Virus record (IMG/VR): IMGVR_UViG_3300031951_000604
Span: 1 to 35,529 of that record
DNA from: a virus
Direction: 5' to 3' (one strand)
Length of the DNA: 35,529 bases
Shown: positions 1-35,529 of the stretch, one piece after another
Numbering within the stretch: position 1 is the stretch's first letter
How the letters are laid out: the number at the start of each line of letters is the position of its first letter
Program-made: the position numbers and the translations under genes
Notes under the pieces: generated by a model
What the model was told of the DNA's origin: nothing
Seen by the model: only the letters and a program-made list of their open reading frames with translations
Database searches by the model: none

Positions 1-168
1 TTTACCTGCAAAACTTGTATTCCTTTTGTCGTATTCGGATACACCATCTTTGTTGGTTTTCATAGCAAATGGATTTCTCATACAAGAACCTCCACTTTTG
101 CCATCTTCCCCACCTGCTACATATATATATCCTTCAGGGCATTGTCCGTTTACTGGCTTTACACTCAT
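1..168 (-). CDS. Partial hypothetical protein, C-terminus beyond window edge
   Basis: An open frame starts at ATG 168-166 and runs off the left edge without a stop, giving at least 56 residues (MSVKPVNGQC...). It is Gly/Lys rich with two cysteines and no recognisable domain. It lies about 30 nt downstream of the preceding tail-region gene in the same direction, so it is probably the next gene of the virion operon. The product is not recognised. The frame is short and incomplete, so the call rests on position, start codon and sensible amino-acid composition. Confidence 0.6.
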   Translation of the reverse strand, partial: MSVKPVNGQCPEGYIYVAGGEDGKSGGSCMRNPFAMKTNKDGVSEYDKRNTSFAGK

Positions 169-198
169 ACTACTACTTTATTGTTTGATGAAAAATTG

Positions 199-906
199 TT
201 ATTTGGGGAAAGGTAGTCCACCACCTATACCGCCACCGCCCATCATGTATTGCATCGGGTCTGTGTCTCCTAAATTAAGACTTCCACCGATTTTTGTTGT
301 TTGATTTCCAGCGGGCAGATTAGTTATATTATTACCACTTGCATCTGTAGTTTTCGTACTGCTACTGTTACCTCCCCCCATCTTAGCCAACCCTGCCATA
401 ATACCCTGCGTTCCTGCTGCTATGTTCTTTTCAGACCTTAAACTCATTGCGTCAGCCGCTCTTGTCTGTAAACGCAATCTCCTGTCCGCAACATTTTCAA
501 GTGCTTGGTTGAACATATTTCTATAACTCTGCTCCTGTGCTTGTCCCTGTGCAAGTATATCATTCAACGCCTTACTCTGCATTCTTGATACCTGACCAAA
601 CTGATTGATATTCCCACCACGACTTAATGCACGAATTCCTGCCCCCTGCATTTGTGCTAAATCACGCATCTGATTGCTGATATTCGCACCCGTCATAGCA
701 TTATTCGCCCTACGCTGATACTCCTGCATAGCCGTTACTTGCATTGGATCTTCTTGTCCGGGTTGCATTTTCTTCGCCTTTGCCCGTTGGATATTACCCA
801 AGATAAGTTGAGCACCACCAACTGCGGTTGGCAATAGTGAACCACTACCATCTGATTTACCTGCAATCATCGGTAACATTTTCATTAATAACGCTGGTGC
901 TGGCAT
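199..906 (-). CDS. Putative internal virion/ejection-type protein, Ala/Gln/Met-rich
   Basis: The 235-residue protein has a hydrophobic, Ala/Gly-rich N-terminus, a long Gln-, Ala- and Met-rich central part (about residues 50-150) predicted helical, and a Gly-rich C-terminus with an MMGGGGIGGG segment. This composition and the position right after the large tail protein fit an internal or ejected virion protein of short-tailed phages, but no diagnostic motif is visible. The start at 906 is well supported: AAGGAGG lies 5 nt before the ATG, an unusually strong Shine-Dalgarno for a Bacteroidetes phage. A TAATTTTG -7 box lies just upstream, so it may have its own promoter. Function is inferred from context only. 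Confidence 0.75.
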   Translation of the reverse strand: MPAPALLMKMLPMIAGKSDGSGSLLPTAVGGAQLILGNIQRAKAKKMQPGQEDPMQVTAMQEYQRRANNAMTGANISNQMRDLAQMQGAGIRALSRGGNINQFGQVSRMQSKALNDILAQGQAQEQSYRNMFNQALENVADRRLRLQTRAADAMSLRSEKNIAAGTQGIMAGLAKMGGGNSSSTKTTDASGNNITNLPAGNQTTKIGGSLNLGDTDPMQYMMGGGGIGGGLPFPK

Positions 907-930
907 AATTTCCTCCTTATTTTATTTGTC

Positions 931-961
931 CAAAATTACACATTAAACCAAAGGTTTCCAA
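931..961 (-). promoter_or_regulatory. Bacteroidetes-type promoter for the 235-aa gene
   Basis: On the minus strand TTG (961-959) is followed after exactly 20 nt by TAATTTTG (938-931), matching the Bacteroidetes -33/-7 consensus. It overlaps the 3' end of the 1548-aa gene and lies about 25 nt before the start at 906. The -33 element is only TTG, not TTTG. Confidence 0.5.
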
Positions 962-3900
962 TAAATTCCCGAACTCACTATCTTGAAATCCCCTGTTCCT
1001 TGGAATATTATTTCATAAACAATGGAAGTTCCCTGCATGCGATTGTCATTCCCAACAACCGTTTTTCTGCCTATGTACTGCTCCCATCCTGAACCATAAT
1101 CACGAAGATTGGCTTGTAATACACTCGTTTGAACACTGCCTGTTAAGTATTGTTGCAGGTTGTCATAGAAATTAACCCTTAAAGGAACTTGGTTTGAAAC
1201 TACCCTTACGCCCTGAAATTCTTTTGCAAGTATCTGATTCTTGGCACTTGACTGAATTACCCTTGCTTGAATTGGATTGTCGTTAATTTGGTCTCCCGTA
1301 TCTAAGACAAAAGTAACTGCCTCACCACCATCTGCCCATCTACCCATTCCGTAAGTCTGATTGTCAAAACTTAGATATTGGTCATATCTATGTGAGTAAG
1401 TTCCATTCCACGCTTTGTTTTTTCTACTGAAAATAAACAAGTTGTCTATTGGTTCTTCAGAAGCATTACCTGCCTGAATCTGAACCCAATACTCCCCATA
1501 CTTGACATCATAAAGACTTGTAAGCCAAGTTTCATATCCAAGTGTAGTTTGTTTTAGGAATGGATTGATTCTTGCAAAGTAAGAAAACTCCCTTGCAATA
1601 TCCGTAAGTTGGTTATCTTCAAGCAGATATGCACTTGTTCTATTGATAAAATACAAGGCATTATTGTACTCTGCCCTTGACCGCCAAGCCTCATCATTCA
1701 TTCCGATTTCCTTGCTTATCCAATACTGACCACTAATTACATTGTTTTCAGTAGTCAATCCCATGGCAATTTGCTCGGAGGTTGCATCACGAATAAGCAC
1801 ATCCTCTGTAATTAAAAGACAAACACCTCTATCGGTAACAGCATAAAGGTTATTCCCTTTATTACCACCCAAGGCACTCCAAGCATACTTTATCTCACCT
1901 GATTGGTCCTCAATGTCATAAATATTTGCCGGACTAAAAGTTCTTATGCCCGGGCTATCAACCCTTGCAATATCCCTTCTTTCGCTATATGCAACCCTTG
2001 AACAAAACTCAGTAAGTTCTCGGTATCCAGTAGTAGGTTTGGTTGTCCAAATAACCACATTTTGGAAGTGCATATAGTCAATATTGTACTGAGGTTGGTA
2101 TCTATAACCACCATATCTCCAATAAAGCCACTCGCTTGGGTAATCTGACTTGTATGTATCGTAAACAATACCTGAACCACCACAGAAGTTATCGTTTTCA
2201 ACATCTGTTTTCCACTCATTAGGACGCATAATGTAGTTTGTGGCAGGGAAGAATTTCCCCATTTGGTATTGTGGAGGGTCTAATTTAGCAACCTCGTGGA
2301 AGTATGCTACATGAACCCTGCTTTCTACATTGAAAAGTGCAATCATTTGACGCACCCAATCACTTTTTACCTTACTACAATCCTGAATTTTGTTTATTCC
2401 ACCCTTTGCATCCTGTGTAATAAACATTCTTGGGTTTATTTGAACCTCATAGTAAGGCAACCCAAGATTCATAGGAAGTGGAGAACTTGTGCCTGTATTG
2501 TTAGGATTGCCACCGCCATTAGGAACTTGTCTATCAACAAAGCAACCTACATCATCTCCTGTATAAGCATCTCCACCATAAGCACGAATAGGCACTTCAT
2601 TATCGTACTTAATGTAGATTTTGCTATCGGTTTGTGGGGTAATTGGAGTTGAACCTGCCGTAAACACAATTACAAAAGTCCTTGGAGAGGTAAATAAAAC
2701 TCTGTAAAAACCTGAAATAGTTACTCCATCTTTGCTACCACCAGGGGTATTTGTTCCTATGGTATAAGGTAAAGATGGAATCATTAAATCAATATTTGCA
2801 TTTGATACATTATCAGCATTCAACCAATATTGAATAGTGCCATTTGGCAACTCAATTTCAAGTATTGAGTTTATTGTGTTTGTATCAATGGATGCAAAAT
2901 TTGTATATGTATTAGCAATATATGGTCTTACATCTTCCCATCTTTCATCCCCTGCAAGTTGGAATGTAGTTGAACCTGCAGAATAAGTACCAATCCAAGA
3001 CCTTAGTTTTTGATATGCACCCGTATCATAGTATGTAGTAATATCACCTTGTGCTACATTCGCCAAGGTATCAACTATATTAATGTTATACCAAGGTTCG
3101 TGAAATGATTTTAAGTCACCACTATCATAAGCATTATCACAAGCATTTAAGCCAACGCTTTGAACACCATAAACATCTATGCTCGTACCAAGCACAAAAT
3201 ACTGATTCCCTCTATCACCTACATACTCAGCACCAACACCGCTTGTATTTGTAGCAGAGTTATTTGCGTTTCTAAACTCGTTAATAACAAAACTCGCTTT
3301 ATTTGTTGATAGAATCGTAGTCCATCCTGAACCCGGGAAACCTGCATTCCTCCACTTTCCAAACTGAATATATCCACCTGTGCTTGTTGGGTCAGGAGTA
3401 AGATTTATTGTAGCATTGTCCTCGTAGAATCTTGGATACAAACACATATCAATAATGTCTTTGCCTCCAAGAAAAGTTCTATTTTCTCCGTGTGGAATTT
3501 CAGAAAACAAACCAACAGGAGAAACTAATTGAGCCTCATATTGCCCACCTGCATTAGCACCTATTTGATTGATAATTGCCTGACTTATTAATCCTGCTCT
3601 TGAAGTACCCTCAAACCCATAAAACCACAATTTGTTTACAGCCTTATATGCAGGGTCGGTATCACCACCCGGATTCGGATAAAGATAGTAGCCACCTATT
3701 CCCTGAAATACAACTCTACCTGCAGGTCTTGTTCTAAGTACCGAAAATGCCTGAATGTTTGTTGGCAATAAACTTGTATCAATACCATTCAATGCCATTC
3801 CTAAGGCAAAGTATTCAGGTGCAAACCCAGCAGGATGATAATCACCAAGGTTAGTACAAGTATTCTCAACACGGGTATTTATTACATAGTCATGTCCTGA

Positions 3901-5589
3901 TACATTAGGGTCTGATTCGCCAATGGGAGTAAGAGGTTGATAACCTATATCACTTGCGTCATATGGTTCAGGTGCTATCCCACACCCACCACAATAACTT
4001 GGCATATTATTAAATCCAAGTGGAGCATCACATGAATCATCTTTATTACCTTCACACGATATATTCTTAAATGAACAGCAATCATCTTTTGTTATTGCAT
4101 TCCTAAGAGTATATGTTTCGTGGCAAGGTGCATCGCTATTTGTAGAATAAACAACAGCAGTAGGCAAAGTAGTAGCACCACTTGCGGTATAACTAAAAGT
4201 TCCTGTCAATGCACTTGCCTCATCCCTGCGTTCAGGCATTTGGTAATTGGTAAAGTTAGGAACTTTCGTAGCAAAAGTTTTGCCCATTAAGTTATTCCAA
4301 AATCCTACCGCAAAACCATACTTCTCCCCACGGAAATAACTCCTGTGATAGGTAGTATTGTAGGCATCATTGTAGCCAACCGTTCCCAATGGAGCCATAA
4401 CAGGAAACATATTGGGTCTTGGACTTGCAGGAGGATATGAAACAAACGAGGGTGTAAAGTCCATAGATTCATACTTGATATTCATCAAATACAATCTATT
4501 CTCAAAGTACCTTATCGTTTTTGCAGCCTTAATCGGGGCAAAAGTAGTTGTGTCCTCTGTATCCGTAATTGGCTCGCCAATCGCACCTATGTCAAGAATA
4601 TATCTTATTGAGTTCTCCCCATCAACTAATTGCAAAGTGCCTATTAATTCCGCACCAGGAGTAAAGCCAACAGGAACGCCTGTGTTGTAACTATACCTCT
4701 TAATCTCAATATAGTCAAAGTTCAAGTCATTTTGAGCCCTGAAATTCAGTACAATTCCATACTTGCTTTGAGTATTTGGAAATGCACCATAAGTCTTTAT
4801 GTATGGATACTGATTACTATCTGCATTGATATTTACAGGAATAGGTATCGTAGGCGTAACATTTGTCCAAGCCGTTCTATCTCCATCCTTGGTTACATAC
4901 CTGAATGAATAAGAATACATACCAACTTTTAACCCTCCTGCACCATAAACCGTTGCACCGGGATAACCAGGATTAGCAGTCAATTCAACAAAAGATAGTA
5001 TATGTGTAGGAATCTGTGTATTGATTTCGTATCTCCTCCTATCAAACTCATTGAAGTATTTTTCAGTACAATTAGGTACGGTACTATTATCAATCATATC
5101 CTGCACATTCAGGATAATTGGGGGAGTTCTATTGTCGGTAATATAAATCTCTCCACCTAAACAAGTATTATTCCAATGGAACTGAACAGGAAAGTCAATG
5201 TCCAAAGGTAGTTGTGGACTTGCTGCACAAATCTGCCCGTTAATTCTTATGAATGGAGCCTCGATTTGGTTCTCATCACACCACAATTCAACTATGTTGT
5301 CCTTAACATACATAGTGCCCAAGCATCTCCACTCTCCATTTGCAAAAGTACCACCATAATAATTTAAGCAACTATTATCCTCACTCACATAAATCTTGTC
5401 CTCCCCATCAATTCTCTGCAAAGCCATTTCATCCTCTTTCAATCCAGTAGGACGCATATTCTCTGCATCAATATAAGCACCACTATCACTTTGTCCAAGG
5501 AACTGCTCCTCTATGCTGTATTGAGCACCCTTGTTAAATGCCTTAACATCTAACTGTGTATTCTGTTGATTGTGTATTGGTAATGGCAT
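943..5589 (-). CDS. Very large tail protein, probable tail nozzle/stabilisation (beta-propeller-like)
   Basis: This 1548-residue protein is the longest in the window. It is rich in Tyr, Asn, Thr and aromatic beta-strand patterns. Its N-terminus describes a 'map of inputs' (QFLGQSDSGAYIDAENMRPTG), and near residues 1250-1330 are strings such as RGVCLLITEDVLI and EAWRSRAEYNNALYFINRTSAYLL, which resemble the repeat blades of crAss-like phage stabilisation/nozzle proteins and P22 gp10-type tail hubs. The last 150 residues look like a beta-rich cap. A Cys-rich insertion (seven or more Cys, nucleotides about 3980-4120) is unusual. It follows the ring/adaptor genes with a 3-nt gap, as expected for a tail component. 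Assignment is by resemblance and synteny, not by a catalytic motif. Confidence 0.8.
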   Translation of the reverse strand: MPLPIHNQQNTQLDVKAFNKGAQYSIEEQFLGQSDSGAYIDAENMRPTGLKEDEMALQRIDGEDKIYVSEDNSCLNYYGGTFANGEWRCLGTMYVKDNIVELWCDENQIEAPFIRINGQICAASPQLPLDIDFPVQFHWNNTCLGGEIYITDNRTPPIILNVQDMIDNSTVPNCTEKYFNEFDRRRYEINTQIPTHILSFVELTANPGYPGATVYGAGGLKVGMYSYSFRYVTKDGDRTAWTNVTPTIPIPVNINADSNQYPYIKTYGAFPNTQSKYGIVLNFRAQNDLNFDYIEIKRYSYNTGVPVGFTPGAELIGTLQLVDGENSIRYILDIGAIGEPITDTEDTTTFAPIKAAKTIRYFENRLYLMNIKYESMDFTPSFVSYPPASPRPNMFPVMAPLGTVGYNDAYNTTYHRSYFRGEKYGFAVGFWNNLMGKTFATKVPNFTNYQMPERRDEASALTGTFSYTASGATTLPTAVVYSTNSDAPCHETYTLRNAITKDDCCSFKNISCEGNKDDSCDAPLGFNNMPSYCGGCGIAPEPYDASDIGYQPLTPIGESDPNVSGHDYVINTRVENTCTNLGDYHPAGFAPEYFALGMALNGIDTSLLPTNIQAFSVLRTRPAGRVVFQGIGGYYLYPNPGGDTDPAYKAVNKLWFYGFEGTSRAGLISQAIINQIGANAGGQYEAQLVSPVGLFSEIPHGENRTFLGGKDIIDMCLYPRFYEDNATINLTPDPTSTGGYIQFGKWRNAGFPGSGWTTILSTNKASFVINEFRNANNSATNTSGVGAEYVGDRGNQYFVLGTSIDVYGVQSVGLNACDNAYDSGDLKSFHEPWYNINIVDTLANVAQGDITTYYDTGAYQKLRSWIGTYSAGSTTFQLAGDERWEDVRPYIANTYTNFASIDTNTINSILEIELPNGTIQYWLNADNVSNANIDLMIPSLPYTIGTNTPGGSKDGVTISGFYRVLFTSPRTFVIVFTAGSTPITPQTDSKIYIKYDNEVPIRAYGGDAYTGDDVGCFVDRQVPNGGGNPNNTGTSSPLPMNLGLPYYEVQINPRMFITQDAKGGINKIQDCSKVKSDWVRQMIALFNVESRVHVAYFHEVAKLDPPQYQMGKFFPATNYIMRPNEWKTDVENDNFCGGSGIVYDTYKSDYPSEWLYWRYGGYRYQPQYNIDYMHFQNVVIWTTKPTTGYRELTEFCSRVAYSERRDIARVDSPGIRTFSPANIYDIEDQSGEIKYAWSALGGNKGNNLYAVTDRGVCLLITEDVLIRDATSEQIAMGLTTENNVISGQYWISKEIGMNDEAWRSRAEYNNALYFINRTSAYLLEDNQLTDIAREFSYFARINPFLKQTTLGYETWLTSLYDVKYGEYWVQIQAGNASEEPIDNLFIFSRKNKAWNGTYSHRYDQYLSFDNQTYGMGRWADGGEAVTFVLDTGDQINDNPIQARVIQSSAKNQILAKEFQGVRVVSNQVPLRVNFYDNLQQYLTGSVQTSVLQANLRDYGSGWEQYIGRKTVVGNDNRMQGTSIVYEIIFQGTGDFKIVSSGIYWKPLV

Positions 5590-5592
5590 CTG

Positions 5593-6357
5593 TTAAAACT
5601 TTGCGGTTTCGTTCCTTAAATTAAACTCATTTCTCTTCCAAGTTCCCATTCTGACAAGAAATACCTTGGCTCTTGCTAAAGCACCATCTCTTGGCGAATC
5701 TAAGTCATTAGTGATTACTTGGTACAATACCCGATACTTCTTATCATCCCGAGCCATAAGTGCCATACAGACCCTCTTAGCGGTCATTAAAGTAATGCAC
5801 TCACGAACTACTCTTGGTATCTCTAACTTATCACCTATCTCTCCACCCATACTATTGTAAACCAACCTCAAATACTTGTACTCCAAACACGGACTACTAA
5901 GCATTATCAACCTATTTTCAATATTGGCAAAGTAAGTAGTATATCCAAGACCATTAATATCGCTTCCAAATCCATCAGCATTGAAGTAGTAATCCTGTGC
6001 CTGATTATCTTTCTTTGCAGCAGTATATCCTGGACCACCTTGGCTATTATTGTAAAGTCTTTTCCAATGAACTACTGCCATTTCTCCACCCGGCTGACAA
6101 CACACACCATTGTGCATATACATCTCACGGATATTGAAACTATCAGAAGGCATATCCAAAGTGAATCTACCTGGCTTAAGTTCAATGTCAATAGTCTTGA
6201 TAGTCATAAACGACTGCAAATTCAAGTCCTCAAAAGCCCTTTGAACACTATTCATATAGTACCCACGGCTTAAACCTCTACTCATATCAGCATCGTCAAG
6301 CATCATACTCACTTCAGATATAATATCGTCAGCGGTAATAACATCACTCCATTCCAT
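5593..6357 (-). CDS. Tail tubular/ring-like connector protein
   Basis: The 254-residue protein begins with a helical segment (DDIISEVSMMLDD...SRGYYMNSVQRAFEDLNLQSF) followed by a beta-rich body with DIELKPGRFTLDMPSDSFNIREMYMHNG. This pattern is that of T7 gp11-like tail tubular or crAss-like ring proteins, which attach beneath the portal. It ends with another helical region (RVVRECITLMTAKRVCMALMARDDKKYRVLYQ). It sits 3 nt from the adaptor-like gene upstream and 3 nt from the large tail gene downstream, clearly one operon. The family assignment is by fold pattern and order; a minor head-tail connector role is the main alternative. Confidence 0.75.
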   Translation of the reverse strand: MEWSDVITADDIISEVSMMLDDADMSRGLSRGYYMNSVQRAFEDLNLQSFMTIKTIDIELKPGRFTLDMPSDSFNIREMYMHNGVCCQPGGEMAVVHWKRLYNNSQGGPGYTAAKKDNQAQDYYFNADGFGSDINGLGYTTYFANIENRLIMLSSPCLEYKYLRLVYNSMGGEIGDKLEIPRVVRECITLMTAKRVCMALMARDDKKYRVLYQVITNDLDSPRDGALARAKVFLVRMGTWKRNEFNLRNETAKF

Positions 6358-6359
6358 AA

Positions 6360-7133
6360 TTAACTACCTCCCTGTAATTGTTGAGTAACCTGTTGTTGAT
6401 ACAACTGCTCTGCACGGCTTATTCCTCCCTCTGTTGTTGTATCCTGTCCATCATTAATATTATCATCAGCAGTAGATAAAACAAACTTACCAAGGCTTAT
6501 TACATTATATTTTAATACTTCAATTAAATGTTCAGGCAAGTCCACCACATCATCTAAGCTCTTTACATCGCTTGCAGTTGTATAGGAATAGCAACCAATC
6601 CTTAAAGTACTGATATTGCTACACTCCATACCCAATAAATATACCCTAACACCATTGCCATCCTCATCCTCTACCAAATAATAGTACGGATTAGCCTCAC
6701 TTGGCTTCTCATACGGATTGGCATACAGCCTTTGAATACCAAAACCAGGTGTAGTTCTCGTAAAATTTACCTGATTGGGACCATAACAGCAGTTTGGATC
6801 TAAATGATTGTAGGTAATAAACTTAATTCCACCATCTCTTGGTAGGTCAAGTATCCTTGCAGGAAGAATAATGTACTTATTCCCCTTAATTACATTGGGG
6901 TTGGTAGAAGAATTACTTACCTGAATAGGAATATTTGAGTAAATACGCAAATAATCTCCACCAATGGAGCCTTGTTCTTTGTATTCTTTGTCTAAGTGCT
7001 GAAATTTCAGCCTATTAGCACTAACGCTGACATGGTAAAGTACCTGTGCTATGGTAAGTTCCCCATCATCAAAGTTTTGTTTTAGGGATTGCCAAATATC
7101 ATAGACAACTTCCCTGTATGTATATCCAGCCAT
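6360..7133 (-). CDS. Head-tail adaptor/ring-like protein
   Basis: The 257-residue protein has an N-terminal helical region (YREVVYDIWQSLKQNFDDGELTIAQVLYHVSVSANRLKFQHLDKEYKE), a beta-rich middle with Asp/Pro/Tyr-containing strands, and a Gln-rich C-terminus. Size, neighbours and the helix-then-beta design fit adaptor or ring proteins of short-tailed Bacteroidetes phages. The start at 7133 is preceded only 4 nt upstream by a TAACTTTG -7 box, so a transcript from it would be leaderless or nearly so. It is the first gene after the terminator of the signal-peptide gene and begins the tail block. Exact role is inferred. Confidence 0.75.
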   Translation of the reverse strand: MAGYTYREVVYDIWQSLKQNFDDGELTIAQVLYHVSVSANRLKFQHLDKEYKEQGSIGGDYLRIYSNIPIQVSNSSTNPNVIKGNKYIILPARILDLPRDGGIKFITYNHLDPNCCYGPNQVNFTRTTPGFGIQRLYANPYEKPSEANPYYYLVEDEDGNGVRVYLLGMECSNISTLRIGCYSYTTASDVKSLDDVVDLPEHLIEVLKYNVISLGKFVLSTADDNINDGQDTTTEGGISRAEQLYQQQVTQQLQGGS

Positions 7134-7137
7134 ACCC

Positions 7138-7170
7138 CAAAGTTACGAAAATGTATAGAAAAAAGGACAA
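7138..7170 (-). promoter_or_regulatory. Bacteroidetes-type promoter for the tail block, near-leaderless
   Basis: TAACTTTG (7145-7138, minus strand) is a full -7 match. A TTG (7170-7168) lies 22 nt upstream, within the usual spacing range but weaker than TTTG. The box is 4 nt from the ATG at 7133 and abuts the upstream terminator. Confidence 0.5.
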
Positions 7171-7171
7171 T

Positions 7172-7203
7172 AAAAAAAACCCGAGGTCATCACTCTCGGG
7201 TTT
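7172..7203 (-). terminator. Rho-independent terminator after the signal-peptide gene
   Basis: Arms 7177-7185 and 7195-7203 (AAACCCGAG / CTCGGGTTT) form a 9-bp stem with a 9-nt loop. On the minus strand this is followed by eight T (7179-7172). It lies 29 nt past the stop of the 150-aa gene. Confidence 0.9.
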
Positions 7204-7231
7204 CTGTCAAATGACAACGCAAAAACTTATA

Positions 7232-7684
7232 TTAAAATGTTCTAAAACCGCCAACTGCCCTTTTAACACGGAATGCAGCAGTGTCAGTATCGTAGTAAAA
7301 ATAACCAACTATGGAAGTATCGCTTGAAATCAATTCAGCTTTTGTGTATGCTCCCAAATAATTGCTGTTTTCACCACTAATATCCTGATTGATTATATTA
7401 CGAGCCTGAACCCAAGTTCTTCCATTAATAGAATCACTTGAAGCACCATACGCCAAAGTCAGTTGCGTAGTACCATTGTTTGAAAAACGCAGGTAACGAA
7501 CAGAAGTGATTGTAACAGTGTCCACAGAAGTGCCAATAACAGCCAATGCTTTGACAACATTGTTAGACCGCCTTACAACAATATTCCCATTTGCAAAGGA
7601 ATAAGTCAGGTTTTGAGCCTTTACGCTTGGCTCACAAGCAACTGCAAAAAGCAGTACAGACAGAAAGAAGAAAAGTTTTTTCAT
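7232..7684 (-). CDS. Exported protein or lipoprotein with N-terminal signal, moron-like
   Basis: The 150-residue protein starts with a clear signal sequence (MKKLFFFLSVLLFAVAC), with a cysteine at residue 17 in a poor lipobox (AVAC) and an alternative signal peptidase I site near VKAQ. The mature part is a small Thr/Ser/Val-rich beta protein without cysteine. An exported protein is out of place among virion genes. It has its own -7 box upstream and its own strong terminator downstream, the layout of a phage moron: an independently expressed cargo gene, often acting on the host envelope or on superinfection. No homologue is recognised and the function is unknown. Confidence 0.8.
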   Translation of the reverse strand: MKKLFFFLSVLLFAVACEPSVKAQNLTYSFANGNIVVRRSNNVVKALAVIGTSVDTVTITSVRYLRFSNNGTTQLTLAYGASSDSINGRTWVQARNIINQDISGENSNYLGAYTKAELISSDTSIVGYFYYDTDTAAFRVKRAVGGFRTF

Positions 7685-7716
7685 TGTTTGAAATATAAAT
7701 TAAGTTGAACTGAATA

Positions 7717-7724
7717 CAAATATA
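7717..7724 (-). promoter_or_regulatory. -7 box (TATATTTG) before the signal-peptide gene
   Basis: TATATTTG on the minus strand matches TAnnTTTG and would give a leader of about 25-30 nt. I see no TTTG or TTG at 19-23 nt upstream, so this is a half-promoter at best. Confidence 0.35.
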
Positions 7725-7731
7725 CGGAGTT

Positions 7732-8121
7732 TTATTTACGCTTAGTTTTATTGGCTCTATACTCTGCCATAGCAATTTTTTTTTCAGAACCTTTTTTCCA
7801 AGAACCTGCTGCAAGTTTTTCGGCTTTTCGTCTTGAATTAACATTAATAAGTTCATTTCTTTGCTTGGCTTGTTGTGGCGTTTGTTCAATCCAATCCTTT
7901 GGACTTCTTGACATTTCCTTTCCAGGTTTTGGTGATATTGTTGGGAAGACTGCAAAATTGCCTCTTTTTTTAGAAGGGTCACCAACCCAACTCATTTTAT
8001 GAGATGCTTTTTGACCAGAATCAGTTATCATATACATTTCACTTCCTGATTTTGTCTTTCTCATATTGGCTATTGCTTTCTTTTTAGAGCCAAATGGATT
8101 GGTATTATTATTTTTTGCCAT
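7732..8121 (-). CDS. Small very basic protein (virion-associated candidate)
   Basis: The 129-residue protein is Lys/Arg-rich throughout (GSKKKAIANMRKTKSG..., ...SWKKGSEKKIAMAEYRANKTKRK). It has no Cys and no signal sequence. It is the last of four consecutive small basic genes between the adaptor and signal-peptide genes. Proteins of this kind may bind packaged DNA or act as minor capsid components, but no specific domain is recognised. The frame overlapping it at 7632-7985 has no sensible neighbours and was discarded. Confidence 0.7.
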   Translation of the reverse strand: MAKNNNTNPFGSKKKAIANMRKTKSGSEMYMITDSGQKASHKMSWVGDPSKKRGNFAVFPTISPKPGKEMSRSPKDWIEQTPQQAKQRNELINVNSRRKAEKLAAGSWKKGSEKKIAMAEYRANKTKRK

Positions 8122-8151
8122 AAAATGTTATTGATTATTGGTTAATTTCTA

Positions 8152-8439
8152 TCACCATTTGACCCTCGAACTCCAAAAGGCCGCACTCATTTTGCCCTTT
8201 GCAATATTCTTAGCGTGTCTTGCCTTGAAACTTTCACGCCTTTTTCTGTCTGCCGGACTTTCACCTTTTCTCTTAGGACTGCCACTTACCCCCTGCTGTC
8301 CAAAACGAATAGTCTTAGTCTTATCACCCTCCTTTGCCACAACTACATGGCTTTTGGTAGGATGGCTTGGAGTTCTTTTCGGCTTATTAAAACCGCTCAC
8401 CCCAACTCTTTTCAGAATTGCAGAATTATTTGATTTCAT
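8152..8439 (-). CDS. Small very basic protein (virion-associated candidate)
   Basis: The 95-residue protein is strongly basic, with SPKRKGESPADRKRRESFKARHAKNIAKGKMSAAFWSSRVKW in its second half. 'KMSAAFWSSRVKW' and the 'GSPKRKG' linker look like short DNA- or RNA-binding tails. Its ATG overlaps the stop of the 80-aa gene upstream as ATGA, so the two are translationally coupled. The opposite-strand frames at 8138-8494 and 8215-8433 are shadows. The function is unknown. Confidence 0.7.
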   Translation of the reverse strand: MKSNNSAILKRVGVSGFNKPKRTPSHPTKSHVVVAKEGDKTKTIRFGQQGVSGSPKRKGESPADRKRRESFKARHAKNIAKGKMSAAFWSSRVKW

Positions 8440-8678
8440 CGCTTTTTCCCTTTATGAAGTCCGTGACTTGCAAACTGCTTTCCCATTGCAGTAGCCTGTC
8501 TTTTTTTGGCATTGGCACTCGCTAACTTACTCCTGCCTGAAGCAGTAGATTTCAATTTGCTAATAGTGGCACTTGGAGCATAAACTTCCCCTGTTTCCTT
8601 AGATGGCTTTCCACTCGGAGTTCTCCACTCCTGCTTTGTCCACCTTGCTAAACTCTTTTGTGTCGCTTTCTTTGCCAT
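8436..8678 (-). CDS. Small very basic protein (virion-associated candidate)
   Basis: The 80-residue protein is rich in Lys, Ser and Ala (MAKKATQKSLARWTKQEW..., ...MGKQFASHGLHKGKKR). It starts 1 nt after the stop of the DUF5872-like gene and overlaps the next gene by the 4-nt ATGA. It has the same composition as its neighbours and may have arisen with them by duplication and divergence, but no clear sequence identity is seen. The function is unknown. Confidence 0.7.
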   Translation of the reverse strand: MAKKATQKSLARWTKQEWRTPSGKPSKETGEVYAPSATISKLKSTASGRSKLASANAKKRQATAMGKQFASHGLHKGKKR

Positions 8679-8679
8679 A

Positions 8680-8859
8680 TTAACCTTTATATCCTCCCCC
8701 CTTAGATTTGTATTGCTTGGCTAACATCTGGGCCTTTCTTGCTGACCACTGCCCCGGATTACCACCCTTGCTTCCTGCCTTTATGCTTTCAAACAAAGAT
8801 TTACGCATTCCCGGCTTCGTGTAATTACCCGCTTTATTGACGCTTGATTTCTTTGGCAT
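8680..8859 (-). CDS. DUF5872-like small basic protein
   Basis: The 59-residue protein from ATG 8859 ends in KAGSKGGNPGQWSARKAQMLAKQYKSKGGGYKG, which matches the conserved pattern I recall for DUF5872 (AGxKGGxxGQWSARKAQLLxxxYxxxGGGY), a family of unknown function found in phages and bacteria. A longer frame could start at TTG 8868, but the ATG is preferred: it begins 2 nt after the stop of the upstream gene. Its place in the virion operon suggests a minor structural or DNA-binding role. Confidence 0.8.
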   Translation of the reverse strand: MPKKSSVNKAGNYTKPGMRKSLFESIKAGSKGGNPGQWSARKAQMLAKQYKSKGGGYKG

Positions 8860-8860
8860 A

Positions 8861-9736
8861 TTATTCAACTGCCCCCAATAAGGTTAAAAGTTCCTGATCC
8901 GTTGTACCCCTCAAATTAGTCCCGTTATTCTGCTTGATGGCAATATAATTGAGTGCTTTGCTTGTCAAAACATTCAGCATAATTGCAGGGAATGGAATAA
9001 CATCTGTCGGAGCAGTAATTTCTGCAGGAGTATGAATGTAGAAAACCGCCACTAATTCATTCGGAATGTATGGGGCAACCTCTATTTCCCTTGGAACACT
9101 TAGTTTATAGCCACCAAAAACCGCTGTATAATCTGTGTAGGAAGTATAGCAATACTCGGTAACATCATCATTGTAGGCAATATTCCCTGGTGCAAATGGG
9201 TTTCCTTTATTAACAGCGTACACTTCTAAGTTCTCCCTACGGCAACTATGGTTGCTTCTTAAGAAACTAAGTTCAGGTCTGAATGTACTTTGGTGCGGAA
9301 GCAAAGTTGTATTGCCTACCGCATTATACATTTGCGTTACAATAGGGGCATTGTAGGACTGCTGATTCAAACTTTGCTGAATTTCCAAGTAGTATTGTGC
9401 AGGTAAGTTTGGAAGCAAATCTGTGGCATCCTCAACTACTACCCATGGCTTAGGGTAAATTGCAAGGACAGTCCAAATATCCCGATTATTCAGTTCCGCA
9501 GGATTGATATTAATCCTGCTGTATTGACTTGTCTGCCAAATTTTACTGAAAGTAAGCTCCCTGAACAACTCCTCGGAAAACTTCTTTTGCCCAATATAAG
9601 GACTGATTACAGATACAGACCATTCCAAGGCATAGTTTATTGCAGGTTTGAAATCCCGATTGAAGTTGTAATAATCACTTCCCTCGGCATCCAAAGCCGA
9701 CTTAATTCTGTCTATGATAGTCTGTACCTGTATCAT
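8861..9736 (-). CDS. Putative head-tail connector/structural protein
   Basis: The 291-residue protein starts with a helix (MIQVQTIIDRIKSALDAEGSDYYNFNRDFKPAINYALEW) typical of connector and adaptor proteins that contact the portal. The middle holds many Tyr, Pro and Asn residues, and the C-terminus ends in another helix (AIMLNVLTSKALNYIAIKQNNG). It lies 13 nt after the 294-aa gene and directly before the small basic genes. Position between capsid and ring genes supports a connector role; there is no catalytic motif. Confidence 0.7.
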   Translation of the reverse strand: MIQVQTIIDRIKSALDAEGSDYYNFNRDFKPAINYALEWSVSVISPYIGQKKFSEELFRELTFSKIWQTSQYSRININPAELNNRDIWTVLAIYPKPWVVVEDATDLLPNLPAQYYLEIQQSLNQQSYNAPIVTQMYNAVGNTTLLPHQSTFRPELSFLRSNHSCRRENLEVYAVNKGNPFAPGNIAYNDDVTEYCYTSYTDYTAVFGGYKLSVPREIEVAPYIPNELVAVFYIHTPAEITAPTDVIPFPAIMLNVLTSKALNYIAIKQNNGTNLRGTTDQELLTLLGAVE

Positions 9737-9749
9737 TCACTTTTAATTG

Positions 9750-10634
9750 TTATGTCCGTTCAATTACGGCAGGTTTGTTTGTACCCATTTCAAAGATAGC
9801 CTTACGCTTACCATCGCTACTTAGAATAGCGTTTTCAGCCATAACCTTATCTTCACTTCTTAGGCGGTCATCTGCCAATATGGAAATCAATTCGTTTCTG
9901 TTCTGTTGCATATCCGTACTAACTTGCTTACCATATCCGATAAGGCGTTCAATTACGCTGTCATTACGCAATACATCAACTTCATTGGCTGCATCTGCCA
10001 AGGCTCTTCCACGAATCGTATCTTTCGTAGTTATCTCACTTTTTGCACGGAAGAACTCAATACCCAATTTTGGGTGGTTCAAAAGGTAATCTAATTCCTT
10101 TTGGTTCCGGCAATAGTAAGTGCAAAACGGAATATCGTTGAACTCCCCAAGTTTGTAGTTCGCTACCTTTTCAGCATAGGCAAACTTAAAATGGATTGGT
10201 TTTACAGGATATTCTCCGTTTTCATTCTTAGGTTTACTTTCATCACGAAAAGGAGGAATGTGGTAACGACCTGTTTTGTGGTCAAAACTACCAAAGTCCA
10301 AGAACTCTCTACGCAAAGAAAAGAATACAACAGGCTCATCTAAATAGTCCTCAACCCGATATTGCAATTCAGGGTTAATGGTTCTATCAGCAACTTCTTT
10401 TGCCTTGCTGTGCTGTTCTGCAATTTGTACTACACGAGGACCAATGCTATCTTGGATAGCCCTCAATTGGTCAAGTGAAATTACGACTGGCTTACCATCT
10501 TTATCCTGAATAGTAATTTGCCCAGTCAAAGAATTATCGTGAACTTCCTTTTCAGTCAAAGGCAATTCACCTTGCTTATTACCTCCGTTGCTTACGGGGT
10601 TTTTGCCTTCATTCGGCTTCTGATTCTGTGACAT
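9750..10634 (-). CDS. Hypothetical virion-region protein
   Basis: The 294-residue protein has a polar, disordered N-terminus (about residues 1-35, Asn/Lys/Gly-rich) followed by TIQDKDGKPVVISLDQLRAIQDSIGPRVVQIAEQHSKAKEV and a globular body with HFKFAYAEKVANYKLGEF and two cysteines (CTYYC). The last 100 residues are helical and charged. I do not recognise a family. It follows the major capsid gene after an intergenic hairpin that may reduce readthrough, so it should be made in lower amount than the capsid protein. Confidence 0.7.
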   Translation of the reverse strand: MSQNQKPNEGKNPVSNGGNKQGELPLTEKEVHDNSLTGQITIQDKDGKPVVISLDQLRAIQDSIGPRVVQIAEQHSKAKEVADRTINPELQYRVEDYLDEPVVFFSLRREFLDFGSFDHKTGRYHIPPFRDESKPKNENGEYPVKPIHFKFAYAEKVANYKLGEFNDIPFCTYYCRNQKELDYLLNHPKLGIEFFRAKSEITTKDTIRGRALADAANEVDVLRNDSVIERLIGYGKQVSTDMQQNRNELISILADDRLRSEDKVMAENAILSSDGKRKAIFEMGTNKPAVIERT

Positions 10635-10672
10635 ATCTGTTTTTATTGAAAATTAATAGTTGTATTGGTATT

Positions 10673-10700
10673 CCGGGGAGGATTTTAATGCCCTCCCCGG
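10673..10700 (-). terminator. GC-rich hairpin between capsid gene and 294-aa gene (attenuator candidate)
   Basis: Arms 10673-10681 and 10692-10700 (CCGGGGAGG / CCTCCCCGG) form a perfect 9-bp stem with a 10-nt loop, 23 nt past the capsid stop. No T-run follows on either strand, so it is more likely an attenuator or an mRNA-stabilising 3' structure than a full terminator. Confidence 0.6.
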
Positions 10701-10722
10701 GTGTTCACCAATTAAACACGAA

Positions 10723-11964
10723 TTACTGGATTGTAATCAATGCAGAGTACTGTGGTGCTTCGAACTGCAAGCCCAAAGAAGAACTCATTCCAAATTCATA
10801 GAAGTTGTTCAAAGTAGGACCGCCATTGTTACGAGGCTCCAAAGTCCAAGCAGAATCGTATCCTAACAGTTTTACTGTTTTGATATTTTCTTTTTGGAGT
10901 ACGAAAGCGTAGTTCTCCCAAGCAGCAGGGTAAGAAGAACGGTCTTGGAAACGCAAGTTTGGTACAAGTACCGCAGAAGCAGAACCAAGGTCAATCTTAT
11001 TCAGGTTCAATTTAGCAACCATATCGTTAGGAGTGTAACGAGTAAGGGCAGATTTGAACTGCTTAGAAAGTTGAAGGATACGAGTAGGTGTAGCGAACAA
11101 GAATTTCTCCTGACCTAATGGACCACCCATAGTGTTCAATAATGAAGCCTCAACAGCGTCACCGAAAGAACTTACCGGAGTAGAGATAGTAGGAGAACCT
11201 GCGGCCAACATTTCGTTGAGGATACCACCCATCATCTTAACACGGCTACCATCAGCCAAGAACATCATGCCTTTCTTACCCATCCACAACTGGTTGGACA
11301 TAGAAACACGGAAGTTCTGCAACATACGGTCACGCTCTTTTGCAAGGAATTGGGGCAGGTAGTTGTTGGATTTGTACTTCAACATCTCAACAAAACCATA
11401 ACGCATACCGATAGACAACAGGTAAATGTAGTTGTATTTACGCTGTAAGTTCAAACGATAGTAGTTAGTAATGTTGGTAGAAGAATCACCTTCAACCTGA
11501 GAAGCGAAAGTCAAAACATCACCAGCACCGATAGCAGGAAGGCTATCATTCTGCATTGGAGTAACGGTAATTACATTACCAACAATGGCTGTAACTGTAC
11601 CCTGCTTGTTGTTAGGGTAAGTCAATACCATGTTCAAGGTAACATTATCACCTGAAACCAAGGTAACATTCTGAGTGGTTGGCCAAGTAACGGCAACGCT
11701 TGATGCATTTACTGGTAAACCATAACGGTCATAAGGAGCTTCAAACCACTCATGTTCATCGGAAGTTTTTTGTTCCGGAGTTTTGTCCATAAGAAGTTTC
11801 AAATCATAGAACTGCTGTGGGGCAGAATCAACGATTTTGTTGTAAACAATTCTTTCAAGAATCGCTTGCTCACGACCTGTGAGTTGGCCCCAAAAGGAAC
11901 CAAGGGGGTTAGCGGAGTTATTATTATACGCCGCATTGGGTGGGGTGTACTGTGTACTTGCCAT
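10723..11964 (-). CDS. Major capsid protein (HK97-fold candidate)
   Basis: The 413-residue protein follows the scaffold gene by 23 nt and has the layout of a major capsid protein: a polar N-terminal arm (residues 1-25), a helical segment (GREQAILERIVYNKIVDSAPQQFYDLKLLM), a beta-rich insertion (about residues 85-160), a long 'spine' region (RKYNYIYLLSIGMRYGFVEMLKYKSNNYLPQFLAKERDRMLQNFRVSMSNQLWMG) and a C-terminal beta part (NFYEFGMSSSLGLQFEAPQ). No protease domain is visible. Length is typical. It shares a strong promoter with the scaffold gene and is followed by a hairpin. The assignment is by synteny and pattern, with good certainty. Confidence 0.85.
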   Translation of the reverse strand: MASTQYTPPNAAYNNNSANPLGSFWGQLTGREQAILERIVYNKIVDSAPQQFYDLKLLMDKTPEQKTSDEHEWFEAPYDRYGLPVNASSVAVTWPTTQNVTLVSGDNVTLNMVLTYPNNKQGTVTAIVGNVITVTPMQNDSLPAIGAGDVLTFASQVEGDSSTNITNYYRLNLQRKYNYIYLLSIGMRYGFVEMLKYKSNNYLPQFLAKERDRMLQNFRVSMSNQLWMGKKGMMFLADGSRVKMMGGILNEMLAAGSPTISTPVSSFGDAVEASLLNTMGGPLGQEKFLFATPTRILQLSKQFKSALTRYTPNDMVAKLNLNKIDLGSASAVLVPNLRFQDRSSYPAAWENYAFVLQKENIKTVKLLGYDSAWTLEPRNNGGPTLNNFYEFGMSSSLGLQFEAPQYSALITIQ

Positions 11965-11987
11965 TTTCTGTGCTAAAAGTTAAATTG

Positions 11988-13148
11988 TTAATCTCGAAGC
12001 CATGCTGGAATGTTTGCCATTTTCGGGTCTTGCAGTTCGTTTCTGCCACCTTTCTCATCGTTAATGGTATCTCTCCCACGGCTTACCACTCCGGCAAGTT
12101 GGTCACTAAGCTCCTTGTTCTTCTGTTGCAACTTAGAAAGTTTCTTAGCGAGCCTGTCAATCTCCGTTGGAGCATACTGAATTAACGCAAGTTTCTTAGC
12201 AGCGTCTGCCCGATATGTGCCATCCTTATTGAAAAACTCAGAACCTAAACCGCCACCTGTCAATGTTTTTTCGAGTTTTTTCAACTCTTTTTCATCCATG
12301 CCAGGGAAGTCGGCTTTGACCTGTTCAAGCGAACTAAGTGCGGAATCCCTAAAGGTTTTCACCTTTTGTTCTTGGACACGCTTTGCCTCAGCAACCTGTC
12401 GGTCATTCTGTTGTTTGTCAAGTCTGAAAGCCTTCTCGGCAACCCTCAACAAGCGTTGGACTTCTCGGGAATCGGGGTCATCCTCGTATTCCTCACGGGT
12501 CAATTCATCTGGTGCGTAGGCTTCGATTAACGCCCATTTGTCTTGACTTTCCAAGTCCTTATTAAAATCAAGTCTTAAAGCAGGAGCAGTCTTTATTGCG
12601 TCTTTCCAATCCTGTCCGTTGTTGTAGGCTTCAATAGCCTTAACAATTTCAGGAGGCATTTCAGCAAAGGCTGTTTCTATTTCTTCCTTGAATTTTTCTA
12701 ACTCTGTGGCTTTTTGTGCATTTGACCTCTGTTTGTTGTACGCCTCAACGAGTTTAGCGTAACCTGCAGGAGTGCTCACATCAAAGCCAAGTTTTTCTTT
12801 TACATACTTCTTTGCATCGGATTCATCCTTGAAGTTTACCTTAGAACCTTTCTTTGACTGAAAGATACTTGGTTCATCATCATCTTCCTCTTCCTCTGTT
12901 CCTACCTCTGTTTCAGGTTCATCTTTTGCAGGTGGTGTTTCAGGTTCATCCTGATAGTCCTGATTGTCATTGTCAGGAGTGGAAGGTGGTTCGTCTGTTA
13001 TTGGAGGCTGTGTTTCTGTTGTTGTACCATCTCCAAATATCAAGGCAAATTCCTCGGGGGTCAGGTCATCCGCAAAGGGATTATCCTGCATAGCAGCCCT
13101 TACTTGTGCTTCTTGTTCAGGGCTAAAAGTTACTTGTTGTTCTGACAT
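11988..13148 (-). CDS. Scaffolding protein
   Basis: The 386-residue protein is highly charged: residues 35-100 are an acidic Pro/Asp/Glu/Thr stretch (TETQPPITDEPPSTPDNDNQDYQDEPETPP...), followed by long Lys/Glu/Gln helices with coiled-coil character (residues about 225-365, ending TEIDRLAKKLSKLQQKNKELSDQLAG). This is the standard composition of a phage capsid scaffold, and it sits directly upstream of the capsid gene. A canonical promoter lies just before the start, after a terminator, so scaffold plus capsid form their own transcription unit. No protease motif is evident. Confidence 0.85.
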   Translation of the reverse strand: MSEQQVTFSPEQEAQVRAAMQDNPFADDLTPEEFALIFGDGTTTETQPPITDEPPSTPDNDNQDYQDEPETPPAKDEPETEVGTEEEEDDDEPSIFQSKKGSKVNFKDESDAKKYVKEKLGFDVSTPAGYAKLVEAYNKQRSNAQKATELEKFKEEIETAFAEMPPEIVKAIEAYNNGQDWKDAIKTAPALRLDFNKDLESQDKWALIEAYAPDELTREEYEDDPDSREVQRLLRVAEKAFRLDKQQNDRQVAEAKRVQEQKVKTFRDSALSSLEQVKADFPGMDEKELKKLEKTLTGGGLGSEFFNKDGTYRADAAKKLALIQYAPTEIDRLAKKLSKLQQKNKELSDQLAGVVSRGRDTINDEKGGRNELQDPKMANIPAWLRD

Positions 13149-13168
13149 ACTTTGTCCATTATTTTAGA

Positions 13169-13200
13169 CAAAGTTATATATAATTTTTTGTTCGTACAAA
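13169..13200 (-). promoter_or_regulatory. Canonical Bacteroidetes promoter of the scaffold-capsid operon
   Basis: TTTG (13200-13197) and TAACTTTG (13176-13169) on the minus strand are separated by exactly 20 nt. Both elements are full consensus matches. It lies 20 nt before the scaffold start and just after a terminator, so transcription is reset here. Confidence 0.85.
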
Positions 13201-13212
13201 AAAGTGGACATG

Positions 13213-13251
13213 CTATAAAAAACAAATGCCCGGGTTGCTGAAGCCCGGGCA
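13213..13251 (-). terminator. Rho-independent terminator after the 51-aa gene
   Basis: Arms 13227-13234 and 13244-13251 (TGCCCGGG / CCCGGGCA) form an 8-bp stem with a 9-nt loop. On the minus strand the stem is followed by a T-rich tract with six T in a row (ending near 13217). It lies 19 nt past the stop of the Lys-rich gene. Confidence 0.85.
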
Positions 13252-13270
13252 CTCTTTCGTTTTGATAGTC

Positions 13271-13426
13271 TTAGTACATTCCACCGGACATTTTACCGCC
13301 TTTCATGGCTTTTTTTGCCATGCCTACTACTTTTTTCATAGCAGATTTTTTGGCAGGAGCACTTTTCTTAGCAGTCTTTTTACCGCCACCAGTACTCATT
13401 TTCATTTTTGAAACGGACATTTTCAT
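13271..13426 (-). CDS. 51-aa Lys/Met-rich small basic protein
   Basis: ATG 13426 to TAA 13271 encodes 51 residues: MKMSVSKMKMSTGGGKKTAKK followed by SAPAKKSAMKKVV and a Gly/Met/Lys tail ending MSGGMY. About a third of the residues are lysine; the Ala/Pro/Lys repeats recall histone H1-like tails. It lies 18 nt after the portal gene and just before a terminator, in the same direction, and its reading frame ends exactly before the hairpin. It is a fifth small basic protein of the virion block and may bind packaged DNA; this is inference. Confidence 0.7.
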   Translation of the reverse strand: MKMSVSKMKMSTGGGKKTAKKSAPAKKSAMKKVVGMAKKAMKGGKMSGGMY

Positions 13427-13444
13427 ATAAATAGAAATTAAAAG

Positions 13445-15712
13445 TTACATTACTTGGTTTGGAGCACCGCCACCACGAGGCTGTTGCCTACTTGCTATTT
13501 GTGCCTCGGATTTCATCATTGTTTCCATCAACTTAGCATCCCTGTTGTCTGCCATATTCTGATTGGCATTCTCCATTTGTGCTAACTGCATCAACTGATT
13601 ATCAACCTGCTGTTGCTGTGCCTGTGCTTCCATTTGCATTCCCTGTGCTGCCATTGCCTCTTCCTGCTGTCTTGCAATTTCTTGCTTCATTTTCAGGTAT
13701 CTGCGACTTGCACTATATACCTCTGAAGGAGTACAAAGGTTGAGAATCTTACTAACCGTATTTTCGTCAAGCAACTGCATTTGAAGTAACTGCATCGCAA
13801 TAACATTACCTTGGTTAATCAACTCTTTTTCAGGTTCGCTACGCTGTAAACTAATACGGAAGTCAGCCAACAAATCTTCACTTGTGAAGCTAACTCTTTC
13901 AGCACCCTCATCCCCTACTGCATTAATCAAAGTGTGTGGACTATCGGCATATATCTTTCTTCCTCTGTTGGCAATACTTTGGTAAATCTGCTTGATACAA
14001 TCCGCTAAACTGAAATAGAAGTCCTCCTGAATAAGAGTACCCCTGTTAATCATAGCCTGATTATTCCGTACAAGTTCCAAACTACCTGTGCCAAGCATTT
14101 GCTCGTTTACGCCTGTAATAGCCAAGGCAGCAGTCTTAACCTGACCGATTGCAGCACTTAGGTATTGGAATCCACTTAAACTTGAACCAGGTAAATTAGC
14201 AACGGCATTGTTCAAACTGAACTTGCCATTTACAAGTACAGGGTCTCCATTACGGATATTTCTACGAAGTCCTTCTTCCCCTTCTTCCTCGTCAATTACA
14301 CCTCTGTCAATCAAAGTAATTGGAGGAGTAGCACGATTGATTTGGTGTTCCTGTGCTGACCAATAGCGGTTAATCATACGCTGTGGGTCAATCATAGAAT
14401 CCAAAGGACTTACAACTAATCCATTCCAATACTCAAAGGTTTGAACTGCGTATGGGAATCTCGCACTACTTGGGTCTAAACTCGTTGTTTCCTGATAAGG
14501 CATTATGCCACTTTCAAGTACAATCGGAGACATATCTTCTGCATCACCTATTGGTCCTCCGGAAACATCATAAACGAAAACACAATACCTAATTACATCG
14601 GCATTGAACTTTCTTTTCTTCTTATTGCCTCTACGCTTTCCTGTACCTTGGCTTAGAATCTTTTTGTACTTCTCGTCTGTGGCTTCAATTAGGTCTTTAT
14701 CTGTGTATTTGCCACCTTCAAAATTTATTCTGACAAATAACTCATTGCCCATTTCATCGGAAACAACACCATATTCATGTTCTTCAATATCACGCCAAAA
14801 AGCGTAATAAGTAGTAACTCGTCCAGTCTTGTCACCATTCCAAATGCCATTGTCAAATTGATCGCCATTGTTTTGATAGTTGGCAATCTTCTCAATAGTT
14901 TCACACTCTTCTATCGTTAGGTCAGGATATTTCTCATAAATGTAAGTAGGGTCAAGATATGCCTTATGCCCCATATACATAGAATCGGATAAATCATCCC
15001 TTTGGGCACTTATATCCCAAAAGAAGTATCTACTATCCAATCCCTCAAATACTTGATGCCCGAAGTGTTCTTTGTTGAAAACAACACACATTCCTGAAGC
15101 ACACAACTGCTTGGTCATCCACTTCTTTAACTTCCCGTTTACATCGTTTCTGTCAGCAACAACTTTAATCAGGTTGTTTACATCACGGGTAAGGGAATCA
15201 AAGTAATAACCATCAAATAGCCTTTCTGCGTCCTCGGGACCTTCTCCAATAGGGAATTGGTCTTGAAGCATATCCTTGAATATACCGCCCATTTCTTGGG
15301 CAATCTGTGAAATAACCATCATTTTGGTCATTTCTTGGTCACGCTTTTGCTGTACGCTTTCGCTTAAAGGTTCTGCCCTGTACTCAAAACTTGTACGAAT
15401 AGCATTACCCACATATTGACGAAGTACGGGAGCCATGATATTATCCTGCCACCGAATACGCCCATTAGGTTGTCCGCTTTCATCATTCAGGAATGTATCA
15501 ATATCTTCATCCAACATCCACTGCCATTTCATTTGGTAGTTAGCCAAAAGAAACATCCAATTAGTGTCGGTTTTAACCCTGAAAAAATCCAGCCTCCAAT
15601 CAAATACTCTGCTTATGATATAGTTCGCCCACGCTAAGTCGTACTCTTCGTTTTTCTTACCATCAATTCCGGTAATCCTGTTTGGTCTTACGCCTATTGT
15701 AGAGTAGTTCAT
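13445..15712 (-). CDS. Portal protein (P22-like/crAss-like type)
   Basis: The 755-residue protein has the features of a long podovirus portal: an N-terminal helical region with aromatic residues (DLAWANYIISRVFDWRLDFFRVKTDTNWMFLLANYQMKWQWMLDE), a clip/stem-containing middle (...RFPYAVQTFEYWNGLVVSPLDSMIDPQRMINRYWSAQEHQINRA..., INGVNEQMLG-like segment at AALAITGVNEQMLGTGSLELVRNNQAM) and a Gln/Met-rich C-terminal tail (QQEEAMAAQGMQMEAQAQQQQVDNQ) as in P22-like barrels. It overlaps the upstream gene by 4 nt. The portal-terminase-scaffold-capsid order supports the call. It is the dodecameric DNA channel at the capsid vertex. Confidence 0.88.
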   Translation of the reverse strand: MNYSTIGVRPNRITGIDGKKNEEYDLAWANYIISRVFDWRLDFFRVKTDTNWMFLLANYQMKWQWMLDEDIDTFLNDESGQPNGRIRWQDNIMAPVLRQYVGNAIRTSFEYRAEPLSESVQQKRDQEMTKMMVISQIAQEMGGIFKDMLQDQFPIGEGPEDAERLFDGYYFDSLTRDVNNLIKVVADRNDVNGKLKKWMTKQLCASGMCVVFNKEHFGHQVFEGLDSRYFFWDISAQRDDLSDSMYMGHKAYLDPTYIYEKYPDLTIEECETIEKIANYQNNGDQFDNGIWNGDKTGRVTTYYAFWRDIEEHEYGVVSDEMGNELFVRINFEGGKYTDKDLIEATDEKYKKILSQGTGKRRGNKKKRKFNADVIRYCVFVYDVSGGPIGDAEDMSPIVLESGIMPYQETTSLDPSSARFPYAVQTFEYWNGLVVSPLDSMIDPQRMINRYWSAQEHQINRATPPITLIDRGVIDEEEGEEGLRRNIRNGDPVLVNGKFSLNNAVANLPGSSLSGFQYLSAAIGQVKTAALAITGVNEQMLGTGSLELVRNNQAMINRGTLIQEDFYFSLADCIKQIYQSIANRGRKIYADSPHTLINAVGDEGAERVSFTSEDLLADFRISLQRSEPEKELINQGNVIAMQLLQMQLLDENTVSKILNLCTPSEVYSASRRYLKMKQEIARQQEEAMAAQGMQMEAQAQQQQVDNQLMQLAQMENANQNMADNRDAKLMETMMKSEAQIASRQQPRGGGAPNQVM

Positions 15713-16443
15713 CGTTCTTGTTTTTCTCTTTCGTGAGCCATATCCATTAAAGTTCGCCCTTTCATACCCTCAATTTCCACCTTTTTAGTAACTGTACGAA
15801 CCCCATATCCTTCTTCAACATTTTTAATAATCGTTGGCAGTTCATCGTGTATTTTCACACACATTTCTACATACTTCTTGCGTTCTTCTGTGTCCGTAAT
15901 TTCGTGCGGACTTCTATCTAAAAACACCATAAAGTCATCAAGAATCTTTTCTGCTGCCAACCTCGCCTTAAACCTCGCATTAGGATTAAACATTTCCATT
16001 CTGCGGATAGCGGAATTTACTTCTTCAGGGAACACACCACGCTTGTAGTTAGCATATTCCTCATCAGATACCCCAAGTCTTAGTCTATTGTTTACGCCAT
16101 CGTATAACGCCCTTTCAGTAGCATTCTTACGCCTTACGCCCTCAGGTATTTCTGTTTTACTATAAGGACTGCAAGGACTTGCGTATAGCCACACAAAATA
16201 CATTTGCCATGTTTTGAGTGACTTAAACTCATCAATGCGATTAAGTTCAGGATATTCTTTCCGTAAATCGGTAAGGATATACCTTTTGTCCTTATTTATG
16301 TTCGGGACAAAAAGTACATCCTCACCAAAGTTTACATCAGGTTTTTTGGTCGTAGCCCCCAAACCCCTTTCTTGCGAAGGATTCTCCACTTGTAGAGATT
16401 CGGGATGCTTTCCCATTTCTTCCTGTGGAGGCAGTTCAACCAT
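15709..16443 (-). CDS. Hypothetical protein upstream of portal
   Basis: The 244-residue protein has a polar N-terminus, then DKRYILTDLRKEYPELNRIDEFKSLKTWQMYFVWLYASPCSPYSK and a helical, charged C-terminal half (SAIRRMEMFNPNARFKARLAAEKILDDFMVFLDRSP..., KKYVEMCVKIHDELPTIIKNVEEGYG). It overlaps the portal start by 4 nt, so the two are coupled. The helical C-terminus and the position between terminase and portal would suit a packaging accessory protein, but no small-terminase helix-turn-helix is obvious. The function is unknown. Confidence 0.7.
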   Translation of the reverse strand: MVELPPQEEMGKHPESLQVENPSQERGLGATTKKPDVNFGEDVLFVPNINKDKRYILTDLRKEYPELNRIDEFKSLKTWQMYFVWLYASPCSPYSKTEIPEGVRRKNATERALYDGVNNRLRLGVSDEEYANYKRGVFPEEVNSAIRRMEMFNPNARFKARLAAEKILDDFMVFLDRSPHEITDTEERKKYVEMCVKIHDELPTIIKNVEEGYGVRTVTKKVEIEGMKGRTLMDMAHEREKQER

Positions 16444-16462
16444 TTTTTATATACCCGATTAA

Positions 16463-17230
16463 TTACGGACGAGCCAAGTAGTCAGCAGTTGTACCAGCAC
16501 CAGAGAATGTGTTACCCCATGCACCAGCAAACAGAACATCTGCGGTAGAATCAACATATACAACAGCGGTCTTATTGACAACCTCGAAAGTACCTGCGGC
16601 ATTCTCTACTTTCTCAGTGTATAACACTTCGTAAGTATTGTAAGAAGCGGCAGTCAGGTTAGACAAAGAAATACCTGTGTTGGCGTTGATGATAGAAGGA
16701 CTACCTTCTGGCTGAATAAGAGCCTGTGATACAGTCTGAGTAACAGCCAAGTTGATAGTAGCATTGAAGCCATAAACTTGAGTACCTAAGTTACCGAGGT
16801 TGCCCTGAATAACCAAGTCATTTGCAACATTTGATGCAGTGTAAGTACCTTGAGAATCGGAAGTGATTTGGGCTGCAATAGCAGTTACCAAAGTAGCGAT
16901 TGAAGGAGCAACTGCACCAGTGTTGTAAATAAAGGTACTTGGGTTAAGTCCACTTACAGGATCAGGATAAACTCTGACAATGTACTGAGTAGAAACAGTT
17001 GGGGTTACAGCACTCGTGTCAAGACGAATTGCTTGGAATTGACCAGAAGATGGAGCGACAACAGCGTTATCTACTACATCAACCCATTTGATACTACCAC
17101 CCCAAGCAAGAGAACCTGCGGTTACGGTAGAATCAACAACAGTTAATTCACCATTTGCCAGAACTAAGTCTGCGGCAACGGATGGGTTGGTGTTCAGCAA
17201 CCCTACGAGAGAATAATTTTTTAAAGCCAT
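16463..17230 (-). CDS. Abundant head decoration/virion protein candidate
   Basis: From ATG 17230 the protein has 255 residues, is almost free of Lys/Arg and Cys, and is rich in Ala, Val, Thr, Ser, Gly and Asn in short beta-strand patterns, typical of secreted-like virion surface or decoration proteins. A frame open to 17290 would add 20 residues, but that start lies upstream of the -7 box of a perfect promoter, so 17230 is chosen. The strong private promoter suggests high expression, as for a capsid decoration or major tail/fibre subunit. No specific family is recognised. Confidence 0.78.
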   Translation of the reverse strand: MALKNYSLVGLLNTNPSVAADLVLANGELTVVDSTVTAGSLAWGGSIKWVDVVDNAVVAPSSGQFQAIRLDTSAVTPTVSTQYIVRVYPDPVSGLNPSTFIYNTGAVAPSIATLVTAIAAQITSDSQGTYTASNVANDLVIQGNLGNLGTQVYGFNATINLAVTQTVSQALIQPEGSPSIINANTGISLSNLTAASYNTYEVLYTEKVENAAGTFEVVNKTAVVYVDSTADVLFAGAWGNTFSGAGTTADYLARP

Positions 17231-17259
17231 TTTATGAAAATAAATAGTTGAACTTATGA

Positions 17260-17291
17260 CAAAGATACAACTGTCTAAATTACTATACAAA
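17260..17291 (-). promoter_or_regulatory. Canonical Bacteroidetes promoter of the decoration-like gene
   Basis: TTTG (17291-17288) and TATCTTTG (17267-17260) on the minus strand are exactly 20 nt apart. It gives a leader of about 25 nt before ATG 17230 and fixes that start. Confidence 0.85.
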
Positions 17292-17306
17292 AAAATCTTA
17301 TAGCAC

Positions 17307-17642
17307 CTACTCCTCCAAGTTTCTGTCCCTAACCGCCTTAGACTGACTTAACACCCCAAATTTCTCCTCATCCCTCGGTTTCATATCTTGTAGCCATATT
17401 TCCCGAACGCCAAGTCTGTACTCCTTTATCATCCCCTCCAATGCCCTCAACTCCCGTAACAGATGCCTCGCCTCCTTGGGACACCTCGCCTTGGTTTCCA
17501 CCGCCGTCACCTCCGGAGTTAATTTCGCCAATACCCCCACTAATTCCAAATGAACTGACATCAACTCCCGTAACTTTACTGAGTTGCTGTCCAACTTCCG
17601 AATTATTTTGTTCTGTAACTTTCTCTGACCTATCTCTGTCAT
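17307..17642 (-). CDS. 111-aa charged helical protein overlapping the 191-aa gene
   Basis: ATG 17642 opens a 111-residue frame (MTEIGQRKLQNKIIRKLDSN...) with amphipathic, charged helices throughout and an ordinary codon pattern. It is shifted by one base relative to the 191-aa frame and shares 275 bp with it. The helical character (KLRELMSVHLELVGVLAKLTPEV..., RHLLRELRALEGMIKEYRLGVREIWLQ) looks more protein-like than the Gly/Ser-rich stretch it overlaps. Both frames may be real, or the 111-aa product may be reached by frameshifting. Function unknown; a small terminase or packaging accessory is possible from position only. Confidence 0.6.
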   Translation of the reverse strand: MTEIGQRKLQNKIIRKLDSNSVKLRELMSVHLELVGVLAKLTPEVTAVETKARCPKEARHLLRELRALEGMIKEYRLGVREIWLQDMKPRDEEKFGVLSQSKAVRDRNLEE

Positions 17643-17943
17643 ACCTATATTTCGATTTTATTGCATTATCTGCCTCGGCTTCCTCAACAATTAACTGAAC
17701 CCGAAGCCTGATTTTCAACATATTACATACCTTCAATATCTCGTAATGACTTAAAGGCTTGGAGTTTACACTCTCCGTTACTAACCACAACCGCAAATCA
17801 TCATACCTTACCTGTGTCGAAGCCATCAAGCGTAGAGGATTCACTTTGAACTCCTGCATACGCTTGATTATCAACTTCTTTAACTGCGTATTGTGCAGTA
17901 TTAAATCAATCTTATTGGGGTCGGTCTTACTGTCCTTTAGCAA
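17368..17943 (-). CDS. 191-aa protein with helical N-terminus and Gly-rich C-terminus
   Basis: Residues 1-105 are a normal helical domain (KIDLILHNTQLKKLIIKRMQEFKVNPLRLM..., HYEILKVCNMLKIRLRVQLIVEEAEAD). From about residue 110 the sequence turns into a Gly/Ser/Val-rich, lysine-poor stretch (GISGGIGEINSGGDGGGNQGEV) exactly where the alternative 111-aa frame begins. Either the tail is a genuine flexible region over an overlapping gene, or ribosomes shift +1 near 17642 and the true product continues into the other frame. Its start overlaps the 78-aa gene by 17 nt. The function is unknown. Confidence 0.65.
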   Translation of the reverse strand: MLKDSKTDPNKIDLILHNTQLKKLIIKRMQEFKVNPLRLMASTQVRYDDLRLWLVTESVNSKPLSHYEILKVCNMLKIRLRVQLIVEEAEADNAIKSKYRYDRDRSEKVTEQNNSEVGQQLSKVTGVDVSSFGISGGIGEINSGGDGGGNQGEVSQGGEASVTGVEGIGGDDKGVQTWRSGNMATRYETEG

Positions 17944-18163
17944 AACGGTGTTGCATTACATTGAATTTCGCTGTTTCCAATGCACCAATTACCTCAAAAG
18001 CACTAATCGTGTTCGGATAATTTGGGTCTGAACTGTCAATTCTTAACTGCATCCCAATACTGCCGTCTTTGTTAATCGTTCTTTCAAACACAAAGAAGTC
18101 CACTCTTTCCACGCCCTCAGGCAACTTTAGTTCCTCTGGGAACTGATTTACTGAATTTTCCAT
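17927..18163 (-). CDS. 78-aa conserved-looking small protein next to terminase
   Basis: The 78-residue protein is acidic and mixed alpha/beta: RVDFFVFERTINKDGSIGMQLRIDSSDPNYP then a helix SAFEVIGALETAKFNVMQHRFA. This 'EVIGALExAK' pattern recurs, as I recall, in small phage proteins of unknown function near packaging genes. It starts 4 nt after the terminase stop. No catalytic residues or metal ligands are seen. Confidence 0.7.
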   Translation of the reverse strand: MENSVNQFPEELKLPEGVERVDFFVFERTINKDGSIGMQLRIDSSDPNYPNTISAFEVIGALETAKFNVMQHRFAKGQ

Positions 18164-18167
18164 ATAC

Positions 18168-20534
18168 TTAACTTAAACTTGTTACACGCCTTAAATTACC
18201 ATAAGCATCCCTGCTAAAAGTAGTCTTTACACTCCTTGGTGCATTCTCATCCGTAAATTGCGGATACCTACTGCTACTCGCATACAACTGAGAAGCCATA
18301 TAAGCATAAGTCTGACTAAACAAAATATCATCATAGTGCTTTTTAAGATTCTCCGCTTGCCACTTTACTCCGCCATTTGGTGTCGGTTTCTCAACAAAAG
18401 TTTTTAACTGCTCAAAGGTTTCCTCAATAAATATGTTATCCGCATAGTTGTTATACAACTCGGTCATCTTATTGATAATCTTACCCTTGGTTGCCGATTT
18501 ATTGCTAATACCTACTCTTGCCCCATCTATGTGCATCATAGGATTCAACTCCTTGTTGAAAATAACATTCTTGTCAAATCCCTTTCTCTCCCTAAATCCT
18601 ATATAATCCGCACCAATGTTGTACTCAATTAACTCTGGAACACCCCTCCAATCCTTCTTGTCATAGTACAACCCCATCAATAAACTCTGCTGATAGCATT
18701 CCACAAAGTTTGTTACCCTCCAAAACAACTGACAACTAACCGTATTCCATTCAGCATCCCATATAGCACTCGCAAACTTACTATGCCCACTTTCCGTGTT
18801 AATAGGGTCAGTCCCCTGAAAATACCTGTACTTCCAATTCTTTTCAGGCTCATGGAACATAATTATTGGCGGATCTTCCTCCTTACTCATAGGCACGAAT
18901 ATCACCCCAACTACTTTGTATGGCCAATCATTAATATCCGTTGTAGGACTATTGGTGTCAAAAACAGGCTCAAACCTACCATAAATCGGTCTTGCACTTT
19001 CCTCCAAACTCCATATACGCTTCAGGTGTGCATTACAAGTAGCAATAGGAACTAAGGTGTTTACACTCCTGATGAACATATCGTCAATATGAACAGGATA
19101 TGCCGCATGAAATTGTGCTATTGTAGCCTCTCGGTCTGCCCCTTGTTTGCTATACGCATTCCTTTTCTCGGTTTCATAGAAATCACCCTGTATTCCTGGC
19201 TTACAAAACGCATCCAAAAACACAGGAATAATACCATACTTAAAGTTTCTGTCCCTCCAATTCGTTAGTGCTGCCTTAAACTCGGTTTCAAAACTATCCG
19301 TTTTCATTTCACCCCCTGTTCCCCACATAAACAACTGCCTTCTATACTCAATCCTCTTGGTTTCCGGATTAAAAATAAACATCGTGGGTCGGGATTCATT
19401 CACCATTTTGGTAAGTACGGGAATGTTTCCAATCTCATCTATAAGTACCAACTGCGGACTACCTGAGTTTACAGCAGTAGCACTTGGGGGAACTACCTCT
19501 ATCTTACTATTTGCCCCTGCTACCCTACCCTTAACTTCTTTTAAGCCAAACTTCAACTGCCTTTCAGCATCACTAAAACTGCTTGGAACAAGATAGTGTG
19601 GAGTTTCACTTATGGGATACTTAATCTTGTCCTCAAATACACTTCGGGTTTTACTATCATCCTCACAAATGTACTTGGTAAACCACTCCCTGCGGTACAT
19701 AGTCTTGGAAGCAGCACCCATTCCCAAAATACTCGTAATACCCAACTGCCTCATCTTGCCAATAACAACTGACAATCCGCAATCAAGTAGGTACAAAAGT
19801 AGTTTCTGTGCCTTGTAGGGTTCTATTCTTCTCCTGCCCCCATCAAAACTACCATCCTTTAACCTGCCATTCTTGTAAACATAGTACAGGCTATTCTCCT
19901 CATACCTACGCTTTTCTGACAAACAGAAATCTACCTGCTCGTCAATGGTAAGGGCATTGTTAATGTCATACCCTGCCATGTACCAATCCTCTGCCTGTTG
20001 GCAATAGATATTGAATTTAGAATACTCTGTGGCATAACTAAATCCCCTTGGAAACCAACTATCAACCCAACGAATAAATTGTGGGTCAAAGTCAAATTTA
20101 TCGTCATTCCTGTACGGAATCCAATCCTCTTTCTTAATTACACCCCCTCGGTAAATAACCTCTACGCTTTCCTGCTCCTGCTTTTTCCTTTCCTCCGTTA
20201 CAATTACCGTTGGCTCATTCTTGAACTTACCCTTGACAACCTCAACATGGTTATCACTAATCTGTTCAAATAACTGCTTGGTGTGGGTTTTGCCAAACTT
20301 CTTTTCTAACTGCTTGGCAATATATTTCTGTCTTTTTTGCCGTTCTTTCTGCTTGCGGTTGTAAAGTATTTCCCCTGGCATATAGTCAGAATTACTAACC
20401 ACGCCCTGCCTTTCAAGTTCAACAACGAATGCAGTAGGCAATACACTTTCAGCCCCGTGTTCACTTAAAAGTGAATACAAGTCCCCTAAGTTCTCTAATA
20501 AAACTTTACCGTATTTGTCGTTCCCTGAAGCCAT
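18168..20534 (-). CDS. Terminase large subunit (packaging ATPase-nuclease)
   Basis: The 788-residue protein has an extended N-terminus (about 200 residues, basic, KQKERQKRQKYIAKQLEKK). The ATPase domain shows a deviant Walker A, K260-x2-RQ-x-GITS, a Walker B LVLIDE (362-367) and a coupling motif MWGTGGE (403-409). The nuclease domain has the acidic GTDP motif (574-577), EE (704-705) and a DD (735-736), so the full RNase H-like active site is present. It packages DNA through the portal into the prohead. The length is typical of crAss-like and other long terminases. No gene with a clear small-subunit signature is nearby. Confidence 0.93.
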   Translation of the reverse strand: MASGNDKYGKVLLENLGDLYSLLSEHGAESVLPTAFVVELERQGVVSNSDYMPGEILYNRKQKERQKRQKYIAKQLEKKFGKTHTKQLFEQISDNHVEVVKGKFKNEPTVIVTEERKKQEQESVEVIYRGGVIKKEDWIPYRNDDKFDFDPQFIRWVDSWFPRGFSYATEYSKFNIYCQQAEDWYMAGYDINNALTIDEQVDFCLSEKRRYEENSLYYVYKNGRLKDGSFDGGRRRIEPYKAQKLLLYLLDCGLSVVIGKMRQLGITSILGMGAASKTMYRREWFTKYICEDDSKTRSVFEDKIKYPISETPHYLVPSSFSDAERQLKFGLKEVKGRVAGANSKIEVVPPSATAVNSGSPQLVLIDEIGNIPVLTKMVNESRPTMFIFNPETKRIEYRRQLFMWGTGGEMKTDSFETEFKAALTNWRDRNFKYGIIPVFLDAFCKPGIQGDFYETEKRNAYSKQGADREATIAQFHAAYPVHIDDMFIRSVNTLVPIATCNAHLKRIWSLEESARPIYGRFEPVFDTNSPTTDINDWPYKVVGVIFVPMSKEEDPPIIMFHEPEKNWKYRYFQGTDPINTESGHSKFASAIWDAEWNTVSCQLFWRVTNFVECYQQSLLMGLYYDKKDWRGVPELIEYNIGADYIGFRERKGFDKNVIFNKELNPMMHIDGARVGISNKSATKGKIINKMTELYNNYADNIFIEETFEQLKTFVEKPTPNGGVKWQAENLKKHYDDILFSQTYAYMASQLYASSSRYPQFTDENAPRSVKTTFSRDAYGNLRRVTSLS

Positions 20535-20539
20535 TTGGA

Positions 20540-20821
20540 CTATTCTGTTTCAAGCCTACCGGAGTTCCGGGCTGAATACAGAAGAGCCATAGTGTGCTTA
20601 AAGAGTTCATCAGTTGCCCGAATGTCACTATCAATAGTGTTCTTGCTGTATTTGAAGTTCTCAAGTTCCTTCATCAAAGCAGAAACACCATGGACTATGA
20701 AATCAAGGTTCTCCACATCTACGCTGACTTTTAGTTTCCTTCCCGTATTTTCATCTATGCTCACCTCAAAATTTGAAGTGCGGTGCTTTACTTTCACACC
20801 TTGGGGTTTTACCTCTGTCAT
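20540..20821 (-). CDS. Hypothetical 93-aa protein upstream of terminase
   Basis: The 93-residue protein begins with a beta-strand region (VKVKHRTSNFEVSIDENTGRKLKVSVDVENLDFIVHG) and ends in helices (SALMKELENFKYSKNTIDSDIRATDELFKHTMALLYSARNSGRL). It lies 5 nt before the terminase gene in the same direction. A small-terminase role is conceivable, but no DNA-binding helix-turn-helix can be seen. The overlapping plus-strand frame is a shadow. Confidence 0.65.
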   Translation of the reverse strand: MTEVKPQGVKVKHRTSNFEVSIDENTGRKLKVSVDVENLDFIVHGVSALMKELENFKYSKNTIDSDIRATDELFKHTMALLYSARNSGRLETE

Positions 20822-20833
20822 AAAGTTATATTA

Positions 20834-21100
20834 TTACTTCTTGTTCAATACCTTCTCAATCCGCTTGAAAATTACATCTTCAGCAGACTGTCCATTGAGG
20901 AGAACACGAACCAAAATACCACCAAAGAACTTAATGTTTCTGGTGATTTTACGGACTTTCTCGTCAATTTCCTTGTCAGACTTAACGGTAATGGTACGAG
21001 CAACAATGCGACCATTCACATTAATATGAATTGTAACTGTAATAGGAGTGCTTTCCTTTTCAGTTTCAACAACGGTTTCGATATTTTTAGCCTTTGCCAT
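20834..21100 (-). CDS. Hypothetical 88-aa protein, start of terminase block
   Basis: From ATG 21100 the protein has 88 residues (MAKAKNIETVVETEKESTPI...) with a polar N-terminus, a beta-strand part and a basic C-terminal helix (DEKVRKITRNIKFFGGILVRVLLNGQSAEDVIFKRIEKVLNKK). A TTG start 9 nt upstream is less likely. It is the first gene downstream of the 0.7 kb non-coding stretch and a -7 box precedes it. The function is unknown. Confidence 0.65.
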   Translation of the reverse strand: MAKAKNIETVVETEKESTPITVTIHINVNGRIVARTITVKSDKEIDEKVRKITRNIKFFGGILVRVLLNGQSAEDVIFKRIEKVLNKK

Positions 21101-21117
21101 AACAAACAAATTTTTAC

Positions 21118-21125
21118 CAAAGGTA
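21118..21125 (-). promoter_or_regulatory. -7 box (TACCTTTG) before the terminase block
   Basis: TACCTTTG on the minus strand matches TAnnTTTG, 18 nt before ATG 21100. The nearest TTTG lies only 16 nt upstream, shorter than the 20 nt seen elsewhere, so it is a weak candidate. Confidence 0.4.
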
Positions 21126-21182
21126 AGAAAAAATATTTTAGCAAAAATGTAACCTTTGTTTGGAATTGTCGTAAGGAGAAAA

Positions 21183-21712
21183 TAACTTTGTTGCGTTGTT
21201 ACGGCTTGACACTCGTAACGGGGTAACTAAAAATATTGTCTTTGCTCATAAGACACAAGTTGAAGCCCGAAGCCCGTCAAGCCCTTCGGGTTTTACTTTT
21301 TTACAAAGGTCAAACCCCAAAGCAACTCGGTGAAATATTGACGGGATAACGCTAAGTAAGCCACCAGGATATTCACTTAAAGTCGTACTGGGGGAATTTT
21401 GCACACACGACAACATGACTACAAAGGAGGAACATGGATGGCAAACGGGTGGTATAGCACTTGGAAGTTACCTCCAACCTTAATGCACCTATATGTTGAC
21501 ATTAGGGCAGTTAATCGAAAGGGCTCAACGGGGAGTAAATCCTTACCTGAGAACACTGAAATGGTATGACCTGAATTTGAAGTGAAAGTACTTTTGGGTA
21601 ATTTTACTTTGAGCTTGGGAATAGTACTACTTTCAGTAACTCTCAGGGTCTAACAAAGAGTAAGGGTAGTAAGTAGTTATTTAATACAATTAAGGGAGAG
21701 GTATGTAAAAGT
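21183..21712 (+). ncRNA. Putative large structured non-coding RNA (or group II intron fragment)
   Basis: No gene of normal length fits this gene-free stretch. On the plus strand it folds into many local helices. GTTACG/CGTAAC forms a hairpin near 21198-21219, and GTCTT/AAGAC another near 21238-21255. CCCGAAG/CTTCGGG spans 21266-21290 and GTCGT/ACGAC 21383-21410. A stack pairs CCTGAGA (21546-21552) with TCTCAGG, and inside it ACTGAAA with TTTCAGT, separated by a small AC/AAC internal loop and enclosing AAAGTA/TACTTT. One helix uses U-G pairs only on the plus strand, which favours that strand. The compact long-range pairs recall domain I of group II introns, but no domain V or reverse transcriptase is present. 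A 43-codon frame (21438-21569) with AAAGGAGG 7 nt before its ATG lies inside; it may be chance. Strand, boundaries and identity are uncertain. Confidence 0.4.
21279..21302 (+). terminator. Terminator-like hairpin in the non-coding stretch
   Basis: AAGCCC (21279-21284) can pair with GGGTTT (21288-21293) around a UUC loop, alternatively CCCGAAG (21266-21272) with CTTCGGG (21284-21290). A T-rich tract follows (21291-21302). No plus-strand gene ends here, so it would stop leftover or antisense transcripts, or be part of the RNA structure. Confidence 0.4.
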
Positions 21713-21801
21713 AAAAAGACTGGCAAAAAAACTCAAAAACACCCCCACTTTCAAAATATCACTAATAGCAATAAAATGAAAACACCTGAAAAAAAACACC
21801 C

Positions 21802-22173
21802 CTAAACCTTCCACTTACCCAAAGGGCATTCCTGATTAACCAACCAACACTTGCCCCTAAGCTTACCTACTTGTGCAATAAGAAAACAATCACAAGCCAT
21901 ACACTTATCCGCCTTACTTACCCTCTCAGGATTGTGCTTATTCGTCAATACATTAAGCCTGTGAGGACACTGCCTACATATTTCCTTCCTGCGCATATAC
22001 TCCTCATTACTTACATAGTTCTCCTTCAACATATCCCCTATGCCATTTACAAGATTCTTTGCCTTATCACGGATGCTGTAATTAATCTGTCCGGCAACTA
22101 AGTTCCCCTCTATAATCTTACTCTTTTCTGAACAAGGTCGGCACACTTTCTCTTCTTTAGGACTTTCTTCCAT
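21802..22173 (-). CDS. Cys-rich small protein, probable zinc-binding
   Basis: The 123-residue protein has CRPC near the N-terminus (residues 11-14), then ICRQCPH, KCMACDCFL and, at the end, KCWLVNQECPLGKWKV. The C-x2-C pairs and the terminal CPLGKW are a pattern seen in many phage-encoded small zinc-ribbon-like proteins of unknown function. Residues 20-60 are charged. It lies 9 nt after the methyltransferase gene and ends the early minus-strand block before the non-coding stretch. It probably binds one or two zinc ions. Confidence 0.75.
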   Translation of the reverse strand: MEESPKEEKVCRPCSEKSKIIEGNLVAGQINYSIRDKAKNLVNGIGDMLKENYVSNEEYMRRKEICRQCPHRLNVLTNKHNPERVSKADKCMACDCFLIAQVGKLRGKCWLVNQECPLGKWKV

Positions 22174-22182
22174 AGTGCAAAA

Positions 22183-22773
22183 TTAGTTAAACCATTTCAA
22201 TTCTGTTGTGCCACTATAACCTTTATGCCACACAAACCAAGCATAAGCAACTGCACTTTCATTTTTGAAAACTCCATTTTTACCACATTCAATTCTTGAA
22301 CTTGAAATATAAACAGTCTTTGGAGGATGCAAAACAAATAAACTTTTTCTTGATTTACCCTCTAAAAATTGCACTTTCAAAAACATTGCAACCTTATTCC
22401 CTATTGGTATAATCTGTAATGCTTTTTCAATAAACTCCTGAGCATATTTGTACGGAGGATTTGTAATAATATCTCCATCCCATTCAGAGTTTCCCATGCT
22501 TAAAAAATCAACACCATGCTCTCCGAATCCTCTATCAAACAAATCTGTACTTTTAACATTGTACCCATTTTCCTGAAGAACAATACTCATATGCCCTTCA
22601 CCACAAGCACACTCCCAAATGTTTTTAGAAAAAGATTCAAGCCCTAATAATAGTTTTATAGCCTTTGGGTCTGTTGCATAATAATCTTCATTTTGTCTTT
22701 CTTCGTCACAATGACTACTTGAGCCCAAGGTTTTGTAAACACTATTTTTATTTCCAATCCAATCTTTTCCCAT
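22183..22773 (-). CDS. Adenine-specific DNA methyltransferase
   Basis: The 196-residue protein has a SAM-binding motif I variant (WECACGEGHMS, residues 53-63) followed by the catalytic motif IV NPPY (105-108, ITNPPYKYAQEF). This order and the NPPY sequence mark an N6-adenine DNA methyltransferase, which could modify phage DNA against host restriction or alter transcription. The protein is short for the family, without a separate target-recognition domain, so target choice may be loose or partner-dependent. It shares an operon with SSB-like and winged-helix genes, fitting DNA metabolism. Confidence 0.85.
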   Translation of the reverse strand: MGKDWIGNKNSVYKTLGSSSHCDEERQNEDYYATDPKAIKLLLGLESFSKNIWECACGEGHMSIVLQENGYNVKSTDLFDRGFGEHGVDFLSMGNSEWDGDIITNPPYKYAQEFIEKALQIIPIGNKVAMFLKVQFLEGKSRKSLFVLHPPKTVYISSSRIECGKNGVFKNESAVAYAWFVWHKGYSGTTELKWFN

Positions 22774-22778
22774 AAACC

Positions 22779-23144
22779 TTAATACTCATCATTAACTTCA
22801 TCAAACCCATCTACCTCAATACTCATAATGTCCCCGTACTTTTCAGCCACCCCCGGTAACTCGTAAATCTCACCAGTCTTAATCATATGCTCTAACATCT
22901 GCTCCGTTTTCTTCGTAACAATGTTCTCCGCAACACTCTCCGTTTCCATAAACCGCAAACTCAAATACTGCGTCCTCCTATCAGGCATTAACTTAACAAA
23001 CACCCCTACCTTACACAGCCTACCCCCGAACTCAATAGGAAGCCTCAACAACCCTATAAAGTCCACATCATACTTCCCGTGCTTCTTACTATTCCTGTTC
23101 GCAAACCCCATCCCAGGGTTAATATGAGAGTAATACTGATCCAA
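22779..23144 (-). CDS. Hypothetical 121-aa protein (start uncertain)
   Basis: The protein has about 120 residues if started at TTG 23144 (DQYYSHINPGMGFANRNSKKHGKYDVDFIGLLRLPIEF...), or 110 from ATG 23111. No ATG in this frame lies between the SSB-like gene and 23111. The sequence is mixed alpha/beta with an acidic C-terminal end (SIEVDGFDEVNDEY). It lies between the methyltransferase and SSB-like genes in the same direction. I do not recognise a family; a DNA-binding partner of the SSB-like protein is possible. Confidence 0.6.
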   Translation of the reverse strand: MDQYYSHINPGMGFANRNSKKHGKYDVDFIGLLRLPIEFGGRLCKVGVFVKLMPDRRTQYLSLRFMETESVAENIVTKKTEQMLEHMIKTGEIYELPGVAEKYGDIMSIEVDGFDEVNDEY

Positions 23145-23179
23145 ATCTGAACCAGTATTCTCATCATAAAATCTACGCC

Positions 23180-23593
23180 TTAAAACGGAAGGTCGCCTCC
23201 CGTAGTCGGTGCTGAAGTTCCATGGCCCGTATTGTTCGTTGGGACCGATGCTCCAGTTCCTATACCTGAACTTGTCCCCGATGAAGTACTCGTGCCCATA
23301 CTGCCATTGCTTGTTGAAGAACCACCACGATAGAATTTCTCCCCCACCGCAGACACACCTCCACTATGCCATACTCTGCCACTCTTAGCCACACGAGCCC
23401 AAAAGCTCAACTTCATCATAGTCCCTGCCTCGTAAACCTCTCCCTCTTCCGTTACAATCTTAAACGGAAAACGACACACAACCTCTACCGAAGGCTTCCT
23501 TTCCTCAGGATTACTGTGGTTAATGTTAATGGTAGCCTGCCCTGGCTTAAGTCCCAAGTGGAACTCCGAGTACAATGTTTTCTCTGGTCTCAT
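23180..23593 (-). CDS. SSB-like single-stranded DNA-binding protein
   Basis: From ATG 23593 the protein has 137 residues. The N-terminal part (STLYSEFHLGLKPGQATININ..., VEVVCRFPFKIVTEEGEVYEAGTMMKLSFWARVAKSGRVWHSGG) has the strand pattern and aromatic residues of an OB fold. The rest is a low-complexity Gly/Ser/Thr linker, and it ends in GGDLPF. This layout, OB domain plus flexible linker plus acidic-hydrophobic tip, is that of bacterial SSB, whose tip (D-I/L-P-F) recruits partner proteins. A longer frame open to 23644 overlaps the preceding gene and is not used. It probably coats replication intermediates. Confidence 0.75.
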   Translation of the reverse strand: MRPEKTLYSEFHLGLKPGQATININHSNPEERKPSVEVVCRFPFKIVTEEGEVYEAGTMMKLSFWARVAKSGRVWHSGGVSAVGEKFYRGGSSTSNGSMGTSTSSGTSSGIGTGASVPTNNTGHGTSAPTTGGDLPF

Positions 23594-23601
23594 AATATTA
23601 C

Positions 23602-23832
23602 TTACTTTAAACTTGTTACAACCTTTGGTAAGAACATCCAACAACAGTCTGTCCTTAATACATCCAACATACTTAACTTACATACACCTTTCTCCGCATC
23701 AACCCTATCATACAAATTGCAATTCACACACCTGTCCCCTAAGTCATTATCCGACTTCCCGTTAAACTCATTGAACGCAACATCCGTAACCCACTCCATA
23801 TCCTTATCACTTAATTCAAGTATTTCTGTCAT
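23602..23832 (-). CDS. Hypothetical Cys-containing 76-aa protein
   Basis: The 76-residue protein has CVNCNLYD and a later CKLSMLDVLRTDCC, so four or five cysteines could bind a metal ion. The N-terminus is acidic. It overlaps the winged-helix gene by the 4-nt ATGA and ends 9 nt before the SSB-like start. Position and coupling suggest it belongs to the same early replication/regulation unit. No family is recognised. Confidence 0.65.
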   Translation of the reverse strand: MTEILELSDKDMEWVTDVAFNEFNGKSDNDLGDRCVNCNLYDRVDAEKGVCKLSMLDVLRTDCCWMFLPKVVTSLK

Positions 23833-24263
23833 ATCTCCAAATTCTTATTAAAATCAACCTTCCACTTCTCAATCAAATTCTTCCGATTCCTGTAATCCGC
23901 CATATACATAACTATAGGATTCACAAACAAACACCAACCAAAACCTCCCATTGCCTTCCTTAACAACCCCTCATCCGCTAACTCCTTACACGCCCTATAA
24001 TACCTCTTGTCAATGTTGTAATCCGTATCATCTACCCTCATAAACGCTAACCCCTTTACCTTAATCTTAATTGGCTTTATATACACATGAACCAACCCAT
24101 CCTCAACATCACTACACAAAACCAAAGCACGAAGCAACCTCCAAGCATTATCACTTAACCCAAACAACGAAACATGTGCTTCCCCGTACAACCTCATATA
24201 ACTAAAGTGGTCAATGCACATATTATTCAACCTCTTCTCGTAATTAGCATCCTTCGCATTCAC
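23829..24263 (-). CDS. Winged-helix DNA-binding protein, RepL-like candidate
   Basis: The protein has up to 144 residues (GTG 24263), or 130 from ATG 24221. It carries a helix-turn-helix core and the pattern RRYYRACKELADEGLLRKAMGGFGWCLFVNPIVMYMADYRNR, in which a recognition helix is followed by a 'FVNPxxM' beta wing. This is like the winged-helix domain of RepL-type plasmid replication proteins and other phage regulators. It is the first gene of the leftward early operon and lies right next to two palindromic operators, so it is a candidate self-regulator or origin-binding protein. Whether the GTG or ATG start is used is unresolved; the promoter gives a leader of about 0 or 40 nt. Confidence 0.7.
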   Translation of the reverse strand: MNAKDANYEKRLNNMCIDHFSYMRLYGEAHVSLFGLSDNAWRLLRALVLCSDVEDGLVHVYIKPIKIKVKGLAFMRVDDTDYNIDKRYYRACKELADEGLLRKAMGGFGWCLFVNPIVMYMADYRNRKNLIEKWKVDFNKNLEI

Positions 24264-24268
24264 AAAAA

Positions 24269-24300
24269 CAAAAGTACAAACTAATATACAAAGTTACAAA
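24269..24300 (-). promoter_or_regulatory. Canonical Bacteroidetes promoter of the leftward early operon
   Basis: TTTG (24300-24297) and TACTTTTG (24276-24269) on the minus strand are exactly 20 nt apart. An overlapping TAACTTTG (24296-24289) without a good -33 may be a decoy. The expected start is near the GTG at 24263. The operator pair lies just upstream of the -33 box. Confidence 0.8.
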
Positions 24301-24305
24301 AAACA

Positions 24306-24353
24306 GGACAGAAAGTGTCAGAGTAACCCCCTTTTTCGGACAGAAAGTGTCCG
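24306..24353. promoter_or_regulatory. Pair of palindromic operators
   Basis: Two copies of GGACAGAAAGTGTC occur at 24306-24319 and 24338-24351, 32 bp apart (about three helical turns). The core is an inverted repeat GACA-N5-TGTC. The right copy extends to a perfect 6-bp arm palindrome CGGACA-GAAAG-TGTCCG (24337-24353). They sit 6 and 37 bp upstream of the -33 box of the leftward early promoter, the geometry of cooperative dimer binding. Confidence 0.75.
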
Positions 24354-24964
24354 ATTTTCGCAAGTTATGAAATTAAACACAAACATAAACAACTGAAAAC
24401 CACCAATTTAATTTTTCAAAATTCCAGCCTATATTAGTCTAGGGAAACACCAAACAAACAATTCCGCTGATCCTTTCTTTTACACCTACCCTACCCTCCC
24501 GCAAACCAGTCGCACCAATCTGTATTTACAACCAACTAACACGCCCAAACGCTACATTCACGAATATCACAACATCTCCAACTACACATTCGCTCATTCC
24601 GCTTTTTGGGCTGTAAACCACATAAACCAACAATACCCCAACCACAACTCAACATCAGCCCACAGCCAGCCGCTTTAAATTTCATTCCCCCATGAATTTC
24701 GGGCAGTTCGCATTACCAACCCACCCTACTACAAAACACAACACAATCCCCAACCCTCCAATGCTCCTACCCTCAATTGCAGGGGGAGATATATCAGGTT
24801 TTCTTTCTTAGGGCAATGTTTGATTGAAGTTTAACTACCATGCACTTACAACACAACCTTAATTGAAACGCAAACCAGAAATCCAATCAAAAACGATTTA
24901 CATATTCTGTTGTGTGTGAAAAGTAAATTCAGCATAAATATCGAAACACTGAAAATTGATTAGC

Positions 24965-25038
24965 ATGAAAAGTTGGGGATAGCACACATTAAGACTAATT
25001 ACTAAATATCAAATTTTACCTCGAATGAAAAGTTGGGG
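24965..25038. repeat. 14-bp direct repeat, 60-bp period
   Basis: ATGAAAAGTTGGGG occurs at 24965-24978 and 25025-25038, exactly 60 bp apart, with different flanks. Both copies lie in the A/T-rich part directly before the GC island. Confidence 0.7.
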
Positions 25039-25213
25039 TATGATTATATGCGAGCACCCCCGCCGGCCTGCGGTCCGAAAATCCGAAATGCGCAATTCCG
25101 ATGAAGGGGGGGGTCCCATTCCGTACGGATGCCTTCACCATTTGTCCATGAGATTAACACTTATACAAATGTTGTTAATACCTTTATACATTCAGTTCGC
25201 ACCTGTTCCGGCT

Positions 25214-25443
25214 TATCCCTTTGTTATTCAGTTAGTTACAACATGAAATATAATTTACTTAACATAATAATAGTTATATGTAACGGAAAAAGATAAATGT
25301 AATTAATCCCTTTGCCCTTTGTCCGGATTGCATTCACTGAATGATCCCTTTATTTTTGGTTGATCTATTCCGGAATGTGTGTCCCTTTGTTGGAATTCCA
25401 TTCAGGAAATTACCCCCCTTTACTCATCCCTTCATTCCCTTTG
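25214..25443 (+). repeat. TCCCTTTG repeat cluster
   Basis: TCCCTTTG occurs at about 25216, 25307, 25382 and 25436, with variants GCCCTTTG (25314), TCCCTTTA (25345) and TCCCTTCA (25427), all in the same orientation. Related words recur in short spacers of the operon, for example before the 26265 gene and in the 5' flank of the first tRNA-like element. They could be iterons, operators or part of the transcript. Confidence 0.55.
25328..25358 (+). promoter_or_regulatory. Rightward promoter of the plus-strand operon
   Basis: TTG (25328-25330) and TATTTTTG (25351-25358) are exactly 20 nt apart on the plus strand. The first gene starts 370 nt downstream, so the transcript would have a long leader. 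A second TATTTTTG-like box near 25560 has a poor -33 element. Confidence 0.5.
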
Positions 25444-25732
25444 CTTTGTTTGTTTATTCAAACCTTCCCCAGATAAATTTTTTTAAGTTTAATTTAGTGT
25501 AGGAATCATTCCTTTAATTGTGTTTTTTCCTTGTGTCCTTGCTTTATATTGTGTCTTATTTTTGTATCCGCTTTTATTCTTTTTTTTTCTTATAGGTAAA
25601 TTTTTTTGTGTTGGTTTTCAGGTAGTTATAATTTATTCGTAAAATTAAATTAAATATTGCTTGTAAAATCTAATTACTCGTTGTTGATTTGTGCATTCAA
25701 TGTAATTAATCATTCACTTAAACATTTCAGTC

Positions 25733-25930
25733 ATGCAAGATTTATTTTTATTTCCTAAGCTTCAACCTCAAAGAATTAAGGATATTATTTTTGAGGTTAT
25801 CGGAAAGTATAACGGGTATTATGCTATGAATTTAGATGATACTTTATTGCTCATTGCTTATTTAAAAGAGGTTGGTTTTACCTGTTCAATCGATAAGGAT
25901 GACAAGCCGTATAACCTAAGAAAAATTTAA
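25733..25930 (+). CDS. Hypothetical 65-aa protein, first gene of the rightward operon
   Basis: The 65-residue protein (MQDLFLFPKLQPQRIKDIIFEVIGKYNGYY...) is amphipathic and helical, with no Cys and no membrane segment. No Shine-Dalgarno precedes it; the leader is A/T-rich like those of its neighbours. The function is unknown. It opens a run of small early genes downstream of the candidate origin/control region. Confidence 0.6.
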   Translation: MQDLFLFPKLQPQRIKDIIFEVIGKYNGYYAMNLDDTLLLIAYLKEVGFTCSIDKDDKPYNLRKI

Positions 25931-25954
25931 TATTCACCATTTAATCCTTAACCT

Positions 25955-26251
25955 ATGCAAACAATCAAAGCAAGACAACAAGAAATTAGAAGGGAATTCA
26001 GGTCCATTGGATTATCTGTTAGTTTCAAAGTCTATCCGTATTCAATCACCTTCAAAAACCTTAAATTATTAGGCGTTTGCGAAATGAATAATAATACTGA
26101 TTTTGAGGTATTCGATAAAAAATCGGGCGACTTTACGGGCCTCATTATTAAGGTTCCTCAGGATTTAGGTGATAAGTTAATAGGCCTCATTGACGATATC
26201 GAGAACGGCCTTTATGGAGATGTCCAAAACAGTTATATAAATTCACTTTAA
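25955..26251 (+). CDS. Hypothetical 98-aa protein
   Basis: The 98-residue protein has a basic N-terminus (MQTIKARQQEIRREFRSIGLSVSFKVYPYSITFKNLKLLG) and an acidic C-terminal helix (DLGDKLIGLIDDIENGLYGDVQ). The leader ATTCACCATTTAATCC resembles those of neighbouring genes. The mixture of alpha and beta suggests a small globular protein. No family is recognised. Confidence 0.6.
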   Translation: MQTIKARQQEIRREFRSIGLSVSFKVYPYSITFKNLKLLGVCEMNNNTDFEVFDKKSGDFTGLIIKVPQDLGDKLIGLIDDIENGLYGDVQNSYINSL

Positions 26252-26264
26252 TCCCTTTGTCCCT

Positions 26265-26372
26265 ATGAAAAAAGTTAAAAATTACACAAAGCATATATAT
26301 ATAGCTTTGTTACTCTCAGTGTCCTATTTCGCCGTTCACATAATTACGGCCCTTTTCAAATCAATCTTTTAA
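26265..26372 (+). CDS. 35-aa single-pass membrane peptide
   Basis: ATG 26265 opens a 35-codon frame with a basic N-terminus (MKKVKNYTKH) and one hydrophobic segment (IYIALLLSVSYFAVHIITALF). It lies 13 nt after the previous gene, with ATCCCTTTG in the spacer. A membrane microprotein is the best reading; its role is unknown. Confidence 0.5.
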   Translation: MKKVKNYTKHIYIALLLSVSYFAVHIITALFKSIF

Positions 26373-26403
26373 TTTTCGTTTCACCCTTAAACCTTCAAAC
26401 CAC

Positions 26404-26544
26404 ATGACAATTCAAAAGTATTTCAAAACACTTAAACAGGTTGAACGATTTCAAAGTAAATTATACAACCAGTATAATTCCGTAAAATTGGTATTTTTCC
26501 CAATTTATTCAGAAGATGGAATTTATACTTTTTTTGTTAATTAA
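26404..26544 (+). CDS. 46-aa hypothetical protein
   Basis: ATG 26404 opens a 46-codon frame (MTIQKYFKTLKQVERFQSKL...), basic in the first half and aromatic at the end (VFFPIYSEDGIYTFFVN). A leader rich in CTTAAACC precedes it, like other genes of the operon, and the spacing to neighbours is regular. The function is unknown. Confidence 0.5.
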   Translation: MTIQKYFKTLKQVERFQSKLYNQYNSVKLVFFPIYSEDGIYTFFVN

Positions 26545-26571
26545 TCAATTCACCATTTTACACTTAAAACC

Positions 26572-26775
26572 ATGTACAAAACACAAAAACAAGTTCGCAC
26601 GGCCTTTTGGCAATTCCTGAAGGAATCAAATCCTGAGTTATTCAAGTTCGCAAAAGTGAGTAAAAGACAGAATGAGCAAATTACAGACATTCGAGTAACT
26701 TTTACTGATTGGATGGACCATTTATTCAAGTCCGGACAAATAACAGAAAAACAGGTAAATAATTACACACTGTAA
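26572..26775 (+). CDS. 67-aa hypothetical basic protein
   Basis: The 67-residue protein (MYKTQKQVRTAFWQFLKESNPELFKFAKVSKRQNEQITDIRVTFTDWMDHLFKSGQITEKQVNNYTL) is helical with conserved-looking aromatic positions. The leader ends in CTTAAAACC before the ATG. Small proteins of this style are common in Bacteroidetes phages; I do not recognise the family. Confidence 0.6.
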   Translation: MYKTQKQVRTAFWQFLKESNPELFKFAKVSKRQNEQITDIRVTFTDWMDHLFKSGQITEKQVNNYTL

Positions 26776-26829
26776 AAAATCAAACGGGGGGTGTCGCATC
26801 CGGTACGCACAAAAAAAACCTTAAAAACT

Positions 26830-27123
26830 ATGTTTTCAAATTTTCACCGTAACATCATGGGCACAATTTCATTTGATATGAAGGCCCCAAACATGAGAAA
26901 AGCTCAGGAGTTCATTGTGTATCCTATGCACGAAAAAAGCAATAAAATCCTGATTCAGTCAGATAAAAGATGGGCTGAAATTTGCGTAAATTCCGGAGCC
27001 GTTGAAATGACAAACGGAACTGGGGGACATCCTAACAGTTGGTTATTAACTATCCAAAAAATGAGGGGACAAGCTCAAACTTTCAAACTTTCCGAAATTG
27101 ATTTACAGGCCCTGAAAATGTAA
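26830..27123 (+). CDS. 97-aa hypothetical protein
   Basis: From ATG 26830 the protein has 97 residues (MFSNFHRNIMGTISFDMKAPNMRKAQEFIVYPM...). This start is preceded by the operon's A-rich leader, CCTTAAAAACT directly before the ATG, whereas the upstream GTG at 26791 lies in a G-rich spacer without it. The body is mixed alpha/beta with no Cys except one at CVNSG. The function is unknown. A 105-nt gap follows, the longest within this part of the operon. Confidence 0.6.
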   Translation: MFSNFHRNIMGTISFDMKAPNMRKAQEFIVYPMHEKSNKILIQSDKRWAEICVNSGAVEMTNGTGGHPNSWLLTIQKMRGQAQTFKLSEIDLQALKM

Positions 27124-27228
27124 ATTTTCACCACAGCAGGCAAAAGTGTAGGGAATGCCGTAATTAGCACGGATAATTCAGGAGCATTTGAAATTCTGTA
27201 AAAATTAACTCTTAAAACTTAAAAACCA

Positions 27229-27540
27229 ATGAAAAAAATTTTATTAAATCCATTTTCTCATGCACTCGGCAAAAATCCACTCATGGAAACATCCGGTAAA
27301 ATTGTATTCACAGACGGTGAATATAAAATTTACAGGCATTTTGACCGTCACTTTGTCCATACCTTCAAAAATATTGTAATAACCGAAAGGACAGGACCTA
27401 ATAAGGACCTTATTAACGGATTGAAAAACAATATCAAACCAACAGGTGAAGCGTCAATTTATCATGACTTTGAGCGTCCCCAATGGGCCATAAATGAAGG
27501 CTTAAAAATCGCTAAGGAAATAAATTTTACCATTCAATAA
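27229..27540 (+). CDS. 103-aa hypothetical protein
   Basis: The 103-residue protein (MKKILLNPFSHALGKNPLMETSGKIVFTDGEYKIYRHFDRHFVHTFKNIVITERTG...) has several His and Phe in its first half and a helical end (LKNNIKPTGEASIYHDFERPQWAINEGLKIAKEINF). The leader CTTAAAACTTAAAAACCA before the ATG is the clearest example of the operon's leader motif. The preceding 105-nt gap contains three small hairpins. No family is recognised. Confidence 0.65.
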   Translation: MKKILLNPFSHALGKNPLMETSGKIVFTDGEYKIYRHFDRHFVHTFKNIVITERTGPNKDLINGLKNNIKPTGEASIYHDFERPQWAINEGLKIAKEINFTIQ

Positions 27541-27565
27541 TTCAAACCTTCAAAACTTAAAAACC

Positions 27566-27778
27566 ATGCAAACCAAAAAACACATCAGCATTACCCAAAC
27601 TGGACACGGACATTACCGAGTCACTATGTTAATTTACGGGAAACCGTTTAGTACAATTACCACGGATTCAATTTCCGTAGATGAGTATAGGGACCACGAA
27701 AATCCCCGAAGGTCAAACAGGGGATACAAGGCCCTTTACAATTACCTTATGAAAGCCTACCGGAATAAATCTAAATAA
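27566..27778 (+). CDS. 70-aa basic hypothetical protein
   Basis: The 70-residue protein (MQTKKHISITQTGHGHYRVTMLIYGKPFSTITTDSISVDEYRDHENPRR...) begins with a beta hairpin-like region with His and Tyr and ends with a basic tail (YNYLMKAYRNKSK). The leader CTTCAAAACTTAAAAACC matches the operon motif. It ends 8 nt before the first tRNA-like element. No family is recognised. Confidence 0.6.
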   Translation: MQTKKHISITQTGHGHYRVTMLIYGKPFSTITTDSISVDEYRDHENPRRSNRGYKALYNYLMKAYRNKSK

Positions 27779-27786
27779 TTCCTTTG

Positions 27787-27837
27787 TCCTGCTCCCGTGG
27801 TTGGGATATTATTCGGGTTCGATCCCTGAAGCAGGAG
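27787..27837 (+). ncRNA. Mini tRNA-like element 1 (acceptor, D-like and T arms, no anticodon arm)
   Basis: The 51-nt segment can fold as a shortened tRNA. A perfect 7-bp acceptor pairs TCCTGCT (27787-27793) with AGCAGGA (27830-27836). CCC-GTGGTT-GGG (27794-27805) forms a D-like hairpin with GG in its loop, and a 7-nt linker follows. The T arm (27813-27829) has 5 bp (TCGGG/CCTGA, one U-G) and the classic loop TTCGATC. Discriminator G27837 is followed by CTAA instead of CCA. The anticodon arm is missing. Such folds are substrates of RNase P and RNase Z. The next start codon, that of the RadC-like gene, lies exactly 22 nt after the discriminator. Confidence 0.75.
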
Positions 27838-27859
27838 CTAACCTTAAAACTTAAAAATT

Positions 27860-28342
27860 ATGCAAGTCAAACACATTAAAAAAGAAATGGAAACCGTTTC
27901 AAAGGTTGCTGATGTTAGGGCCGTTTATTCGGTCAAAGTTCCGGCAAAAGATAGGATTCAGATAAAAAGTCCTGATGCCGTTTACAACATATTAAGACCG
28001 TTTTACATGGATTCCGGGTTTATGGAGCAAAAAGAAATTTTTTCCTGCTTGTACTTAGACCGCTCAAACAAAATTTTAGGCACGGCCAAAATTTCGGAAG
28101 GCAGTTCGTGTGCTACCATTGTGGATATTCCGTATATATTCAGGTTGGCAATACTTATGAATGCAAGTTCTGTAATACTTTGCCACAATCACCCTTCAGG
28201 AAATTTGAATGCTTCAGAACCTGATAAACAAATAACCAAAAAAATAATTCAGGCAGGTGGTTTATTCGATATTCAAATTTTTGACCATTTGATAATAAGT
28301 TCGGACGGGTTCCTCAGTATGCAAAGCGAAGGCCTAATTTAG
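27860..28342 (+). CDS. RadC-like (JAMM/MPN) domain protein
   Basis: The 160-residue protein has the RadC core: KEIFSCLYLDRSNKILG with Glu59, then ILCHNHPSGNLNASEPD with His109, His111, Ser113 and Asp122, the metal-ligand pattern of the MPN/JAMM fold (H-x-H-x7-S-x2-D type). The C-terminal DHLIISSDGFLSM completes the family. It lacks the N-terminal helix-hairpin-helix region of chromosomal RadC, as phage and mobile-element versions often do. The biochemical role is unclear in the family; DNA processing or anti-restriction is often suggested. Its stop codon overlaps the 5' strand of the hammerhead. Confidence 0.9.
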   Translation: MQVKHIKKEMETVSKVADVRAVYSVKVPAKDRIQIKSPDAVYNILRPFYMDSGFMEQKEIFSCLYLDRSNKILGTAKISEGSSCATIVDIPYIFRLAILMNASSVILCHNHPSGNLNASEPDKQITKKIIQAGGLFDIQIFDHLIISSDGFLSMQSEGLI

Positions 28343-28393
28343 TTCACTGATGATTCCGTAAGGATGAAACACGGGTAAAACCGTGTATGAACT
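28341..28393 (+). ncRNA. Hammerhead ribozyme candidate
   Basis: All invariant core bases are present. Stem I is AGTTCA (28341-28346) with TGAACT (28388-28393). CTGATGA follows (28347-28353). Stem II is TTCC-GTAA-GGAT (28354-28365), with a GNRA loop and a U-U pair at its base. GAA is 28366-28368, and stem III is ACACGG-GTAAAA-CCGTGT (28369-28386). The cleavage triplet is GTA, and scission is expected after A28387. Stem I is the open one, which makes it type I. The U-U at position 10.1-11.1 is the only weak point. Cleavage would leave 21 nt before the ATG at 28409 and would separate the radC-like mRNA from the next gene. Confidence 0.8.
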
Positions 28394-28408
28394 TAAAATA
28401 AAAACATT

Positions 28409-28603
28409 ATGCAAAACAATGTAATTCAAACCTTCAAACACAAAAACCGGATAATTTGCTACATAATCCGGAATCAATCTGGAACCTATGAAACGAGGAC
28501 CGGAAAGCCCTCAGATGCTACCTGTATAGGTTGGAAATATGAAACCTTTGAGGATGCACAATTCACGGCAAAAGAATATTTCAGTAATTACCTTAACCAA
28601 TAA
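28409..28603 (+). CDS. 64-aa hypothetical protein behind the hammerhead
   Basis: The 64-residue protein (MQNNVIQTFKHKNRIICYIIRNQSGTYETRTGKPSDATCIGWKYETFEDAQ...) is a small alpha/beta protein with two Cys. Its leader begins exactly at the predicted ribozyme cleavage site. The ParB-like gene follows 5 nt after its stop and could be translated from the same processed mRNA. No family is recognised. Confidence 0.65.
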   Translation: MQNNVIQTFKHKNRIICYIIRNQSGTYETRTGKPSDATCIGWKYETFEDAQFTAKEYFSNYLNQ

Positions 28604-28608
28604 GCACC

Positions 28609-29403
28609 ATGCAAGTAAAACAATTCAATTTTTCGGATTTAATATCCGATGAGAAAATTAATTCCCGTACGGATTACGGGGATATTTCTAACCTTGCGGA
28701 TAATATCCGTATAAACGGGCTAATTAAGCCCTTAGAAGGCTTTGAAGGTCCTGAAGGCACATTCCACATTCGTGACGGATTCCGACGATTCCGTGCCTTG
28801 CAGGAACTAAGTTTACAAGGCTTTGAATTTCCGGTCCCTTGTTTAGTCAAACCTGAAACGGAATTTTCAGAAGCGGATTCCCTTTACCTTCAGATTAACG
28901 GAAATTCGGGAAAAAGTCTTACCTCTTTGGAACTATCGGAAGTTTTTCAGTCCCTCGAACTTGCAGGAGAAACCATTCCCGAAATTTGCAAGCGTTGTAC
29001 CTATTCGGAACAGTATGTAAGGGATATTTTGTCCCTGAGTTATGCTCCTGGCGAAATAAAAACCGAAATAGAAACGGGGAAAGTAAGTGCATCTGTTGTT
29101 ATTCAGGCCATGAAGGGGACAGACAATCCGGACGAACTTAGACAAATTATCGAAAGTTCAAAAGATTCAGAAACGGGGAAAGTAATTCCGTCAAAAGTAA
29201 AAACACAGATTCAGGACAAACGGGAAAGTAATTCAGGAAACCCGACAAAATCACCAGCAAAGGGATTAGAACAAGCGGAAAAAGTTTTGATAGAACTACA
29301 CGCTCAAACCGGAATTGATTCCATATTGCTTATATGGGAAGCCATACAGGGGAATATTCCTGTTAGTTCCATAGTCCTGAATGTTAAACAAGAAATTCAG
29401 TAA
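28609..29403 (+). CDS. ParB-like nuclease-domain protein
   Basis: The 264-residue protein has a ParB N-terminal domain: LADNIRINGLIKPLEGF (box I, residues 29-45) and HIRDGFRRFRALQEL (box II, residues 53-67, the CTP/nucleotide-binding arginine motif). A central helix-turn-helix-like part follows (SLTSLELSEVFQSLELAGETIPEICKRCTYSEQYVRDILSLSYAPGEI), then a basic, helical C-terminus. ParB-like phage proteins take part in partitioning, recombination or transcription control. It lies 5 nt after the small gene and 28 nt before dnaN. Whether it is a CTP switch, a nuclease or a regulator cannot be told from sequence. Confidence 0.85.
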   Translation: MQVKQFNFSDLISDEKINSRTDYGDISNLADNIRINGLIKPLEGFEGPEGTFHIRDGFRRFRALQELSLQGFEFPVPCLVKPETEFSEADSLYLQINGNSGKSLTSLELSEVFQSLELAGETIPEICKRCTYSEQYVRDILSLSYAPGEIKTEIETGKVSASVVIQAMKGTDNPDELRQIIESSKDSETGKVIPSKVKTQIQDKRESNSGNPTKSPAKGLEQAEKVLIELHAQTGIDSILLIWEAIQGNIPVSSIVLNVKQEIQ

Positions 29404-29430
29404 TAAATTCACCTTAAAACCTTTGTAAAA

Positions 29431-30507
29431 ATGAAAGTAAATCCTTCCTTCCTTATCAAAATTCTTGCACCTATGCAGGCAGTAATTCCGAAACGGCATG
29501 TTTTACCTATTTGCGAATGTATCAAAATGGATTCCACAGGATTCACGGGTACAAACCTTGAACAAACGATTCACATTCCATACAAGAACCTTCCTGAAGT
29601 ATGTATAAATTTTCAGGAATTTATGGAAACATTAAAAACCTTAGGGAATCAAATTGTAGAAATGCAAGTGGAAAAAATTCCCGTTGCTGGCGAAGTAAAT
29701 TCAGATTCAGAAGGTAATTTATCAACCTGCTATACCTACAAAATTACATTCATAGCAGGGGAAATGACCATGACCTCATTCGGGGAAAATAATTCTGAAT
29801 TCCCTTCGATTCCCGAATTCATTCCTGAATTCAAAACTACAATTCCGGACCTTACAAGCTTTGTCCCATTTGCAAGTACTGATGAGCTTAAACCTGCTAT
29901 GAATGGGATATTTGTTGGCAAGGATATTTGTTCCACGGATGCACACAGGCTAAAGGTAGAACTAAACCAATACCATAAAGAAGGGAATTTAGATTTTCTT
30001 ATTCCGGCAAAGGTTGTTCCTAAAATTCTGAATGCAACCAGGACCATAGAAGTAAATTCAGATTGTTCACGGGCAAAGGTTCATTTAGATTTTGGATTCT
30101 TTTATACTCGTTTAATGTGCGACAAGTTCCCTGATTATCGGAATGTGCTTCCTGAAAAAACAAACACTTTTGTAACCATTAACAGAAATGGAATTATTAA
30201 GGCCTTAGAGGCTTGTTTGAAGTACACTAATAAAACTGTTCCAATGGTTAAATTTATGCTCACTGAGGATAAATTAAGCCTGTTTGCTGAGGATATGGAT
30301 TACTCAAAGGAATTTACCACTACGGTTCCATGCGAATGGACAGGCGAAAATGGATTTTTGATAGGGTTGAATGCAAAGTTTTTGATTCAGGTATTAAAGG
30401 ACAGCAAAAGTCCTGAAGTTACTTTGAACCTATCAACCCCCAACAGGGCTGCATGGGTTGATGATAACTTTATAGTTATGCCTATAATGATTAAAGAAAC
30501 CGTTTAA
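29431..30507 (+). CDS. dnaN: DNA polymerase III sliding clamp (beta subunit)
   Basis: The 358-residue protein shows three-domain clamp architecture: FVPFASTDELKPAMNGIFVG followed by STDAHRL (168-173, the 's-x-D-x-HRL' motif), LMCDKFPDYRNVLP (229-241, the interdomain 'FPDY' motif) and a last domain with GFLIGLNAKFLIQVLKD (308-324) and a C-terminal FIVMPIMI (MP at 350-351). The dimeric ring tethers the replicative polymerase to DNA. A phage-encoded clamp suggests use of the host polymerase III with a private clamp, or independence from host clamp partners. No clamp loader or polymerase is seen in the window. Confidence 0.92.
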   Translation: MKVNPSFLIKILAPMQAVIPKRHVLPICECIKMDSTGFTGTNLEQTIHIPYKNLPEVCINFQEFMETLKTLGNQIVEMQVEKIPVAGEVNSDSEGNLSTCYTYKITFIAGEMTMTSFGENNSEFPSIPEFIPEFKTTIPDLTSFVPFASTDELKPAMNGIFVGKDICSTDAHRLKVELNQYHKEGNLDFLIPAKVVPKILNATRTIEVNSDCSRAKVHLDFGFFYTRLMCDKFPDYRNVLPEKTNTFVTINRNGIIKALEACLKYTNKTVPMVKFMLTEDKLSLFAEDMDYSKEFTTTVPCEWTGENGFLIGLNAKFLIQVLKDSKSPEVTLNLSTPNRAAWVDDNFIVMPIMIKETV

Positions 30508-30518
30508 TCCTCTTTGAT

Positions 30519-30568
30519 TCCGGGATTACATTTGGGTATTCAGGTAGGTTCGATTCCTGCTTCCGGAA
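30519..30568 (+). ncRNA. Mini tRNA-like element 2
   Basis: The 50-nt segment has the same design as element 1. A 7-bp acceptor pairs TCCGGGA (30519-30525) with TTCCGGA (30561-30567), one G-U. A D-like hairpin TAC-ATTTGG-GTA lies at 30527-30538, followed by a 5-nt linker. The T arm (30544-30560) is GTAGG-TTCGATT-CCTGC. Discriminator A30568 is followed by CTAA. Compared with element 1 the paired bases differ while pairing is kept (CCC/GGG versus TAC/GTA; acceptors differ), which is compensatory change. The next start codon (30590) lies 21 nt after the discriminator. It lies 11 nt after the dnaN stop. Confidence 0.75.
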
Positions 30569-30589
30569 CTAACTTAATTTACAAACCTT

Positions 30590-30706
30590 ATGAGAAAGTT
30601 CAAACCAAGACCACCAAAACCACTAACAAGGGACGAGGTAATTACTGTTGTCCTTATCCTGCTCACAGGATTATTTGTCATTCGTCACACTTTATTCAAT
30701 TTCTAA
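30590..30706 (+). CDS. 38-aa membrane microprotein
   Basis: ATG 30590 opens a 38-residue frame: a basic, Pro-rich N-terminus (MRKFKPRPPKPLTRDE), then one membrane segment (VITVVLILLTGLFVIRHTLF). The next gene starts directly after its stop codon (TAAATG). Short size and one transmembrane helix are typical of phage membrane effectors; the role is unknown. Its start lies 21 nt after tRNA-like element 2. Confidence 0.65.
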   Translation: MRKFKPRPPKPLTRDEVITVVLILLTGLFVIRHTLFNF

Positions 30707-30970
30707 ATGAAAGTACTATTTGCATTCCTTACAGCAGGGATTCTTTATTCCTGCTCAGTATCAAAACACAATGAACCTTCGAGGCTTCATTATCCTGAGA
30801 AATGGATCTACCACCAAGCAAGTATCCACAAACAAGGGTATGGGTTCTTTTTGTCCCATGATTCCACAGAAGTTTTGTTTGTCCCCAGAAACAGAAAGAA
30901 ATTTCCGCTAATGAAGTTTTACCGTATTGACAATGATTTTTTTTACATTCCTAATTCCACAAACCAATGA
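30707..30970 (+). CDS. Small lipoprotein candidate
   Basis: The 87-residue protein starts with a signal sequence MKVLFAFLTAGILYSCSVSK, in which LYSC at residues 13-16 is a lipobox (Cys16 would carry the lipid). The rest is basic and aromatic, without further membrane segments (HYPEKWIYHQASIHKQGYGFFLS...FYRIDNDFFYIPNS). Small phage lipoproteins often act in superinfection exclusion, but that is not shown here. It is coupled to the upstream membrane microprotein (adjacent TAA-ATG) and overlaps the next gene by ATGA. Confidence 0.7.
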   Translation: MKVLFAFLTAGILYSCSVSKHNEPSRLHYPEKWIYHQASIHKQGYGFFLSHDSTEVLFVPRNRKKFPLMKFYRIDNDFFYIPNSTNQ

Positions 30971-31245
30971 AGAAAAAAGAACAGTTCACAAACAGGGTTG
31001 AAAGCCTACATCGGAGATTCTTAGAGAATCTTTTGATTAAAACATCCATAGCCAAAAGAATGGAAGAAAAAAGTAATACTACCATAGGGCAGGAAACGGG
31101 TATGTGTAGGGTATCTGTTTACAATGTATGCCAGGGCAGGAACCTATCTTTGAAGTCCTTGTTGGCAGTATTAGATGCCTTAGAAATGGATTTAGTTATC
31201 CGTGTAAGGGAAACGAGCAAACGGGAAAGGGGGGACAAAGAATGA
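30967..31245 (+). CDS. XRE-like helix-turn-helix protein
   Basis: The 92-residue protein has SIAKRMEEKSNTTIGQETGMCRVSVYNVCQGRNLSLKSLLAVLDALEMDLVIRV. Here 'TIGQETGMCRVSVYNV' is the helix-turn-helix and 'LSLKSLLAVLDALEMDL' the fourth and fifth helices of a Cro/C1 (XRE) fold. The N-terminal part is basic. It probably binds DNA as a dimer and is a candidate for the operator pair at 24.3 kb. It overlaps both neighbours by ATGA-type junctions. Its operon position (last but one) is unusual for a repressor. Confidence 0.75.
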   Translation: MKKKEQFTNRVESLHRRFLENLLIKTSIAKRMEEKSNTTIGQETGMCRVSVYNVCQGRNLSLKSLLAVLDALEMDLVIRVRETSKRERGDKE

Positions 31246-31448
31246 AAGTATTAATCATTTGGCAGCTCATTTATTGGGCACCGTTCCTTACTTACTTAGT
31301 CTTTGCTATATTCCTGAAGCGGATTCGGGGATACAATTACTACTCCGATATTCTGATTCATTCATTTCTATCCTGCTTCATGATTACTTGGTTTATGGCA
31401 TGGATTAATCTTTATGAAGTAGTGATGAACAAAAGACCGGACTATTAA
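31242..31448 (+). CDS. 68-aa two-helix membrane protein
   Basis: From ATG 31242, which overlaps the TGA of the previous gene by 4 nt, the protein has 68 residues with two membrane segments (LIIWQLIYWAPFLTYLVFAIFL and DILIHSFLSCFMITWFMAWINLY). The frame open to 31128 overlaps the HTH gene and lacks a leader, so the shorter form is preferred. It closes the rightward operon before a strong terminator. Function unknown; holin-like size and topology are noted but not enough for a call. Confidence 0.7.
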   Translation: MKVLIIWQLIYWAPFLTYLVFAIFLKRIRGYNYYSDILIHSFLSCFMITWFMAWINLYEVVMNKRPDY

Positions 31449-31473
31449 GGATTCAGGTTGGCAGTAAAAAAAG

Positions 31474-31505
31474 AAACCCGGGCTTTAATTAGCTTGGGTT
31501 TTTTT
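31474..31505. terminator. Strong bidirectional terminator between convergent operons
   Basis: AAACCCGGGCT (31474-31484) pairs with AGCTTGGGTTT (31491-31501): 11 bp including two G-U, 6-nt loop. On the plus strand eight T follow (to 31505), and on the minus strand a T-rich tract with seven T in a row follows. It sits between the ends of the plus and minus operons. Confidence 0.92.
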
Positions 31506-31590
31506 GTGCCTTGCTTGGTCCTGAATTTCGGGTTGGATTAAACCTGAGAAAACGGGGCAAAACGGTTTTTAAAAATCACCGGGTAATAAA

Positions 31591-31617
31591 CAACCCCCAC
31601 TTGTTAGGCAGGGGTTG
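31591..31617 (-). terminator. Terminator-like hairpin at the end of the right-hand minus operon
   Basis: CAACCCC (31591-31597) pairs with GGGGTTG (31611-31617). On the minus strand it is followed by TTTATT, a short tract. It is 29 nt past the stop of the 63-aa membrane gene, giving a second stop before the bidirectional terminator. Confidence 0.6.
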
Positions 31618-31645
31618 AATGATTTTACTCCGGTTTTGGTTGCGG

Positions 31646-31837
31646 TTAATCTTTATCCTCTCCAAGTAGATAAAAAACAAAAGCAAATAACATAGCAACA
31701 ATCGTTTCGGGAATAAGTAAAGAAGAATCAGAAATACTCCATTTTAATTCTGCCATCCATAACCCGTAATTGTGTATTAACTGGAAAACAAGGAATGCCA
31801 AAAAGAACGCAAATATACTTTTAAATAATTTTTTCAT
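31646..31837 (-). CDS. 63-aa two-segment membrane protein
   Basis: The 63-residue protein has a basic start (MKKLFKSI), a membrane segment (FAFFLAFLVFQLIHNYGLW), a loop, a second membrane segment (SLLIPETIVAMLFAFVFYLLG) and an acidic end (EDKD). Its leader is nearly identical to that of the neighbouring small membrane gene (a 23-bp repeat spanning the start codon). A weak GGAG lies 10 nt before the ATG. The function is unknown. Confidence 0.65.
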   Translation of the reverse strand: MKKLFKSIFAFFLAFLVFQLIHNYGLWMAELKWSISDSSLLIPETIVAMLFAFVFYLLGEDKD

Positions 31838-31892
31838 AACTTACTTACTCCGGTTGTGGGTAATGCGTGGTTGAGAGTTGTTCTAAAATAAA

Positions 31893-31917
31893 ACAGCCCC
31901 ACATTAAGCATGGCTGT
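31893..31917 (-). terminator. Terminator-like hairpin after the 52-aa gene
   Basis: ACAGCC (31893-31898) pairs with GGCTGT (31912-31917) around a 13-nt loop. On the minus strand it is followed by TTTATTTTAG. It is 26 nt after the 52-aa stop and before the leader of the 63-aa gene, so it may attenuate rather than end transcription. Confidence 0.6.
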
Positions 31918-31942
31918 CCTCTTTCGTTCCGGAGAAATCCGG

Positions 31943-32101
31943 TTAATCGCCTCCGTATCTTATGCTTGCTATTCCAGCAGATAACATTACCATACCAAAA
32001 AGTACGGTAATTTCGAATCCAACAGAATGGTAAAATCCAATCATTGAAACAGAAAAGAAAAAGGTTGTTGTCAATACATATTTTAATCTGTTTTTACTCA
32101 T
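31943..32101 (-). CDS. 52-aa small membrane protein
   Basis: ATG 32101 to TAA 31943 encodes 52 residues with a basic start (MSKNRLKYV), a hydrophobic segment (LTTTFFFSVSMIGFYHSVGF) and a second one (EITVLFGMVMLSAGIASI). It overlaps the stop of the 59-aa gene by ATGA, so translation is coupled. It shares its leader repeat with the 63-aa gene. The two-segment design and leader suggest related, duplicated membrane genes, though the proteins themselves differ. Confidence 0.6.
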   Translation of the reverse strand: MSKNRLKYVLTTTFFFSVSMIGFYHSVGFEITVLFGMVMLSAGIASIRYGGD

Positions 32102-32277
32102 AACTTACTTACTCCGGTTGTTCGTCCGGCAACGATAGTTCTTTGCACATCATTATAGTGCATCAACACATTCCGTGCTTTGTTTATCTCCGCATCGGTG
32201 CAGTTCGGCTTGTCCGCTTTGCCATGTTTGAAGCGGTGCAGGTGCATTAGGATTTCAACGGCTCGATTTAGTTCCAT
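32098..32277 (-). CDS. 59-aa hypothetical helical protein
   Basis: ATG 32277 to TGA 32098 encodes 59 residues, MELNRAVEILMHLHRF then KHGKADKPNCTDAEINKARNVLMHYNDV, predicted alpha-helical with a basic loop. No signal sequence or Cys pair (one Cys). It lies 9 nt after the 39-aa gene and overlaps the next gene by ATGA. No family is recognised. Confidence 0.6.
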   Translation of the reverse strand: MELNRAVEILMHLHRFKHGKADKPNCTDAEINKARNVLMHYNDVQRTIVAGRTTGVSKL

Positions 32278-32286
32278 AGGTGTCGT

Positions 32287-32406
32287 TTACTTCCCATACT
32301 TTACAATTCTTTCAACATAATATTCAGGCAAGTTGTACGCCTGAGCCAGTGCCGGTATCGTTATACCGAGCGAGTAAAATGCTTTGATGTATTCGTTCCG
32401 TTTCAT
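32287..32406 (-). CDS. 39-aa helix-turn-helix-like peptide
   Basis: ATG 32406 to TAA 32287 encodes 39 residues, MKRNEYIKAFYSLGITIPAL then AQAYNLPEYYVERIVKYGK. The pattern 'SLGITIPALAQAYNLPEYYVERIV' fits the minimal helix-turn-helix of resolvase/Mor-type proteins (helix, TIPALAQAYNLP turn, recognition helix). It overlaps the preceding gene by ATGA. It may be a tiny DNA-binding protein or a remnant of a larger one. Confidence 0.55.
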   Translation of the reverse strand: MKRNEYIKAFYSLGITIPALAQAYNLPEYYVERIVKYGK

Positions 32407-32591
32407 AGCACAATCATCTCAGAAAAACTATCATCTGCCCCACTGATTCGGTTCTGCCAAAATTGGACAAACGCTTGCATGTCTTGGTGGGGTCGGTTAA
32501 TGTTGAACCACCTCGCCAATCGTTCCAAGTCGTAGCCGGGGAATAGGTCGGCACTGACGAAGTATTCGGTGTTATTAATCCAGATGGTCAT
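32403..32591 (-). CDS. 62-aa hypothetical acidic protein
   Basis: The 62-residue protein (MTIWINNTEYFVSADLFPGYDLERLARWFNINRPHQDMQAFVQFWQNRISGADDSFSEMIVL) is acidic and aromatic, with a Trp/Phe-rich middle. It overlaps both neighbours by ATGA. The packing of several ATGA junctions indicates one tightly coupled translation unit. Function unknown; a small inhibitor or antirestriction-type decoy is conceivable from size and charge, but not supported by a motif. Confidence 0.6.
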   Translation of the reverse strand: MTIWINNTEYFVSADLFPGYDLERLARWFNINRPHQDMQAFVQFWQNRISGADDSFSEMIVL

Positions 32592-33118
32592 AGGGCAAAT
32601 CTTTCGTGAATGCTTATGTTATATTGTATCTTCCTCACACCCTTATACAAAGCGTCATAAGGTGAATTGGGTAGGCTCTGAACAAGCGTACCAATATCTT
32701 GGTTTTGGATCTCCTGAATGGCTGAAACTTGCAAAAACAATTCAGCCTTGTCATTATCACAAAACTCGTAGCCATCTGGAAGTAGGTGGGTGCGGTCTGA
32801 TTTCCATTCTTTATTGCTGTCTTTGCCGAACGGAATTATATCCCCATCCATCCTGCGACAATACGCCCAATCCGATGTGATGTAATTTTTCCCGAGCAGA
32901 TAGTTCTTAGTCGTGTTGGATTTGTTTTCCCAGACGCATTTGTACGGACTGGATTTGAAGCCAAGGAACTTGATGAAGATTCGCTTATGCCACTCTTCTA
33001 AGTCGTCCGATACCCATACAACCTCGCCCAATTCGGGAAAGTAAGTGTCGGCTTTTTTGAGTTTGTCCAACTCGGCTTGGAGTTGATTGATTTGGTTTTG
33101 GATTTCGTTTGGTGTCAT
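32588..33118 (-). CDS. 176-aa hypothetical protein with N-terminal coiled coil
   Basis: The 176-residue protein starts with a coiled coil (MTPNEIQNQINQLQAELDKLKKADTYF) and continues as a globular domain rich in Trp, Tyr and Lys (VVWVSDDLEEWHKRIFIKFLGFKSSPYKCVWENKSNTTKNYLLG..., WAYCRRMDGDIIPFGKDSNKEWKSDRTHLL). Two or three Cys do not form a clear metal site. It overlaps the 62-aa gene by ATGA. No family is recognised; the domain looks like those that bind nucleic acid or protein partners. Confidence 0.65.
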   Translation of the reverse strand: MTPNEIQNQINQLQAELDKLKKADTYFPELGEVVWVSDDLEEWHKRIFIKFLGFKSSPYKCVWENKSNTTKNYLLGKNYITSDWAYCRRMDGDIIPFGKDSNKEWKSDRTHLLPDGYEFCDNDKAELFLQVSAIQEIQNQDIGTLVQSLPNSPYDALYKGVRKIQYNISIHERFAL

Positions 33119-33125
33119 ATCTGGT

Positions 33126-33473
33126 TTAATTAGTTTCTTTCCTTATTGCCCACCCTGCCTCAATCGCTCCGAATGTGTCGATGTGGATAGACCATAGGTA
33201 GCGGAGGTATTTGGTAGCCATATCAATGACCTCCGTAGTGCTATCCCATATTTCATATACATTACCCAACTCCTCCTCCGTCATATCGTTCGGGTGGCGC
33301 AGGATGGGTTGAACTGATTTAAAGCCTTGTTCCGACTCGACTATGTCGTGAAATGTGCAAGTGCCATCTGAATAAACAGAGTGCATTTGTGCCGTAATTG
33401 TGCCATCTATAAGGCATTCCACCCCATACGGCAAATACGCACACAGGATTTCGAGTTTAGTTTGTTCGTTCAT
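33126..33473 (-). CDS. Conserved Bacteroidetes-phage hypothetical (YLPYG...PILR family)
   Basis: The 115-residue protein carries AYLPYGVECLIDG, then QPILRHPNDMTEEE and a terminal YLRYLWSIHIDTFGAIEAGWAIRKE. From memory, the order 'LPYG... PILRPLSDLT... DxFGLIExGLAI' recurs in many Bacteroidetes phage and mobile-element proteins of unknown function. The family is compact with mixed alpha/beta. It follows the 82-aa gene by 23 nt. Its presence supports a Bacteroidota host. No catalytic residues are known. Confidence 0.75.
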   Translation of the reverse strand: MNEQTKLEILCAYLPYGVECLIDGTITAQMHSVYSDGTCTFHDIVESEQGFKSVQPILRHPNDMTEEELGNVYEIWDSTTEVIDMATKYLRYLWSIHIDTFGAIEAGWAIRKETN

Positions 33474-33496
33474 ATTACTTTATACGGGTTTAAGGG

Positions 33497-33745
33497 TTAC
33501 TTTGTTACAAACTCATTCGCCTCAGCCATTGCCTGAATTATATCGGCAAGGGCGTTGATGTATTCCGATACATTCTCCATGTAAAACACCTCGCCATTCT
33601 CCTTTTGCGTAAATGCAAACTCATTCTTGGCTAAATTGTACCAGAGATAGTACATCGGGTTATTCTGATTCGATATTGACACGCCACAATTAATCGACCT
33701 GTTGTCGTCAATGCGGATGCCACTGGATAGGGTTTTAGTTGTCAT
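33497..33745 (-). CDS. 82-aa hypothetical protein
   Basis: The 82-residue protein (MTTKTLSSGIRIDDNRSINCGVSISNQNNPMYYLWYNLAKNEFAF...) is beta-rich at the start and ends in an acidic helix (VSEYINALADIIQAMAEANEFVTK). Its ATG overlaps the stop of the radical SAM gene by TAATG, so translation is coupled. It has one Cys and no membrane segment. No family is recognised. Confidence 0.65.
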   Translation of the reverse strand: MTTKTLSSGIRIDDNRSINCGVSISNQNNPMYYLWYNLAKNEFAFTQKENGEVFYMENVSEYINALADIIQAMAEANEFVTK

Positions 33746-34740
33746 TAAAATAGGGTTAATGTTGATTTTTTGATTTTTCGTTTAAAATATTGGTCTTTTG
33801 TTTCTTTCTGGAATGTTTCAAATGGCGTAACTCGATAACCACCTCTAATCACCCACTCCTGAAATTGATTTAATTCTTTTGAAGCAGTCCACTTTTCAAA
33901 TATCATTGGATATGGAAGTAAGCCAATTTCAGCCATAACATTAAATCTATCCCAAACATCCTGAGTCAATCCCTTTTGCCAATAGTTGCATAAAAAGTAA
34001 ACCATTATTTCATTCGGTTTTATTCCAGCGTTTAATATAGAATTAATCCCCTTTAAAAAAATTGATTCATCTCGTTTGTTGTCCCAAGCGGTGTAAATTC
34101 TTCTTCTTTTAAAACTATCATCACGAAATTTCATTCTTGATAAATACGATGCACCTTCATCATTAATTAACCTAATATTTATCCCCTGATTAAAACAAAC
34201 TTTGTAATTCCCATCAATTATTTCTTCTGCTTTTTCTTGCCAATTAGGTTGTCCAAAAAAATCATTATCAAGTAAATGTATTTGTTTTTTAGTGTTTCTT
34301 GGATTCTGCTTCCAAATATCGTAGATAGTATTGCTATCCACATTCTTACCTTCTTTTTTCGGCACTACACAAAAACTACAACGCAACCTGCATCCTCTTT
34401 GTGAAAATCCAATGGAAGCGTTAAATTTAGGGTAAATATCGTAATCGTAATACTCGTATTCAGATAGGTTAATTATCCTTTCAACGGTTGTATTGTTGTC
34501 ATTTGTACCAGTTCCGCCTACTATTGCAGTTGGAAAGTTTGTTTTAAACTGATTTATTTTTTTGTCAGATGTACTGAATATTGCACTACCATAAATAATA
34601 TCGTAATCAGGCTCAAACAATCCTTTGGATATTGACCTTTCAAAATAGACACTATGCCCATGCGACTTGTGCCAATGAGATAATTTCATTAAAGCCAAAT
34701 TTGGGAACTTACCATCAATTTGAGTTAGTCTAATTTTCAC
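33745..34740 (-). CDS. Radical SAM protein with B12-binding-like N-terminal region
   Basis: From GTG 34740 the protein has 331 residues. Cys117-x3-Cys121-x2-Cys124 (GCRLRCSFC) is the radical SAM 4Fe-4S motif. The N-terminal part (VKIRLTQIDGKFPNLALMKLSHWHKSHGHSVYF, PDYDIIYGSAIFS) resembles the Rossmann-like cobalamin-binding region of 'B12-binding radical SAM' enzymes, without an obvious DxHxxG motif. The GTG is preferred over the upstream ATG at 34833 because AAGGAGG lies 7 nt before it and the longer form would overlap the preceding gene by over 100 bp. The substrate is unknown; peptide, tRNA or nucleotide modification are options. Confidence 0.85.
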   Translation of the reverse strand: MKIRLTQIDGKFPNLALMKLSHWHKSHGHSVYFERSISKGLFEPDYDIIYGSAIFSTSDKKINQFKTNFPTAIVGGTGTNDNNTTVERIINLSEYEYYDYDIYPKFNASIGFSQRGCRLRCSFCVVPKKEGKNVDSNTIYDIWKQNPRNTKKQIHLLDNDFFGQPNWQEKAEEIIDGNYKVCFNQGINIRLINDEGASYLSRMKFRDDSFKRRRIYTAWDNKRDESIFLKGINSILNAGIKPNEIMVYFLCNYWQKGLTQDVWDRFNVMAEIGLLPYPMIFEKWTASKELNQFQEWVIRGGYRVTPFETFQKETKDQYFKRKIKKSTLTLF

Positions 34741-35038
34741 CCCCGTGCCTCCTTGCGTGATTAAGTTTAAACTCCCTGATATGCTCGCAGTATATTTCGC
34801 ATATGCCCGATTCCTGAGCGGTAATGACATCAATCAAAATATCCTTCTCCCGCATGGAATAGTTCAGCATTGCCCGACTTTCAATGTAGCCAGAACGCCA
34901 ATACATCTCCATTTCGCTTGAATTGTCTCGGCTGATACTTGTACTTATCCAAGCAACAGATAATGCGATACAAAGCACGGCAAGGGTGTATGTGGCTATC
35001 TTGTAGCCGAATCGGTAAGTGTATGGGTTAGTTCTCAT
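34730..35038 (-). CDS. 102-aa single-pass membrane protein
   Basis: From ATG 35038, preceded by AGGAGG at 6 nt, the protein has 102 residues with one membrane segment (KIATYTLAVLCIALSVAWISTSI) after a basic, Tyr-rich N-terminus (MRTNPYTYRFGY), and a soluble C-terminal helical part with two Cys (CEIYCEHIREFKLNHARRHG). The frame open to 35077 would add 13 residues without a ribosome site. It overlaps the radical SAM start by 11 nt. The function is unknown. Confidence 0.7.
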   Translation of the reverse strand: MRTNPYTYRFGYKIATYTLAVLCIALSVAWISTSISRDNSSEMEMYWRSGYIESRAMLNYSMREKDILIDVITAQESGICEIYCEHIREFKLNHARRHGGEN

Positions 35039-35309
35039 CTTGCACCTCCTGATAAACTGTATGAAATCGACTTTCAATCATTTTTCTTTCGGCTCTTGAA
35101 AGGCTTGATTTTTTTTCTTGAATGAGCCTAAATTCTTCAACCAAACTATTTTTTAATTTCGGAAAAGGTCTGGTATAATTTGAGCCTCCGTAATTGTACG
35201 GATTAATGTAAGTCATTGCCATTGCCATAAGTTCAATCCTACCTATTCTGGTTTTCTTTTTAGGTTGTTGTGGGCGTTCTGTATATATTTTGCCGTTTAT
35301 CTCAAACAT
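35028..35309 (-). CDS. 93-aa hypothetical basic protein
   Basis: The 93-residue protein has a Lys-rich segment (ERPQQPKKKTRIGRIELMAMAM), an aromatic stretch (YINPYNYGGSNYTRPFPKLKN) and a charged helix (SLVEEFRLIQEKKSSLSRAERKMIESRFHTVYQEVQDE). AAGGAGG lies 6 nt before its ATG, a strong Shine-Dalgarno. It overlaps the following gene by 11 nt. No family is recognised; basic charge suggests nucleic-acid contact. Confidence 0.65.
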   Translation of the reverse strand: MFEINGKIYTERPQQPKKKTRIGRIELMAMAMTYINPYNYGGSNYTRPFPKLKNSLVEEFRLIQEKKSSLSRAERKMIESRFHTVYQEVQDEN

Positions 35310-35511
35310 CTTGAACCTCCTTGTCCTGAATTATGCCAATCCACCATCCGTCTATTCCAGTGTAATTCCGCTCGATATTATCAACATTGAAGCAGGTATG
35401 ACCGTATTCGTTTCGGTATAGTTTGAAAGCGTTGTGTCCTGAATAATTAAACTCCTTCTCCATTTTGAGCAGTTCGTCAATGTCCCAGCCGTCAATAATT
35501 AGTTCAGGCAT
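35302..35511 (-). CDS. 69-aa hypothetical protein at the window edge
   Basis: The 69-residue protein (MPELIIDGWDIDELLKMEKEFNYSGHNAFKLYRNEYGHTCFNVDNIERNYTGIDGWWIGIIQDKEVQDV) is acidic at the start and aromatic in the middle. It overlaps the next gene by 8 nt, with that gene's Shine-Dalgarno inside its own end. The upstream region is cut by the window edge, so an earlier start or promoter cannot be judged. No family is recognised. Confidence 0.55.
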   Translation of the reverse strand: MPELIIDGWDIDELLKMEKEFNYSGHNAFKLYRNEYGHTCFNVDNIERNYTGIDGWWIGIIQDKEVQDV

Positions 35512-35529
35512 GATTAACTGGAAGAAGTA

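Follow-up and report, generated by a model that had tools for sequence, protein, structure and literature searches.

The stretch of viral DNA analysed here (the window; 35,529 nt, IMG/VR record IMGVR_UViG_3300031951_000604) carries at positions 28341-28393 of its plus strand a complete 53-nt motif that, judged from its sequence, is a natural type I hammerhead ribozyme and a new instance of a kind known from phages. It is intercistronic and lies on the coding strand of its neighbours, between the stop codon of a radC-like gene (28340-28342) and the ATG of a 64-aa ORF at 28409, and its best explanation is, in our judgement quite probably, that of a cis-cleaving element that punctuates the message between these two genes. 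Read 5′ to 3′, the RNA is AGUUCA-CUGAUGA-UUCC(GUAA)GGAU-GAA-ACACGG(GUAAAA)CCGUGU-A-UGAACU and holds all conserved positions in type I order. Its parts and the adjoining genes are as follows.

28341-28346, plus strand: 5′ strand of stem I (AGUUCA), read from the sequence; overlaps the radC stop codon TAG
28347-28353, plus strand: catalytic core CUGAUGA, read from the sequence
28354-28365, plus strand: stem-loop II (UUCC-GUAA-GGAU), three pairs and a U·U at 10.1-11.1, from the sequence and a census of phage hammerheads
28366-28368, plus strand: core GAA (G12 A13 A14), read from the sequence
28369-28386, plus strand: stem-loop III (ACACGG-GUAAAA-CCGUGU) with A15.1-U16.1, from sequence and fold
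28387, plus strand: A17 of the GUA triplet, after which, by homology, cleavage is predicted (28387/28388)
28388-28393, plus strand: 3′ strand of stem I (UGAACU), read from the sequence; the would-be 5′ end of the downstream product
27860-28342, plus strand: upstream gene, RadC-like JAB-domain protein of 160 aa (Pfam PF04002, E = 1.5e-35; phrog_10276)
28409-28603, plus strand: downstream gene, 64-aa ORF with no family, starting 21 nt past the predicted cut; kept behind the hammerhead in two related phages (L074 and L075)
28609-29403, plus strand: next gene, ParB-like protein of 264 aa (phrog_1033, E = 3.4e-34)

The core elements CUGANGA, GAA, A15.1-U16.1 and H17 are all present (28347-28353, 28366-28369 and 28386-28387), and both the fold and a covariance model described below place three helices around them, with both strand ends in stem I. 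Stem I has six pairs, stem II three over the U·U, and stem III six; in isolation, the 53 nt fold into exactly these three stems (−15.2 kcal/mol, z = −2.8). An earlier note on this DNA had claimed all core bases and three stems within 53 nt, a GUAA loop, a U·U at the base of stem II, a GUA triplet and an overlap of the 5′ strand with the upstream stop codon; sequence reading and the isolated fold bear these points out, the overlap amounting to two bases of the TAG at 28340-28342. Its assignment to type I, the intercistronic position and the phage origin are likewise supported.

Since our strict descriptor (full core, 6/6 pairs in stem I, 6/6 in stem III, at least 3/4 in stem II; one match in 466 Mb of Markov-1 sequence of window composition, or 7.6e-5 per window) had been set after the motif was seen, an independent covariance model, R1, was built from 12 aligned hammerheads of other, unrelated phages, found by pattern. 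With all filters off, R1 returned 28339-28395 at 34.2 bits (E = 2.9e-6) as the sole significant match in the window, the second-best scoring 10.6 bits. Twenty permuted cores gave no match in 1.8 Mb of real phage DNA, as against 29 for the true core. A collection scan with a skeleton pattern (stem I, the core, GAAA, UNUGAA) retrieved 49 stretches; true hammerheads formed 9-10 of ten stem pairs, the window type nine, and chance matches nearly all 3-7, with three at eight. That the motif is a mere chance match, a simple hairpin or a terminator is therefore strongly disfavoured, and we regard it as next to negligible: stem III by itself is indeed a stable hairpin, but the per-window expectation, the E-value of the independent model and the recurrence of the element in relatives speak against such a reading, and a U run is absent after stem III.

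Rfam scans of the window, at gathering thresholds and, on two stretches, in E-value mode, returned nothing significant and no family at threshold, the best scores being 16.4 and 15.1 bits. RAGATH-1-hammerhead (RF03152) and Hammerhead_1 (RF00163) resemble the window motif in their type I stem order; it nevertheless scored only 15.1 bits (E = 3.1) with the former, whose gathering threshold is 56.3, and was not among the listed matches of the latter. At gathering, however, Rfam listed none of the hammerheads in nine control loci that carry them, so that its silence does not count against the window hammerhead. Even the strongest copy of the richest locus described below (L263) reached 31.5 bits with Hammerhead_1 (threshold 34) and 42 bits with RAGATH-1 (threshold 56.3). 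The covariance-model search that the earlier note had suggested as a check thus came out positive with R1, while Rfam's own models stayed below threshold without being discriminating. Given that the type was invisible at Rfam thresholds in the loci tested, the frequency of such hammerheads in phages is probably underestimated.

Applied to 86 sources, R1 gave 109 matches, or 100 distinct ones once copies were removed. These phage hammerheads come in series on one strand. In L263 (IMGVR_UViG_3300030382_001968), 14 R1 matches, 12 of them at 49 bits or more, fall within 6.3 kb (2290-8609) and alternate with small genes; a stop codon lies 0-3 nt before most copies, and a Shine-Dalgarno sequence with start codon (AAGGAGG-ATG) directly after most. 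Seven hammerheads lie between genes on one strand in L132 (6750-12069), as do seven in L227 (6224-11141, minus strand) and five in L273 (511-3439), and the record of L261 has four. As side observations, the stretch 2290-8609 of L263 is the most striking ribozyme-punctuated operon among the loci examined, and L162 (2177-3169) and L166 (1480-3322, minus strand) also belong to the group of contigs with three to seven one-strand intergenic hammerheads. As regards a possible contact of stem I with loop II, the phage set has a conserved G-C followed by A·A where stem I ends and a U/A-rich loop II, and the window departs from this with a U·U after stem I and a GUAA loop.

The position of these elements relative to genes is tightly set. 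Counting open frames of at least 40 codons in loci that had been found by hammerhead patterns (a biased sample, all from uncultivated phages), the upstream stop ends at −5 to +12 nt, relative to the beginning of the motif, in 68 of 96 distinct phage hammerheads, versus a mean of 7% and a maximum of 15% in a shifted-position control. In the favoured registers, the stop falls where stem I begins, where it ends (a UAA, +8) or within the core (the UGA of CUGA, +12), and an ATG opening at least 40 codons follows mostly 11-20 nt downstream of the motif. The intercistronic placement that the earlier note had called uncommon is thus the usual one for this type, and a 2011 paper already reported it for prophages (PMC3088659). 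One exact hammerhead pattern yields mostly real hammerheads in viral contigs and only five model matches in 81 other loci (80 bacterial or archaeal genomes and one cultivated phage), on which grounds we take this hammerhead type to be mainly a phage element. Three of the five matches from genome assemblies sit on Flavobacteriales MAG contigs, which are possibly phage:

L329, 2640-2697: hammerhead on a Flavobacteriales MAG contig
L362, 5422-5478, minus strand: hammerhead on a Flavobacteriales MAG contig
L356, 3761-3816, minus strand: hammerhead on a Flavobacteriales MAG contig

A pelagiphage 74% identical to a piece of L263 had no hammerhead in its first 9 kb.

Compensatory changes indicate that it is the RNA that is maintained. 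Across the 14 L263 copies, two-sided changes occur at 11 of 15 pairs, and across 101 distinct sequences at 13 of 15; 97.5% and 98.9% of the cells, respectively, are paired, figures that are inflated, the alignments having been fitted to the model, and are outweighed by a control gauging this effect, in which sliding the partner (by 1-3 columns in L263) left 28-51% and 27-45% paired. As the helices of the L263 copies are kept by compensatory changes while little DNA is shared outside the core and stem I, the structure of the phage hammerheads is, on this comparative evidence, selected as RNA.

Neither blastn of the 27.9-29.4 kb block nor tblastn of the portal protein found an annotated phage relative, and a terminase search gave only a distant one; a Bacteroidota host is plausible. 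Elsewhere in the window, 33745-34833 (minus strand) encodes a radical SAM-like protein, whose match to Pfam PF04055 (E = 3e-5) stays below the family cut-off. Close relatives of the window (L073, L074 and L075) were found by a search with the ParB-like protein. A stretch that is 97% conserved in L073 includes 24264-25700, some 1.4 kb that separate the leftward structural operon from the rightward early one, have no clear genes and contain repeats such as GGACAGAAAGTGTC and also ATGAAAAGTTGGGG; these 1.4 kb are perhaps an origin or promoter region.

In L074 and L075, the identical 53 nt precede the same 64-aa ORF, but another gene (MRTIEKT...) replaces radC. The constant unit across the three phages is thus the hammerhead with its downstream ORF, and the earlier note's description of the ribozyme as lying behind a radC-like gene is true of the window but incidental to the element. 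Six records of RadC relatives in IMG/VR likewise gave no hammerhead by the model, which argues that the ribozyme is not part of radC. The whole block of radC, hammerhead and ORF is absent from L073, which has a different, canonical hammerhead at 5296-5355 (GGCC/GGCC, stem II closed by G-C, GUC triplet) before the homologue of window ORF 27229-27540; the window itself lacks a hammerhead there. A further canonical copy (stem II closed by G-C, GUC) occupies another junction in L075 (4607-4673). While the 53 nt are invariant in the three phages, the 215 nt that follow carry 14 and 10 differences; an unchanged motif beside a diverged flank is a weak sign of constraint.

Other junctions in this family hold a second kind of small element, an armless tRNA-like structure:

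27787-27836, plus strand: armless tRNA-like element before radC, found by descriptor with altered-loop controls; left border of the exchanged radC cassette
30519-30567, plus strand: second armless tRNA-like element, found by descriptor
L073, 5929 and 8029; L074, 5135 and 8086; L075, 5136 and 8029: tRNA-like elements in relatives
L076, 5184; L147, 6125 (minus strand); L158, 460; L261, 1921; L293, 4009 (minus strand): tRNA-like elements at other loci

Each of the two in the window combines an acceptor of 7 bp with a canonical T arm (TTCRANY) and carries a D-loop-like GG in its linker of 17-19 nt; both sit between genes, 8-11 nt after a stop codon. One acceptor pair of the 30519-30567 element is A-T in L073, G-C in L074 and G·T in the window. 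A strict descriptor matched ten times in 3.7 Mb (about seven lineages), against 0-3 for eight altered loops, and most matches lie at gene junctions, unrelated phages included. ARAGORN and Rfam found no tRNA at the window's elements. They may be processing sites for RNase P or Z, which we offer as a lead.

The exchange that replaced radC in L074 is bordered on the right 7 nt short of the hammerhead and on the left at most 20 nt from the tRNA-like element at 27787-27836. More broadly, comparing window positions 25950-28610 with L073, L074 and L075, close relatives are seen to have exchanged small early-operon genes singly, the borders coinciding with gene ends and often adjoining a hammerhead or tRNA-like element. 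The swap in L074 between two such borders would fit an element that matters as DNA, a conserved recombination boundary for gene cassettes whose ribozyme activity is incidental. We hold this to be improbable: outside the core and stem I, hammerhead copies of one contig have little DNA in common although their helices persist, as described above, and phage modules would in any case be expected to have exchange borders where genes end.

The window copy has possible weak points. Its U·U at 10.1-11.1 is the only one among 100 phage hammerheads, of which 91 have G-C there and two A·A. Perreault et al. rejected candidates mismatched at this pair unless activity was shown (PMC3088659); the window would fall to this auxiliary criterion, a filter that lies outside the conserved core. 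The U·U may slow cleavage. The GUA triplet occurs in 12 of 99 phage hammerheads and is acceptable. When the fold is computed with longer native flanks, the optimum disrupts stems I and II and is more stable than the hammerhead fold by 4.7-6.0 kcal/mol, although such energies leave tertiary contacts and translation out of account. As several canonical relatives likewise lose stem I or II in long-context folds (two L263 rows were left out of the constrained-fold comparison), this is a caution rather than a refutation.

These features raise the alternative of a decayed hammerhead, formerly active, which lost the pair adjoining its core and now cuts too slowly to matter. Besides the unique U·U and the competing fold, its score of 34 bits, compared with 39.7 and 48.2 for the canonical sisters in L073 and L075, points in this direction. 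However, the core is complete at all 13 positions, stems I and III are whole, stem II keeps its three other pairs, the motif has zero substitutions in three phages despite 5-7% divergence of the flank, and the two phage hammerheads with A·A at the same pair score 73-77 bits with R1. We consider decay a minority reading and expect the window hammerhead, with reasonable confidence from its sequence, to cleave at a useful rate.

Cleavage by hammerheads takes place 3′ of H17 and produces a cyclic phosphate and a 5′-OH. On the polycistronic transcript of the rightward operon, the window hammerhead would fold once the ribosome leaves the radC stop codon and cut its own strand between A28387 and U28388. 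The hammerhead body (stems II and III, with a 2′,3′-cyclic phosphate) would thereby form the end of the upstream messages, and the downstream message would start with a 5′-OH and a 21-nt leader before the ATG at 28409, so that the radC message would be split from that beginning with the 64-aa ORF. With the stop codon in or beside the ribozyme, we infer that cutting would follow translation, a terminating ribosome first hiding and then releasing the ribozyme. Neighbouring genes could in this way differ in message stability, and gene exchange at the cut points would be harmless.

Alternatively, cleavage might serve mainly to destabilize or down-regulate the upstream or downstream message, or be controlled by a ligand or salt, rather than mature the messages. 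The unusual ends of the cleavage products are compatible with this, as is the salt response proposed for a halovirus hammerhead (PMC3088659), but the upstream stop and downstream start (in L263 with a Shine-Dalgarno sequence) leave both messages translatable, and no added conserved domain was seen that could act as a sensor. We consider this unlikely, somewhat more so than decay, and retain message punctuation as the preferred reading.

The role of hammerheads in bacteria and phages was an open question in a 2017 review (PMC6155905). Perreault et al. reported in 2011 that hammerhead clusters flank single genes or short blocks in prophage transcripts; they showed cleavage of three clusters in vitro and of one in E. 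coli, and proposed that transcripts are processed to messages the length of operons or genes (PMC3088659). The elements described here likewise bound genes in phage transcripts; they differ from these clusters (PMC3088659) in that stem II of the window copy is closed by U·U, the family occurs in uncultivated phages, up to 14 model matches stand at successive junctions in a tight register of stop, motif and ATG, and the window has a tRNA-like element at neighbouring junctions. In an early operon of haloviruses HF1 and HF2, the HHphage hammerhead lies 13 nt before a start codon, and an RNA 5′ end has been mapped near the cut site (PMC3088659). This element belongs, however, to an archaeal virus and is described as a hammerhead variant, whereas the window motif has the consensus core. 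The open-licence literature yielded no report of a fixed register of stop, ribozyme and start, of operons with at least a dozen hammerheads, or of a mixture with tRNA-like elements at exchange borders; one may exist elsewhere. In mitochondrial tRNA punctuation, the cuts that free single messages are made by RNase P and RNase Z at real tRNAs. The likeness lies in small structured RNAs between the genes of a long transcript; the difference is that in phages the part is played by a ribozyme, perhaps joined by armless tRNA-like elements.

With up to 14 junction hammerheads in one contig, a long transcript could be split into single-gene messages, and the fixed stop/start register, the compensatory changes and the number of matches per contig make the idea of transcript processing testable. 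It is possible, if for now doubtful, that some phages have an RNA punctuation system with a hammerhead at nearly every early-operon junction in a fixed register of stop, ribozyme and start, and that armless tRNA-like elements are an interchangeable second punctuation in the window's family. If so, the terminating ribosome would cover and then free each ribozyme, yielding one-gene messages as translation proceeds, the tRNA-like elements at 27787-27836 and 30519-30567 would probably be cut by host RNase P or Z, and gene cassettes would be swappable between punctuation elements.
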